From the NCBI RefSeq assembly GCF_019665765.1, contig NZ_CP081150.1, forward strand, positions 1,736,001-1,800,000: a DNA stretch of 64,000 nt. Direction: 5' to 3'. Every line of letters starts with the position of its first letter. Within the stretch, counting starts at the first letter, position 1. The notes under the pieces were generated by a model that searched no databases, was not told where the DNA came from, and saw nothing but the letters and a program-made list of their open reading frames with translations. The position numbers and the translations under genes are program-made. This document shows positions 1 to 64,000 of the stretch, one piece after another. Origin of the DNA: Deefgea tanakiae. GTDB lineage: Bacteria; Pseudomonadota; Gammaproteobacteria; Burkholderiales; Chitinibacteraceae.

Positions 1-504
1 CACATCATCAGCATCAGCTTCAAAAAACAGCACTTGCGCCACGCCTTCGTTGGCGTAAATCTTGGCAGGCAATGGCGTGGTATTGGAAAACTCTAAAGTC
101 ACATACCCTTCCCACTCAGGCTCAAAGGGCGTTACGTTCACAATAATGCCGCAACGCGCATAAGTTGATTTACCCAAGCAAATCGTCAAGGCATTCCGTG
201 GAATACGGAAATACTCTACCGTGCGGGCTAAAGCAAAAGAATTTGGTGGGATAATACAATAGCCTTTACCCGATACATCGACAAAGCTACCTTCATCGAA
301 ATTCTTCGGGTCAACAATGGTCGAATTGATATTCGTGAAGACCTTAAACTCATCGGCACACCGAATATCGTAGCCATAACTCGATGTGCCGTACGACACA
401 ATCCGCTCGCCATTGAGCTCTTTCACTTGGCCCGGCACAAACGGCTCGATCATGCCGTGCTCTTGCGCCATCCGGCGTATCCACTTATCTGATTTAATAC
501 TCAT
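1..504 (-). CDS. dcd: dCTP deaminase, partial (3' end beyond window)
   Basis: Deaminates dCTP to dUTP, feeding dUMP and dTTP synthesis in the cytoplasm. The minus-strand frame from the ATG at 504 is open to base 1 and gives 168 residues of a family usually near 188, so about 20 C-terminal residues are missing. Visible family signatures are SYGYDIR near residue 42, the phosphate-binding segment GKSTYARCG near 110, and the catalytic block [16 protein letters not shown] near 122-137, which carries the general-base glutamate. The start fits the usual [13 protein letters not shown] opening. The gene is divergent from the peroxiredoxin across a 380-bp gap. Identity is inferred from motif recognition only, but the match runs over the whole visible length. 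Confidence 0.93.
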
Positions 505-884
505 TGCACTCTACTCTTTATTGTTTGGTTCAGACGCAGCACGATTTGTGCCTTGCTGCTCGCATTGGCTCAAAGTATAAATGATTCCGACTTGAACCCA
601 CTGCATTTGTACTCATATTAATACCGTTAACGTGTTTGTCACACGCCTGTAAATATTCTTCCCGTATTGTAACGGTATTAGCCGCTCCCGCTAAGCCTGC
701 GACACCAGAGAATGACGCACTGTAATGATTTGAGATTTGTGACAAAGCAAATCTTGCTCAATTGCAGGTGATTGCCGACAATGAAATAGACGAGCAACAG
801 CTTTACTACTCGCTGATACAACGATGCAATTCAAAAGTTGTCTAAGTCTTAGGCCATCAATAATAAAACGATTCGGAGCCACTA
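505..884. other. Intergenic region between dcd and bcp with an 11-bp inverted repeat
   Basis: No convincing gene lies in these 380 bases; the short frames have no recognisable protein character. It must hold the divergent promoters for dcd and bcp. One structure stands out: TAATACCGTTA at 619-629 and its exact reverse complement TAACGGTATTA at 670-680, separated by 40 bases. This could be a pair of operator half-sites or the stem of a large hairpin. No clear -35/-10 pair was assigned. Confidence 0.4.
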
Positions 885-1343
885 ATGAGTTTAAGCCCTT
901 GCCCAACGCTGGTTTTATCTGGCACCGGCAACACCACATTTGATACTGCTGCACTGGCGGGCTCAATGTTTGTTCTGTATTTCTACCCCAAAGACAGCAC
1001 ACCAGGCTGCACCACTGAATCAGGTGATTTTCGCGATTTGCACACGCAGTTTATCGCAGCTAATTGCCAAGTCTTTGGAATGAGTCGTGACTCATTAAAA
1101 AGCCATGAAAATTTCAAAGCAAAACTACAGCTGCCATTTGAATTAATCTCAGACCCTGAAGAAATCGCTTGTGAAGCATTTGGCGTCATGAAGCTCAAAA
1201 ACATGTACGGCAAGCAAGTAAGGGGTATTGAACGTAGTACATTTATTATCAATGCCTCTGGCGAAATACTGAAAGAATGGCGCGGTGTTAAAGTACCAAA
1301 CCATGCAGCAGAAGTACTAAGTTTCGTGCAATCCCAGCAGTAA
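885..1343 (+). CDS. bcp: Thioredoxin-dependent peroxiredoxin, Bcp/PrxQ family
   Basis: Reduces hydrogen peroxide and organic hydroperoxides in the cytoplasm. The 152-residue protein has the thioredoxin-fold core FVLYFYPKDSTPGCTTES with the peroxidatic cysteine at residue 42. E. coli Bcp has a resolving cysteine five residues later; here that position is glycine, with ESG in place of the usual Cys context, so this is a one-Cys or differently resolved variant (other cysteines are at about 6, 60 and 96). The conserved R of IERSTFIIN is present. The ATG at 885 follows CGGAGC, a reasonable ribosome site. The gene stands alone, with a terminator directly after it. Confidence 0.9.
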   Translation: MSLSPCPTLVLSGTGNTTFDTAALAGSMFVLYFYPKDSTPGCTTESGDFRDLHTQFIAANCQVFGMSRDSLKSHENFKAKLQLPFELISDPEEIACEAFGVMKLKNMYGKQVRGIERSTFIINASGEILKEWRGVKVPNHAAEVLSFVQSQQ

Positions 1344-1349
1344 ACACCG

Positions 1350-1372
1350 AGCGGCCATTGAGCCGCTTTTTT
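1350..1372 (+). terminator. Rho-independent terminator of bcp
   Basis: AGCGGC at 1350-1355 pairs with GCCGCT at 1362-1367 around a six-base loop, followed by a run of T to 1372. It starts seven bases after the bcp stop. Confidence 0.8.
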
Positions 1373-1501
1373 ATTGAATCCAAGTACAAGCACAAACGTT
1401 GCATGACAAGCAGGACGGTAGAGCAAGTACTCAAGGTACGGTAATACTCAACCAGCGAGTCATTCTTCTTTTGTATTAAAACTAAGAACAAGGAGTGCAT
1501 C

Positions 1502-2911
1502 ATGGCCGCCCGTAAACGTAAAGCCCCCAGTGACAGCAAACTTTTTGTGCTGGATACCAATGTGTTGATGCATGACCCCACCTCGATCTTTCGCTTTCAA
1601 GAGCACGATGTCTTTGTGCCGATGATGACGCTCGAAGAGTTGGATTCGAATAAAAAAGGTATGACCGAAGTCGCCCGTAATGCACGACAAGCCAGCCGCT
1701 TTATGGAAGAACTCGTCGCCGGCATGGAGCACAATCTGCACGACGGCGTATCACTGAGCAAAGGCAGTAAAGATCAGGCCACCGGCCATCTATTTTTGCA
1801 AACCGAGGCCATCACGAGCGTATTACCCGCGCAGCTCCCTATGGGCAAAGCGGATAACCAAATTTTGGGTGTCGTGCATCATCTGCAACAGATGTTTCCG
1901 AAACGAGAGGTTATTCTCGTTTCTAAAGACATCAATATGCGAATTAAAGCCCGTACATTGGGTTTGGCGGCGGAAGATTACTTTAATGACAAAGTACTCG
2001 AAGATACCGACCTGCTTTACACCGGTATGCGCGAAATTGACCAAGCTTTTTGGGAGCGTAACGGCAAAGATTTACAAAGCTGGCAAGAAGGTGGCCGCAG
2101 CTATTGGAAAATCAAAGGGCCAGACGTACCTGAGCTTTACGTCAACCAACTGCTTTACCAAGCAGGTGACACCCCATTGCAAGCACGTGTCGTCAATATC
2201 GATGGTAAAACAGCTGTGTTTGAGAGCCTCAAAGATTATAGCCACACCAAAAATGCGATCTGGGGCATTACCGCCCGCAATCGTGAGCAAAACTTCGCAC
2301 TCAATTTACTGATGAATCCTGATGTTGATTTTGTTTCACTCCTCGGCCAAGCTGGTACTGGTAAAACACTGCTCACCCTTGCTGCCTGCTTGGTGCAAAC
2401 GCTAGAAAGTAAAATTTACACCGAAATCATCATGACCCGCGTCACAGTCCCTGTTGGTGAAGACATCGGCTTCTTACCAGGCACTGAAGAAGAAAAAATG
2501 ATGCCTTGGATGGGCGCGCTGGAAGACAACCTCGATGTACTCAACCAAACCGATGCCGAAGCGGGCGACTGGGGCCGCGCCGCAACGCGCGATTTGATTC
2601 GCTCGCGAATTAAAGTCAAATCACTCAACTTTATGCGCGGCCGAACCTTCTTGAAGAAGTTTTTAATTATCGATGAAGCACAAAATTTGACCTCCAAACA
2701 AATGAAAACGCTCATTACCCGCGCAGGCCCCGGCACCAAGGTCGTCTGCTTAGGCAATATCAGTCAGATTGATACGCCCTATTTGACGGAAGGCTCATCT
2801 GGGTTGACGTATGTGGTAGATCGCTTTAAAGGCTGGGAACACTCAGGCCATATTACGCTGACACGCGGTGAACGCTCGCGCTTGGCGGATTACGCAGCCG
2901 AAGTGCTCTAA
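1502..2911 (+). CDS. PIN domain-PhoH ATPase fusion (PhoH2/YlaK type)
   Basis: A 469-residue protein with two domains. Residues about 14-150 form a PIN ribonuclease domain: LFVLDTNVLMHDP carries the first acidic metal ligand, LEELD the second, and SKDINMRIKA the late acidic motif. The C-terminal half is a PhoH-type P-loop ATPase, with Walker A GQAGTGKTLLTLAA near residue 281 and Walker B FLIIDEAQNLT near 387. PhoH2 proteins of this layout are reported as RNA helicase/ribonucleases, sometimes paired with a small antitoxin; no such partner ORF is seen upstream. The start is firm: AAGGAG lies eight bases before the ATG. It is monocistronic, between two terminators. Confidence 0.93.
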   Translation: MAARKRKAPSDSKLFVLDTNVLMHDPTSIFRFQEHDVFVPMMTLEELDSNKKGMTEVARNARQASRFMEELVAGMEHNLHDGVSLSKGSKDQATGHLFLQTEAITSVLPAQLPMGKADNQILGVVHHLQQMFPKREVILVSKDINMRIKARTLGLAAEDYFNDKVLEDTDLLYTGMREIDQAFWERNGKDLQSWQEGGRSYWKIKGPDVPELYVNQLLYQAGDTPLQARVVNIDGKTAVFESLKDYSHTKNAIWGITARNREQNFALNLLMNPDVDFVSLLGQAGTGKTLLTLAACLVQTLESKIYTEIIMTRVTVPVGEDIGFLPGTEEEKMMPWMGALEDNLDVLNQTDAEAGDWGRAATRDLIRSRIKVKSLNFMRGRTFLKKFLIIDEAQNLTSKQMKTLITRAGPGTKVVCLGNISQIDTPYLTEGSSGLTYVVDRFKGWEHSGHITLTRGERSRLADYAAEVL

Positions 2912-2921
2912 ACGAAAAAAG

Positions 2922-2948
2922 GCCGAAACAGATGTTTCGGCTTTTTTT
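2922..2948. terminator. Bidirectional terminator between phoH-like gene and lipoprotein gene
   Basis: GCCGAAACA (2922-2930) pairs perfectly with TGTTTCGGC (2933-2941). An A-run precedes and a T-run follows, so it can serve both convergent genes. Confidence 0.88.
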
Positions 2949-2967
2949 AAATCACACTAACAAAGAA

Positions 2968-3510
2968 TTAAATCGCAGCTACAGCACTCGCGACAGAGGC
3001 TTTGTTACTGATTTTCACTGCAACGGTTTTTTCCACGCAAGACTTTCGCTCGCCATTGGCCGTATCAACAATCACGCCACATCCTCGAGCAATCACAAAC
3101 CCTTGCCCTAAAGCATTACCAGCAAAAAAAGATTTAATCGGTAAAGGCACACCCGAAACCGACAGCACGGCCAATTGCTCATCCCACTTCAAGCTAGCTT
3201 TCTTATTCGATTGGGGATTGAGCGTCACAAAAAATTCAATATCAGAATCAGACTTCACCGCATCTTGACTGAGAAACAAATTAAAGCTCGAAGCGTCAAC
3301 TGCAGTAGCATCCCAATCAATTGAAAAGTCACCTGAATTAATCAGCACGACACCATTTGCATCCACGCCAGAAGCGTTGACACGAACAGCCTGCAGTTTA
3401 GGAACAGTATTAACCGTTTCAACATTGACCTTGCCACCATCAACCGAAACACCACTGCCACCGCACGCGACCAAGGCACTGCATATCATAGCCAAACCAA
3501 TATATTTCAT
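2968..3510 (-). CDS. Hypothetical lipoprotein
   Basis: No known family was recognised. The 180-residue product begins with a lipoprotein signal: MKYIGLAMICSALVACGG has a lipobox (LVAC) with the lipidated cysteine at residue 16. The mature part is rich in Val, Ser, Asn and Asp with short beta-like stretches, and three further cysteines occur in the C-terminal third (GCGVIV, KSCVEK region), possibly forming a disulphide in the periplasm. It starts nine bases after the Usg-like stop. The stop TAA of that gene lies within its apparent ribosome site (TTAAGG), which suggests co-transcription and coupling. Confidence 0.75.
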   Translation of the reverse strand: MKYIGLAMICSALVACGGSGVSVDGGKVNVETVNTVPKLQAVRVNASGVDANGVVLINSGDFSIDWDATAVDASSFNLFLSQDAVKSDSDIEFFVTLNPQSNKKASLKWDEQLAVLSVSGVPLPIKSFFAGNALGQGFVIARGCGVIVDTANGERKSCVEKTVAVKISNKASVASAVAAI

Positions 3511-3519
3511 AAATTAGCC

Positions 3520-4443
3520 TTAAATCAAAGCGAGCAGCAACACTGCAGCACGAGCAGGTAGGCGCGCATTATCAGCGACCAACCATAAGTTCACAGAGCG
3601 ACCATCGGCGGACAATGTCAGTTGATTTAGCCAAACTTTATCACCACCAATCGCATCTTGCGGAGTGGCAATGCCTGAGCTACCTTCCGCTTTCAAATGA
3701 TACAAAGTCGGTGCATCAGCGATTGCAGCTTCTAGTTGTTCCATCGTCACGGCTTGATTTAACTGCACACTCAAACTCACTGCGTGACCAAAAAAAACAG
3801 GAACACGGCTCACCGTCAAACAATTAACTGGCGTACCAATTGTGGTTAATTCTGCGGAAACTCGGGCTTCTTCACCACGTATCGCAGTGGGTAAAATATT
3901 AAAAGCCAAGCGTTTTGGATAGCCTGCTAATTCAACTTCTTGCTGCGCGAATAACTGACGTGTTTGCATAGCCAAAGCATCAATCGCTGATTTGCCATCT
4001 TCAGATACCGATACCATCGCGGTTGCCGCTGCAAAATCAATTTTAGCGATGCTTTGCAAGGCCGCTAATGGCGCAGAAATCATCGACGTCAGTACATGCG
4101 GCAAACCGATAATCTGACCGCGCTGCGGCTTGCCAGTTTTACTGTCTGTTTCGCCGGTTAAATCGATCACTGCAGCGCCAGCTTCTGCTGCGATTTTCGC
4201 GTATTGTGTTGCCAAATCTGGTACACCAACAAACAATACCGCATCGGCTTTGGACCAATCGAATGTCGCGACATCAATCATCGGTAAAGTTTGATTACGC
4301 AGATCTACTGAACTAGCATCTTCATCATCAGACAAGGGATAAAGTGCAGTTACGGCCAAAGGCATTTCGCCCAATACATCCAATACCGCTTGAGATGCAG
4401 GGGTATCAGCCCCAACGAGAGCAACTGAAATTGCTTTAGACAT
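3520..4443 (-). CDS. usg: Aspartate-semialdehyde dehydrogenase-like protein, Usg type (probable pseudoenzyme)
   Basis: Resembles the Usg branch of the Asd superfamily, often located between the leu genes and truA in betaproteobacteria. The start is taken at ATG 4443, behind GGAG, giving 307 residues beginning MSKAISVALVGADTPASQ; the longer frame to 4494 lacks a ribosome site. A Rossmann nucleotide-binding opening and the ALGG-like C-terminal dimerisation fold are recognisable. However, the Asd catalytic segment (normally NCST) reads HVLT near residue 133, so the nucleophilic cysteine is absent. A dehydrogenase role is therefore unlikely; the function of Usg proteins is unknown. It lies directly upstream of the small lipoprotein gene. 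Confidence 0.8.
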   Translation of the reverse strand: MSKAISVALVGADTPASQAVLDVLGEMPLAVTALYPLSDDEDASSVDLRNQTLPMIDVATFDWSKADAVLFVGVPDLATQYAKIAAEAGAAVIDLTGETDSKTGKPQRGQIIGLPHVLTSMISAPLAALQSIAKIDFAAATAMVSVSEDGKSAIDALAMQTRQLFAQQEVELAGYPKRLAFNILPTAIRGEEARVSAELTTIGTPVNCLTVSRVPVFFGHAVSLSVQLNQAVTMEQLEAAIADAPTLYHLKAEGSSGIATPQDAIGGDKVWLNQLTLSADGRSVNLWLVADNARLPARAAVLLLALI

Positions 4444-4529
4444 AAACCCACTCCAAGTATAAAAAAACCAGCACCTGATACTTTCATGCATCAAGGCGAA
4501 TCGGGCATTTTACTCGGTATAGACAGATA

Positions 4530-4562
4530 AAACGAGTACGGCAGTTAAAGCCTTACTCGTTT
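4530..4562 (-). terminator. Terminator after the periplasmic binding protein gene
   Basis: AAACGAGTA (4530-4538) pairs with TACTCGTTT (4554-4562), with an inner GGC/GCC pairing. Read on the minus strand the stem is followed by TTTTATC. Confidence 0.7.
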
Positions 4563-4573
4563 GGTCGAGGCGC

Positions 4574-5344
4574 TTATGGTTTTTGCGCCGTTTGATAGAG
4601 CTCTTCTCGGGTCAGTGCAAACAATTGCTGAAGTTGGCCTGATTTTTCCAATTTGGCCAATCCTGCATTAAATGCTGCGATCCAGCGCTCCGCATTTGGA
4701 TTTCTCTTATTGATTACCACGTGCAATGGTGCTTCCCAATAGGCTTTTTTCTGACAACTCAGTTGCGCTCGTTCTGCTTTGGTGAGATGCATCGCCATTA
4801 AATATGGTGCAACTTCGGCATCAATGGGGAACAAATCAATATGCCCTGCCAGCAGCTTTTTAAAGTTTGCCGCATCACTTGCGGCTGCATCTACCTTTAA
4901 AACGCCACTTGTTTGCAACTTCGAAAAATCATCGGAATAATAATTCCCAGTCGTGATGCCAATAGAATACGGCGCTAAGTCGGCCATTTTTTTCCACGGA
5001 TAGTCTTGATTACTTCGATGACAAAAAACCATTTGCAAAGCAATCACGGGATTGGTGTACAGCAAGTCTTTTTCGCGATCTGGATTTCTTGCCCAGCCGA
5101 AACTGCCATCGTACGCTCCGCGCCGAGCACCTTCAATGGCGCGATTATTCGGTACCGACTTCAAAACCACCTCAATCCCTTGCGAATCAAATGCCGCCAA
5201 TACCGCACGGGTTAATAAGCCTTGATAAGGAATTTTCTCCCCCATATACGGCGGGTATTCTTGCAAAGTGAGAGTAATAGTATCCGCTTTTGCTAAGCCA
5301 GCAATCATAGACAAGCCAATCAATAAAGACAGATTTCGTAGCAC
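4574..5344 (-). CDS. Periplasmic solute-binding protein (amino-acid type, PBPb fold)
   Basis: A 256-residue exported protein of the extracellular solute-binding family 3. Residues 1-20 (MLRNLSLLIGLSMIAGLAKA) form a signal peptide, followed by the family opening ITLTLQEYPPYMGE. YDGSFGWARNPDREKDLLYT near 76-95 and KKLLAGHIDLFPID near 160 are typical of the two-lobed fold. The start codon is GTG, with AAGGGAG six bases upstream. No permease or ATPase gene is nearby, so it may serve a transporter encoded elsewhere or act as a sensor. It has its own terminator and lies behind the leuB terminator, so it is a separate unit. Confidence 0.85.
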   Translation of the reverse strand: MLRNLSLLIGLSMIAGLAKADTITLTLQEYPPYMGEKIPYQGLLTRAVLAAFDSQGIEVVLKSVPNNRAIEGARRGAYDGSFGWARNPDREKDLLYTNPVIALQMVFCHRSNQDYPWKKMADLAPYSIGITTGNYYSDDFSKLQTSGVLKVDAAASDAANFKKLLAGHIDLFPIDAEVAPYLMAMHLTKAERAQLSCQKKAYWEAPLHVVINKRNPNAERWIAAFNAGLAKLEKSGQLQQLFALTREELYQTAQKP

Positions 5345-5404
5345 GATAAACTCCCTTATTCGAATCGATCAAACTGATAAAGCCATACTAGTTGCCCCAA
5401 ATAG

Positions 5405-5433
5405 AAAAAGGCCGACATCTTTAGATGCCAGCC
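5405..5433 (-). terminator. Terminator after leuB
   Basis: On the minus strand GGCTGGCATC and GATGTCGGCC form an imperfect stem around TAAA, followed by TTTTT. It lies 32 bases past the leuB stop. Confidence 0.78.
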
Positions 5434-5464
5434 TCTTTAAGATGATAAACGGTATTTAATCCGA

Positions 5465-6529
5465 TTACATCGCCGCGACCACGGCAGCGCCCATTGCTGA
5501 ACAAGAAACCTTAGTCGTGCCTTCTTCAAAAATATCCGCCGTACGCAAGCCATCGGCCAATACTTTTTTCACTGCATTTTCAACACGTTGCGCTGCAGCT
5601 TCATTATTAAATGTGTAACGAAGCATCATCGCCACCGACAAAATAGTTGCCAATGGATTGGCAATATCTTTGCCCGCGATATCCGGCGCAGAACCGTGAC
5701 TTGGCTCGTACAAGCCTTTGTTGTTCACATCAAGCGAAGCCGAAGGCAACATACCGATTGAGCCCGTCAACATCGATGCTTCATCCGACAAAATATCGCC
5801 GAAGATATTACCCGTCACGACCACGTCGAACTGCTTTGGCGCTTTCACCAATTGCATCGCAGCGTTATCGACCAGCATATGGCTCAACTCCACGTCTGGA
5901 TATTCTTTGGCCATATCGGTCATGATTTCTTTCCAGAATTCAGTCGTTTCGAGCACATTGGCTTTGTCAACTGAACACAGTTTCTTGCCACGCTTTTGCG
6001 CCGCTTGGAAAGCCACATGGCCAATTCGACGAATTTCCGATTCGGCGTACAGCATCGTATTAAAGCCTTCGCGCTCGCCCGCGTCATTTACGCGAATGCC
6101 CCGTGGCTGACCGAAATAAATATCACCCGTCAATTCGCGCACAATCAAAATATCCAAACCAGAAACCACTTCAGGCTTGAGCGTTGATGCGTTAGCGAGT
6201 TCTGGATACAAAATGGCAGGGCGAAGATTGGCGAACAGATTCAAATCTTTGCGAATGGCCAACAGGCCGCGCTCTGGACGCAATGGGCGATCGAGTTTGT
6301 CATATTGCGGGCCACCAACAGCACCGAGCAAAATCGCATCAGCTTCACGCGCTAAGTTTTGCGTGAACTCTGGATACGGCGATCCGTACTGATCATAAGC
6401 TGCGCCGCCTAGAGGCGCTTCTTGCATTTCTAAATCTAAACCGTCATTTTTTAATACTTCGAGCACTTTTTTAGCTTGTGCAACGATTTCAGGGCCAATG
6501 CCATCGCCGGGCAGAATCAATACTTTCAT
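5465..6529 (-). CDS. leuB: 3-isopropylmalate dehydrogenase
   Basis: Oxidatively decarboxylates 3-isopropylmalate to 2-oxoisocaproate, the third step of leucine synthesis, using NAD. The 354-residue product starts [16 protein letters not shown] at 6529; a much longer in-frame extension to 6703 has no family resemblance and was rejected. Substrate loop [22 protein letters not shown] near 92-113, YFGQPRG near 142, the lysine of [10 protein letters not shown] near 192 and the metal aspartates (VDNAAMQL and [14 protein letters not shown], about 223-260) are all present. [14 protein letters not shown] near 291 binds cofactor. It is separated from leuD by nagB and a 406-bp repeat-bearing gap, so it probably has its own promoter. 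Confidence 0.97.
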
Positions 6530-6704
6530 GTTTATCTCGTGGTAGGTTTTATAAATAAATCTTTGGTATAGCCAGCCAAGCCATATTTTTAAAAGCTCAG
6601 AAACAAATACGCAATAATAAAAATTGCTAACATTCAGATTAATTAGATTATTGATGCTGTGCCGCGCTCGTCGGGCTGAATATTTTAAATCCCTCAATAT
6701 CAAA

Positions 6705-6820
6705 CCGACGAAGTCGGTGCAGATATAGGGTCGCCTTCTCTTGCTTACTTCTCTTGGCGAAGCAAGAGAAGTAAGTCCCCGTCGCGGACTGCGACTCTAA
6801 AACTAGTGCCGCAGGCACTA
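6705..6820. repeat. Cluster of four hairpins between nagB and leuB
   Basis: The 406-base gap 6530-6935 has no gene but holds a tight series of perfect inverted repeats: CCGAC/GTCGG (6705-6717), a 13-bp stem CTTACTTCTCTTG/CAAGAGAAGTAAG with loop GCGAAG (6744-6775), GTCGC/GCGAC (6781-6795) and TAGTGCC/GGCACTA (6804-6820). The 13-bp unit resembles dispersed intergenic palindromes with a GCGAAG loop seen in many proteobacterial genomes. It is probably a composite of REP-like elements. No second copy was noticed in this window. Confidence 0.7.
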
Positions 6821-6892
6821 AAACCTATCAACACGAAATCTGAACATTACCGAAAACAAGCTATATGAAACGATTACAACACTTAAACGTAG

Positions 6893-6918
6893 AAAAAGAG
6901 GGGCAAGCCCCTCTTTTT
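6893..6918. terminator. Terminator after nagB
   Basis: AAAAAGAGGGGC and GCCCCTCTTTTT form a perfect 12-bp stem with a two-base loop, 18 bases past the nagB stop. It is symmetric, so it can act on both strands. Confidence 0.88.
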
Positions 6919-6935
6919 ACCCACTCCAAGCTCGC

Positions 6936-7667
6936 TTAGAACGATACTTTATAATCTACATCGCAATCAGTCATCACAATCACGCGTGGGTGCGTTTGTA
7001 GCAATGAAGCAGGTACCAGCGTTGTGATTGGGCCATTCAATGTTGCATCCAAGATCGCAGCTTTTTCAGCACCTTTCACAACAAGCAAAATCGCTTTGGC
7101 TTGCATAATTGTACCCATACCCATCGTTACCGCGTGCGTTGGCACTTCGTCGATGTGGTTAAAGAAACGCTTGTTCGCTTCGCGAGTTTCTTGCTTCAAT
7201 GTAACTTTATAAGTACCACGTGACAATTGTGTATCTGGCTCATTGAAACCAATGTGACCGTTGCCGCCAATACCGAGCAATTGCAGATCCACCGGACCTT
7301 GCTCAAACATCATTTTATCGTAGTTGCGGCACTCTGCATCCACGTCAGCCGCGTTGCCATCTGGCACATTGGTGTTTTCACGCTTGATATCGATGTGGTC
7401 GAACAAATTGCTTTGCATGAAATTGCGGTAACTTTCTTTATGCGTCACTGGCAAACCAACATACTCATCCAAATTGAATGTTTTTGCACTCGCAAAACTC
7501 ACCAAGCCTGCTTTATATGTCTTTACGATTTCTTGGTACAAACCAACTGGCGTACCGCCTGTGGCCATACCCAAAACTGCGTTTGGTTTTGCACGAACCA
7601 TAGAAATGATGAGGTCCGCCGCTGCGCGGTCTAAATCAGCTGAATTTTTAAATTTATGCAGGATCAT
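6936..7667 (-). CDS. nagB: Glucosamine-6-phosphate deaminase
   Basis: Converts glucosamine-6-phosphate to fructose-6-phosphate and ammonia, the exit from amino-sugar and chitin catabolism into glycolysis. The start is set at ATG 7667 behind TTGGAAAC; the frame also opens at a TTG 15 bases earlier. The 243-residue protein is the short Bacillus-like form rather than the 266-residue E. coli form. It has the phosphate loop GMATGGTPVGLY near 34, the catalytic FNLDEYVG near 63 and LGIGGNGHIGFNEP near 130. It lies between leuD and leuB on the same strand but has terminators on both sides, so it is an independent unit; nagA is not in the window. Confidence 0.95.
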   Translation of the reverse strand: MILHKFKNSADLDRAAADLIISMVRAKPNAVLGMATGGTPVGLYQEIVKTYKAGLVSFASAKTFNLDEYVGLPVTHKESYRNFMQSNLFDHIDIKRENTNVPDGNAADVDAECRNYDKMMFEQGPVDLQLLGIGGNGHIGFNEPDTQLSRGTYKVTLKQETREANKRFFNHIDEVPTHAVTMGMGTIMQAKAILLVVKGAEKAAILDATLNGPITTLVPASLLQTHPRVIVMTDCDVDYKVSF

Positions 7668-7745
7668 TCTAATAGTTTCCAATAGTGAATTCGACCGTAG
7701 TAGGATACGACAGAATTCAATTAATAATATTGATACAGCCTAAAA

Positions 7746-7771
7746 AAACGGCCCAAAGGAATGGGCCGTTT
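7746..7771 (-). terminator. Terminator after leuD
   Basis: AAACGGCCCA (7746-7755) pairs with TGGGCCGTTT (7762-7771) around six bases. On the minus strand a run of T follows. It ends the leuC-ecn-leuD transcript. Confidence 0.85.
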
Positions 7772-7774
7772 CAT

Positions 7775-8413
7775 TTATTTCACAAACAGCCAAGGCTGCG
7801 CCGCTTGATGCTTTGTTTCAAATGCTTTAATTTTATCGGCGTGCGCTAAAGTCAAACCAATTTCATCCAAACCATTGAGCAAACAATGTTTGCGATGCTC
7901 TGTCACCTCAAACGGGAAAACTTGTCCGCTTGGTGTGGTAATAGTTTGCGCTTGCAAATTAATATTTAAACGATAACCTTCGGTTTTTGCTTCTTCAAAC
8001 AACTGGTCAATCACGGCTGCTGGTTGCACAATCGGCAACAAGCCATTTTTAAAACAATTATTAAAGAAAATATCCGCAAAACTCGGTGCAATTAGCGCGC
8101 AAAAACCGAAATCTTCGATCGCCCATGGCGCATGTTCACGCGATGAACCACAGCCAAAATTATCGCGTGCCAACAACACTTGCGCGCCTTGATTGCGCGG
8201 CAAATTCAATTCAAACTCAAGATTCAATTTGCGTTGACTGTTATCCATACCGGGCTCGCCGTGATCAAGATAGCGCCATTCATCAAACAAATTCGGACCA
8301 AAGCCTGAACGTTTAATTGACTTCAAAAACTGCTTTGGGATGATTGCGTCGGTATCCACATTCGCGCGATCCATCGCACAGACCAAACCGTCCAACTCAA
8401 TAAACGCCTTCAT
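7775..8413 (-). CDS. leuD: 3-isopropylmalate dehydratase small subunit
   Basis: Swivelling-domain subunit that pairs with LeuC to isomerise 2- to 3-isopropylmalate in leucine synthesis. The 212-residue length is normal. Signatures: [13 protein letters not shown] near 19-31, [20 protein letters not shown] near 80-99 and [18 protein letters not shown] near 111-128. Its ATG overlaps the TGA of the upstream entericidin-like gene (ATGA), so translation is probably coupled. Confidence 0.97.
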
Positions 8414-8529
8414 TTCGCCGCCTTTTCGATGGCTTCGCCACCTTTTTTAATATCTTGACCGATGCCCGAAACGGTATTGCAAGCTGTCAAGACCAAAACC
8501 AGTCCACACATTAATAATGAACGCAACAT
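8410..8529 (-). CDS. Entericidin-like small lipoprotein
   Basis: A 39-residue ORF between leuC and leu[21 protein letters not shown] then [19 protein letters not shown]. The lipobox LTAC places the lipidated cysteine at residue 17. The remaining 22 residues, with [17 protein letters not shown], match the short amphipathic tail of entericidin A/B peptides. GGAGTC lies about six bases before the ATG. Its stop overlaps the leuD start by four bases, and leuC ends nine bases upstream. Entericidins are membrane lipoproteins, named for a bacteriolytic toxin/antidote pair in enteric bacteria; the role of the single leu-linked copy is not known. Confidence 0.85.
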
Positions 8530-8538
8530 GGTGACTCC

Positions 8539-9945
8539 TTAGACAAAGCTACGAATATCAACAAAATGCCCAGCAATTGCAGCCGCAGCAGCCATCTCAG
8601 GACTCACCAGATGGGTACGACCACCTTGACCCTGACGACCTTCGAAGTTGCGATTCGACGTTGAAGCACAACGTTCGCCCGGCTCTAAGCGATCCGCATT
8701 CATCGCCAAGCACATCGAACAGCCAGGCTCACGCCATTCAAAACCGGCTTCGGTAAAGATTTTATCCAAACCTTCTTCTTCTGCCTGCGCTTTAACCAAA
8801 CCAGAACCTGGAACGATCAGCACTAATTTCACGCTATCGGCTTTCTTCTTGCCTTTTACTACACCAGCAGCTGCGCGCAAGTCTTCTATACGGCTATTGG
8901 TACAGGAGCCGATAAATACTTTATCAACTTTAATATCGACCAATGGGGTATTGGCTTCCAAACCCATATATTGCAAGGCACGCGTATAGCTACCCTGCTT
9001 CGTTGGATCAGACTCTTTCGTAGGATCAGGAACTGAACCACTGACACCGAGTACTTGCTCAGGTGAAGTGCCCCAAGTAATTTGCGGCTCAATCTCCGCA
9101 GCATTCAGTACCACCACAGAATCAAACACAGCGCCTTCGTCAGACACCAGATTTTTCCAGTTTTCTACTGCAGCATCCCACTGCGCATCAGTTGGCGCAA
9201 ATGGACGACCTTTAAGGTAATCAAAAGTTTTTTGATCAGCAGCAACCATACCTGCACGAGCACCAGCTTCAATCGCCATATTGCACAGCGTCATGCGACC
9301 TTCAATCGACAAGGCACGAATCGCTTCACCACCAAACTCAATCGCAAAACCCGTACCACCGGCCGTACCAATCTTGCCGATAATCGCCAAGGCGATGTCT
9401 TTAGCAGTGACGCCGCGACCAACTTGACCATCGACACGCACCAGCATCGCTTTAGATTTCTTAGCAACCAGCGTTTGCGTCGCCAATACATGCTCAACTT
9501 CAGACGTACCAATACCGTGCGCCAGCGCCGCAAATGCACCATGCGTCGAAGTATGGCTGTCGCCACACACAACCGTCATGCCCGGCAGTGTTGCGCCATT
9601 TTCTGGGCCAACCACGTGCACGATACCTTGACGCAAATCTTTAAATGGGAAATACGCTAAAGCGCCAAATTCTTTGATGTTGGCGTCGAGCGTTTCAACC
9701 TGTAGGCGAGAAATTGGATCTTGAATCCCTTTTTCCCATTCATTGGTTGGGGTATTGTGATCCGCAGTCGCAACCACGGATGAATTGCGCCATGGCAAGC
9801 GATTAGCCAGCTTCAAGCCTTCAAAAGCTTGTGGGCTCGTCACTTCATGCACCAAGTGGCGGTCAATATAGATCAAGCAAGTGCCGTCGGCTTCTTCATG
9901 CACAACGTGAGACTGCCAAAGTTTGTCGTAAAGCGTTTGAGCCAT
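8539..9945 (-). CDS. leuC: 3-isopropylmalate dehydratase large subunit
   Basis: Aconitase-fold large subunit of isopropylmalate isomerase, with LeuD. The 468 residues are the usual length. The [4Fe-4S] ligands are visible as Cys348 ([13 protein letters not shown]) and Cys409 and Cys412 ([10 protein letters not shown]). Family blocks TADHNTPT near 60, [32 protein letters not shown] near 126-157 and the C-terminal [12 protein letters not shown] are intact. It is the first gene of the leuC-ecn-leuD unit. No leader peptide with a leucine run was found in the 150 bases upstream. Confidence 0.97.
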
Positions 9946-10048
9946 AATATCGTCGCAAATAAGGCTATCAGGGAACTGGCAAAGTTAGCACAGATGCACT
10001 TTTGCGACAACCCGCAATACCCGATTTACCCAACAACCGCGATAGTTT

Positions 10049-10078
10049 TTGACCTATTTGTCATTCGACAATGATAAT
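10049..10078 (+). promoter_or_regulatory. Predicted sigma-70 promoter of the barnase-like gene
   Basis: TTGACC at 10049-10054 and GATAAT at 10073-10078, 18 bases apart, end 25 bases before the ATG at 10103. This gives a short leader that includes the GGAG ribosome site. Confidence 0.6.
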
Positions 10079-10102
10079 TGCACTCGTCAAACGGAGAGCA
10101 TT

Positions 10103-10528
10103 ATGAAAGCCTGCATTTTCGCACTGAGCTTGCTATGGGGCAGCAGTAGCCTGGCAGCAACTTGCCAGCAAGTCGCGCACACGATTTCACAACAAAAACC
10201 CATACCACCCCAGGAACTGGCAACAATCCTTGACTCACTCAATCAAAACCAGCGCCTACCCGATTATTTCGTCACTAAAAAACAAGCCAAGAATGCAGGT
10301 TGGCAACCCGGCGACAGCCTTTGGACTGCCCTGCCAGGAAAATCAATGGGCGGTGATCGCTTTGGTAATCGTGAAGAACGCTTACCTGAAGGGCGATATT
10401 TTGAGGCTGACCTTGGTTACCAAGGCAAAAAACGCAACGCCAAACGATTCGTATACCAAATCAGCGGCACTCGCTATATCACCACCGATCATTACGCGAC
10501 TTTCCTCGAGGTGCCACCATGCCAGTAA
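10103..10528 (+). CDS. Secreted guanyl-specific ribonuclease, barnase family
   Basis: An extracellular endoribonuclease of the microbial N1/T1 superfamily. ATG 10103 follows GGAG by six bases and gives 141 residues with a clear signal peptide (MKACIFALSLLWGSSSLAA). The mature part follows barnase throughout: LPDYFVTKKQAKNAGW, then PGKSMGGDRFGNREERLPEG, FEADLGYQGKKRNAKRFVY and the end TTDHYATFLEV. The equivalents of barnase Glu73 (FEAD), Arg83/Arg87 (KRNAKRF) and catalytic His102 (TTDHY) are all present, so activity is expected. Two cysteines (about residues 21 and 140) could form a disulphide not found in barnase. The gene overlaps its inhibitor gene by ten bases. The role could be nutrient scavenging or competition. 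Confidence 0.92.
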   Translation: MKACIFALSLLWGSSSLAATCQQVAHTISQQKPIPPQELATILDSLNQNQRLPDYFVTKKQAKNAGWQPGDSLWTALPGKSMGGDRFGNREERLPEGRYFEADLGYQGKKRNAKRFVYQISGTRYITTDHYATFLEVPPCQ

Positions 10529-10800
10529 TTACCATTCAATTGAAGAATATTCAAAGCCTGCAAGACATTTACCAGCAGCTTGGCGAGCAAGTGCAACTGC
10601 CCGCCGATTTTGGCAGCAACTTAGATGCGCTATACGATTTTTTTACTGTGAGCCTTGCGGGCCCAGTTGTGATCCACTGGCCAGATCAATTGCAAAATTG
10701 TCAGCGATTGAACCCAAAAGAGCGCAAAGGCATTTTGAATGTATTAGAAGATGTCGTGAGAGAGCGGGACGATTTTGAAGTTAGGCTAAATAAAAAATAA
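10519..10800 (+). CDS. Barstar-like ribonuclease inhibitor
   Basis: A 93-residue cytoplasmic immunity protein expected to block the RNase encoded just upstream. The core PADFGSNLDALYDFF aligns with the barnase-binding helix of barstar (YGENLDALWDCL) and keeps both aspartates equivalent to Asp35 and Asp39; the tryptophan between them is Tyr here. VVIHWPD and the C-terminal beta strand DDFEVRL also fit. Its ATG lies inside the last codons of the RNase gene in another frame, so expression is tightly linked. No signal peptide is present, consistent with a cytoplasmic inhibitor. Confidence 0.9.
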   Translation: MPVITIQLKNIQSLQDIYQQLGEQVQLPADFGSNLDALYDFFTVSLAGPVVIHWPDQLQNCQRLNPKERKGILNVLEDVVRERDDFEVRLNKK

Positions 10801-11034
10801 GTACGTATACGGTTAAAGCCTAACAGCATTAACATCTTCTATTACATACCCTGCCCAGCCACGTCAAAACCACGCTCATAAGCTCAAGAAAACAGTCTCC
10901 ATAACAAAATAGTCTAGATGATGAAAGGTAATAAAGCACAAATAAGCACATGGAATAGTGCCGTGCCTCAATCAGCGTGGGCTTATATGATGAATGCAAT
11001 TGAACTCATCACGCCCTTTGACAGGAGCATCTAC

Positions 11035-11325
11035 ATGACCAAAAAATTAAGTCCTCGCGATATTCGTAAACAACTCGGTATGAACCAGCATGATTTCTGG
11101 AGCCAAATTGGCGTAACGCAAAGTGGCGGCTCACGCTACGAAAGCGGCCGCAATATGCCTAAGCCCGTTGCTGAGCTTTTACGCGTGGTTCATATTGAAG
11201 GGATTGATTTATCCAGCTTACGCAAGCAAGAAATCAAGGCGCTCGAACTATTGCGCACTGAGAGCCCGGAATTACTCACCGAACTGATCAAGAAAGTCGA
11301 ACAAGCTGAAGCCATCAGCGCCTAA
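11035..11325 (+). CDS. Small helix-turn-helix DNA-binding protein (XRE-like)
   Basis: A 96-residue protein starting at ATG 11035 behind AGGAG with a seven-base spacing; the upstream in-frame extension to 10918 has no such site. Residues about 8-60 (PRDIRKQLGMNQHDFWSQIGVTQSGGSRYESGR) form a lambda-repressor-type helix-turn-helix, with SQIGVTQSGGSRYESGR as the recognition region. The C-terminal part (IKALELLRTESPELLTELIKKVEQAEAIS) is predicted helical, perhaps for dimerisation. Its target is unknown. It follows the RNase/inhibitor pair on the same strand after 234 bases in which no gene was seen; a regulatory link is possible but not shown. Confidence 0.8.
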   Translation: MTKKLSPRDIRKQLGMNQHDFWSQIGVTQSGGSRYESGRNMPKPVAELLRVVHIEGIDLSSLRKQEIKALELLRTESPELLTELIKKVEQAEAISA

Positions 11326-11336
11326 ACATTTCAGGC

Positions 11337-12206
11337 CTAAACGCTGAGTTTAACCGTCAAGCCCAAGGCCTCAATTTGCATTTGCAGCTGCTGCATCCAC
11401 GCTAGTGGTGCAGCAGTTAGCCTTGGTGCCTCCGCCTGCAAGGAAGGTCGCGCCAAGCCATACAGCAAGACCCCCTCTAAGCGCACACCTTGTGCCAATT
11501 GCTCAGCAAGAAAATCGACATACGCAGCCAATTCCCCCGAACTCGGTAACACCCCATCGAGCGCAAACATGCAGGTCTGTATCCACGTTGGACACAATGC
11601 CGCTGCGCTCGCTAAGCGCCGCGCCACCTGCTGGCGAGTTAGCTTAATCTGATTGACAAATTCAAAACCATCTTGCGGCGCGCGATCAATCTTAAACCAC
11701 ACCTCGCCGTTGATTGCCGCCATCTTTTGCAAGCCAGCCTGAACATGCGCCTTATCCATTTGGCTGCCGTTGGTAATCAACACTGTTTTGATTTGCCCTC
11801 GCAAAGCAAAGCGATCAACAGCACGCTCAACCACTTCAATGCAATCCAAAAACTGAGCCGAGGTCGTAGGCTCGCCGTTACCAGAAAAAGCAATATCATT
11901 CAGACGACGCGCGCCTTCCGGCACGGCACGTAGCATAAAATCACCCTGCACAATATCGCTTAACATTAAATCAAGCTCGGCTTCAAGCTGATTAATGAGG
12001 GTATCTGGCGCAGGGCCTCGCTGCAACTCAGGCACTTGGCAATACACACAACGCCAATTACAGGCGTTATTTGGATTTAAATTAATACCGACCGACACCC
12101 CACCCGCGCGGCGCGACACCACCGGATAGACATAAGTTAGACCTACGACATCTCTGGAATGATCATCAATACGTAAAGGAGTTATAACTTCTTTCTCAAG
12201 CGCCAT
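11337..12206 (-). CDS. Radical SAM protein
   Basis: A 289-residue radical SAM enzyme. NNACNWRCVYCQVPE near residues 49-63 carries the CxxxCxxC motif for the catalytic [4Fe-4S] cluster; FSGNGEPTTS near 110 is the SAM-binding GGEP-like motif and TNGSQM follows near 146. The start is taken at ATG 12206 (MALEKEVITPLRID); the longer frame to 12269 lies inside the upstream universal stress gene. The two genes overlap by 11 bases and are probably co-transcribed. The substrate is unknown; layout and spacing resemble the small stand-alone radical SAM proteins of proteobacteria. Confidence 0.85.
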   Translation of the reverse strand: MALEKEVITPLRIDDHSRDVVGLTYVYPVVSRRAGGVSVGINLNPNNACNWRCVYCQVPELQRGPAPDTLINQLEAELDLMLSDIVQGDFMLRAVPEGARRLNDIAFSGNGEPTTSAQFLDCIEVVERAVDRFALRGQIKTVLITNGSQMDKAHVQAGLQKMAAINGEVWFKIDRAPQDGFEFVNQIKLTRQQVARRLASAAALCPTWIQTCMFALDGVLPSSGELAAYVDFLAEQLAQGVRLEGVLLYGLARPSLQAEAPRLTAAPLAWMQQLQMQIEALGLTVKLSV

Positions 12207-12651
12207 GTTCTGGAGTCCGCACCAATAAAACAGGCGTCTTCGCAATACGCAACACACCTTCAGCCACACTACCCAGCAATAGATGCGTCAAGCCGCCATA
12301 ACCATGCGTTCCCATCACCAGCAACTCGGCCTGCCACTTTTCAGCCTCATCAACCAATGAACGCGCAATTTGTCCGCCCCAAATCTCTAGCAGATCGACC
12401 TCAACAGTTAAACCAAGCGCTCGCAACTCTTCAGCACGAGAATCAAGCAACGTTTGCCCGCCTTGTCGTAACGACGCCTGCAACTGAGGTACATCCAAAA
12501 ACTCATTCGCACTCCACGCAAACTGGGCCAAATCAATCACATGCACTAGACGGACCACCGCGTGCTGCTCATTCGCGAGTCGCTTGGCTTCTTGCAAGGC
12601 AGCGGAACTGGTATCACTATGGTCAACAGGAACAAGAATTCGGTGATACAT
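12196..12651 (-). CDS. Universal stress protein, UspA family
   Basis: A 151-residue single-domain Usp protein. It begins MYHRILVPVDHSDTSSAAL (the VPVD beta strand with the ATP-contacting Asp) and has the nucleotide-binding signature GTHGYGGLTHLLLGS near residues 114-128, spaced G-x2-G-x9-G-S. Proteins with this motif bind ATP and help survival under stress. It heads a two-gene unit with the radical SAM gene. GAAGGAGTTTC before the ATG gives a good ribosome site. Confidence 0.92.
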   Translation of the reverse strand: MYHRILVPVDHSDTSSAALQEAKRLANEQHAVVRLVHVIDLAQFAWSANEFLDVPQLQASLRQGGQTLLDSRAEELRALGLTVEVDLLEIWGGQIARSLVDEAEKWQAELLVMGTHGYGGLTHLLLGSVAEGVLRIAKTPVLLVRTPEHGA

Positions 12652-12758
12652 GATGAAACTCCTTCGAGGATTGATTATTCAGTCTAGCAGCCCAAAACTA
12701 TTGCAGCTTGAGAGTGTCGAGCATAAACTCGAATCAGATACTCCTAATAAACACGACT

Positions 12759-13199
12759 ATGCCACGAATTAAACTTGATTTACCAGCGTCGACGCTGTTT
12801 GAGTGCGATATTTCGGTCAGAATTACCGATATCAACTACGGCAATCATTTAGCCAATAATGCACTTCTGGGCTTGATGCATGAAGCAAGGCTGCTCTGGT
12901 TGCGTAGTCTAGGTTTTCAGAATGAAATGGATATTGGTGGCGCTGGATTGATCCTGTGCGATGCTGCAGTGGTATTTTTACACGAAGCATTTTACGGCGA
13001 TCTGTTGCATATTCGTCTAGCGGTTGACGAAATCAGCAAGACTCGGTTTGAACTTTATTATGATGTCACCAACCAAGATCAACGCATAGCTAAAGCAAAG
13101 ACATCTATGGCGAGCTTTAGTTACAACGAACGAAAAATAATCAGTTTGCCGGACTCTTTTCGGCAAACCTTAGCATGCTCAGGAGCATTAGTGTCATGA
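12759..13199 (+). CDS. Acyl-CoA thioesterase, hot-dog (4HBT) family
   Basis: A 146-residue hot-dog fold protein. FECDISVRITDINYGNHLANNALLGLMHEARL near residues 13-44 matches the 4HBT active-site helix, with the catalytic Asp in ITDINYG; the usual GH is GN-H here. FLHEAFYGDLLHIRLAV is the typical second strand pair. It probably cleaves acyl-CoA or a related thioester. ATG 12759 is the first start that gives a normal family N-terminus, although the ribosome site is weak; a TTG at 12708 is possible. Its TGA overlaps the start of the TerB-like gene (ATGA). Confidence 0.8.
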   Translation: MPRIKLDLPASTLFECDISVRITDINYGNHLANNALLGLMHEARLLWLRSLGFQNEMDIGGAGLILCDAAVVFLHEAFYGDLLHIRLAVDEISKTRFELYYDVTNQDQRIAKAKTSMASFSYNERKIISLPDSFRQTLACSGALVS

Positions 13200-13609
13200 A
13201 GAAATACCCTACAAACAGTCCAGAAGCCATGGCGCGCATTTTAGTGATGCAAATGATGTGTGACGGTAGTTTTGATCCAGAAGAAATTGATGAACTCGAA
13301 CACCTACATGCTTATGAAATCATTGGCATTACGCGCAAGGGTTTCATTCAAGTATTGCAAGCCTACTGCAACGACATCACCGACGAAGCCGATGAAAATG
13401 GCCAAATCCGTTTAATCGACAAACAACGGATTGATGATCTACTTGAAACCATTGACGAACCGCAAAAGCGCTTGCAACTTGCTGCTTTAGCACTCGACAT
13501 CGCAAAATCAGACCAAGAGATTTGCGATGCAGAACTCGCCGTATTTAGCCGCATGCTAAAAAAATGGCACCTCACGCTAGATGATCTCGCCGTGGCTTTT
13601 GGTGACTAA
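13196..13609 (+). CDS. TerB-like all-helical protein
   Basis: A 137-residue acidic protein that looks like the TerB/DjlA N-terminal helical domain. The pattern AMARILVMQMMCDGSFDPEEIDELEHL near 10-36, with an acidic metal-binding-like DG.FDPEE, recurs as DIAKSDQEICDAELAVF near 99-115. TerB domains sit in tellurite-resistance and stress systems, but no other ter gene is nearby. ATG 13196 overlaps the thioesterase stop by four bases with AGGAG upstream, so the pair is translationally coupled. Confidence 0.75.
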   Translation: MKKYPTNSPEAMARILVMQMMCDGSFDPEEIDELEHLHAYEIIGITRKGFIQVLQAYCNDITDEADENGQIRLIDKQRIDDLLETIDEPQKRLQLAALALDIAKSDQEICDAELAVFSRMLKKWHLTLDDLAVAFGD

Positions 13610-13685
13610 GTAGAACTGGCACTTGCTCATTCGCCGCCAATCGAGCTAAAAACAATAACAAGAATTACTAACACTCGGGTGCTTC

Positions 13686-15479
13686 ATGAGCTTGATAGCA
13701 GATTTTCACAAATCCTTTGAACGCAATTTTATTCCAACTTTAGGGCGTAAATTTGCTTTCATTGGATTGTTTTCCATTTTCCCGCTGGGCATGCTCATCG
13801 CACTATCTGCGGCTGAATCAACACTACACAGCGTGCTGAGTAAAATAGACGCTGCCAGCGCTCAGTTTATTTTAAGTGAGTTAGCACAACTTAAAACCTA
13901 TGCATGGATCGCACTTATTTTCACGTCTGTGTTGTGCATAGTACAAATTACCTACCTACACTTTTGGATCACCAAACCCATCCGGCTGATCGATCAAGTT
14001 TTTGATGATGCTGCTAGCCACGAAGGTGATTTATCTAAAAACATCCCGGCCCCCTACTCCGACGAAATTAGCCAACTTGCGCTCACCTGTAATCGATTTT
14101 TAGGCAAACAACGCGATATTGTTTCTAATGTGCAAACGATGACCGTCGGCATGGCACTGGAAGCGGCTAAATCACAAAAAAATATTAAAGACTCAGCATC
14201 TGCCACCACTCAACAAGATCAATTAGCAAAAAAAGTTGTCGAAGCCAGCAATAGCACGACCGAGGGGATCAACCAAGTTTCGAGCCGAACCGGTGAAATC
14301 TCACAAACTACAGCGCAAAACCTAGTCATGGCTAGGCAGTCCTACGCCGAATTGCAAGATGTAACCAATCGAATCAATGCCATTACGCACAAAATTGGTA
14401 ATTTTAACCAAACTGTAGATGGCCTCAATAAGCGCTCGGCCAGCATTAAAACTATTGTCGACTTAATCAAAGAAATTGCAGGGCAAACCAATCTATTGGC
14501 GCTGAATGCCGCCATCGAGGCCGCCCGCGCTGGTGAGCAAGGAAGAGGCTTTGCTGTGGTTGCCGATGAGGTACGAAAACTAGCAGAAAAAGTCGGCGTT
14601 GCGACCGACGAAATTTCGGGTGATATTGACAATATGCTGAGTCAAGTAGCCGAAACACTATCAGAAACGGTGATGATTACTAGCGACGCCAATCGTACCC
14701 AAGAGGTCGTCGACAAAGCCTCACAGCAGTTTGCACTACTGATGAGCGACTTTGAGATGACGGCACAAGCGCTCTCGGGCATTGCCGCAACGTTGGAAGA
14801 ATTTACCGTCGCCAATAATCTGGTGAATTCTAATGTTTCAGAAATCCACCAACTCTCACTTGGTGTAAACGAAAGAATGGGCCGATCAGCCCAATCCTCA
14901 AAAGACGTCGCAGAAGCGGCCGAGAAAGTGCAGGCCATGATTGGCCGCTTTACGGTCGGGCAAGGCGCGCTAGATCAAACGATTACTCAAGTTTGCCAAT
15001 ATCGCGACCGCGTTGCAGAAAAAATTGAGGCGCTGGTGAAACGGGGCGTCAATGTATTTGATCAGAACTACCAAGCCATTCCCAATACCGTGCCACAAAA
15101 ATTCAAAACCACGTACAACCAATATTTCGCACAAGAAATTCAACCCCTCTACGATGAGCTTGCCAAACTCGCCTTGGGCGGGCGTTTCTCTTTGGCCGTT
15201 GACACCAACGGTTACGGCCCAACGCATAATAGCTGGTACTCCAAACCATTAACTGGCGAAAAGTCCGTCGACTTAGTGAATAGCCGTGACCAGCGTATTT
15301 TCAACGACCCCGCAGGACTACGTGCGGCAAGAAACACCGAACGATTCTTGTTGCAAACTTATCTGCGTGATACTGGTGAAATTATGACTGAAATCGACGT
15401 ACCCATCATGGTGAACGGCCGCCATTGGGGGGCGTTACGGCTTGGATTTGATGGTACAGCTATTTTGGACAAAACTTAA
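13686..15479 (+). CDS. Methyl-accepting chemotaxis protein with extra C-terminal domain
   Basis: A 597-residue chemoreceptor. Transmembrane segments lie at about 22-42 and 71-95 with only about 28 residues between them, so there is almost no periplasmic sensor. A HAMP-like linker ([21 protein letters not shown]) follows. The signalling hairpin tip [20 protein letters not shown] near 263 contacts CheA/CheW. After the coiled coil, residues about 430-597 form a globular domain ([15 protein letters not shown]-like start, [44 protein letters not shown]) that resembles a PAS/Cache-type sensor. The sensor is therefore probably cytoplasmic and C-terminal. The gene is alone; no che genes are in the window. 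Confidence 0.93.
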
Positions 15480-15485
15480 CCGCGC

Positions 15486-15974
15486 ATGTGCAAAAGTAGC
15501 TTTGATGCAATTATTCAGGCCGATTGCAGGATGTTAATTTTGGGTAGCCTGCCTGGTGATGTCTCGCTCCATGCGGGGCATTATTACGCCCACCCCCGCA
15601 ATGCATTCTGGCCCATCATGAGCAAATTACTCCAACTTGATCTCTGCGCTATGCCTTTTGAGCTACGCTATAGCGCACTACAAGCCAACGGGATTGGTTT
15701 ATGGGACGTTGTAGCCCAAGCACAGCGCAAGGGCAGCCTAGATACTGCAATCAGCCAAGCAACGATCAATCCCTTAGCGCAGCGGTGTGCGGCACTCACC
15801 CAACTTAAACTAATCGCTTTTAACGGAAAAACTGCGGCTAAGCTAGGTAGCAAGCAAATACCTAAGTATATCAACCAAGTCGTTCTTCCCTCTAGCAGCC
15901 CAGCACATACCCTAAAGATTGAACAGAAATTTTCAGATTGGCAGAGCGCGTTAAGCCCCCACCTTGCTACTTAG
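15486..15974 (+). CDS. DNA glycosylase of the uracil/hypoxanthine family
   Basis: A 162-residue member of the UDG superfamily, closest by motif to hypoxanthine-DNA (deoxyinosine) glycosylases. Motif A is MLILGSLPGDVSLHAGHYYAHPRNAFWPIM near 16-45, the ILGSLPG and YYAHPRN blocks being characteristic. NGIGLWDVV near 68 and the late motif LPSSSPAH near 133-140, with the catalytic-loop His, complete the fold. It excises deaminated bases in base excision repair. It begins six bases after the chemoreceptor stop. Its stop overlaps the convergent ubiB-like gene by four bases, an unusually tight tail-to-tail arrangement with no terminator between. Confidence 0.85.
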   Translation: MCKSSFDAIIQADCRMLILGSLPGDVSLHAGHYYAHPRNAFWPIMSKLLQLDLCAMPFELRYSALQANGIGLWDVVAQAQRKGSLDTAISQATINPLAQRCAALTQLKLIAFNGKTAAKLGSKQIPKYINQVVLPSSSPAHTLKIEQKFSDWQSALSPHLAT

Positions 15975-17656
15975 CGCTCATCCTTGCTAGAAATCCAAAT
16001 CGCAAACATCAACCAAATTGCATTCACCAGCGCCAGTACAAAACCGATAAAGCCAAGTAATGGCATACCAAACAGCGTTGGTCCCGTTTTAATCGTCATC
16101 GCGATTGATGAGCCAATAATGAGTGCGCCGGTAACGATACCCATCGTTAAGCGATTGGCACTTTTCGCAATTAAGTTCCCAAAACGATCCAACCGTTTCA
16201 GGTCTAAATCGACTTTTAAATTACCACGGCGTGCCTGCTTAATCAGTTTACCAATGTCACGCGGCAAGCCAGACAAGACGCCAAAAGCCTCAAATAAATT
16301 ATCTTTGCCGTTTTTAAGCCAAGTTTTAGGGCTCAGTCGCTCCAAAATCACTTCTTTCACAAATGGCGTTAGATGGGGCACCATTTTAAATTCTGGATCG
16401 AGTTGACGCCCTAATCCCTCTAAGGTGATCAAAGCCTTGAATAGCAGCGTTAGATCTGACGGCAAAGTGATCTCATGATCACGCATCATGACCGCCACAT
16501 CATTGAGCATATGGCCAAAAGGCACGTCTTTGAGGGGCAAGTTTTCATAATTAAACATAAAATCGGCAATATCGCTGGCGAGCTTTTCCTCATCAACCAC
16601 CGTTTCCCCCGTCCATTCCAACAGCACATTCAAAATACCGTGTTCATCGCGCTGCGACAATGCGGCGAGCAAATCAACAATTTGGTCGCGGCGCGGATGC
16701 GGCAATCGCCCCACCATGCCAAAATCGAGAAAGGCAATCCGATTGCCAGTCAGATATTTAACATTCCCAGGATGAGGGTCGGCGTGAAAATAACCATCAA
16801 TCAACACCATTTTCAGCACCGCATCCGCGCCGCGTGCCGCTAATACTTTTCTATCCATCCCTGCTGCATCGGCGGCCTGTAAGTCATTCCCTGCAATACC
16901 CCCAATATAACTTTGAACGTTGAGGCTTTCGCCCGTCCACTCCCACCAAATTTGCGGAATCACGATTTCATCGTGCCCCGTAAAATTTTGGACAAACCGC
17001 TCTAAATTACGCGCTTCAGTCGATAGATTCAGTTCACGACGTAAAGACTTAGCAAACTCATCCACAATTCGCACCGGTTGATAACGGCGCAAATCCGGAA
17101 ACTCAAATTCAGCCAATGATGCGATGTGTCGCAAAATACGCAAATCGGCTTCAATCTTCGGAATAATCCCTGGCCGACGAATTTTTAAAACCACTTCCGT
17201 ATCGTCTTGCAGTTTCGCACGATGCACTTGCGCAATCGATGCAGAACCAATCGGTTGTGGGTCAAGCTCTTTAAAGATAGCGTGAGGATCATCCCCTAAG
17301 ACCTGCTGTAGCTCAGGCAAAATCAATGCGAAATCAAGTGGCGGTACTTCATTTTGTAATTTCTCAAATTCAGCAATCCATTCTGGCGTAAACATATCAA
17401 CGCGGGTTGCCAGTACTTGGCCAAGTTTAATAAATGTAGGCCCTAATTCTTCCAACGCTTTTCGAACGCGAACGGCAGGATCCATTAGCTGGATTTCATG
17501 GTCACCCGGCAAATGCAAGGCATCGCTAGCGCGTTCAATCCCTTTATTCAAGCCCAACTTTTGCACCAAATTACCAAGGCCATAGCGAATCAAAATCGCT
17601 ACAATCTCACGCACCCGCGGTAAATCTCGCATCACAGTGAACGTTTCTTTTAGCAT
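15971..17656 (-). CDS. UbiB/AarF (ABC1/ADCK) family atypical kinase
   Basis: A 561-residue UbiB-family protein linked to ubiquinone synthesis and lipid handling at the inner membrane. The KxGQ signature is FIKLGQVLATR near 85; the A-rich nucleotide loop is IGSASIAQVHRAKL near 147; the invariant Lys is in VVLKIRRPG. The catalytic and metal motifs are DGYFHADPHPGN near 309 and IAFLDFGMVGRL near 329. Two hydrophobic segments (about 500-520 and 528-550) form the C-terminal membrane anchor. The gene stands alone; the rest of the ubi pathway is not in the window, so whether it is the main UbiB or a paralogue cannot be told. Confidence 0.92.
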   Translation of the reverse strand: MLKETFTVMRDLPRVREIVAILIRYGLGNLVQKLGLNKGIERASDALHLPGDHEIQLMDPAVRVRKALEELGPTFIKLGQVLATRVDMFTPEWIAEFEKLQNEVPPLDFALILPELQQVLGDDPHAIFKELDPQPIGSASIAQVHRAKLQDDTEVVLKIRRPGIIPKIEADLRILRHIASLAEFEFPDLRRYQPVRIVDEFAKSLRRELNLSTEARNLERFVQNFTGHDEIVIPQIWWEWTGESLNVQSYIGGIAGNDLQAADAAGMDRKVLAARGADAVLKMVLIDGYFHADPHPGNVKYLTGNRIAFLDFGMVGRLPHPRRDQIVDLLAALSQRDEHGILNVLLEWTGETVVDEEKLASDIADFMFNYENLPLKDVPFGHMLNDVAVMMRDHEITLPSDLTLLFKALITLEGLGRQLDPEFKMVPHLTPFVKEVILERLSPKTWLKNGKDNLFEAFGVLSGLPRDIGKLIKQARRGNLKVDLDLKRLDRFGNLIAKSANRLTMGIVTGALIIGSSIAMTIKTGPTLFGMPLLGFIGFVLALVNAIWLMFAIWISSKDER

Positions 17657-17749
17657 CGGGTCTTAATTTCCTTAAGTCGATCAATTAAATTTAGTTTTTC
17701 TTGATTTTATGCTTTACAGCCCTATTCCACATACGTACAGTTCCTGCCC

Positions 17750-18682
17750 ATGAAATGGATTGTCATAATCACCACACTTTTCGCTCTCACCGCAGCCAAT
17801 AGCTTTGCGGATGAAGACATGCCGGTTGGCGACACCTCACCTAGTGCGTGGCTAGGTAGTGGCGATACACCTGCACCCAGCCCAGCAAAAGCACGCCCTA
17901 AAAAGCCAGCTACACGCACAACTGAAAAACCAACCGACTATACACCAGCTCAAGACTTGCTCTTATCTGCAATGAGCTTAATTGGTGTTAAATACACGTG
18001 GGGTGGCAATACGCCGGAGTCTGGGCTCGATTGCAGCGGTTTTATTCGCTATGTTTTTCAAAACTCAATGAATATGACACTGCCAAGAACTGCGGTTGAG
18101 ATGGCACAAGCAGGTAAAACCATCGACAAAACCGAATTAAAGCCGGGCGATTTGGTGTTCTTTAATACCTTGGGCCGAACCTTTTCTCACGTTGGCATTT
18201 ACTTAGGTGACAACCGATTCATCCATTCACCACGCGCAGGTCGCAGCGTAGAAGTTGCCAATATGGGGCAAAACTACTGGACTTCTCGCTTTACCGGCGC
18301 TCGCAGGATTGCAGATGGTGGCTCAGACGGCCTCAACATTAACGCAATGCTTGCCAACTCCAGCAACGAAGCAAAACGGGTTTCAAGCTCATCGCGTGTC
18401 GTCAATACGGCCGCAGCGAGCACGCGGACTGAGTGCAAAAAGGTGACTACTGGCAAAGGTAAAAACAAAAAGACCGTCACCAAATGCACTAGAGTCAGCG
18501 TTAGCAACAAACCCGCAATCGCTGCTAAACCTGGCAAAACAACGCGTACTGCCAAGGCAAAAACCAGTAGCACACGCAAATCAGCCGTAAAGTCCCCAGC
18601 CAAGAAAAATACGAGCCAGGCAAAGAAAGCATCAGTAAAGCCCAAGAGCAAAACGCCAGTAAAAACGAGCACCAAGAAATAA
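17750..18682 (+). CDS. NlpC/P60 peptidoglycan hydrolase with basic C-terminal tail
   Basis: A 310-residue secreted endopeptidase. A signal peptide (MKWIVIITTLFALTAANSFA) is followed by a Pro-rich linker and an NlpC/P60 domain at about 64-190. The catalytic Cys lies in SGLDCSGFIRYVF near 98, and the histidines in TFSHVGIYLG near 148 and FIHSPR near 161. From about residue 215 the protein becomes low-complexity and very rich in Lys, Ser, Thr and Ala, with a CKKVTTGKGKNKKTVTKC segment in the middle. Such a tail suits binding to acidic cell-wall polymer or DNA. It runs convergent to the ast operon. A second family member without the tail lies at 23793-24299. Confidence 0.9.
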   Translation: MKWIVIITTLFALTAANSFADEDMPVGDTSPSAWLGSGDTPAPSPAKARPKKPATRTTEKPTDYTPAQDLLLSAMSLIGVKYTWGGNTPESGLDCSGFIRYVFQNSMNMTLPRTAVEMAQAGKTIDKTELKPGDLVFFNTLGRTFSHVGIYLGDNRFIHSPRAGRSVEVANMGQNYWTSRFTGARRIADGGSDGLNINAMLANSSNEAKRVSSSSRVVNTAAASTRTECKKVTTGKGKNKKTVTKCTRVSVSNKPAIAAKPGKTTRTAKAKTSSTRKSAVKSPAKKNTSQAKKASVKPKSKTPVKTSTKK

Positions 18683-18719
18683 AAAATAAGCCATTCAAAA
18701 ACTGAATGGCTTATTTTTT
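18681..18719. terminator. Bidirectional terminator shared by NlpC/P60 gene and astE
   Basis: A perfect 17-bp stem, 18681-18697 with 18703-18719, around a five-base loop, flanked by A- and T-runs. The stop codons of both convergent genes fall inside its arms. Confidence 0.92.
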
Positions 18720-19719
18720 ACGTTGGTAAATGATGAGCAGGAACAATAATCAAACCCGCTCGCTGCCCTGGTGGCACATCGGGGTTGGGAAAAATAATCC
18801 GAGCATCTGACTCTGTCACGACAAATGACTCCCCCTGATCGACGGCCAAGACCATCCCCACCGGCAGCGGGGTAAAGTTATCGGTTTTGCCATCAATAGC
18901 AAATTTAAAATCCGTGCTTTTTTTCGGGATTTCACGAGAGACTCGAAATATCTGCACATGAGCAGGCACTAACTCAGGCTCTGGCAAAACACCTTGGATC
19001 AAGCCTTGCAGATAGGCTGCCATTTTAGAGAGATCAATCCCTTTGTTTTGCCCAAAAGGACGCGCACTCCCCAATTCAATCGTAAATGACGCGGCATCGC
19101 ACTGCCGACTAGTAAAGAAAGAAAACGTACTCGATGTCGTCGATTGTAATAACACTGTATCAACACCCGCTAAAGACAAGCGCGCAATTTCCATCGCAGA
19201 AAAGGATTTATTCGGTTTAGGTAAGGGATAAATGGCAAACTTTTCAATCAAAGAGCCATGGATTGCGGTGTGCAAATCATAATGCAATCGTGATCGGCCC
19301 TCACCGCCAGCTTGAAAAAATCGCATCACATGCATCTCTAGCATGGCGGCACGGCGTTTTTCTACGCCGTCTTCAACATCAGGAGTTCGGCTAAACAAGC
19401 GATTCATATCTTCTTCGACAAAGCGCTGCCCTAGACGCAAAGCTGCGACATTACCAAAGATAAACAAAACCCGTGCCCGTACCTTAATTGCACCAGCACA
19501 AACTTGCTCAATTAACTGCTCGACCAATTCGACAGGCGCGGTTTCATTACCATGGACACCACAAGAGATCACCACATCGCAGGTATGCTTTACTCCCTCT
19601 TGTGGCTCGAAGCGAATCACGCCTTCATCCATTACTTGAACACCAGCACCGCTGGGCAAGCAATACGGCAGTGCAATTGCAGTATTGCCCGCCAAGGTTT
19701 CGTGTAAAAAACTAGTCAT
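18718..19719 (-). CDS. astE: Succinylglutamate desuccinylase
   Basis: Last step of the AST arginine pathway: hydrolyses N-succinylglutamate to glutamate and succinate. The 333-residue protein is a zinc carboxypeptidase-fold enzyme. Zn ligands are His56 and Glu59 in SCGVHGNETAP and His150 in YDLHTAIHG; the Arg motif is MNRLFSR near 105. The start is ATG 19719 with GAGGATGG upstream; an in-frame TTG two codons earlier was not used. It follows astB by 75 bases on the same strand and ends within the shared terminator. Confidence 0.94.
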   Translation of the reverse strand: MTSFLHETLAGNTAIALPYCLPSGAGVQVMDEGVIRFEPQEGVKHTCDVVISCGVHGNETAPVELVEQLIEQVCAGAIKVRARVLFIFGNVAALRLGQRFVEEDMNRLFSRTPDVEDGVEKRRAAMLEMHVMRFFQAGGEGRSRLHYDLHTAIHGSLIEKFAIYPLPKPNKSFSAMEIARLSLAGVDTVLLQSTTSSTFSFFTSRQCDAASFTIELGSARPFGQNKGIDLSKMAAYLQGLIQGVLPEPELVPAHVQIFRVSREIPKKSTDFKFAIDGKTDNFTPLPVGMVLAVDQGESFVVTESDARIIFPNPDVPPGQRAGLIIVPAHHLPT

Positions 19720-19794
19720 TCGCAACCATCCTCAACATGCATCTCAGTCGTAAGGCTCAATTTTAGCAGGCAATTTCTGATACTGAAGCATTTC

Positions 19795-22631
<2,837 letters not shown>

Positions 22632-23654
22632 CTAAGCTTTAGCAGACAATGGCACAGCACGAATACTGTCACCATTCTCTAAATTAAGACGTTTTAACAC
22701 TTCACTTGTTAATGGCAAAGAATCTTCTAGCGGCCGGGTGACTGCCAAGGTCACGCGAAAATCATTCAAACTGCGATTACTCACCAACCATGGAATGCCA
22801 TTCTTAGGCTCGGCCGCCACAGCCAGCGACTGGTACACCGTACTTTGCCGCACAGCGCGAATGTCAGCCAGACTGCATTCCAAACTAGGGCCCGCATCGA
22901 AAATATCGACATAACCTTGGTAACGAAACCCTTCCGACTCCAACATCGCGCGCGCGGGCTCAGTCGCAGGATGTACATTGCCCAAGGCAGCTCGTGCCGC
23001 TTCAGACAAAAAGCAGGTGTAAATGGGATGCTTTGGCATTAACTCTGCGATAAAAGATTTACTACCGACGTAGGACAAAAAATCCGCTTTCGCAAAATCC
23101 ATCGTAAAAAAATGACGGCCTAAACTTTCCCAAAATGGTGATTGGCCTGCCTCATCCGAAACGCCGCGCATTTCGGCGATAACGCGCTCGGCAAACCGCT
23201 CCGGAAATTCAGCCATAAACAAAAAGCGACTTTTGGAGAGCAAGGCACCATTGCCGTCTTTACGATGTGAGGCGGCTAAAAATAAAGAACAGAGCTCACT
23301 CGAACCCGTCAGGTCCGACGTCAGAAAAAGCGTGGGAAGCTGTTTGTAAATGTCGAGCTCACGGGAAGCGTGCACCGACAGGCCAACACGGTAGTTGTAC
23401 CAAGTGTCGTGCATTCCAAGGGCCGCCTCGACCCCACAGATACCGACTATCTGCTGTGCCGCATCGTCTTCCAATACAAATAGATAACTCGCATCCGCTA
23501 ACTCAGGATTGCTATTGAGGCTTTTAATACTGGTTTGAATTCGCTCATTTAAGCGCGCGGGATTGGGCTGCAAGGTGGTGACACCGACACCTGTTGTTTT
23601 TGCCAGCGCCAACAATGCATCCATATCATCAAGGCCAATCGGGCGTATCAACAT
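22632..23654 (-). CDS. astA: Arginine N-succinyltransferase
   Basis: First AST step: transfers succinyl from succinyl-CoA to arginine. The 340-residue product starts MLIRPIGLDDMDALLALA at ATG 23654 with GGAA just upstream. Family blocks: GVGVTTLQPN near 24, FVLEDDAAQQIVGICGVEA near 60-78, LYLHP-like SELCSLFLAASHRKDGNGALLSKSRFLFMAEFP near 115-148, WESLGRHFFTMDF near 170 and FIAELMPKHPIY near 192. It heads the operon astA-astD-astB-astE. Only one subunit gene is present, unlike the aruF/aruG pair of pseudomonads. The aminotransferase gene astC is missing here. Confidence 0.95.
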   Translation of the reverse strand: MLIRPIGLDDMDALLALAKTTGVGVTTLQPNPARLNERIQTSIKSLNSNPELADASYLFVLEDDAAQQIVGICGVEAALGMHDTWYNYRVGLSVHASRELDIYKQLPTLFLTSDLTGSSELCSLFLAASHRKDGNGALLSKSRFLFMAEFPERFAERVIAEMRGVSDEAGQSPFWESLGRHFFTMDFAKADFLSYVGSKSFIAELMPKHPIYTCFLSEAARAALGNVHPATEPARAMLESEGFRYQGYVDIFDAGPSLECSLADIRAVRQSTVYQSLAVAAEPKNGIPWLVSNRSLNDFRVTLAVTRPLEDSLPLTSEVLKRLNLENGDSIRAVPLSAKA

Positions 23655-23792
23655 GGTTTCCAACTTAATAAATAGTTAAACCAATGTAGCAAAGTGTGGA
23701 AAAAACGCGTATCGGGAGTTTCCCATGCACAAGCCGAGGCGCAGAAACGCCTCGCTCAGCACTGAATCAGTACAGGTAGATTCACAGAAGAA

Positions 23793-24299
23793 TTAATTGA
23801 TGCTCATTAAGGTTCGGCCACCTTCAAAGCGCGGTGCGAAGTAACTATTGGCTAAAGACTCAATTCTGACTTTGCCATTCGTGGAGGGAGCATGAATGAA
23901 TTTATCATCGCCCAGATAAATACCAACATGAGAAAAAGACCGGCTCGTGGTTTTAAAAAAAACCAGATCGCCCGCTTGCAGTTGCTCTTTAGATACTGGT
24001 CTTGCTACAGATGCCATCTCTGCCGCTGAACGCGGCAAGCTCACACCGAGTGCATTTTTATAGACCAGCAACACCAATCCACTGCAATCGAGCCCCGCCT
24101 CCGGATTGGTGCCACCAAACTGATAATTGGTTTCTAATAAACCCAATGCATACATCACGACTTCACGACCGGCGCCATCGGCCTTGATATTAGCTAGGGA
24201 GAGTATTGGCTTGGCGGGCTTAGTGCCTGTTGTTTTGGTAGAAGTACACCCCACCATCACTAAAGCCAGTAGCAACACCGTTAATACAGTTTTAAGCAT
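23793..24299 (-). CDS. NlpC/P60 peptidoglycan hydrolase, lipoprotein
   Basis: A 168-residue lipoprotein endopeptidase resembling Spr/NlpC. The start is ATG 24299, overlapping the upstream deacylase gene by eight bases. The signal ends with lipobox MVGC (lipidated Cys at residue 18). The catalytic domain holds the Cys in AGLDCSGLVLLVY near 72 and the histidines in SFSHVGIYLG near 120 and KFIHAPS near 134. It would cleave stem peptides at the outer-membrane side of the wall. It lacks the basic tail of the paralogue at 17750-18682. A GC-rich hairpin without a T-run (23735-23754) follows and may end the transcript. Confidence 0.92.
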   Translation of the reverse strand: MLKTVLTVLLLALVMVGCTSTKTTGTKPAKPILSLANIKADGAGREVVMYALGLLETNYQFGGTNPEAGLDCSGLVLLVYKNALGVSLPRSAAEMASVARPVSKEQLQAGDLVFFKTTSRSFSHVGIYLGDDKFIHAPSTNGKVRIESLANSYFAPRFEGGRTLMSIN

Positions 24300-25230
24300 C
24301 CGACAACACCTTGATGTGTTCGGTAACGCTACGAGCCAAGGCTGATAAATCATAGCCACCTTCCAACATCGACACGATACGACGCTCGCTGTATTGGTCG
24401 GCAATTTTCATGATTTGCTTGGTGACCCACGCATAATCAGCCTCAACCAAACCCATTGAGCCCATATCGTCCTCCAGATGCGCATCAAAACCAGCCGAGA
24501 TCAAAATCAATTGCGGCTTAAATTCATGTAAAGCAGGCAACCACTGTTGCGTAACTACATCACGAAACTCTGCACCTTTACTCGCTCGTGGCATCGAAAC
24601 GTTGAGCATATTCGGGCCTTTTGGCACATCGCCTGAATACGGGAAAAACGGATGTTGAAAAATACTGACCATCAAAGCACGTGGCTCATCAAACAAACAA
24701 TCCTCCGTGCCATTGCCGTGATGAACATCAAAATCAATAATGGCGACGCGTTCCAAGCCATAAACGGCCATCGCATGTTTGGCGGCGATTGCAACATTAC
24801 TTAAAAAACAGAACCCAAGCGCACTCTCGCGCTCGGCATGATGCCCTGGTGGCCGCATTGAGCAAAACACATTTTGTGCCTTACCTTGCATGACCAAATC
24901 CACACCTTGAATCCCTGCGCCTGCAGCATGATAGGCAGCATTCAAGGTATAAGGATTCATAGCCGTATCGGGCTCCATATGCACATGACCTTGGGCAGGG
25001 CTTGCTACAGCCAAACGATCCAAATATTGCTCAGTATGTACCCGCAATAATTGTTCTCGAGTTGCAGGCTGCGCGGTAAGATGCAGTAAATAATCCCAAA
25101 CTCCTGCGGCAATCAATCTATCCTGAATGGCGGCCAAACGCTCTGGACACTCAGGATGCCCCTTGCCCATTTCATGCATGACACACGACGGATGACTAAT
25201 AAATGCTGTTGCACCACAGGAACCTGACAC
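24292..25230 (-). CDS. Histone-deacetylase-family protein (acetylpolyamine/acetoin type)
   Basis: A zinc-dependent deacylase of the HDAC superfamily, about 312 residues. The start is set at GTG 25230 because AAGGGG lies seven bases before it and the family fold begins soon after (ATAFISHPSCVMHEMGKGHPECPERL). An upstream frame to 25347 has no family character. Catalytic His-His is in RPPGHHAERESALGFC near 142; Zn ligands are in IDFDVHHGNGTE near 178-189 and SAGFDAHLEDDMG near 265. SMLEGGYDL near 292 completes the site with its glycines and Tyr. Likely substrates are acetylated polyamines or other amides. Confidence 0.88.
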   Translation of the reverse strand: MSGSCGATAFISHPSCVMHEMGKGHPECPERLAAIQDRLIAAGVWDYLLHLTAQPATREQLLRVHTEQYLDRLAVASPAQGHVHMEPDTAMNPYTLNAAYHAAGAGIQGVDLVMQGKAQNVFCSMRPPGHHAERESALGFCFLSNVAIAAKHAMAVYGLERVAIIDFDVHHGNGTEDCLFDEPRALMVSIFQHPFFPYSGDVPKGPNMLNVSMPRASKGAEFRDVVTQQWLPALHEFKPQLILISAGFDAHLEDDMGSMGLVEADYAWVTKQIMKIADQYSERRIVSMLEGGYDLSALARSVTEHIKVLSDA

Positions 25231-25456
25231 AGACTTGCCCCTTACTGTTTGTTCATATTTATTGTTAAGAGTGAGCTTTAAATGTAGCGAGCGCTGGTCA
25301 GAACGGAGAGGCCGGAGCACAGAAACCGGAATGTACGCCTTGTACATGAGGATTTGGGGCTTTCGCTTCCACCATCCGAACTGATTATTACAGGACGCGC
25401 AGCACTTTTTAAAACACGCTCTATAAGTTTACGCCGTGCGGCAAAAGAGGGAAAGA

Positions 25457-26392
25457 ATGAATCATCTAGGCCAGCCAACCCTGTTGCAACAGGTGCACGA
25501 AGCCGAGCAACAACTCAATACAATTATTCTGGGAAAAACCGAGACTTTACGCTTGGCCTTGTGCTGTGTTCTGGCGCGCGGTCACTTACTCATTGAAGAT
25601 GTACCTGGTGTTGGTAAAACCACGTTGGCCCACGCCCTAGCCAATGTTTTAGGTCTGAAATTTGCTCGTATTCAATTTACCAGTGATTTACTACCTGCCG
25701 ATTTATTGGGGGTTTCTGTTTACGAGCGCTCAGAAGAGCGTTTTCGCTTTCACCCCGGCCCCATCTTCACACAAGTTTTGCTAGCAGATGAAATCAACCG
25801 CGCCACTGCCAAAACACAGTCTGCGCTACTTGAAGCCATGGCAGAGCAACAAGTGACAATTGATGGGCAAACCAGTTCTTTGCCACATCCGTTCTTTGTC
25901 ATCGCAACCCAAAACCCGCAACAACAAATTGGCACTTTCCCACTCCCCGAATCGCAGCTAGACCGTTTTTTGCTGCGTATCCAATTGGGCTACCCCGATG
26001 CAAAGGCAGAGCGTGATTTATTGCAAGGTATTGATCGCCGAGATTTATTGGCGCAAATTAAACCCGTACTCAATGCTGAGCAACTGATTGCGGCGCAACT
26101 GGAGATTCAATCGATTCAAGTCGCGCCCGCTTTACTTGATTACATTCAAGCACTCCTAGCGGAAACTCGTGAGAACCAACGTTACACCTGCGGACTGTCT
26201 CCACGCGCAGCCCTTGGTTTAGTGCAAGCCTGTAAAGCCTTTGCTTGGCTAGACCAACGCAAAATGGTCATCCCAGACGATGTACAACAGATTTTCCCCG
26301 CCTTAGCAGGACACCGACTGATCTTACGCCTCAGTGGCCGCAGCGATCCTGACTCAGCTAAACAAATCCTCAAGCAAGTTGCCATTCCATAA
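25457..26392 (+). CDS. MoxR-family AAA+ ATPase
   Basis: A 311-residue AAA+ chaperone-like ATPase. Walker A is EDVPGVGKTTL at about 47-57, Walker B LLADEINRA at 108-116, sensor 1 IATQNP near 146, and the Arg finger/sensor 2 region GLSPRAALGLVQA near 260. The start is ATG 25457 behind GAGGGAAAG. It heads a three-gene unit: its TAA overlaps the DUF58 start (TAATG), and that gene overlaps the transglutaminase gene. MoxR-DUF58-transglutaminase sets are widespread and thought to mature or assemble envelope proteins. Confidence 0.93.
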   Translation: MNHLGQPTLLQQVHEAEQQLNTIILGKTETLRLALCCVLARGHLLIEDVPGVGKTTLAHALANVLGLKFARIQFTSDLLPADLLGVSVYERSEERFRFHPGPIFTQVLLADEINRATAKTQSALLEAMAEQQVTIDGQTSSLPHPFFVIATQNPQQQIGTFPLPESQLDRFLLRIQLGYPDAKAERDLLQGIDRRDLLAQIKPVLNAEQLIAAQLEIQSIQVAPALLDYIQALLAETRENQRYTCGLSPRAALGLVQACKAFAWLDQRKMVIPDDVQQIFPALAGHRLILRLSGRSDPDSAKQILKQVAIP

Positions 26393-27378
26393 TGAAAGTC
26401 AGACTGTCCTTCATCGGCAAATACCTTTATCCGCTTTGGCTCAGATTTATCGACAATCGCCACCCTGCGAGCGAAGGACGCCAACGCATTCGCCATCAGC
26501 GGCTATACATTCTGCCTACTTGGTATGGTTTGGCTTATATCATCACCATCCTCACGCTATTGATCGGTTCGCTCAATTACCAGCTTAGCCTTGGTTTCTT
26601 TTTCGCCTTCTTACTCATCGGTGTCGCACATGCGGTGATGCTGCGTAGCTATGCCAATTTATTGGGCTTGGAGATAAGCACCAACTCGACCCACGCTGTT
26701 TTTGCCGGTGAAGATGCCCACTTTCCAATCAACCTACACAACCTTAAGCCACAATTACGGGCTGGAATTGAAATCAATACTGGCAATGGCGAAGACGCCT
26801 TTGTCGCCCAAGTGCAAGGCTTAGATCATCAAATCGTCTCACTGGCGATACCGAGCTTCCGACGAGGGCGACTAAAACTGCCACGATTACGCGTCGATTC
26901 CACCCAGCCACTAGGGCTTTTCCGCTGTTGGACCTACCTCAATCTACAACAAGAAACACTGATCTATCCCGCACCCGAAAAAGAAGCGCCGCCATTGCCC
27001 GAACATTTACATGGACAAGACGGCAAAGAATTTAGCCCGATAGGCAACGATGATTTTTATGGCTTACGACTTTTTCAGCGCGGCGATGCACGGCACGATA
27101 TTGCTTGGAAGCACAGCGCACATGGTGAAAATCTGCTGATACGCCAATATCAGTCACCACTAGGCAAATCGCTCTGGCTGAACTGGGACGAAATGACCGA
27201 ACTGCAAGCCGAGCAACGTTTATGCCGATTAGCTGCTTGGATTATCACTGCGCAAGATCAACAGCGCCCGTACGGACTCAAACTGGGCAATAAAGAATTT
27301 CCGCCCGCGCTGGGTACAGAACACCAGACTCAATGCCTGCAAGCGCTCGCTCTCTTTGGCGAGGGAGAGCCCCAATGA
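26392..27378 (+). CDS. DUF58 domain membrane protein
   Basis: A 328-residue partner of the MoxR ATPase. Two adjacent transmembrane helices lie near residues 41-60 and 62-82. The DUF58 core is FYGLRLFQRGDARHDIAWKHSAHGENLLIRQY near 222-253, carrying the conserved R.Y..GD....I.W motif. The beta-sandwich part before it resembles a cytosolic/periplasmic Ig-like domain. The ATG shares its first base with the moxR stop. Precise function is unknown. Confidence 0.9.
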   Translation: MKVRLSFIGKYLYPLWLRFIDNRHPASEGRQRIRHQRLYILPTWYGLAYIITILTLLIGSLNYQLSLGFFFAFLLIGVAHAVMLRSYANLLGLEISTNSTHAVFAGEDAHFPINLHNLKPQLRAGIEINTGNGEDAFVAQVQGLDHQIVSLAIPSFRRGRLKLPRLRVDSTQPLGLFRCWTYLNLQQETLIYPAPEKEAPPLPEHLHGQDGKEFSPIGNDDFYGLRLFQRGDARHDIAWKHSAHGENLLIRQYQSPLGKSLWLNWDEMTELQAEQRLCRLAAWIITAQDQQRPYGLKLGNKEFPPALGTEHQTQCLQALALFGEGEPQ

Positions 27379-29309
27379 AAATCAAAAAGACGGGCCGCCC
27401 ACTTCATCCTCGTGAATTGCAGCACATGGGCTTATTGATGGGCTTGGTTTGCTTCCCGCACTTGCTGATGCAACCGGGCTGGCTTGCCGCCGCGCTGTCT
27501 TTATGCGTGATTATTTTTTGCAGTTTAACGCCACTGATGCGCAGCAAAATCCCGCACTGGTCTAGTATTGTTTTGGCGGTCATCAGCTTAGGCGTGGTAT
27601 TTCAAGCCCACGAAACGCTAATTGGTCGTGACGGCGGCGTCGCCGTATTGGTGGCGCTGAGTATTATCAAACTCTATGAAACACGAACTTTACGCGATGC
27701 GCACTCGATGTTTCTACTGACCCTATTCACCACCGGCGTCGGCTTCCTGCAAGGGCAAGCACCGTGGCAAGCAGCAATTGCCTTATTCACGATATTTACG
27801 ATATTTGCAATGGCACTCAAACTGGAAAATCCACAGTTATCAATGGGTATATCCAGCAAGAAATCACTTAGATTGCTCGCCGAGGCAATACCTGTTGCAC
27901 TCATTTTATTTGTCTTATTCCCACGACTACCCGCCCCCCTTTGGGCCACACCCAGCGAGAAAGTGGGTTTAAGCGGGCTTTCTGGAGAACAAATGAGTCC
28001 TGGCAGCCTAAGCCAACTGATTCAAGATGATAGCATTGCATTTCGCGCAGAATTCAAAAGCAGCGCGCCTAGCCAAGATCAGCTGTACTGGCGCGGCCCA
28101 GTATTCGATCAATTTGATGGTGCTCGCTGGCTTCCCGCCAAAAATACATTTGGTACGCCCCCTACTATCGTTCCGCTAAGTGCCATCGTCGATTATCAAA
28201 TCACCCTTGAGCCTCACCAGCAAAACTGGCTGCTTGCGCTTGATTTACCCATAAATGCACCAAGCGATTCAGTGCTAAGCCGCCAACTGCAATTATTGCG
28301 AGCAACCCCCATCACGCAACGACTTCGTTACCAAGCCAGCTCAACACTCAACTGGCAAACACTAGGCGAAGACGGCGTAGCGCAAGCCTTGCAATTACCA
28401 GAAGACATCAACCCCAAATCTCGTGCTTTAGCCGCGAGCTGGCAAAACTTAGCCCCCGCAGAACGCGTTCAAGCCGGTTTAACTTGGCTCAAATCCAATG
28501 GCTTTAGCTATACATTGAACCCGCAACTGCTGCGACAACGCAATCGGGTTGATGAATTTTTATTTGAGAGCAAGCAAGGCTATTGCGAACATTTCTCTAG
28601 TTCTTTCGCCTTTCTCATGCGCGCCGCTAACGTGCCTGCGCGGGTCGTGACGGGGTATCAGGGCGGATTACTCAACCCCAGCAGTAATTACTACATTGTG
28701 CGGCAAGCCGACGCCCACGCTTGGATTGAAGTCTGGCTCGCCGGCCAAGGCTGGCAACGGGTGGATCCGACTTTTGTCATCTCGCCATCACGGATTGAAA
28801 ACGGCATAGGAACGAGTTTTCAAGGCGCGGGTTTGCCCATGATGCTACGTAGCGATAATTTTTGGCTTAAATCAGTACGTTTAAAACTCGATGTCTTCGT
28901 CAACACCTGGAACCAATGGGTCATTGGCTATGACGATAAGCGCCAACTCGATTTACTCAAACGTCTGGGCATTGACGATTTTTTATCGCTCAGCTTTTTA
29001 CTTTGGCTAGCGGGCGGCATTTTAATCAGCCTAGGCGGCTTTGCCTTGTGGCTCTTACTCAGCAATCGCCCCCCAGCACTAGACATGGCCAGCCGACTCT
29101 ATCTGCGTTTTTGTAAGAAAATGGCCAAACATCAGCTACTAAAAGCGCCACACGAAACCGTTTTGCAATTTGCGCAGCGCTGCCAATCGCAACGCCCAGC
29201 ACAATCAGCAGCCATTACCGAGATTACTCAGCTCTATATCCAAGCGCGTTACGCACAAGACCCACAAGCATTACAGCAATTAAAGCAAGCCATTGCTCGC
29301 TTTACCTAA
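27375..29309 (+). CDS. TgpA-type membrane transglutaminase-like protein
   Basis: A 644-residue inner-membrane protein. Six or so hydrophobic segments fill residues 18-190, then a large periplasmic part carries the transglutaminase core: catalytic Cys404 in QGYCEHFSSSFAFLMRAANV, His448 in ADAHAWIEVWL and Asp464 in RVDPT. A last membrane helix lies near 538-560, followed by a cytoplasmic DUF4129-like tail. The layout matches TgpA of Pseudomonas, where it is essential for growth. The start is ATG 27375, overlapping the DUF58 stop (ATGA) behind GAGGGAGAG. Confidence 0.92.
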   Translation: MKIKKTGRPLHPRELQHMGLLMGLVCFPHLLMQPGWLAAALSLCVIIFCSLTPLMRSKIPHWSSIVLAVISLGVVFQAHETLIGRDGGVAVLVALSIIKLYETRTLRDAHSMFLLTLFTTGVGFLQGQAPWQAAIALFTIFTIFAMALKLENPQLSMGISSKKSLRLLAEAIPVALILFVLFPRLPAPLWATPSEKVGLSGLSGEQMSPGSLSQLIQDDSIAFRAEFKSSAPSQDQLYWRGPVFDQFDGARWLPAKNTFGTPPTIVPLSAIVDYQITLEPHQQNWLLALDLPINAPSDSVLSRQLQLLRATPITQRLRYQASSTLNWQTLGEDGVAQALQLPEDINPKSRALAASWQNLAPAERVQAGLTWLKSNGFSYTLNPQLLRQRNRVDEFLFESKQGYCEHFSSSFAFLMRAANVPARVVTGYQGGLLNPSSNYYIVRQADAHAWIEVWLAGQGWQRVDPTFVISPSRIENGIGTSFQGAGLPMMLRSDNFWLKSVRLKLDVFVNTWNQWVIGYDDKRQLDLLKRLGIDDFLSLSFLLWLAGGILISLGGFALWLLLSNRPPALDMASRLYLRFCKKMAKHQLLKAPHETVLQFAQRCQSQRPAQSAAITEITQLYIQARYAQDPQALQQLKQAIARFT

Positions 29310-29386
29310 TCATCGCTCGTTTTCTTACTCAATCGCGCGCAATTTAATTTATGATTGAGCTCTACACAGCTCAAACAATGAAAACC

Positions 29387-30493
29387 ATGGCACGCTTTTT
29401 TACTGAACCCGCTTTCGCGCATCAAAATCCGGCCAAAATTGGCGTTTTATTGGTCAATCTTGGCACACCAGAAGCCCCTACCGCCGCCGCAGTGCGCCCT
29501 TATTTACGCCAGTTTTTATCTGACCCACGGGTTGTGGAAATTCCAAAACCAATCTGGTGGTTAATCCTGAATGGGATTATTTTGACGGTTCGCCCCAAAA
29601 AAAGCGCTGAAAAGTACGCTAGCATTTGGACGAAAGAAGGTTCTCCGCTCAAAGTATGGACAGAAAAACAAGCCAAATTGGTCAAAGGACTGCTTGGCGA
29701 ATCGCTACCAGGCCAGCTCGTTGTCGATTACGCCATGCGCTATGGTAATCCGTCCATTGAATCGCAAATTGCCAAACTAAAAGCAGCCAATTGCCAAAAA
29801 ATCATCATCGTGCCGCTCTACCCACAATATGCTGCCAGCACCACCGCCAGCGTGAACGATGAAGTCTATCGCGTACTACAAAAAACTCGTTTTCAACCCG
29901 CTATTCGCACTGTTGCACCGTACTTTGATCATCCTGCATATATTGCTGCGCTCGCACAGCAAGTCCGTAGTCATTGGCAAGTCAATGGCCGTGGTGATCA
30001 TTTACTGATGAGCTTTCACGGCGTACCACGCTACACCCTGAGCAAAGGCGACCCCTACCATTGCCACGCATTGAAAACAGGCCGCCTATTAGCAGAAGCA
30101 CTAGAGTTAACTCCAGAACAATACACAGTGGCGTTTCAGTCTCGTTTCGGCAAAGCAGAATGGCTCAAACCCTACACCAGCAAAGTCATTGACGATTTAG
30201 GCAAGAAACACATCGGCCAACTAGATGTATTCTGCCCTGGGTTTGTAGCTGACTGCCTTGAAACCTTGGAAGAAATCGCTATCGAAGGGAAGCATGATTT
30301 TGTCAGCGCTGGCGGAAAAAAATACAATTTCATCCCTTGCCTCAATGATCAGCCACTCTGGATTTCGACGCTAGAAACATTAATAAAAACCGAGCTGACA
30401 GGCTGGCTGACAAACGGCAAAGCTGACAGCAGAAATGAAAATCAATTAAATCAAACACTTAGCCTAGCAAAGACTTTAAACACCCCAAATTAG
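29387..30493 (+). CDS. hemH: Ferrochelatase
   Basis: Inserts ferrous iron into protoporphyrin IX, the last step of heme synthesis. The product is about 368 residues. Signatures: [14 protein letters not shown] near 21, [16 protein letters not shown] near 43-58, EGSPLKVWT near 87, [11 protein letters not shown] near 148, the catalytic His in LLMSFHGVP near 212, and [15 protein letters not shown] near 284-298 with the second-site Glu. The start is ambiguous: ATGs at 29351, 29378 and 29387 are in frame and none has a strong ribosome site. 29387 was chosen because [12 protein letters not shown] resembles related family N-termini. Confidence 0.93.
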
Positions 30494-30562
30494 GCTTGGG
30501 AAATTACAAAATTAACGCTACACTCTGCGGTAAGCTTAATCTTACAAAAGAGGAACTCCCCA

Positions 30563-31261
30563 ATGACCACTAAACTGTTCTTAGCTGAAGATGATCTGAT
30601 TCTAGCCGACGCACTTAAAACCAGTCTTTCACAAGCTGACTTCCAGTGCGACTGCGTGAACGACGGCGCATTGGCTTTGCAAATTTTGCTACACAACGAC
30701 TACGATGCAGTCGTGCTTGATATCGGCCTACCTAACATGGACGGCCTGACGGTACTGCGTAATGTGCGTCAACACAAACCATCATTGCCAATTTTGATTC
30801 TAACCGCCTTGGATGGCTTAGAAGAACGCGTTGCGGGTTTAGATGCAGGTGCCGATGATTACTTGGCCAAACCATTTGAGTTTTCAGAACTCGAAGCACG
30901 TTTGCGCGCATTGCTACGCCGCAGCCAAATTTTGCCGCAATCTGTGCAGCAACTAGGCAACTTGCGCTTAGACCGCGCCGGTCAACGTGCTTGGTGTAAC
31001 GACACGCCACTCGATTTGTCAGCGCGTGAACTCACGGTGCTAGAAATCTTGATGTCCAATATCGATCGCGTCGTAACTAAAGAGCAAATCGTCAGCGAAT
31101 TGGGTAACGAAAATGCAGAAGTGGGCCTCAATGCCATCGAGGTTTACGTACACCGCCTACGCAAAAAACTAGACCCTGCTGGTGTTGTGATTCGCACCAT
31201 CCGTGGCCTTGGCTATTTACTTGAAAAGCAACAAATTATTCCTGCTGATGCTAACAACTAA
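30563..31261 (+). CDS. OmpR-family response regulator (TctD/QseB-like)
   Basis: A 232-residue transcription factor. The receiver domain has the acidic pocket E9-D10-D11, the phosphorylated Asp53 (VVLDIGLPNMDG), Thr81 and Lys103. The winged helix at about 135-222 is the OmpR type (LDLSARELTVLEIL, VEVYVHRLRKKL-like VYVHRLRKKLDPAG, RTIRGLGYLL). GAGGAAC lies upstream of the ATG. Its last 14 bases overlap the sensor-kinase gene, so the two form one operon. Confidence 0.95.
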   Translation: MTTKLFLAEDDLILADALKTSLSQADFQCDCVNDGALALQILLHNDYDAVVLDIGLPNMDGLTVLRNVRQHKPSLPILILTALDGLEERVAGLDAGADDYLAKPFEFSELEARLRALLRRSQILPQSVQQLGNLRLDRAGQRAWCNDTPLDLSARELTVLEILMSNIDRVVTKEQIVSELGNENAEVGLNAIEVYVHRLRKKLDPAGVVIRTIRGLGYLLEKQQIIPADANN

Positions 31262-32627
31262 AACTTCGCTCCGGCAGCAATTGCTGCTGTGGCTACTCCT
31301 GCCCCAACTGGTCTACTGTCTAGCTGGGGCAGTACTTTTTTTCTCGGTTACTTTGTTCTACGCCAATCGCGTGATCGATTCGCGCCTAGCCGAAACTGCT
31401 GAGGCCTTATCAGAACTCAGTCAAACCCAAGGCACTGACCTTGATGCTTTGGCACCCATTGTTGTGCAAGAGACCGCGTTTCGTTTTTACTCAATTAGTA
31501 ATAAAAATGGCGACGTATTACACGGCAATCTATCATTAAAAGCACCTACAGACGAATACGTACAAGAAATCTACTCAAGCAGTGCACCCTCGTTCTTTGA
31601 CACAACCATCAACAACGAAGCATTCCGTGTTGCAGCAATCAACACGCAATTTGCAAACAAAGAACCGGTTCTAATTCAAGTTGCATTTAATTTAAACCTG
31701 CGCAACCTCTATGCTAGACAGATTTTAATCTCGACTGCATTACCACTCGCCCTATTAATCATCGTGACGTGCTTTCTCGTTTGGTGGGGAATCGGCCGTG
31801 GTTTGCGTCCACTGGCGCAATTGCAATCCTTGATGGAGCACCGCAAAGCACAAGACCTTTCACCGCTTTCATTACAAGATGCACCGCAAGAGCTGCAAGG
31901 TCTTTCATCGGCACTCAATCACCTACTCTCCGGCACAGAAGAAAGCATCAATCGCCAACGTCGCTTTATCGCCGACGCAGCGCACCAATTACGCACTCCG
32001 TTGGCTGGCCTAAAATCACAAACCGAACTGGCCATGCGGGAAAGTTCGCCCGAAGGACTGCGTGAACGACTCAATATGGTTCACACCAGCGCGACCCGCA
32101 GCATTCATTTAGTAAACCAGCTATTAACACTGGCTCGCTCTGAGCCGGGCAGCCAAACTGGCATCCCCAAAGTACAGATGGATTTGGCAAAAATCATTCG
32201 TGATTTAACAGCAGAGCTCGTTCCGCGCGCACTGGCAGCACGCATCGATTTAGGTTGCGACTGCTTTGTACCGACTGCAAATATGCACGGCAATTCGGCC
32301 TTACTGCGAGAAATGTTCATCAACTTGGTCGAAAATGCGATTAAATACATCCCGCGCGACGGCAGCATTACGGTGCGCCTCACTGAAGACGCCCACAATT
32401 ACATCGTTGATGTTGAAGATAACGGACTTGGCATTCCCGATGCAGACAAAGCTCGCGTCTTTGAGCGCTTTTATCGCAGAGAACAAACGGGCAACGGCTG
32501 TGGGCTTGGCATGTCAATCGTCAAAGAAATCGTTGAGCGGCATGCTGGCACGGTTGAACTTCTCGACGCTCAGCCACACGGCCTGATTGTGCATGTCGTA
32601 CTACCAAAAACTGATTTACCTGCTTAA
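31248..32627 (+). CDS. Sensor histidine kinase (TctE-like)
   Basis: A 459-residue inner-membrane kinase paired with the upstream regulator. Transmembrane helices at about 12-38 and 158-180 frame a periplasmic domain of the kind found in TctE/QseC-type kinases. The phospho-acceptor is His246 in DAAHQLRTPLAGLKSQ. The ATPase boxes are N (NLVENAIKYIPRDG near 350), G1 (VEDNGLGIPDAD near 385), F (VFERFYR near 402) and G2 (GCGLGMSIVKEI near 413). Tricarboxylate or similar small carboxylates are a possible signal from the family resemblance, but no tct transport genes are here. Confidence 0.93.
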   Translation: MLTTKTSLRQQLLLWLLLPQLVYCLAGAVLFFSVTLFYANRVIDSRLAETAEALSELSQTQGTDLDALAPIVVQETAFRFYSISNKNGDVLHGNLSLKAPTDEYVQEIYSSSAPSFFDTTINNEAFRVAAINTQFANKEPVLIQVAFNLNLRNLYARQILISTALPLALLIIVTCFLVWWGIGRGLRPLAQLQSLMEHRKAQDLSPLSLQDAPQELQGLSSALNHLLSGTEESINRQRRFIADAAHQLRTPLAGLKSQTELAMRESSPEGLRERLNMVHTSATRSIHLVNQLLTLARSEPGSQTGIPKVQMDLAKIIRDLTAELVPRALAARIDLGCDCFVPTANMHGNSALLREMFINLVENAIKYIPRDGSITVRLTEDAHNYIVDVEDNGLGIPDADKARVFERFYRREQTGNGCGLGMSIVKEIVERHAGTVELLDAQPHGLIVHVVLPKTDLPA

Positions 32628-32816
32628 TAATAGCTACTGCTAGAGCCTCTACCATGAGCTAAATTACAAAGGGCAGGCAGTCCCCCTGACCCTGATTACA
32701 GCCAACACAGGCACTCGCAAACGATTTATACCGTTATAGCCCGTACTGAACGGCGGCATATCATTTTGTTGATGTTGGCTGGGCAGTAAAATAAGTAATC
32801 AAAGGTATATAAGTAC

Positions 32817-32837
32817 AGCCATTATTTAACAATGGCT
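32817..32837. terminator. Possible weak terminator after yejE
   Basis: AGCCATT (32817-32823) pairs with AATGGCT (32831-32837) around seven bases, just past the yejE stop. There is no strong T-run on either strand, so its role is uncertain. Confidence 0.3.
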
Positions 32838-32852
32838 TGAATTAAATACCCA

Positions 32853-33911
32853 TCACTTCGCTCGCGTATCTAAAGCCGCGCGTAATCCTTCGCCAATCAT
32901 AACCAGCATCAGCATCAATCCAAGCAAAACCGCAAAGGTCGATAGCGAAATCCACCACGCATCCAAATTGGCTTTACCTTGCGCCAGCAATTCACCGAGC
33001 GACGCGGTTTGCTGTCCCACGCCCAGCCCCAGAAAATCCAAACTCGTCAGCGCCAAAATCGCCGCGCCCATACGGAACGGCAAAAACGCCAATACCGGCG
33101 TCAGACTATTGGGGAGCACATGACGGCGAATGATTTGCCAATCACTCAGTCCCATACTGCGCGCCGCCAACACGTATTCTTGATTGCGATTGCGCAAAAA
33201 CTCAGCGCGCGTGTAATCGGCCAAACCCATCCACCCGAACAGCGTCATCAAAATCAACAGCAATGCCAAACTTGGCTCAAAAATCGCGGTAAAAATAATC
33301 AGTAAGTACAACTCTGGCAACGACGCCCAAATCTCTGAAATCCGCTGACCAAACAAATCCACCCGCCCGCCAAAATAGCCCTGCACACCACCAATCAATA
33401 CGCCAAGTAGCGAGCCCGTCAGCGTGAGCGCCAATGCAAACAGCGCCGAAGTACGAAAACCATAAATTAGCCGTGCCAATAAATCACGACCTTTATCATC
33501 GGTACCAAGCCAATTAGCGCGTGACGGCGGAGCTGGATTGGGTTCTGTGGCAAAGTAATTGAGTGTTTTGGCACCATAACGATTCAGCGGAAAAATCGCC
33601 CAATTGCCGTCTTTCCCCAGTTGTTGCTCGATAAACGGGTCGAGATAATCCGTTGGCGTTGGGAAATCCCCGCCAAACGTCGTTTCTGGGTAATCCTTGA
33701 GCAGCGGAAAATACAGCGCGCCGTGGTAGCTCACCACATAGGGCTTATCGTTGGAAATCAGCTCCGCGCCCAAGCTCAGCACAAAGCAAAACAAAAATAG
33801 ATACAAGCTAATCAATGCGCGGCGCTGCGCTTTAAAGCGCGCCCAAGCACGCGGCCAATAGCCTTGCGCTTGTTTTATTCCTTGTCCTGCCGCTTGTCCT
33901 GCCGAACTCAT
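32853..33911 (-). CDS. yejE: Peptide ABC transporter permease YejE
   Basis: A 352-residue inner-membrane permease of the OppC/YejE type, expected to form a heterodimer with YejB and import oligopeptides (microcin C in E. coli). An N-terminal helix near 35-53 is followed by the long YejE-specific periplasmic insert (VVSYHGALYFPLLKDYPETTFGGDFPTPTDY) and the motif WLGTDDKGRDLLARLIYGFR near 134-153. The cytoplasmic EAA loop is EYVLAARSMGLSDWQIIRRHVLPN near 241-264. It overlaps yejB by four bases. The usual ATPase gene yejF does not follow; the next gene is the convergent kinase. Confidence 0.93.
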   Translation of the reverse strand: MSSAGQAAGQGIKQAQGYWPRAWARFKAQRRALISLYLFLFCFVLSLGAELISNDKPYVVSYHGALYFPLLKDYPETTFGGDFPTPTDYLDPFIEQQLGKDGNWAIFPLNRYGAKTLNYFATEPNPAPPSRANWLGTDDKGRDLLARLIYGFRTSALFALALTLTGSLLGVLIGGVQGYFGGRVDLFGQRISEIWASLPELYLLIIFTAIFEPSLALLLILMTLFGWMGLADYTRAEFLRNRNQEYVLAARSMGLSDWQIIRRHVLPNSLTPVLAFLPFRMGAAILALTSLDFLGLGVGQQTASLGELLAQGKANLDAWWISLSTFAVLLGLMLMLVMIGEGLRAALDTRAK

Positions 33912-34969
33912 TGTGCGCCCTCCCCAACCGCGCCAAACTGCACGCGCGGATCCAGTAGCACATAGCCAATATCCGACAACAAGCGCCCAATCAAACCCAG
34001 CAGCGTAAAGAAATACAGCGTGCCGAGCACCACCGGATAATCACGCCGCATCACCGACTCAAATGACAACAAGCCCAGCCCATCCAGCGAAAACAGCGTT
34101 TCAATCAACAAACTACCAGTAAAAAAAGCCGCAATAATGGCCTCGGGCAGCCCCACCACCAATGGCAGCGCCGCATTGCGAAAGATATGCTTCCAAAAAA
34201 TCCGCCGCTCGCTCAACCCCTTTGCCCTTGCGGTGGTCACATACTGCTTATTGATTTCTTCCAGAAAACTATTTTTGGTCAGCATCGTCAACGCCGCAAA
34301 GCCACCGGCCACCATCGCCGTCACCGGCAGCACCAAATGCCACAGATAATCCATCACCTTGCCCATCATGGAGAGCGACTCCCAATCATCCGAAGTCAAT
34401 CCACGCAACGGAAATAGCTGCCAAAACGAGCCGCCACCAAACAACACCAACAGCACCACACCGAGCACAAACGACGGAATCGCATAGCCAATCATTAAAA
34501 TCAGCGTCGTCACCGCATCAAAGCGCGTTCCCTGCCGCACCGCCTTCGCCACACCCAGTGGCACCGCGATCAAATACGTGAGCAACAAACTCGAAATCCC
34601 CAAGCTCATCGACACCGGCAGCTTTTCCCAAATCAAGTCTGTCACGCTAGCATGGCGAAACCAACTATCGCCTAGATTAAACGTCGCGTAGTTTTTCAGC
34701 ATCTGCCAGAAACGTTCATGCGCCGGTTTGTCAAAACCATATTGCGCCTTGATTTGGCTCAGTTGCTCCTCAGACAAGCCACGCGCCGCCTGATAAGTGC
34801 CACCCGATGTATTGCCCGCAGATTCACCAGAACCATGGCTTTTAAGCTGATACACCATCTGCTCCACCGGCCCACCGGGAACAAATTGAATGACGACGAA
34901 ACTCACCAACAGAACACCGAGCAGAGTTGGTATCATTAGCAGTAAACGTTTCAGGATGTATTGCAGCAT
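33908..34969 (-). CDS. yejB: Peptide ABC transporter permease YejB
   Basis: A 353-residue permease of the DppB/OppB type. It begins MLQYILKRLLLMIPTLLGVL with the first membrane helix and the family motif FVPGGPVEQM near 29. The DSWFRHASVTDLI segment near 116 and the EAA loop QYVTTARAKGLSERRIFWKHIFRN near 240-263 are typical. It pairs with YejE, with an ATGA overlap. Upstream it is separated from its usual neighbour yejA by a palindromic repeat and a GIY-YIG gene. Confidence 0.93.
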   Translation of the reverse strand: MLQYILKRLLLMIPTLLGVLLVSFVVIQFVPGGPVEQMVYQLKSHGSGESAGNTSGGTYQAARGLSEEQLSQIKAQYGFDKPAHERFWQMLKNYATFNLGDSWFRHASVTDLIWEKLPVSMSLGISSLLLTYLIAVPLGVAKAVRQGTRFDAVTTLILMIGYAIPSFVLGVVLLVLFGGGSFWQLFPLRGLTSDDWESLSMMGKVMDYLWHLVLPVTAMVAGGFAALTMLTKNSFLEEINKQYVTTARAKGLSERRIFWKHIFRNAALPLVVGLPEAIIAAFFTGSLLIETLFSLDGLGLLSFESVMRRDYPVVLGTLYFFTLLGLIGRLLSDIGYVLLDPRVQFGAVGEGAQ

Positions 34970-34991
34970 GGAAAAAGCCTTAAATTTAGAA

Positions 34992-35072
34992 GTAGGATGG
35001 ATGGAGCGAAGCGATACCCATCAAAGAGAGCAACGATGGGTATCGCCAAAAACACGGCTCCACCAATCCTAC
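34992..35072. repeat. Nested palindromic repeat between GIY-YIG gene and yejB
   Basis: An inner 12-bp perfect stem, GCGATACCCATC (35011-35022) with GATGGGTATCGC (35035-35046), lies inside outer arms GTAGGAT (34992-34998)/ATCCTAC (35066-35072) and GGAGC/GCTCC. The GAGCGAAGCG-type core with GTAGG...CCTAC ends is like dispersed REP-type elements of proteobacteria. It sits exactly at one edge of the insert that splits yejA from yejB. Confidence 0.72.
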
Positions 35073-35092
35073 AAACTGCCATAAGGCTCTGT

Positions 35093-35812
35093 TTAAAATA
35101 TTTTTTTCCATCGTTTAAAAGCCCTTACATCATCTACAGACAAATCAAACCATTCACCATTTTTTCTCTTACTTGCAAATCTATTGTGCCAATATTTCTC
35201 AATACCAGATGGATCATCTGTTTCAATCCAATGCAATGGCTCAACTTTTTCTGGCAATTCAATAGACAACTCACCTTCTCTACGAATAGGATTATTAGTT
35301 CGTCCTATTTTGTACTCCTTTCTATTTCCATGTTGAATAAGGTACACGTAACCCTTTTTTACTTCCACAGCAGACTCTATGGCGACTGTAATATCTCTAA
35401 CATTTGGCATAAAATTTAAAACATCAGAGTACTCACTATTTCCAGAACAAAAATTACGAACACCATTAATCAAGAAATCTTTATTTCCTACACGATTAAA
35501 AACAGAATGACTTGGAAAGTCTTTATCTTTCGCAGCCTTAATTCTTATATCGCCGGAGACAGGGAAATGCCCAAGCTCTCTGGTTAGCTTAGCTAAGGAT
35601 TCAAAAATAAATTCATTAGTATATGCTTCATTATAAGAATTAGCGCTAAACCCGGCTTCTAATAAAGCATCACTCCATCGCACCCAGTACTTCCCAAACC
35701 AATCACTCTTTCTGATCTCAGTAACCTTAGAAAACTTTTCTTGCCCAAGTGGGGCACCACTATTATCTAAAGCGGTTCTTTTTATTTCATTAATAATTAA
35801 TTCTTTATTCAT
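35093..35812 (-). CDS. GIY-YIG nuclease with homing-endonuclease-associated repeats
   Basis: A 239-residue predicted DNA endonuclease. The C-terminal GIY-YIG domain (T5orf172/MUG113-like) shows GYVYLIQH at 154-161, YKIGRTNNPIRRE at 167-179, the metal-binding Glu205 in SGIEKYWHNRFA and the ending NGEWFDLS at 218-225. The N-terminal half holds two units resembling the HNH/homing-associated repeat, about 7-57 (ending RWSDALLEAGF) and 69-121, probably DNA-binding. The coding region is visibly A+T-rich and lacks a clear ribosome site, unlike the neighbouring genes. It sits within the normally contiguous yejA-yejB pair, next to a palindromic repeat, so recent acquisition is likely. A stand-alone homing-type or defence nuclease are both possible. 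Confidence 0.82.
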   Translation of the reverse strand: MNKELIINEIKRTALDNSGAPLGQEKFSKVTEIRKSDWFGKYWVRWSDALLEAGFSANSYNEAYTNEFIFESLAKLTRELGHFPVSGDIRIKAAKDKDFPSHSVFNRVGNKDFLINGVRNFCSGNSEYSDVLNFMPNVRDITVAIESAVEVKKGYVYLIQHGNRKEYKIGRTNNPIRREGELSIELPEKVEPLHWIETDDPSGIEKYWHNRFASKRKNGEWFDLSVDDVRAFKRWKKIF

Positions 35813-35866
35813 AACACAGAGAAAACCTATTCAACTTTTATAAAAAAATAATAACAAATAATTTAA

Positions 35867-37648
35867 TCACTTAACCCACCACGTCGCCAACATCCAATCC
35901 CCCGCCTGATAATACAGCGGCATCGTTTTTGGCATTTCAAATCGGTCGCGCCATGCGACGAGGTGATTGGCGCTATACCAGTGTGGAATGATGTAATGTC
36001 CTGCCAGTAAGGCGCGGTCAAGGGCGTGGACTGCGATGATTTGTTGTTGGCGATCTTTGGCTTTCAGTACATGCTCAATCAGCGCGTCAATCGCAGGATC
36101 TTTCAAACCAATGACATTGCTACTGCCTTTGACATCCGCAGCCTTACTGCCGTAATAGTCAAGCAGCTCTTGTCCCGGACTTTGCACATCAGGAAAGCGC
36201 AGCACAATCACATCAAAGTCGAAGGCTTCCAAGCGCCGTTGATAGAGCGCAAAATCAATATTCCTCACGTTCATCGTGATGCCCAATTTGGCTAAATTGC
36301 GCGCCTTGGATGGGAAAATCCGGCCCATAGCGCCGCCATCATCGAGCATTTCAAACTCAAACGGCTCGCCTTTCTGGTTGCGTAGCGCACCATCGCGATA
36401 TTCCCAACCAGCTTGCTTAAGTAATTCACGCGCTTGCCGCAAATTATCACGCAATGAATGCGGTGGATTGGTATTGGGTTGCGCAGGTAGTTCGCCGAAT
36501 ACACTGGCGGGCAATTGCTTTTTGAGTGGATTGAGTAAGACGAGTTCGGCGTCTGAAGGTTTACCTTGGGCCGCTAATTCACCATTGGCATAAAAACTAT
36601 TCAAGCGTTGATATTGCCCATAAAACAGCTGCCGATTCATCCATTCAAAATCTAGCGCCAGCCCCAAGGCTTGCCGCACGCGAATGTCAGCAAACAGCGG
36701 GCGGCGGAGGTTCATCACAAAGCCTTGCATCCCACTGCTGTTATGGTGCCGCAGTTCGCGTTTGATAATTTCACCACTACGAAACTTCGGCCCTTGGTAT
36801 TGCCGCGCCCAATTGCGAGCGCTGTACTCAGAAATAAAATCGAAATCACCGGCTTTGAAGGCTTCTAGCTTGGCGGTATCGTCTTGATAATAGCGGTAAG
36901 TGATGCGGTCAAAATTATATTGCCCAATTCGGGCTGGATGACTTTTCGCCCAATAATCATCACGACGCTGAAAGCTGATTTGTTTGCCCAGTTTGTAATC
37001 GCTAATTTGATACGGGCCAGATGCAATTGGCTTTTGCAGGGCAATTTTATCTAACGCTAAACCTGCGCCCCATTTTTTAGAAAAAATTGGCAATGTTCCT
37101 ACAATCTGCGGCAATTCTCGATTGGGTGTTTTAAAGCGAAACCGAATCGTTTGCGTATCAATCACATCAACGCCAATAAGATCAATTAACTGCGAAGCAT
37201 ATTGCGGCGAGGCCAATTTGCTATTGAGCGTTGTAAAACTATGCTTCACGTCGGCAGCGGTGACAGGGTCACCATTATTGAACCGTGCTTTCGGATTCAG
37301 CTTAAATGTAACGGATAACCCATCTGCAGCCACGGCAATATCTTTGGCCAGCAAGCCATACATCGTCGCCGTTTCGTCTTGGTTCATCGTGCCGAGCGAT
37401 TCAAACATCAACGAACCCAATCCTGCGGCGGATGTGCCTTTGATAATGAAGGGATTGAATGAATCAAAGCTGGTGCGCCGATCTGGATTGGGCAGCACAA
37501 TCTCACCGCCTTTTTTAGCCTGTGGATTGACATAGGCAAAGGCCGTAAAATCTGCGGGGTATTTCGGCTCTGCGCCCAAAGCAATCGCATGAGAGGCCAA
37601 GGCGGGCGACATGAGCAACCAGCACAAAAAAGAGAGAATAAGTTTCAT
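35867..37648 (-). CDS. yejA: Periplasmic oligopeptide-binding protein YejA
   Basis: A 593-residue SBP-family-5 protein that delivers peptides to the YejBE permease. The start is ATG 37648, giving signal peptide MKLILSFLCWLLMSPALASHA; an ATG six codons earlier is possible. The mature protein starts with ALGAEPKYPADFTAFAYVNPQAKKGGEIVLP, the YejA hallmark, then FNPFIIKGTSAAGLGSLMFESLG near 67-89 and FNNGDPVTAADVKHSF near 127. RVRQALGLALDFEWMN-like RQALGLALDFEWMNRQLFYGQY near 330 is conserved in the family. Confidence 0.93.
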   Translation of the reverse strand: MKLILSFLCWLLMSPALASHAIALGAEPKYPADFTAFAYVNPQAKKGGEIVLPNPDRRTSFDSFNPFIIKGTSAAGLGSLMFESLGTMNQDETATMYGLLAKDIAVAADGLSVTFKLNPKARFNNGDPVTAADVKHSFTTLNSKLASPQYASQLIDLIGVDVIDTQTIRFRFKTPNRELPQIVGTLPIFSKKWGAGLALDKIALQKPIASGPYQISDYKLGKQISFQRRDDYWAKSHPARIGQYNFDRITYRYYQDDTAKLEAFKAGDFDFISEYSARNWARQYQGPKFRSGEIIKRELRHHNSSGMQGFVMNLRRPLFADIRVRQALGLALDFEWMNRQLFYGQYQRLNSFYANGELAAQGKPSDAELVLLNPLKKQLPASVFGELPAQPNTNPPHSLRDNLRQARELLKQAGWEYRDGALRNQKGEPFEFEMLDDGGAMGRIFPSKARNLAKLGITMNVRNIDFALYQRRLEAFDFDVIVLRFPDVQSPGQELLDYYGSKAADVKGSSNVIGLKDPAIDALIEHVLKAKDRQQQIIAVHALDRALLAGHYIIPHWYSANHLVAWRDRFEMPKTMPLYYQAGDWMLATWWVK

Positions 37649-37793
37649 CTGGCCATGATAAGCCATTCGCAGAAAAACGGCTGCAAACAGCGCCTTGGTG
37701 GCGTGTTAGAATCACACTTCATCGTCGTTACAACTTTGTTTTGTCGCGGCGCATACTTCCCACACGGGATTAAAGCCACAAGAGTTCATGATC

Positions 37794-38474
37794 ATGCCTT
37801 ATTTAGCCATTGAAACATCCAGCGAATACCTCTCTTTTGCTATCGATACGCCTAATGGCATAGTGGCGCGTGAATGGTTGGCGGGGCAAAAACAAAGCGA
37901 AATTACGCTGCCGTATTTGCAAGTGTTTCTCGACGAATTAGGTTTAACAATGAGCGACATTTCAGGCATCGCCTACCCGAGTGGCCCTGGTTCGTTCACC
38001 GGACTGCGGATTGGTTGCGGCATCGCCCAAGGGTTGGCTTTTGCTCGCAACATTCCAGTGGCAGGTATCTCTACATTGGCAAGCATTGCTGAGGCTTCTG
38101 GCGCTATACGTGTAGTTAGTTGTATCGATGCCCGCATGAATCAAGTGTATTACGCGAGTTTCGAAAAAGTAACGGGGGAATGGCAAGAGGTCATTCCTGC
38201 ACTCGTTTGTAACCCAGAAGATGTGCCACAGCCGGAAGGGAATGACTGGATTGGTGTTGGCAATGGCTTTAGCGCTTATTCCAATGCATTGCAAACACGT
38301 ATTGGTGCACACGTTTGCGAAATCAATTCAACACTTTATCCGCATGCGGCACAATTATTAAGCTTAGCGCTGCCGCAATTTGCAGCGGGATTAGGTAAAC
38401 CGGCTCACGAGGCCGAATTGGTTTATTTGCGCGATAAAGTCGCACTCAAAACGCACGAACGGATTCAAAAATAA
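37794..38474 (+). CDS. tsaB: tRNA t6A threonylcarbamoyl-transfer accessory protein TsaB
   Basis: Partner of TsaD and TsaE in making N6-threonylcarbamoyladenosine at position 37 of ANN-decoding tRNAs. An inactive ASKHA-fold paralogue of TsaD of 226 residues. It begins MPYLAIETSSEYLSFAI and has the dimer-interface motif YPSGPGSFTGLRIGCGIAQGLAF near 60-82 and SCIDARMNQVYYASF near 108. The start at 37794 puts AAGAG nine bases upstream; ATG 37788 is an alternative. It overlaps rimI by one base (TAATG). Confidence 0.95.
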   Translation: MPYLAIETSSEYLSFAIDTPNGIVAREWLAGQKQSEITLPYLQVFLDELGLTMSDISGIAYPSGPGSFTGLRIGCGIAQGLAFARNIPVAGISTLASIAEASGAIRVVSCIDARMNQVYYASFEKVTGEWQEVIPALVCNPEDVPQPEGNDWIGVGNGFSAYSNALQTRIGAHVCEINSTLYPHAAQLLSLALPQFAAGLGKPAHEAELVYLRDKVALKTHERIQK

Positions 38475-38917
38475 TGTTCAAACTGCTGACCACCCATCAT
38501 CTTAGTGACGTCATTGAACTCGATGAAGCGACCAATCCACACCCGTGGACGGGGAAGCAATGGGTGGACTCATTAGAAAATCATACTTGCTATGGTTTAT
38601 GGCAGGATGAGACTTTATTGGGCTTTGCTGTGTGCATGATTACCTTGGATGAGGCTGAGTTATTACTGATTGCGATAGCACCCGATTTTCAGCGACAAAA
38701 ATTGGGCAGCCAGCTAATGCTGGGTGTTTTACAAGAATTACGCAGCCAAGGCGTACAAAAATTATTTTTAGAAGTACGCGAATCTAATGAAGCTGCCTGC
38801 GGCTTTTATATTCGTCATCAGTTTGAGCAAGCAGGTCGTCGCAAGGGGTATTACCCAACAAGCATTGGTAGAGAAGATGCCCTACTCTATACCCATAGCG
38901 TATTGGAAACAGCATGA
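38474..38917 (+). CDS. rimI: Ribosomal-protein alanine N-acetyltransferase
   Basis: A 147-residue GNAT enzyme that acetylates the N-terminus of ribosomal protein S18. The acetyl-CoA loop is RQKLGSQLM near 75-83, preceded by ELLLIAIAPDFQ; LFLEVRESNEAACGFYIRHQFEQAGRRKGYY near 97-127 is the RimI-specific C-terminal region. It lies between tsaB and the uracil-DNA glycosylase gene with overlaps at both ends, an order common in betaproteobacteria. Confidence 0.95.
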   Translation: MFKLLTTHHLSDVIELDEATNPHPWTGKQWVDSLENHTCYGLWQDETLLGFAVCMITLDEAELLLIAIAPDFQRQKLGSQLMLGVLQELRSQGVQKLFLEVRESNEAACGFYIRHQFEQAGRRKGYYPTSIGREDALLYTHSVLETA

Positions 38918-39801
38918 ATCGTCGCGCCGTCATTCTGCAAGAACTAGGCTTAAATCCACAATGGATTCGGCATGAAGTACTGGCTGCCATCGAGGCAGAA
39001 GAAGCCAACACGGCAGTCGTACCGCATCACATAAAACCAGAAGCGACAACGCCAGTTAACGACCCTCATTTCAGCCCCATCGCCAATGCGGTTCATCACC
39101 GAATTGAAGAACAAATCGCTGAATCCGAACAAAAAAACAGTTCAAGCAAAGCCGCTGCTGCCCATTTATTACTACAAAAAAACAAAACCACTTCCGGCAG
39201 TGAAAAAAGACTCAGCACAGACGACATCTTCCGTAATGACGCCCGTAGCGAATGTATTTCGCAAATGAGTTGGGAAGAATTACGCGTTGAAATTGCGAGC
39301 TGCACAGCCTGCCCACGTCACCAACAACGAGAGCAAGCGGTATTCGGCACAGGACAAAGTGATGCCCAGCTGTTTATCGTCAGCGATGCGCCCAGTAAAG
39401 CTGAAGAACAAGCCAATCTGGCCATCGTCGGCCCAGCACAGCGCATGCTCAGCCAAATGTTGATCAGCCTAGGTCAACAGCCAGCAAGCTTTATGAGCAA
39501 TGCGGTCAAATGTTGCGGCCCCCGCAATCCGACCAGCAAGGAGCTCGCAGCCTGCGCCCCTTTATTGCAACGCCAAATCGCACTCGTCAAACCGAAAGCC
39601 ATTTTTGCCATCGGTCAATTTGCAGCTGAGGTCACCCTCAACACTCCAGCGCCAATCCGCGAATTACGCGGTAAAGCGCAACAATGCCAAGATATTCCCA
39701 CGTTCGTTAGCTACCACCCTAGCTACCTGCAACGCAATCTGCACGATAAAGCCAAAGCGTGGCAGGATTTGCTGCAACTTAAAACTGAACTGAATCGTTA
39801 A
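38914..39801 (+). CDS. Family 4-like uracil-DNA glycosylase with Fe-S cluster
   Basis: A 295-residue protein of the UDG superfamily, with a poorly conserved N-terminal 110 residues before the catalytic domain. Fe-S ligands are Cys130 and Cys133 (IASCTACPRHQQREQ), Cys200 or 201 (NAVKCCGPRNPTS) and Cys214 (ELAAC). FGTGQ near 145 and the late catalytic motif SYHPSYLQRN near 268 are intact. The usual family 4 motif A GEAPG reads SDAPS here, with Asp for the acidic residue and both glycines changed. This may alter activity. It is the last gene of tsaB-rimI-UDG; its ATG overlaps the rimI stop. Confidence 0.88.
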   Translation: MNRRAVILQELGLNPQWIRHEVLAAIEAEEANTAVVPHHIKPEATTPVNDPHFSPIANAVHHRIEEQIAESEQKNSSSKAAAAHLLLQKNKTTSGSEKRLSTDDIFRNDARSECISQMSWEELRVEIASCTACPRHQQREQAVFGTGQSDAQLFIVSDAPSKAEEQANLAIVGPAQRMLSQMLISLGQQPASFMSNAVKCCGPRNPTSKELAACAPLLQRQIALVKPKAIFAIGQFAAEVTLNTPAPIRELRGKAQQCQDIPTFVSYHPSYLQRNLHDKAKAWQDLLQLKTELNR

Positions 39802-39897
39802 TCATTACTATGGGTATTCCTTTTTAGCCATTTATTAGTATGACCTTAAAGAAAATACCCTTCCCTTAATAAATTTCAATCCATATCCAGCGGACAG

Positions 39898-39926
39898 CAA
39901 AAAGCCCGACTCTTTCGAATCGGGCT
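39898..39926 (-). terminator. rRNA operon terminator
   Basis: On the minus strand AGCCCGATTC and GAGTCGGGCT form a stem around GAAA, followed by TTTT. It lies 15 bases past the 5S gene and ends the rRNA transcript. Confidence 0.88.
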
Positions 39927-39940
39927 CTTCTTTAGGGAAG

Positions 39941-40053
39941 TCTGGCAATGACCTACTTTCACACGGGCAATCCGCACTATCATCGGCGCTGAGGTGTTTC
40001 ACTGTCCTGTTCGGGATGGGAAGGAGTGGGACCACCTCGCTATGGTCGCCAGA
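39941..40053 (-). rRNA. rrf: 5S ribosomal RNA
   Basis: 113 bases. The 5' end TCTGGCGACCATAGCGAG pairs with the 3' end AGGTCATTGCCAGA to form helix I, and CCATCCCGAACAGGACAGTG is the conserved loop B/C region. It is the last gene of the rRNA operon, 228 bases after 23S. Confidence 0.96.
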
Positions 40054-40281
40054 CATTAAACTGTCTGGTGCGGTGAGTTTTCTCACCACACTTTGAATTA
40101 TCGCATTCAGCTGCACTATTTCTAGTAACACGCCTACAGCGCTAACTCACAAATCAATAGAAGAAGTAATTATACTACACTTTCCAACCACACTGTCTCA
40201 GTATTTATCTTTCGTATCATGCACTTACGTACACTCTACTTTCTTTGGGTTGACTATATCTTCGTCGCATTACGCGTCTCA

Positions 40282-43187
<2,906 letters not shown>

Positions 43188-43548
43188 TCAAACACGTAAA
43201 CGTATTTCAAGTTACTGAAATCGTATTTGCGACTTGCAAGTGAGTTCTCATTTCACTTGCGGTTCAATCAAACTGGCATGAGACCAATTCAACTGAACAG
43301 ATACAATCAACCCAATATATTTACTTTGAAATCAAATTTATCCATCACTGCAAGCAGTAATCTCTAAATCTAATTCCACAACAATGTTTATTGGAATTAA
43401 TTACTTCTTCTATTTTGTTAAAGATCGATATTTCAATTCACTTTCGTGAATCATTCTAATTTTAGAAACCAGAATAAAATACACTGCACAATACATCGTG
43501 CAATCCATAGAATTCTATTTTCTACTAGGTAGTTCCAGACCAAACTAA
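43188..43548 (-). other. Spacer between tRNA-Ala and 23S, with boxA
   Basis: A 361-base A+T-rich spacer without a gene. Read on the minus strand, GATCTTTAACA at 43416-43426 is a boxA-like antitermination site that repeats the one before 16S. The rest shows no clear feature beyond possible processing-stem sequence flanking 23S. Confidence 0.65.
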
Positions 43549-43624
43549 TGGTGGAGGCTAACGGACTCGAACCGTTCACCCCCTGCTTGCAAAGCAGGTG
43601 CTCTACCAGATGAGCTAAGCCCCC
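43549..43624 (-). tRNA. tRNA-Ala (TGC)
   Basis: 76 bases with encoded CCA. The acceptor GGGGGCT pairs with AGCCTCC (one G-T pair); the anticodon loop is CTTTGCAAG with TGC; the T arm is GGTTCGAGTCC. Standard position in the 16S-23S spacer. Confidence 0.96.
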
Positions 43625-43632
43625 AACTAAGG

Positions 43633-43709
43633 TGGTGGGTCAGATAGGAATCGAACCTATGACCCCCGCGTTATCAACACGGTGCTCTAACCAACTGAGC
43701 TACTGACCC
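43633..43709 (-). tRNA. tRNA-Ile (GAT)
   Basis: 77 bases with encoded CCA. The acceptor GGGTCAG pairs with CTGACCC; anticodon GAT lies in TTGATAA; the T arm is AGGTTCGATTCCT. It lies eight bases before tRNA-Ala in the spacer. Confidence 0.96.
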
Positions 43710-43812
43710 ATATCGTTGTCATCTCAATTCAGATTATTCATCTCAATCAATCCGACATTCTTCAAATCTACAGCCGATGAGTGTGAGTACTTAATTTGTT
43801 CGTCTTTCTCTT

Positions 43813-45348
<1,536 letters not shown>

Positions 45349-45489
45349 ATCTCTGTGCTAATTTTGTACTACTTGGCTTGCGCTCAAAACTTAAAGCGCC
45401 TCGATGTAAACATCGAGTTATTTCTCATTTGTGAATGCAAGCACTTGTTTGACTTGCAAATCAAGCACTCACACTCATCGGCTGTATTT

Positions 45490-45500
45490 TGTTAAAGATC
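45490..45500 (-). promoter_or_regulatory. boxA antitermination site in the rRNA leader
   Basis: GATCTTTAACA on the minus strand, 142 bases before 16S. It matches the boxA consensus (TGCTCTTTAACA) bound by NusB/S10. The same 11-mer recurs in the spacer before 23S. Confidence 0.7.
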
Positions 45501-45571
45501 AGTGGCTTAGACACCGAAACTTGCTTTAGAACCGCTTGTTTCGTTTGCTGTGTCAGCAGCAGAGAGGCCGA

Positions 45572-45600
45572 ACTATACCCACCCCATCCAAACACGTCAA
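45572..45600 (-). promoter_or_regulatory. rRNA operon promoter
   Basis: On the minus strand TTGACG (45600-45595) and TATAGT (45577-45572) are exactly 17 bases apart, followed by a GC-rich discriminator (TCGGCC). This is a strong sigma-70 promoter with the discriminator type expected for stringent control. Transcription should begin near 45565, about 217 bases before 16S. Confidence 0.82.
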
Positions 45601-45696
45601 CACCTATCGGCAAAGAAAATCCAAGCAAGGCGATAAGTCGTTGATTTACATAGAAACCAATTTGAAACAAAAATGCAGCACTCGCTAGAAACAAAC

Positions 45697-45716
45697 AAGG
45701 GCGCTAACGCGCCCTT
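45697..45716 (-). terminator. Terminator after the RIO kinase gene
   Basis: AAGGGCGC (45697-45704) pairs perfectly with GCGCCCTT (45709-45716) around TAAC. On the minus strand TTGTTTGTTTC follows. It insulates the rRNA promoter from the gene upstream. Confidence 0.75.
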
Positions 45717-45753
45717 GGATCAAAACAATACAAACCACTCCAATATTTGCTCT

Positions 45754-46599
45754 TTATGGCTGAAAATCGGGTAGTTGGCGTTGCAAATGTTCTTCTTTCA
45801 CATGTTCAACTTCACGCAATACGCCACGCACATCTACTTTTCGATGATCTTGCTTCACTTTACCCGTCAGTGGAGCATCAGGAGATAAGAGACCGCCTTC
45901 GTACAATTTCCAAATCTCTTTGCCATATTGCGAGCCATTCAGCTCTGGCGCGAATTGACCAAAATACTCAGCTAAATTATCAACGTCGCGCTCTAACATT
46001 GCAGCAGCTTGATTATTGCCTGCCGCATCAACGGCCTGTGGCAAATCGATAATCACCGGACCATGCTCATCGACCAGAATATTGTATTCAGACAAATCAC
46101 CATGAATCACACCAGCACAAAGCATTAAAACCACTTGCTTGAGTAATGCAGCATGATATTCAAGCGCCAACTCGGCGCTCATTTCAACGTCGTTCAAACG
46201 AGGGGCTGCGTTACCATTGGCATCCGTCACCAACTCCATCAACAACACGCCTTCGAAGCAAATGTATGGTGTTGGCACACGCACACCTGCAGCAGCAAGG
46301 CGATAGAGATTATCTACCTCAGCGTTTTGCCATTCTTCCTCTTGCATCTGCTTGCCGTAGCGCGAGCCTTTTTCCATTGCGCGCGCTTGGCGGCTATTTT
46401 TTACTTTACGCCCCTCTTGGTAAGCGGCGTTTTTCTTAAAGCTACGATGGTTTGCATCTTTATAGACTTTGGCACAGCGAACTTCATCACCACAGCGAAC
46501 AACATAAACCGTCGCCTCTTTACCACTCATTAATTGACGCAACACTTCGTCAACTAATCCATCCACCACCAATGGCTCTAATCTTTTTGGCGTTTTCAT
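45754..46599 (-). CDS. RIO-type serine/threonine kinase
   Basis: A 281-residue member of the RIO1 family, known best for eukaryotic and archaeal ribosome maturation; bacterial copies have no settled role. The N-lobe has the flexible loop and P-loop region (MSGKEATVYVVRCGDEVRCAKVY near 24-46, with the ATP Lys). The catalytic loop is IHGDLSEYNILVD near 165 with Asp and Asn, and the metal motif is PVIIDLPQAVD near 181. The basic segment SFKKNAAYQEGRKVKNSRQ near 53 is typical of RIO1. It lies just upstream of the rRNA operon on the same strand, separated by a terminator. Confidence 0.93.
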   Translation of the reverse strand: MKTPKRLEPLVVDGLVDEVLRQLMSGKEATVYVVRCGDEVRCAKVYKDANHRSFKKNAAYQEGRKVKNSRQARAMEKGSRYGKQMQEEEWQNAEVDNLYRLAAAGVRVPTPYICFEGVLLMELVTDANGNAAPRLNDVEMSAELALEYHAALLKQVVLMLCAGVIHGDLSEYNILVDEHGPVIIDLPQAVDAAGNNQAAAMLERDVDNLAEYFGQFAPELNGSQYGKEIWKLYEGGLLSPDAPLTGKVKQDHRKVDVRGVLREVEHVKEEHLQRQLPDFQP

Positions 46600-46880
46600 T
46601 ACGGGTTTATCAGTCCTTTTTTATGCAGTGCCGTGCGGCTTGCGTTATACATCAATTGTCTAGCACTTTCATTTCTATCGAACGCACTATACGCGGGTCA
46701 TCGTGATTTAACCAAAACAAGCACATTAGACTTAATCGCAGATGAAACACTCACAACTGCCACTCGGGCCATGAGCAACATCAAATCCCAGTAAAGTGGC
46801 GGGTTTTCCCGCATGGACAAAGGTTCTACTAAATATGAATAGTATGACAATATAAAGAACATAATATTTAAGGGACTAGT

Positions 46881-48236
46881 ATGAGCAGCAATCGTGACGG
46901 ATTCACTTCAACCTTTGGCGTTTTAGTCGCCACCCTCGGCTCAGCCGTGGGCCTGGGCAATATCTGGAAATTTCCCTACATGACTGGCACCAATGGCGGC
47001 GCTAGTTTCTTGATTGTATATATACTGGCCACCCTGCTAGTTGCTTTGCCAGTCATGATCACCGAAATCATGCTGGGCCGTGCCTCACGCGCCAATGCGG
47101 TGACCGCTTTTGAAAAGCTCGCCCCAAAATCACAAAAATTTTGGCCTGTGATTGGCTACATGGGGCTGATTTCAGCAGTCCTTATCCTCGCGTTTTATAC
47201 CGGAGTAGCAGGCTGGATTTTTGCTTATATCTTTAAATCCATCAGCGGCAGCATCAATAACACCGACCCTGCCAGCGCCAACGCCGCCTTTGGTGCCCTA
47301 GTCTCCAACCCGCTGCAAGCATTATTCTGGCAGTGGCTGGTCTTAGCCTGGGCAGGTGCAATCATTATGCTCGGCGTTGCCAAAGGAATTGAAGCGGCCA
47401 CTAAAAAATTGATGCCGATTTTATTCTTGCTGCTCATTTTGCTTTGCATTCGTAGCCTAACGCTCCCAGGCGCAATGGAGGGCGTGAAGTTTTTATTCTC
47501 ACCAGACTTTAGCAAAATCAGCGCCACGGTCATCTTGACCGCAGTGGGACTGGCCTTCTTTAAACTCTCAGTCGGCATGGGAACCATGTTGACCTACGGT
47601 AGCTACTTCCGGAATGAACAAAATATTCCGCTCACCGCAACACGAGTGATGCTAGCGGACTTATCTGTTTCGCTATTGGCAGGTCTTGCGATTTTCCCTG
47701 CCGTATTTTCATTCGGATTTGAGCCTGCAGCTGGCCCATCACTGGTCTTTATGACGATTCCGGCGGTATTTGCCAGCATGCCATTCGGTCAATTCTTTAT
47801 GGCGTTATTTTTTGTTTTGGCTGCGATTGCTGCGACCGGCGCCATTTTGTCAATCCTTGAAGTGCCAGTCGCCATGTTGTCGGAACGTTTTAGCTTTAGC
47901 CGCAAACAAGCCACCGTTATTAGCATTGGCGTGATTGGCTTGTGCGGCATTCCTGCCACGCTATCGATGTCGGTCACTGCGGATTGGAAATTATTTGGTC
48001 TAAATCCGTTTGATTTGTTTGATTACATCAGCTCAAACATCTTATTGCCACTGGGCGGGATATTAATTTGTCTATTTGTGGGTTGGGTTTATGGCTTGCC
48101 ACAACTACAAAAACAACTCAGCAATGACGGGACACTCAATAACGGCTGGGTTATTAAAGCAGTGTTTATGCTCGTACGTTATATCACGCCGGCTTTGATC
48201 TTGGTGATTATGCTGAAAGGATTAGGGCTGTTTTAA
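46881..48236 (+). CDS. Sodium-dependent transporter, NSS/SNF family
   Basis: A 451-residue secondary transporter like TnaT/MhsT/LeuT, coupling sodium entry to amino-acid uptake. The first helix is FGVLVATLGSAVGLGNIWKFPYMTGTNGG near 13-41, with the unwound Na-binding stretch; FYTGVAGWIFAYIF near 105 is TM3. Eleven or so membrane helices are visible. TM6-like AFFKLSVGMGTMLTYGSYF near 226-244 carries the substrate-site Ser/Gly cluster. AAGGGA precedes the ATG. It stands alone, divergent from the RIO kinase across 281 bases with no other gene seen. The substrate is not evident. Confidence 0.93.
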   Translation: MSSNRDGFTSTFGVLVATLGSAVGLGNIWKFPYMTGTNGGASFLIVYILATLLVALPVMITEIMLGRASRANAVTAFEKLAPKSQKFWPVIGYMGLISAVLILAFYTGVAGWIFAYIFKSISGSINNTDPASANAAFGALVSNPLQALFWQWLVLAWAGAIIMLGVAKGIEAATKKLMPILFLLLILLCIRSLTLPGAMEGVKFLFSPDFSKISATVILTAVGLAFFKLSVGMGTMLTYGSYFRNEQNIPLTATRVMLADLSVSLLAGLAIFPAVFSFGFEPAAGPSLVFMTIPAVFASMPFGQFFMALFFVLAAIAATGAILSILEVPVAMLSERFSFSRKQATVISIGVIGLCGIPATLSMSVTADWKLFGLNPFDLFDYISSNILLPLGGILICLFVGWVYGLPQLQKQLSNDGTLNNGWVIKAVFMLVRYITPALILVIMLKGLGLF

Positions 48237-48248
48237 AAATTTAGGGAT

Positions 48249-48293
48249 GTATTGCCTGCTTGTCATTATCAATCAATACCTAGCAGGCAATAC
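48249..48293. repeat. 12-bp inverted repeat after the NSS transporter gene
   Basis: GTATTGCCTGCT (48249-48260) and AGCAGGCAATAC (48282-48293) are perfect complements around 21 bases. There is no T-run, so it could be a long-loop terminator, an mRNA 3' stabiliser or a repeat element. Confidence 0.5.
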
Positions 48294-48373
48294 ACCCGTT
48301 AACTAACAGTAATGATTCAGCGCTCATTGACACCCATGCGCTGAATCAACATCAAATCACCAAATACACCCCA

Positions 48374-48988
48374 TTAAGCAGGCTTACGAAGACCGTTTAA
48401 CGCCACTTGCAGCATATGCGTGATGATCGACTCGTTATCCATCTTGCTAAACTTCTGCAAATACTCGACCGCAGGGTCGCACGTACGCGAATAGTAGCTA
48501 AACAAAACCACATCACTCGGCAATTCAGGATTGAGATCGCCACTTTTTTGAGCAGCCAGCACCAGCTTTTCGATTTGACCGTTTAACTTCAACACACGTG
48601 TGATGTATTTCAAGTTACGCATCAACATTTCACGCACATGGGTGCTAGTTGAAGGTAGAAACGGCATCCCGCCTTCTAAGCGCACTCGCAGCGCCCACTC
48701 CAGCAAGGCGATGAGCTTTTCAATCGGCTTCAAGTCATTATCCAACTGCGCCAGAAAATCAATCGCACCATCAATCAAACGAATCAAGGCCTCGCCGACT
48801 AAATCTTCTTTCGATTTGAAATGCTTATATAGACTAGGCTTAGAGATGCCAACCGCATTGGCGACATCATCCATCGTCATCAGGTCATAGCCTTTTGAGC
48901 CCAAAATACTGGTCGTCGCATCCAAAATCGCATTTTCACGCAAGCGAAAGGCCTGATCTTTGAAGCTTAATTTGCTAAAAATACTCAT
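48374..48988 (-). CDS. TetR-family transcriptional regulator
   Basis: A 204-residue repressor. The N-terminal helix-turn-helix is ILDATTSILGSKGYDLMTMDDVANAVGISKPSLYKHFKSKEDLVGEAL near 21-68, with GISKPSLYKHF as the recognition helix. The C-terminal ligand domain is all helical with no recognised subtype. It is divergent from the eight-gene lipid operon and 106 bases from it. A 14-bp palindrome lies in the shared promoter region, so autoregulation and control of the operon are likely by position. Confidence 0.93.
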   Translation of the reverse strand: MSIFSKLSFKDQAFRLRENAILDATTSILGSKGYDLMTMDDVANAVGISKPSLYKHFKSKEDLVGEALIRLIDGAIDFLAQLDNDLKPIEKLIALLEWALRVRLEGGMPFLPSTSTHVREMLMRNLKYITRVLKLNGQIEKLVLAAQKSGDLNPELPSDVVLFSYYSRTCDPAVEYLQKFSKMDNESIITHMLQVALNGLRKPA

Positions 48989-49001
48989 CGGTAAATTTCC
49001 G

Positions 49002-49015
49002 CTACTAATTAGTAG
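49002..49015. promoter_or_regulatory. Candidate TetR operator
   Basis: CTACTAATTAGTAG is a perfect 14-base palindrome, 14 bases upstream of the TetR start codon and 80 bases before the operon. A related half-site (GGTAGTAA) lies about 20 bases further on. Divergent TetR repressors usually bind such palindromes. Confidence 0.65.
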
Positions 49016-49094
49016 ATATTATTTTGAATTGGTAGTAATCTTAGCACTGAAGTAGAAAAACATAAACATCCCTTTATGATGAACGGCAGGAAAA

Positions 49095-50378
49095 ATGATG
49101 AATTCAGCTCGACAACGTATCGCAGTGATTGGCTCTGGCATCTCTGGCTTGGCCAGCGCGTATTTTTTGAGTCGCAGTCACGACGTCGTGCTGTTTGAAG
49201 CGGGGCGATACTTGGGCGGTCACACCAATACGGTCGACATCAGCATTGAAGGCAAAACGCATCCGGTCGACACGGGTTTCTTAGTATTTAACGAAGCGAC
49301 CTACCCTAATCTGATCGCGCTTTTTTCCGAGTTGGGCGTGAATACGTATGGCACGGATATGTCGTTTGGCGTGTCGCTTGATGACGGCGACCTTGAATGG
49401 GCCGGCACTAACCTGAACACCGTTTTTGCCCAACGTTGCCGCTTGCTGTCACCTTCATTTATCGGCATGTTGCGCGACATCATGCGCTTTAATGCCGCCG
49501 CCAATGAAAACCTTGATGAGTGCTTAAAAAACAAAGCGACCTTGGGCCAACTGCTGGTGAGTGGCAATTATGGCGACACCTTCCGCGATGCTTATTTATT
49601 ACCGATGGCCGCAGCGATTTGGTCTAGCTCACCGAACGACATCTTGGATTTTCCAGCTTCAACCTTTTTGCGCTTTTGCCTGAATCACGCTTTATTACAA
49701 GTGAATGACCGCCCGCAATGGCAAACGGTCCAAGGTGGCGCACGTGAATACGTGAAGAAAATAGCGGCGACACTTAACGATGTACGTTTGCAATCGCCGG
49801 TATTCCGCGTTGAGCGCATTTCAACAGGTGTCATTGTGACAACTGAAATTGGCGCCGAGCAGTTCGACGCGGTCGTTTTTGCCACGCATGCACCCGACAC
49901 GCTCGCTATGCTCAGCGACGCGAGCGAAGCTGAAACCGCCCTACTCTCTGCTGTACGCTATCAAGCCAATACGGCAATACTGCATACCGATCAAGCCCAA
50001 CTACCCAAACTAAAAAAAGTCTGGTCCGCGTGGAATTATCTAGGCGGGGCAAATGTGGATGGACAACGCCCCGTTTGCGTGAGTTATTTACTCAATCAAT
50101 TGCAAAACCTGCCGTTTCAAACGCCCGTGGTCGTCACACTCAATCCATTTACACCGCCAGCCGCAGATAAAGTATTGGCGCAATTTGAATATCAACATCC
50201 GGTATTTGATCACGCTGCCATCGCGGCTCAAGCGCAATTGCCTACCATTCAAGGGAAAAATCGTACTTGGTTTGCAGGCGCTTGGACAGGTTACGGTTTT
50301 CATGAAGATGGTTTGAAATCGGCACTGCGCATCGTGTCGGATTTTGGCCTCGCGCCGACATGGACGCGCTTGTTATGA
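49095..50378 (+). CDS. FAD-dependent oxidoreductase (amine-oxidase/desaturase-like)
   Basis: A 427-residue flavoprotein and first gene of the lipid operon. The Rossmann dinucleotide motif is IAVIGSGISGLASAYFLSR near 8-26, followed by VVLFEAGRYLGGHTNTV near 31-47, as in phytoene-desaturase and amine-oxidase relatives. HPVDTGFLVFNEATYPNL near 56 is typical of the subgroup found beside DUF1365 and Cfa-like genes. FAGAWTGYGFHEDGLKSAL near 394-412 is the C-terminal FAD motif. It probably oxidises or desaturates an acyl chain during fatty-acid modification. AGG lies before the first of two adjacent ATGs. Confidence 0.9.
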   Translation: MMNSARQRIAVIGSGISGLASAYFLSRSHDVVLFEAGRYLGGHTNTVDISIEGKTHPVDTGFLVFNEATYPNLIALFSELGVNTYGTDMSFGVSLDDGDLEWAGTNLNTVFAQRCRLLSPSFIGMLRDIMRFNAAANENLDECLKNKATLGQLLVSGNYGDTFRDAYLLPMAAAIWSSSPNDILDFPASTFLRFCLNHALLQVNDRPQWQTVQGGAREYVKKIAATLNDVRLQSPVFRVERISTGVIVTTEIGAEQFDAVVFATHAPDTLAMLSDASEAETALLSAVRYQANTAILHTDQAQLPKLKKVWSAWNYLGGANVDGQRPVCVSYLLNQLQNLPFQTPVVVTLNPFTPPAADKVLAQFEYQHPVFDHAAIAAQAQLPTIQGKNRTWFAGAWTGYGFHEDGLKSALRIVSDFGLAPTWTRLL

Positions 50379-51220
50379 ACGAGTCAGCCATGAAACAGTC
50401 CACCATGAACGCCGCCGCGCAAATTATTCGTGGGCAAGTGATGCACGAGCGTTTGCGACCAGCCAACAACCGCTTTGTGTATCCGGTTTTTTGCTTGCGA
50501 CTCAATTTAGCTCGACTTGCTGATATTAAAGTAATAGGCTTTGGCATCAATTGTTTACGGCCAGTCTCAATTTATACCGCCGATTACGGCCCCAAAGACG
50601 GCAGCAATCTTGAGCAATGGATGCGCGATTTGCTGGTGCAATACGACATCGATGCCGACGGCGAAATCTGGCTGCATACCTTCCCACGCGTTTTGGGCTT
50701 TGTGTTTAATCCAGTGAGTTTTTGGTATTGCTACGATCGCCAAGGCGGGCTGCGTGCGGTACTGGCTGAAGTCAACAACACCTTTGGCGAAACTCACCAG
50801 TATTTAATCTCAAGTCATGACCAGCAATGTATAGACAGCAATACCCGAATTGAATGCATCAAGATGATGCATGTATCCCCTTTCTGTGAAGTGCAAGGCC
50901 ATTATGAATTTGGCTTTCGCGATACCGCGCAAACGGCGTGGGTTGGCATTGATTATTTTGATAATGACGGTTTACTCATCAAAACCTCAGTGGGCGGCAA
51001 ACGACTTCCACTCAATCAATCCAATTTATGGAGTGCCCTACTCGCGCAACCACTACTGACCATTGGCGTTTTTGCTCGAATTCACTGGCAAGCCTTTCAT
51101 TTGTGGCGCAAAAAAGTACCCTTTTTTAGTAAGCCTCAGCCTCCCGCAACCATGCTGAGCACATCAAGTACACCTACTACCATCCAATCTATTGCGCAAA
51201 AACAGGAGCTGGCATCATGA
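50375..51220 (+). CDS. DUF1365 family protein
   Basis: A 281-residue protein of a family almost always encoded between an FAD oxidoreductase and a Cfa-like methyltransferase, as here. RGQVMHERLRPANNRFVYPVFCLRLNL near 19-45 and LHTFPRVLGFVFNPVSFWYCYDRQGGLRAVLAEVNNTFGE near 100-139 are its conserved blocks; HVSPFCEVQGHYEF near 167 is another. The biochemical role is unknown. The start at 50375 gives the ATGA overlap used throughout this operon; several other in-frame ATGs follow. No signal peptide is seen. Confidence 0.88.
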   Translation: MNESAMKQSTMNAAAQIIRGQVMHERLRPANNRFVYPVFCLRLNLARLADIKVIGFGINCLRPVSIYTADYGPKDGSNLEQWMRDLLVQYDIDADGEIWLHTFPRVLGFVFNPVSFWYCYDRQGGLRAVLAEVNNTFGETHQYLISSHDQQCIDSNTRIECIKMMHVSPFCEVQGHYEFGFRDTAQTAWVGIDYFDNDGLLIKTSVGGKRLPLNQSNLWSALLAQPLLTIGVFARIHWQAFHLWRKKVPFFSKPQPPATMLSTSSTPTTIQSIAQKQELAS

Positions 51221-52428
51221 ACCAAACTCAAGTTATTCAAAGCCTTTCGCGCAGCGCCCCCACTGCGGCCAAACTCTTTTTGAATCTACTCGGTCGTTTG
51301 CAACATGGGCATTTGCAGTTGATTACGCCAGAAGGCACGCATTTAATGTTCGGCAACTTGCACCAACCACCATCGGCAACTTTGCAAGTGCACGATTGGC
51401 GCGCTTGCGGCCGCATTTTACGTGCGGGCGATATTGGCTTTGCCGAAAGCTATGAAGCCGGTTGGATTGATAGCCCCGACCTCACGGCCGTTTTGGCGCT
51501 TGCGCTGCGCAACGAAGCCGTACTCGACAAGATGGTGTTTGGCGGCAAGCTGGCCACATTGTGGTATCGGATTAAACACTGGTTGCGCCCAAACACACGC
51601 GAAGGCAGCCGCCGCAATATTCATGCGCATTACGATATTGGCAATGACTTTTATCAGCGCTGGCTCGACCCAAGCTGGACATATTCGAGTGCGATTTTCC
51701 ACGGCGACTACGCGCAATCACTGCAAAGCGCACAAATTGCCAAATACCAACGCATTATCGACGTGCTTGGCCTGCGCGCTGGCAGCCGCGTACTTGAAAT
51801 CGGTTGCGGCTGGGGCGGCTTTGCCGAACATGCGGCGCGACTCGGTATTCATGTGCACGGCGTAACGATTTCTCCGGCGCAATTGGCCATTGCCCAAGAA
51901 CGCATCGCCCAACAAGACTTGGGCGAACTCGCGAAACTCGAAATCTGTGATTACCGCGACTTGCAAGGCGAGTACGACGCGATTGTGTCGATTGAAATGT
52001 TCGAAGCGGTGGGCGAGCGATTCTGGCCAGAATATTTCAAAACGGTCGCTGCACGCCTCAAATCAGGCGGCAAAGCTTTAATCCAAACCATCACCATTGC
52101 CGAATCAGCGTTTGAACGCTATCGCAGCAGTACCGACTTTATTCAGCAATATATTTTTCCCGGCGGCATGTTGCCTAGTCCTGAACGGTTTAATGAAAAG
52201 GCCAGTCAAGCGGGTTTACGCACCACTGATCAATATCATTTCGGTGGCGACTACGCTGAAACGCTAAGACGCTGGCGCGCCGATTGGGAAAGTGAAAAAG
52301 CCGCGATTAGTGCGCAAGGCTTTGATGAAAAATTCATGCGCATTTGGCGACTGTATTTTGTCTACTGCGAAGCGGGATTTGATGGAGGGAAAACCGATGT
52401 CGTGCAATTCTTGCTCCACAAAGACTAA
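51217..52428 (+). CDS. Cyclopropane-fatty-acid-synthase-like SAM methyltransferase
   Basis: A 403-residue protein that should methylate the double bond of phospholipid acyl chains. The SAM motif I is VLEIGCGWGGFAEHAA at about 192-207. HYDIGNDFYQRWLDPSWTYSSAIF near 138-161 is the substrate-side block and IVSIEMFEAVGERFWPEYF near 253 the catalytic block. Compared with E. coli Cfa from memory, two bicarbonate-site residues are changed: the Cys of YSCA is Ser, and the His of LHTI is Gln (LIQTI). The Glu and late Tyr (GGDYAETL) are kept. It may therefore make a methylated or furan product rather than a cyclopropane. It overlaps DUF1365 by four bases. Confidence 0.9.
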   Translation: MNQTQVIQSLSRSAPTAAKLFLNLLGRLQHGHLQLITPEGTHLMFGNLHQPPSATLQVHDWRACGRILRAGDIGFAESYEAGWIDSPDLTAVLALALRNEAVLDKMVFGGKLATLWYRIKHWLRPNTREGSRRNIHAHYDIGNDFYQRWLDPSWTYSSAIFHGDYAQSLQSAQIAKYQRIIDVLGLRAGSRVLEIGCGWGGFAEHAARLGIHVHGVTISPAQLAIAQERIAQQDLGELAKLEICDYRDLQGEYDAIVSIEMFEAVGERFWPEYFKTVAARLKSGGKALIQTITIAESAFERYRSSTDFIQQYIFPGGMLPSPERFNEKASQAGLRTTDQYHFGGDYAETLRRWRADWESEKAAISAQGFDEKFMRIWRLYFVYCEAGFDGGKTDVVQFLLHKD

Positions 52429-52963
52429 AACCATGCTTAGCGCATGTATTGCTCTATTGACATTATTAGCTTTAGCCTGCATCGCTATACCTGCACAGGC
52501 CGCGATCTGGCGTGAACATATTCCACAAGCGCAAGCGATAGGAAGCGGCGATTTGCGCTGGTTTGGTCTGCGGATTTATACCGCGAAATTGTGGAGCGAA
52601 ACAAAGCCATTTGATATGAATGCCCCATTTGCTTTGGAGCTAACTTATCACCGCAATATCAGCCGCGAGCAATTTGTTGAAACCAGTTTGGACGAAATTA
52701 CGCGGCTCTTTGGCACGCGATACAGCGCAGAAACCCTCAAGCGTTGGGAAGCCGAAATGCAGCGCGCTTTTACCGATGTAAAGTCTGGCGATCAGCTCAT
52801 CGGCGTGTTTATCCCAAACCAAGGCAGCCGCTTTTATAGCCGGAATAAATTACTGGCCGATATCCGCGACCCCGAGTTTGCCAAAGCTTTTTTTGCCATT
52901 TGGTTTGATGCGCGCAGTAAAGATACCGATTTGCGTGCGCAATTATTAGGCAACAAGCCATGA
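52397..52963 (+). CDS. Chalcone-isomerase-like exported protein
   Basis: A 188-residue protein with a signal sequence (residues about 13-35, ending IPAQA) and a chalcone-isomerase-like fold: REHIPQAQAIGSGDLRWFGLRIYTAKLWSE near 38-67 and SREQFVETSLDEITRLFG near 85-102. Proteins of this kind are probably periplasmic fatty-acid binders. The start at 52397 has GGAGGG seven bases upstream, inside the end of the methyltransferase gene, giving a 32-base overlap. ATG 52433 would give a shorter signal but has no ribosome site. It is coupled to the next gene by ATGA. Confidence 0.85.
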   Translation: MSCNSCSTKTKTMLSACIALLTLLALACIAIPAQAAIWREHIPQAQAIGSGDLRWFGLRIYTAKLWSETKPFDMNAPFALELTYHRNISREQFVETSLDEITRLFGTRYSAETLKRWEAEMQRAFTDVKSGDQLIGVFIPNQGSRFYSRNKLLADIRDPEFAKAFFAIWFDARSKDTDLRAQLLGNKP

Positions 52964-54240
52964 AAACCACCAGCCCTCTTGCCTACGCTAGCTACGGCCT
53001 ACTCGGCCTGCCACTGGCAATGGCGGCGCTGCCCGTCTATGTGCAAATCCCCGCTTATTACAGTGGGCAACTGGGTTTAGCGCTGGGGCTGACGGGCTGG
53101 GTGTTATTTTTGGCGCGCATGGTTGATACCTTTCAAGATCCACTGCTGGGTCGCTGGATTGATCGAATCAATGGCAATATCACGGCGTGGTTTTGGAGTG
53201 GCGCAGCGATTTTAGCCTTGGCGTTTTTCGGCTTGTGGTTACCGCCGGTATCGAGTGGCGATACGATGTATCTTGCGCTATGGCTTGCTGCCATGTTAAT
53301 TGCAGCTTATACCGCACACAGCATGCTTAATATTGCCTATTTAACTTGGGGAGCACGGATTGATGCCGGTTCTGGAAGTCATGATCAAGGATTGCTGGGC
53401 GCGGCCGCGTGGCGCGAAGGCGCGGGGCTATTCGGCGTCATTTTAGCCAGCGTCATCCCAAGCTGGATCATGAGCCGCCCAGCCGCAACACTAAGTGGCG
53501 ACTTAGCCAGCTACAGCATCGGCTTTGCACTCATTTTAGTGTTGGCTGTGTTTGTATTGCTCAAATTTGCCCCTGCTTGGCAGCGCAACAAGAACACCGA
53601 AACAACGCCTAGTTGGCAAGCCACTTGGACTTTGATGAAAGCCCATCAAGGCTTTCGCCAGCTATTACCACCCTACTTCTTAAATGCGATTTCAGTCGCA
53701 ATTCCATCGACCTTGGCGCTGTTTTTCATCAACGATAGGTTGCAAGCACCGAGCTACGCGGGCGCATTTTTGGCCAGCTATTTTATCGCCGCCGCAATCG
53801 GCTTGCCGCTGTGGGTGATGGCGGCAAAAAAAATCGGCGTTTTGTGTGCATGGCGCTGGGGAATGGTGCTGGCGATTATCGCTTTTTGCAGCGCGGCAAC
53901 CTTGGGCGCGGGTGACATCATTGCTTATTTGATCGTGTGCATAGCGGCAGGACTCGCGCTGGGCGCAGACTTGGCTTTGCCCCCCGTGCTATTAGCGCAA
54001 CTCATCCGCAAGGACAGTTCACCCGCCAGTTATTTTGGCGTTTGGACGCTACTGGGCAAATTAGCACTGGCGCTGTCTGGCTTGGCACTGCCCGCCTTAG
54101 CAGCGCTCGATTATCAACCGGGAACTCCAGCAGGACCGGCGCTGGCGTGGGTTTACGCTGGCGTACCTTGCGCCTTTAAATTAGTGGCCTTTTTGCTGCT
54201 CACACGTATCAAAACCACCCAAGCAGGAGTTTCATCATGA
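52960..54240 (+). CDS. MFS transporter, GPH-like
   Basis: A 426-residue inner-membrane protein with about twelve hydrophobic segments. ARMVDTFQDPLLGRWIDR near 52-69 is the glycoside-pentoside-hexuronide/cation symporter motif (D.DP..G...D). The second half opens near residue 230 after a polar loop. In this operon it is more likely to move a lipid precursor or product than a sugar; this is inferred from neighbours only. It overlaps both adjacent genes by four bases. Confidence 0.87.
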   Translation: MKTTSPLAYASYGLLGLPLAMAALPVYVQIPAYYSGQLGLALGLTGWVLFLARMVDTFQDPLLGRWIDRINGNITAWFWSGAAILALAFFGLWLPPVSSGDTMYLALWLAAMLIAAYTAHSMLNIAYLTWGARIDAGSGSHDQGLLGAAAWREGAGLFGVILASVIPSWIMSRPAATLSGDLASYSIGFALILVLAVFVLLKFAPAWQRNKNTETTPSWQATWTLMKAHQGFRQLLPPYFLNAISVAIPSTLALFFINDRLQAPSYAGAFLASYFIAAAIGLPLWVMAAKKIGVLCAWRWGMVLAIIAFCSAATLGAGDIIAYLIVCIAAGLALGADLALPPVLLAQLIRKDSSPASYFGVWTLLGKLALALSGLALPALAALDYQPGTPAGPALAWVYAGVPCAFKLVAFLLLTRIKTTQAGVSS

Positions 54241-54761
54241 AAAAATCAATCATCGCCGCCTTGTGTGGCCTGCTGACTGCCTGCGCGTCGCCCGATGTGG
54301 CGCAATATCAAAAAGCCGAGCCCAAGCTGGATTTAGTGCATTATTTTGTCGGCAAAACCGATGCATGGGGCATGTTTCAAAAACGCAGCGGCGAAGTCGT
54401 CAAGCGATTCCATGTCGAAATCACTGGCACACACAACAACGGCAAACTCGTGCTCGACGAACAATTTAAGTACGACGATGGTACTACCCAGCAACGAATC
54501 TGGACGCTAACGCAAGCCGCAGATGGTAGTTGGCGCGGCACGGCCGATGATGTTAAAGGCGAAGCCATTGGAAAAGTGGCGGGCAATGCACTGAACTGGC
54601 GCTACACAATGTTTTTGCCCGTAGATGGAAAAACTTATGAAGTGCAGTTTGACGATTGGATGTTCCTGATTGACGATAAATCCATGCTTAATCGCGCTAG
54701 CATGCAGAAGTTTGGCTTTGAGCTTGGTCAAGTCACCTTATTCTTTAAGAAGAGAGACTAG
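54237..54761 (+). CDS. DUF3833 family lipoprotein
   Basis: A 174-residue lipoprotein with signal MKKSIIAALCGLLTAC (lipidated Cys16). The mature part, with YFVGKTDAWGMFQKRSGEVVKRFHVEI near 37-63 and LNWRYTMFLPVDGKTYEVQFDDWMFLIDD near 120-148, is a lipocalin-like DUF3833 protein. The DDWMFL.DD segment is typical. It probably works in the periplasm or at the outer membrane with the other lipid-operon products. Confidence 0.88.
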   Translation: MKKSIIAALCGLLTACASPDVAQYQKAEPKLDLVHYFVGKTDAWGMFQKRSGEVVKRFHVEITGTHNNGKLVLDEQFKYDDGTTQQRIWTLTQAADGSWRGTADDVKGEAIGKVAGNALNWRYTMFLPVDGKTYEVQFDDWMFLIDDKSMLNRASMQKFGFELGQVTLFFKKRD

Positions 54762-54763
54762 CC

Positions 54764-55546
54764 ATGTTTGCCCCACTGAATCGCCCTATTGAACACTGGG
54801 CTGGGCAACGCGTCTGGCTCATTGGCGCGTCCAGCGGCATCGGTGCAGCGCTCGCGAAACATGCTTTGGCTGCGGGAGCCAGTGTGATTTTGTCAGCGCG
54901 TCGCCAACCCCAATTAGCGCTTGTTGCGCAGCAACACCCCAAAGCGATGGTGCTGCCATTTGATGTACTCGATACTGCCGCTTGGCAAAGTAGTTATACC
55001 GAAATCGTTTCGCGGATGGGTGGGATTGATTTAGTCGTGTTTTGCGCTGCCGATTACCGCCCCGAACGCACTTGGGAAGTCAACCCAAGCACCGCAGCAC
55101 AAACCCTGCAAATCAATTTGGGCAGTGTTTACACTGGGCTTGCTACCATTTTGCCCGACCTGATTGCACGCGGGAGTGGCGGAATTGGCCTGATTGCGAG
55201 TGTAGCGGGCTATATGGGCTTGCCCAACGCCAGCGTGTATGGCCCCAGCAAGGCCGCGATGATCAATTTGGCGGAGATTTTGTATGGTGACTTGCACCCC
55301 AAAGGATTGAATGTGTATTTAATCAATCCTGGCTTTGTGAAAACACATCTAACAGCTAAAAATGAATTCACCATGCCCGCGTTGCAAACACCAGAGCAGG
55401 CAGCTAGTGCGATTTGGCAGGGCATTAGCGCTGGTAAATTTGAAATTCATTTCCCGCGCCGATTTACGCAAATGCTAAAATTTTTACAACTTTTACCTTA
55501 CCGCTGCCGCTTTGCGCTGCTGTCCAAATTTGTGAAAACACCATGA
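54764..55546 (+). CDS. Short-chain dehydrogenase/reductase
   Basis: A 260-residue SDR. The cofactor motif is LIGASSGIGAAL near 19-30. The catalytic Ser is in ASVAGYMG near 145, and Tyr and Lys in YGPSKAAM near 159-166. NPGFVKTHLT near 189 follows the usual SDR pattern. It belongs to the lipid operon and probably reduces or oxidises a hydroxyl or keto acyl intermediate. It starts two bases after the DUF3833 stop and overlaps the NTF2-like gene. Confidence 0.93.
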   Translation: MFAPLNRPIEHWAGQRVWLIGASSGIGAALAKHALAAGASVILSARRQPQLALVAQQHPKAMVLPFDVLDTAAWQSSYTEIVSRMGGIDLVVFCAADYRPERTWEVNPSTAAQTLQINLGSVYTGLATILPDLIARGSGGIGLIASVAGYMGLPNASVYGPSKAAMINLAEILYGDLHPKGLNVYLINPGFVKTHLTAKNEFTMPALQTPEQAASAIWQGISAGKFEIHFPRRFTQMLKFLQLLPYRCRFALLSKFVKTP

Positions 55547-55968
55547 CCACACTACTACCTCTGCTGAACTGGTACAGCACACTCACACCGCATACGATTC
55601 AATATGCCAAGCAGTTTTATACACCCACGGCGCGCTTTAAAGATCCATTTAATGATGTGACGGGCATCCCCGCTATTGAAAGCATTTTTAAACATATGTT
55701 CGCCACCACCGAAAACCCGCGCTTTGTGATTGGTGAGCAAATCGTGCAGCATCAGCAAGCGTTTGTGACTTGGACTTTTGAATTTAGCCTGAATGGCAAG
55801 CCATACCAAATCGTTGGGGGCTCGCACTTGGTGTTTAATGAGGCAGGCTTGGTCACGCTGCACCGTGATTATTGGGATGCCGCCGAAGAATTACTGCAAA
55901 AACTACCTATCGTTGGTGCGCCAATCCGCTGGTTACGTGGCAAATTTGCAGTCAAGCATGACTCTTGA
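55543..55968 (+). CDS. NTF2-like (SnoaL) protein
   Basis: A 141-residue cone-shaped alpha+beta fold. YTPTARFKDPFNDVTGIPAIESIFKHMF near 26-53 is the SnoaL/NTF2 opening, FVTWTFEF near 73 a central strand, and RDYWDAAEELLQKLPIVGAPIRWLRGKF near 108-135 the end typical of the subgroup beside SDR and Cfa-like genes. It is the last gene of the operon. It may bind or isomerise a lipid intermediate, but no catalytic residues can be assigned. Confidence 0.87.
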   Translation: MTTLLPLLNWYSTLTPHTIQYAKQFYTPTARFKDPFNDVTGIPAIESIFKHMFATTENPRFVIGEQIVQHQQAFVTWTFEFSLNGKPYQIVGGSHLVFNEAGLVTLHRDYWDAAEELLQKLPIVGAPIRWLRGKFAVKHDS

Positions 55969-56030
55969 CCTTTAAATAAGTGTATATCCACACAAGCATT
56001 GACAAACAATAGCTTCAAATTAATACCCAT

Positions 56031-56061
56031 AAAAAAGCACGAACATCGTTCGTGCTTTTTT
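56031..56061. terminator. Bidirectional terminator at the end of the lipid operon
   Basis: AAAAAAGCACGAAC (56031-56044) pairs perfectly with GTTCGTGCTTTTTT (56048-56061). It lies between the lipid operon and the convergent glycine-zipper lipoprotein gene. Confidence 0.92.
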
Positions 56062-56077
56062 ACATCAAATAATGAAA

Positions 56078-56533
56078 TTATTGACGTGGTGCAATGCGCG
56101 CGTTATTGCCTTTACCTTCGATAAAGACTTGTTGACCAACGCGCAAGCTACGATCAGCTGGCTGTTGATTCACTACCACCAAGACGCCACTTTCAACGCG
56201 AACCACAACTTGTTGCGTTGGCTCTTTGTCGTTGTAATTGCGTTCAATCGTGCTGCCAGCAACTGCGCCACCCACTGCCCCCGCCACAATCGCGAGATCA
56301 CGGCCTGTACCGCCACCGACCAATGAACCCAACAAGCCACCAGCACCCGCGCCCAATACCGCACCGACGCCCAATTGGCGACCACTGCTGATTTGAACAT
56401 CAGAAATCTGTTCAATCTTACCCACCTGAATTTGCAATGGCTCGTTCGTTGTCGCGCAACCAGCAAACAAAATTAAAGAAGCCATAGCCAAACCGGCTTT
56501 CATGCGGCCAGAAATAGTCATTTGAGTTTTCAT
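56078..56533 (-). CDS. Glycine-zipper outer-membrane lipoprotein (SlyB-like)
   Basis: A 151-residue lipoprotein. The start is ATG 56533 behind AAGGTGAT. The signal ends at lipobox FAGC (Cys near residue 26). A glycine-zipper 2TM stretch near 54-95 (GVGAVLGAGAGGLLGSLVGGGTG then AIVAGAVGGAVAGSTIE) inserts in the outer membrane. The C-terminal domain ends VRVESGVLVVVNQ and RVGQQVFIEG, as in SlyB/Pcp proteins, which help stabilise the outer membrane. It stands alone, divergent from alaS. Confidence 0.88.
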   Translation of the reverse strand: MKTQMTISGRMKAGLAMASLILFAGCATTNEPLQIQVGKIEQISDVQISSGRQLGVGAVLGAGAGGLLGSLVGGGTGRDLAIVAGAVGGAVAGSTIERNYNDKEPTQQVVVRVESGVLVVVNQQPADRSLRVGQQVFIEGKGNNARIAPRQ

Positions 56534-56809
56534 TTCGTGATCACCTTTCAATTGTTGAGAAATTTAAAGTATTTCTTGAGGCGTAAAATGCTAATTAATT
56601 ATAACGCAAGAATATCATTTGGCTTGCTGAATTTAGCTTTCAAGCAACAAGCACACTCATTTCTTGATTATCAGAAAACCAATGCTAAAGCCTCAATTGG
56701 CATTGCTTTCCACCAAAAGGCAAAGAAATGACAGCACATGCTGACATGACTACCGAGTGCGTCACTTTTCCCGTAAAATCGATGTTTTGCTTCTAACTCT
56801 CAGGCAACC

Positions 56810-59425
56810 ATGACATCAGCACAGATTCGCCAAAAGTTCTTGGACTTTTTCGCCAGCAAAGGCCACCAAATTGTGGCGTCTTCCAGCTTGATTCCTTTGA
56901 ATGACCCGACCATTTTGTTCACCAATGCCGGGATGAACCAATTTAAAGACGTATTTTTAGGTTTTGATAAACGCTCGTACACACGCGCAACGTCTAGCCA
57001 AAAATGCGTACGCGCTGGTGGTAAACACAACGACCTCGAAAACGTCGGCTATACCGCCCGCCACCATACCTTTTTTGAAATGCTCGGCAACTTCTCGTTT
57101 GGCGATTATTTCAAACGCGATGCGATTTTCTACGCATGGGAATTTCTGACTGGCCCAGAATGGCTCGCCATTCCAAAAGAAAAACTGATGGTCACCGTGT
57201 ACGCCACGGATGACGAAGCTTACGATATCTGGAACAAAGAAATCGGCGTACCCGCCGACAAAATCGTTCGCATTGGCGACAACAAAGGCCCGGGAGCATC
57301 AGACAATTTCTGGCAAATGGGCGACACTGGCCCGTGTGGTCCATGTAGCGAAATTTTCTACGACCACGGCGCACACCACTGGGGTGGCCCTCCAGGATCG
57401 CCTGAAGAAGACGGCGACCGTTTCATCGAAATCTGGAACAACGTGTTTATGCAATTCAACCGTGACGAAGCCGGTGTATTGCATCCACTGCCAAAACCAT
57501 CGGTGGATACCGGCATGGGCTTGGAGCGGATTTCTGCCGTCATGCAAGGCGTACACGCCAATTACGAAATCGATTTGTTTCGACATCTGCTTGCCGCAGC
57601 GAAACGCGAAACCGGCGCTGCGGATGCTGATTCGCCATCGCTACGTGTGATTGCCGACCATATTCGCTCTTGTGCGTTCTTGGTCGCCGATGGCGCATTG
57701 CCAGCCAACGATGGCCGTGGGTATGTATTGCGCCGGATTATCCGCCGCGCGGTACGTCATGGTTACAAGCTCGGTCAAAAAGGTTATTTCTTCCACAAAC
57801 TGGTTGCGCCATTGGCTGAAGTGATGGGTGATGCCTATCCAGAATTGCGTCAGCGCCAAGCGCATATTGTTGAAGCACTCAAAAACGAAGAAGAAATCTT
57901 CGGCCGCACGCTTGACAACGGCATGGCCTTGCTCGACACCGTGTTGGCTGGTGGCAAGCAAGTGCTCGATGGCGATGTCGCGTTCAAATTGTCTGACACT
58001 TACGGCTTCCCAATCGATTTGACTGCTGACGTATGCCGCGAGCGCAATGTCACTGTCGATATCGCCGGCTTTGAAGCCGCACTCGAAGTACAACGCAAGC
58101 AATCGAAAGCGGCTGGCTCATTCAAAATGACGGCAGGCTTGGCCTACGAAGGCGAGGCTTCTTGCTTCCACGGCTATCTTGAGAGCAGCCGCTCAGCCAA
58201 AGTATTGGCGCTGTATAAAGGCAGCGAACAAGTACAAACGCTTGAAAATGGCGACGAAGGCGTAGTTGTTCTCGATCACACGCCGTTTTATGCTGAATCA
58301 GGCGGCCAAGCTGGCGATGTCGGCGTGATTGCTGGCCCTGGCGTATTTAATGTCACCGACACACAAAAAGTGAAAGCTGATGTATTTGGTCACCAAGGCC
58401 AAATCATCAGCGGCACACTGAAAGTGGGCGATGAAGTTACCGCCAGCATCGATATTGCCAAGCGCCAAGCCAGCCAACGAAATCACTCAGCAACGCATTT
58501 ATTGCACGCTGCGCTGCGCGAAGTGCTCGGCACGCACGTTGAGCAAAAAGGCTCTTTGGTGAATGCAGAGCGCACACGCTTTGACTTCTCGCACCCGAAA
58601 GCGGTCACTGCGGAAGAAATCGCCAAGATCGAAAGCTTGGTCAACCACGTCATCATGGCCAACGAAGAAGCCCAAGTTCGCTTAATGAGCTACGACGACG
58701 CGATTAAATTCGGCGCAATGGCTTTGTTCGGCGAGAAATACGGCGACGAAGTTCGCGTATTGAAAATGGGCGAGTTCTCAACCGAACTGTGTGGCGGTAC
58801 GCACGTTACACGCACAGGCGATATTGGCTTATTCAAGATCGTTGCTGAAGGTGGTATTGCTGCAGGCGTTCGCCGGATTGAAGCGATTACCGGAACTGCT
58901 GCACTCGTAGCTGTGCAAGCACAAGATGCTGAACTCAAAACAGCAACGACTATCGTTGGCGCACACGCTGGTGAATTGCTCGGTAAGCTGGAAAAAATAC
59001 AAGCTGACCTGAAAGCGGCGCAAAAAGAAATTACCGCACTCAAAGGCCAAATGGCATTCGGTCAACTCGACCAACTGCTTGCGGTTGGCATGCGAACTAT
59101 CAACGGCGTACGTTGCATTGGCAGCGTAGTCGAAGACGTTGACGCTGCGACCTTGCGCGAGATGAGCAATAAGCTGATGGATCGCTTAGAAAGCGGCATC
59201 GCCCTACTCGCTTGTGTAGCCGATGGTAAAGTCAGCCTCATCGCCCGCGTGTCGTCTGATTTGACTAGCAAAGTGAAAGCAGGTGAACTCGTTAATGTTG
59301 CTGCGCAACTCGTCGGCGGTAAAGGCGGCGGCCGCCCTGATCTTGCCCAAGCGGGTGGTACTGAACCCGCCAAATTGCAAGAAGCTATGCAGGCTGCGGC
59401 GAGTTGGTTGGAGAGTAAACTGTAA
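56810..59425 (+). CDS. alaS: Alanyl-tRNA synthetase
   Basis: Charges tRNA-Ala and edits mischarged Ser or Gly. The 871 residues are full length. The aminoacylation domain opens with [21 protein letters not shown] and has motif 2 [22 protein letters not shown] near 60-81 and motif 3 GMGLERI near 233. The editing domain has zinc ligands in [13 protein letters not shown] near 557-569 and [13 protein letters not shown] near 661. The C-terminal C-Ala/DHHA1 domain ends [15 protein letters not shown] near 838. It is monocistronic, followed by a strong terminator. Beyond it the accessory region begins. Confidence 0.98.
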
Positions 59426-59505
59426 TCGCAGTAAATTAAAGCAAACAGCCACCCCTTGTTATATGGTGTAGGTTAATGCTACTAATGCACCAATACTAAC
59501 CAACT

Positions 59506-59541
59506 AAAATGCCATTCTTAACCTTAAGAATGGCATTTTTT
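59506..59541. terminator. Terminator after alaS
   Basis: AAAATGCCATTCTTAA (59506-59521) and TTAAGAATGGCATTTT (59524-59539) form a perfect 16-bp stem with a two-base loop, followed by further T. The 226 bases from here to the HsdR remnant hold nothing recognisable. Confidence 0.92.
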
Positions 59542-59767
59542 ATGTGCGCAATATTGAAATGTGGTGTTAAAACTGCACTAATAGGGGTTGAGTTACTATT
59601 GTAGTTAGGGTGTTCCTAAAACTTAGATCAGTCTGGATGAACTATGGTTTGCATAAGGTTTGATTCTAAGATTTATTAAGCATGAGCAGACACCAACTCA
59701 AACCCTCCAAACCTGCACCCATCAGCGTCAACCATTCCTTGCATGCCAATAATCTGGAATCACGGCT

Positions 59768-60343
59768 TCAACTGATTTCCAGAGTGCGGGTGGTGGTCGT
59801 GGTGTTTGAGGTGGCATAGAGACGCAATTGGTCGATACCGCTTTCCATCGGATTGGCGATATACGGCGATTTTGCCTCAATCACCGCCAGCGGCAAGCCA
59901 TTCACAAAAAGCACAATATCGGGAATCACATTCTGATTAATGCCCTCGATTTTGAACTGATTAACGCACAAAAATTCATTATTGCTGATGTCGTCAAAGT
60001 CGATGATCTTTACCGTCTACCCACGACGGCCATACCCCAAATCCTGTTCGACCGACTGGTAATGCACCAAGGTTTGCCACAGTTTTTGGTTAGCCTCCAT
60101 CAAGGTCACCGTCACCGGATGCGTAATCTCGCGCATCACCTTGCGCAGATTTTCATCGCTAATCCACGGATTAATCCGCAAAATCGCCGCCCGCAAGCGC
60201 TTCTCTAGCACCACCTCACGCCAATATTCACGTTCGCCGTTGGGCGTAGGAGCAAAATCATTGCCATTCAAATAAATCCAGCCCAAGGCTTGTAATTGCT
60301 CAAGTGCGGGCAGTTCTACTTTGTCGAATTCGTCGTTGGTCAT
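59768..60343 (-). pseudogene. Type I restriction enzyme HsdR, N-terminal remnant (amber codon, truncated)
   Basis: Read from ATG 60343, the first 108 residues (MTNDEFDKVELPALEQLQAL, then LRAAILRINPWISDENLRKVMREITHP and SVEQDLGYGRRG) match the HsdR N-terminus. A TAG at 60019-60017 interrupts where Gln (CAG) is usual. The same frame then continues TVKIIDFDDISNNEFLCVNQFKIEGI and keeps the PD...ExK nuclease core in PDIVLFVNGLPLAVIEAKSP. Similarity stops after QLRLYA, followed by a Thr-rich junk tail to the stop at 59768. The motor domains of a roughly 1000-residue HsdR are gone. No hsdM or hsdS is in the window. Confidence 0.88.
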
Positions 60344-60414
60344 GCGCAGAGTCTATGTGAGTGTTGAAGTTGCAGCTTAATATTTAAAGAAAAATTCAAT
60401 AAGTTCGCATGAAT

Positions 60415-63400
60415 TTAAAACTCCTTAATTGAGTCAATTGCAAAACGAACTTCTGGAAGAGCATCAACTGAGGCCTCTGCAAGTAACGCCTGTAGTGCAG
60501 GGTTTTCCGGTAGTTGGCCGACAAGTATTTTAGCCAATTTCACGCATGCTTCCCGAATACTGGATGAATTAACAGCCTCCCTACTTTTTGGATCAATATT
60601 GGCGTAGGTTGCTGCATTAAAGACATCAGGAATGGCCTCTGTCAGCGTTGCAACTTGCTCAGCAGATAAAAATTGTTCTTTGTACAGCTCACCTGAAATC
60701 CAAAGTAATTGTTGCAACCCCACCATGCGACCTGATTCGATAATAACGATTAATCTTGAAATCAAGCTTTTAAGCTGCAACGAGGTTGCCGCTCCTGATT
60801 GCCCCATCCATTTTTGCAGAGCAAAGGCCGCGTAAATCACGGCAACGGCATCTGAACTCTGCAAAGCCTTTTTAATATTCTTTTCAACGGAATAGGCTAT
60901 CTGCTCATCAATTTCTGTAAAGTAAATTAACGCAGGGAGAGCGGTAATGGCCTCATCAATTTGAGAGTAAAAAGCCTGTAATTGCTCAAATCGCTGATTA
61001 GTTTTCGCTTCGCTGGAGAGTGCCGGTGCAATTGCGGAGGAAAGTGCATTACCAATACTTTCAGCTAACTGCTTTTGATTGTTGCGAGCAGCTCCTAAAT
61101 AATCCGTATCGACTTTGAATGGTCGCCATTGCACCAGGCGATCAAACAAGATTAATGCCTGTTCTGGTGTAGGAAACAGATGTGTTTTCACATTCACAGC
61201 GGCATTTACCATTCCTGATAAAATCAAGACCGCTCGCTGAATTTCTGGGGATGGGTAGCTACGCAGTTCTTTCTGAGTATCAGTTAAAATATCCTCGTTA
61301 TGTTCATACAAATAACGATAAATCAATGATCTGACTTGTGCATTGTCCTCTGAAGGTAGGAGTAGATAGGCATGAGGATATAAGTTTGCTACGTTTGGCA
61401 ATAATTGGTATTCCGGCTTGCTTCCCCAAATTGCATCTGCTAATTTTGTTTGCTCTAATTGCGTCAGAAAACCTTCTTTTTCAACTAAGGGTAAAAGCCT
61501 CAATATGGCAGCGGAGCTCGATGTAGACTCGTCCGTTGCTACAGCATTGATTAGTTCGCCGATACGTTTTTCTAATCCGGGGCAATCATTACGCTCGTTG
61601 ATGTGATGAATCACGGGATTTGGCCAGCGATCTCCATCGCTGGTTGGCACTTCAAGGGCCAAGGGAAACACTAACGTATTTGCCAATAACCCCCCCTGAT
61701 CTATCGCTGGAATGCTTATTAGCGAATGAGTTAGTAGAGAGCCGATGACTTCAAACAACCAGAAATGTTGCAAGTTCGACTGTTGCCCGAGTGAGAGAGC
61801 CAACCTAAAAATTTCTTTGGCCTTTTCTGTAGGTACTCGAATAGCTAGACGTGCTAATACCTCAATTAGAACCAGTAAAACAGAAAGTGCATGGTCTTGC
61901 TGCTCATCGGTGCCATTGCCCCGCAGTTTTCGCCAGTAATCAATCGCGATCAAAATACGATCAATCAAAATATCCACAACATCTTTTGATGCTCTAGCAA
62001 CACCGATCCGAGTAAAAAAATCTTTGATTGTTGGCGAAGTTTCACTGTTAGCAGCGCGAATTGCTAAGGTATAGTTCCATAGCTCTATTCCGACACCGCC
62101 AGATAACATCAATTTTTCAACAGCCCAAGCGAGTAGATCTACGTTTATTAACGCTCGGCCAGAACGCAAAGGAATACCAACGCTTCTGGTCAATCCTTCC
62201 ATCAGGAAAAACTCGGCTGTTTCATTACTGATTGAATACTGGTTTGAGTTGTCCCGATAGTGGCCTTGTGTAAATGAAGGTTCAATTGGGTTTTGTTTTT
62301 TAATGAATTCTTCTTGCCGCTTTCGAAGTTTTTCTTGAATCTCTTCGATCCAGCGCCATGGATCGCATCTCCATTTTCGATACACACTTTCAGCAAATGC
62401 AGGAAGCTTTTCAGTCCCTTCTTGATCAAATCTAGCACTTCGAGCTGATTTTAGTAACCAATGAACCCAGGTTAGGCGCGATAAGGTAGAGATAGAGTTA
62501 CGATCACGGCGGTAGCTTTCACGTAATTCGCCATAAGCCTTGCTGATTAATTGAGTTCCTTCATCAAACCTCCCCAAAGCCATTAGCAATGCCGCTTGGC
62601 GTACTTTCCAAATGGGATCTTCGCCAATGATTTTTCCAAGCTCGACTTCCATGCCTGCATAATTCAACGCATCCCTAGCAACAAGGGCTCGATGGTAGGC
62701 TAATTCGGCTCCGGCATCTGGCAGATACTGCGCATGTTTTTCTAATACGCTGATCAGTGCGTGTATACGTTCTTGAACTACTGCCTTGCCCGCATCGTCA
62801 TCAGCATTTAGCCATCGACTGTTTTTAAGCAGTAATAAGGCAATTTCCAATTGTTGTCGTTTACTGATCGCGCATGGCTGATCAGGGTTGGCAAATTGGA
62901 AAAGGGTTTCCATAAGCCAAGGCGCAATGTACTCAAAAGTAATGTTATATCGCCATGCTATTTCGTAAACCAACTTGGCTCGATCTGCCTCGTCAAGCGC
63001 TGCAATGTTATTTGCACTGGGATATGGATCACATAGTTGAGAACGTATCTGCCACTGCAGTGCTGGAGGGCATACCAACCATCCAGGATAGGACTCTCGA
63101 TCACTTTTTAATGCATCTAGCTGCCCTTTTAACAGCGTGGCTGCGTATTCATGTTCTTTGTATGTGCGAGTGTGGTCATCTGAAGTAACTTGCGAACGAT
63201 GTAAATTACTTGGTGACCACTCATGAGGAGTCGTTTTGGAGCAGCCTTCGTCTTTCATTGCCAGCAGAAACGATTCAGTCGCATTTTGATGCCTGAGATC
63301 ACGATCATCAATATGTTTCACTAAATCCCACAAATCTATCGGGGCGACGTTGATCGACTCCAGATACTTGCGCTGCGCTGCTGTTAGATTTAAAGCGCCA

Positions 63401-64000
63401 ACCAGATAAATTTTCCGCGCATGATCGGCTAATTGATCGCGCACCCAACCAGCCCATTGCAAGAAATTGGGGTCGTCGCCAGAAAAACCCAGTAAACAAA
63501 GCTCATTTTCGATAAATACTTGCCGTGCAAAATTAATGAATGGCGCAAATTTTGCTGGATACGTTCGGTAATCTTCTTGTGCAGCAATAAAAGTGTCGGT
63601 GATTCCGATGGTACCGTGAAGCTTAACAATGCGCGGAGATGGTGCCCATGACAGATCTGCTGGCTTGGTGACTGGGGTGTAATAAGGACCGTGAACATCT
63701 TTGCACGCGCGTTCCAATAGTGTATCCCAATTGGTAGTCATGATTTCTGACCATGGCAACTCCAACAGTGACTGGTAAAGCGCTCCGGTTCTCCACGCCT
63801 CGTCGTCGATTTCGGAGCGAACTCGGTCGTTCAATGCTGCTTGCCCAAAGTAAGCTCGATATTCCTCCGCTACGCGTAAGGGATCAGAAAAACTGTGATT
63901 CTTATCATTGGGGCTGAGTTCTGCAACAAGCTTTTTGCTGAAATCATTCCACAGTGACATTTTCTTTTCGCCGCCGACGTGACATGCAGCGCTACGACTA
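60415..64000 (-). CDS. SIR2-domain anti-phage defence protein (DSR-like), N-terminus beyond window
   Basis: The frame is open from the stop at 60415 past the first Met (63960) to base 64000, giving at least 1194 residues. The in-frame 13 residues before that Met (SRSAACHVGGEKK) followed by MSLWNDFSKKL look like the degenerate NAD-loop start of a SIR2 fold, so the true start is probably outside. Counting from Met 63960, the SIR2 catalytic Asn is N77 in MTTNWDTLLE and the His H115 in RIVKLHGTIG; LLGFSGDDPNFLQWAGWVRD near 155 is the third motif. The remaining about 900 residues are helical, repeat-like, without known motifs, like the C-terminal sensor of defence-associated sirtuins that deplete NAD on infection. 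It is transcribed toward the HsdR remnant 71 bases away. Confidence 0.85.
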   Translation of the reverse strand, partial: SRSAACHVGGEKKMSLWNDFSKKLVAELSPNDKNHSFSDPLRVAEEYRAYFGQAALNDRVRSEIDDEAWRTGALYQSLLELPWSEIMTTNWDTLLERACKDVHGPYYTPVTKPADLSWAPSPRIVKLHGTIGITDTFIAAQEDYRTYPAKFAPFINFARQVFIENELCLLGFSGDDPNFLQWAGWVRDQLADHARKIYLVGALNLTAAQRKYLESINVAPIDLWDLVKHIDDRDLRHQNATESFLLAMKDEGCSKTTPHEWSPSNLHRSQVTSDDHTRTYKEHEYAATLLKGQLDALKSDRESYPGWLVCPPALQWQIRSQLCDPYPSANNIAALDEADRAKLVYEIAWRYNITFEYIAPWLMETLFQFANPDQPCAISKRQQLEIALLLLKNSRWLNADDDAGKAVVQERIHALISVLEKHAQYLPDAGAELAYHRALVARDALNYAGMEVELGKIIGEDPIWKVRQAALLMALGRFDEGTQLISKAYGELRESYRRDRNSISTLSRLTWVHWLLKSARSARFDQEGTEKLPAFAESVYRKWRCDPWRWIEEIQEKLRKRQEEFIKKQNPIEPSFTQGHYRDNSNQYSISNETAEFFLMEGLTRSVGIPLRSGRALINVDLLAWAVEKLMLSGGVGIELWNYTLAIRAANSETSPTIKDFFTRIGVARASKDVVDILIDRILIAIDYWRKLRGNGTDEQQDHALSVLLVLIEVLARLAIRVPTEKAKEIFRLALSLGQQSNLQHFWLFEVIGSLLTHSLISIPAIDQGGLLANTLVFPLALEVPTSDGDRWPNPVIHHINERNDCPGLEKRIGELINAVATDESTSSSAAILRLLPLVEKEGFLTQLEQTKLADAIWGSKPEYQLLPNVANLYPHAYLLLPSEDNAQVRSLIYRYLYEHNEDILTDTQKELRSYPSPEIQRAVLILSGMVNAAVNVKTHLFPTPEQALILFDRLVQWRPFKVDTDYLGAARNNQKQLAESIGNALSSAIAPALSSEAKTNQRFEQLQAFYSQIDEAITALPALIYFTEIDEQIAYSVEKNIKKALQSSDAVAVIYAAFALQKWMGQSGAATSLQLKSLISRLIVIIESGRMVGLQQLLWISGELYKEQFLSAEQVATLTEAIPDVFNAATYANIDPKSREAVNSSSIREACVKLAKILVGQLPENPALQALLAEASVDALPEVRFAIDSIKEF

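Follow-up and report, generated by a model that had tools for sequence, protein, structure and literature searches.

The gene at the end of the window (the whole 64,000-nucleotide stretch analyzed, G000:C1:1736001-1800000) encodes a protein that, as judged from its sequence, belongs to the known Dsr2 family of defence proteins, in which it falls in a diverged and distinct branch. Profile matches and a predicted structure indicate that it is very probably a single-gene Dsr2-type anti-phage NADase, and its SIR2 catalytic motif set is intact. The gene is present in a setting with mobile-element remnants, and the fold of its sensor is recognizable.

Reading frame and SIR2 domain

An ORF scan of the window gave a single stop-free frame of 1194 codons at 60415-63999 on the minus strand, in agreement with the single frame of about 1194 residues described in the initial annotation. 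In the genome, the frame runs past the window to an ATG 113 bases beyond its end, which is the true start that had been sought upstream, adding residues 1-38 and resulting in a protein of 1232 amino acids (L003:1416-5114:-). The part of this Dsr2-like SIR2 gene inside the window (60415..64000, minus strand) accordingly covers residues 39-1232. The initial annotation had regarded an upstream stop without an NAD-binding segment as evidence against its own reading; this concern was removed, because the frame stays open and the 38 residues missing from the window carry most of the GAGFS motif (residues 35-39).

The N-terminal SIR2 NADase domain (63247..64000, minus strand; in-window residues 39-289, with GAGFS mostly outside) gave the only Pfam match of the protein at E ≤ 0.01 (SIR2_2, PF13289, 2.6e-20). 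The three motifs noticed previously were all read back from the minus strand of the window, namely TTNWD with the catalytic N128 (63724-63738), KLHG with the catalytic H166 (63613-63624) and GFSGDDPN (63466-63489). N128, D130 and H166 align with N133, D135 and H171 of B. subtilis DSR2 at the same spacing, so that both catalytic residues, the loss of which had been considered, are present; they were previously numbered N77 and H115, as counted from an in-window ATG at 63960. In B. subtilis DSR2, the N133A/H171A mutant did not degrade NAD+, according to an excerpt of PMC10973363, and NAD+ degradation was reduced by D135A or H171A, according to an excerpt of PMC11263360.

The earlier assignment to the SIR2 defence-type proteins related to DSR was upheld. 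The frame is not a chance one, as judged from the SIR2_2 match, the PADLOC Dsr2 match described below and 98 relatives that the genome scan gave elsewhere, 80 of which were kept. The catalytic Asn was found in all 80 and the His in 78, with L057 and L083 reading KLNG, which has Asn in place of the catalytic His. Because the peptide patterns used to retrieve the relatives included EIMTTNWD and DDPNFLQW, the conservation seen for TTN and DDPN is in part a consequence of the search; KLHG was absent from the patterns. GFSGDDPN is common to relatives of about 1200 residues, and B. subtilis DSR2 differs there in the alignment. The two alignments used (A1 and A2) comprised 61 of the 80 relatives, with a length of at least 1140, and L032, L033, L034, L050, L061 and L083 (the last being an Asn-for-His sequence) were removed manually because they were partial or near-duplicate.

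Position in the Dsr2 family and predicted arm

The full protein matched the PADLOC Dsr2 profile (PDLC02184) with an E-value of 2.8e-145 and 484 bits, residues 28-1201 aligning on profile positions 23-1188 of 1222, which we judged to be a near end-to-end match by score and coverage, apart from PADLOC's own score threshold. Both Dsr2 profiles (PDLC02184 with 1222 positions and NF041819 with 1215) are similar to the protein in length and have the SIR2 part at the N-terminus, and the match is collinear nearly throughout. However, the NCBIfam Dsr2 equivalog NF041819 was missed, the 1194-residue in-window part scoring 456 bits against a cut-off of 1400; with the full 1232 amino acids, the PADLOC Dsr2 score rose merely from 456 to 484 bits. 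The protein is thus outside the group that NCBI would call Dsr2. The NCBIfam and PADLOC scans took in eight of the 80 relatives, and the NF041819 cut-off was passed by three (L053, L063 and L067) and failed by L060, L048, L016, L005 and L031 (766, 593, 465, 459 and 458 bits, respectively).

In the tree, the three NCBIfam-positive sequences fall in a clade of 18 (support 100), which we call Dsr2-proper and whose other members were named by the tree, with L060 beside it. A second group consists of eight sequences (support 100), and the D. tanakiae protein belongs to a third of 41 sequences, itself included (support 100, branch 0.5), in which it is closest to sequences from Ferrovum (67-68% identity), Undibacterium, Glaciimonas, Paraburkholderia and Cycloclasticus. 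The tree comprised 67 of the 80 relatives and our protein, all of at least 1100 amino acids, and was built by a quick IQ-TREE run with SH-aLRT support and no bootstrap; a midpoint root was used for display, and the composition of 32 rows was flagged as unusual. Although the protein has GFSGDDPN in common with the Dsr2-proper relatives, its mean identity to 18 sequences (17 Dsr2-proper ones and L060) was 41.5% in the SIR2 domain and 17.4% in the C-terminal region. The separate clade, the score far below the NF041819 cut-off and this low C-terminal identity bear out the earlier suggestion of a new branch. Because the branch belongs to the known Dsr2 family, it is of use as a relative of known systems and does not constitute a novel type of system.

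The domain is joined to a helical arm of roughly 940 residues (residues 290-1232; 60418..63246, minus strand), composed of a middle part and a DSR2-like HEAT/ARM sensor region, which AlphaFold2 predicted to be mostly helix with four short strands, as anticipated for a long helical C-terminus. The predicted arm fold was closest to that of B. subtilis DSR2, which consists of a middle domain and a HEAT-repeat sensor arm; the long DSR2 matches found by Foldseek with the full model had TM-scores below 0.45, and superhelical repeat folds easily attain high structural scores. The previous view that the C-terminal region is unrecognizable was therefore not upheld: its fold is predicted to be closest to DSR2, and the PADLOC Dsr2 match, spanning nearly the full length, indicates homology to the C-terminal region of known Dsr2. 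In the full-model alignment, about residues 918-1232 (60418..61362, minus strand), which are ARM-like and in parts poorly conserved, reach past the DSR2 counterpart; alignments made with a C-terminal model distribute the extra length differently. Foldseek with that model gave only other proteins of helical-repeat type, with TM-scores below 0.3, DSR2 being absent from the first 50. The least conserved windows within the group of 41 include 921-960 (23% mean identity) and 1001-1080 (28%), and those at 281-320, 561-600 and 641-680 are low too (31, 28 and 29%, respectively), so that the variability extends more widely than the C-terminal end. We infer that the C-terminal part (about residues 918-1232) is the candidate trigger-binding end.

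With regard to other known systems, B. subtilis DSR2 (1005 residues; PDB 8k98, 8wyb and others) has the catalytic Asn and His, their spacing and the predicted arm fold alike, whereas the D. tanakiae protein is about 230 residues longer, and phmmer and profile searches gave no similarity between the two beyond the SIR2 domain. For DSR1, no PADLOC Dsr1 model matched the full protein at E ≤ 0.01 or the in-window part at E ≤ 1. The profiles of ThsA of Thoeris match only the SIR2 part of our protein, which has the helical arm instead; no SLOG match was found by Pfam, and no ThsB-type gene or TIR domain was found among the neighbors scanned. Avs5 (SIR2-STAND; 9jap and 9nc9) likewise has a large sensor with a SIR2 effector at the N-terminus, but no STAND NTPase was detected by Pfam at E ≤ 0.01, SIR2_2 being the sole match.

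Genomic neighborhoods and alternative readings

The hsdR gene downstream of the dsr gene is truncated. A 108-amino-acid ORF (60017..60343, minus strand), which lies 71 bases downstream of the dsr gene, is an N-terminal piece of the type I restriction protein HsdR (PF04313, 4e-9; PADLOC REase_I, 2e-9), and its stop is followed by a further HsdR-like coding remnant (59771..60016, minus strand), the likeness of which was seen by eye in the translation, as was a putative nuclease motif.

Neighbor domains were looked up for chosen neighbors of 20 relatives. The dsr-like gene directly precedes a type III mod gene in eight of the relatives (L011, L012, L013, L021-L024 and L028; an example is L011:5101-17244), where the probable ATG of mod follows the dsr stop at a distance of 6-8 bases; their apparent overlap was rejected as an artefact of an early start set by the ORF caller. 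The L013 locus is truncated by the contig end. At these loci, res was found further on in seven of the eight, a DrmD-like SNF2 helicase gene was present within about 6 kb upstream in six, and a RhuM-like gene followed mod in five (PDC-S05 in L011); these families were assigned by profile for L011 and partly for L022, and by BLAST for the rest. In two Pasteurellaceae, Cricetibacter and Bibersteinia, the dsr-like gene is flanked by cas3 and cas5 within a type I-C CRISPR-Cas operon (L014:5687-15741 and L019:5667-15663), with the Cas3-like helicase, Cas5, Csd1 and Cas4 identified by Pfam in L014 and by BLAST to L014 in L019; of 140 Pasteurellaceae genomes, no others had the gene. Other relatives have nearby a type ISP enzyme (L005), HsdR (L026), GmrSD (L008), a ThsB-like TIR gene (L018) or a SIR2-STAND gene (L036). 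In L006, L007, L010 and L037, the neighbors are genes without a defence role or of other kinds (gyrB, what by eye is a LysR-type regulator, an AcrB-type pump and a RelA/SpoT domain), and that in L030 gave no match.

The protein could be conceived as a guard of DNA-targeting systems, which would sense a failing or inhibited restriction or CRISPR machine next to it and not a phage structural protein. The position before type III mod, that inside type I-C operons, the HsdR and type ISP neighbors and the broken hsdR adjoining the window gene are in its favor, and PrrC, tied to a type I restriction enzyme according to excerpts of PMC2610378 and PMC3874168, provides a precedent. It is even conceivable, although we consider it very improbable, that the extended C-terminal HEAT/ARM part of this branch senses a target different from a tail tube protein, which could be an anti-restriction or anti-CRISPR protein of the phage or a stalled DNA-targeting machine. 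Such sensing would account for the recurrence in type III and type I-C operons and for the type I and type ISP enzymes found next to the gene. The constant genetic linkage of a PrrC-like guard to its restriction-modification operon is not seen for the dsr-like gene. When Mod loci of one family were inspected (30 of 37 places found, at most about 1.5 kb upstream), only one of the 30, the query's own, carried the gene, and 15 of the others have close Mod and close Res with no dsr. An obligate role in type III restriction-modification was therefore rejected, and the link is recurrent but optional; a single origin of the type III link also lacks support, because the tree needs two changes. In addition, such operons were not found for the majority of the 80 relatives, the hsdR of the window is itself broken, and defence genes cluster anyway, and we consider that the guard reading is very unlikely.

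The dsr gene is part of an 11.7-kb block, the in-window part of which (59455..64000, no strand assigned) begins about 30 bases after alaS and is absent at this place in the genus mates by blastn. Loci with about 1.5 kb of flank were compared, those of alaS in six genus mates and those of the first sulfate-binding-protein gene in five. In all six, the match ends about 30 bases downstream of alaS, and in the five, the sulfate-binding-protein gene matches from about 12.1-12.3 kb onward. A simple insertion between the two genes is not supported, since they are joined in no genus mate compared, and the block thus also marks a rearrangement. Because only flanked loci were compared, and dsr alone was searched genome-wide, other parts of the block may be present at different places in the genomes of the genus mates. 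No convincing direct repeat flanking the block was found. Just after alaS, at the block edge, an inverted repeat with perfectly matching 16-base arms around a 2-base loop (59506-59539) is possibly a terminator between convergent genes.

Remnants of a gamma-mobile trio were observed in the same block (L003:8216-11739). They comprise gmtY further upstream of dsr (42% to annotated GmtY), abutted at its end by an IS3-type element with 28-base inverted repeats and ORFs assigned by eye, a 159-amino-acid piece matching VPA1269-family proteins, which we take to be gmtZ, and gmtX (38% to annotated GmtX). Gamma-mobile-trio elements often carry defence cargo. A second SIR2 gene of the genome (L004:5466-7127 and 4324-5541; G000:C1 about 1915323-1918126), next to an integrase-like gene recognized by eye, is apparently split over two overlapping frames; its first piece matches B. 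subtilis DSR2 (8wkt, 3.5e-41 over residues 8-330), and its second has no PDB match.

The broken hsdR, the truncated or interrupted appearance of the gamma-mobile-trio genes and the split second SIR2 gene might suggest that the dsr gene has decayed, or is carried along inactive, in an island that is degenerating. Its frame, however, is uninterrupted for 1232 codons and keeps all four motifs, and the protein is 67% identical to the Ferrovum relative, making such decay very unlikely.

A RES-domain gene of 325 amino acids (L003:5225-6202, minus strand; RES 5.8e-17) lies co-directionally 110 bp upstream of dsr, beyond the window end, and in L064, a distant Dsr2-proper relative, a gene 109 bp upstream (L064:6513-7817) also matches RES just over the cut-off. 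A two-gene NAD-depletion module, in which the RES-domain protein would work with the SIR2 protein, is nevertheless highly unlikely, as flanks vary among the 80 relatives, L064 gave the sole further BLAST match in their loci (E 0.001), and among the 30 RES places listed (from a PF08808 search in which 20 of 30 genomes had a RES gene; all 30 places checked by coordinates and frame, eight also by sequence), only that of L064 is in a dsr locus. On this basis, a RES partner as a general part of the system is not supported.

The dsr gene was present in one of 43 family genomes and one of 369 genomes of the class sample, its own genome counted in both cases, and in none of the six genus mates. None of 20,395 E. 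coli records searched closely matched the Citrobacter relative at the DNA level, which excludes close DNA relatives only. Phage records gave one match, covering 24% of the protein, and IMG/VR gave 12 relatives. Among the literature matches listed, no title or abstract start described the branch or its operon contexts.

Proposed mechanism and implications

B. subtilis DSR2 is a tetramer that is activated by the phage tail tube protein and inhibited by DSAD1. For the D. tanakiae protein, taken as a single-gene Dsr2-type NADase, we infer NADase activity, its release by the binding of a phage protein and abortive infection. In the uninfected cell, the SIR2 domains would be kept inactive within an oligomer. 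Upon infection, the arm would bind a phage-made protein, most likely a structural one, as DSR2 does with the tail tube protein, and the binding would free the SIR2 domain to cleave NAD+, so that the cell would stop or die before the phage matures. The longer and variable C-terminal part may help to set which phage protein is bound, and a trigger different from that of B. subtilis DSR2, in line with the different phage trigger suggested in the initial annotation, is hence plausible.

This analysis links two entities named DSR2 that were separated by the present sequence searches: on one side the Dsr2 profile family, with about 1200 residues, and on the other the B. subtilis protein of 1005 residues, for which structures have been solved. 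Their common arm fold, as far as it is predicted, suggests that sensing of the tail tube may also apply to the large Dsr2 group. Furthermore, the branch and its variable C-terminal part provide concrete regions in which to ask what decides the phage trigger.
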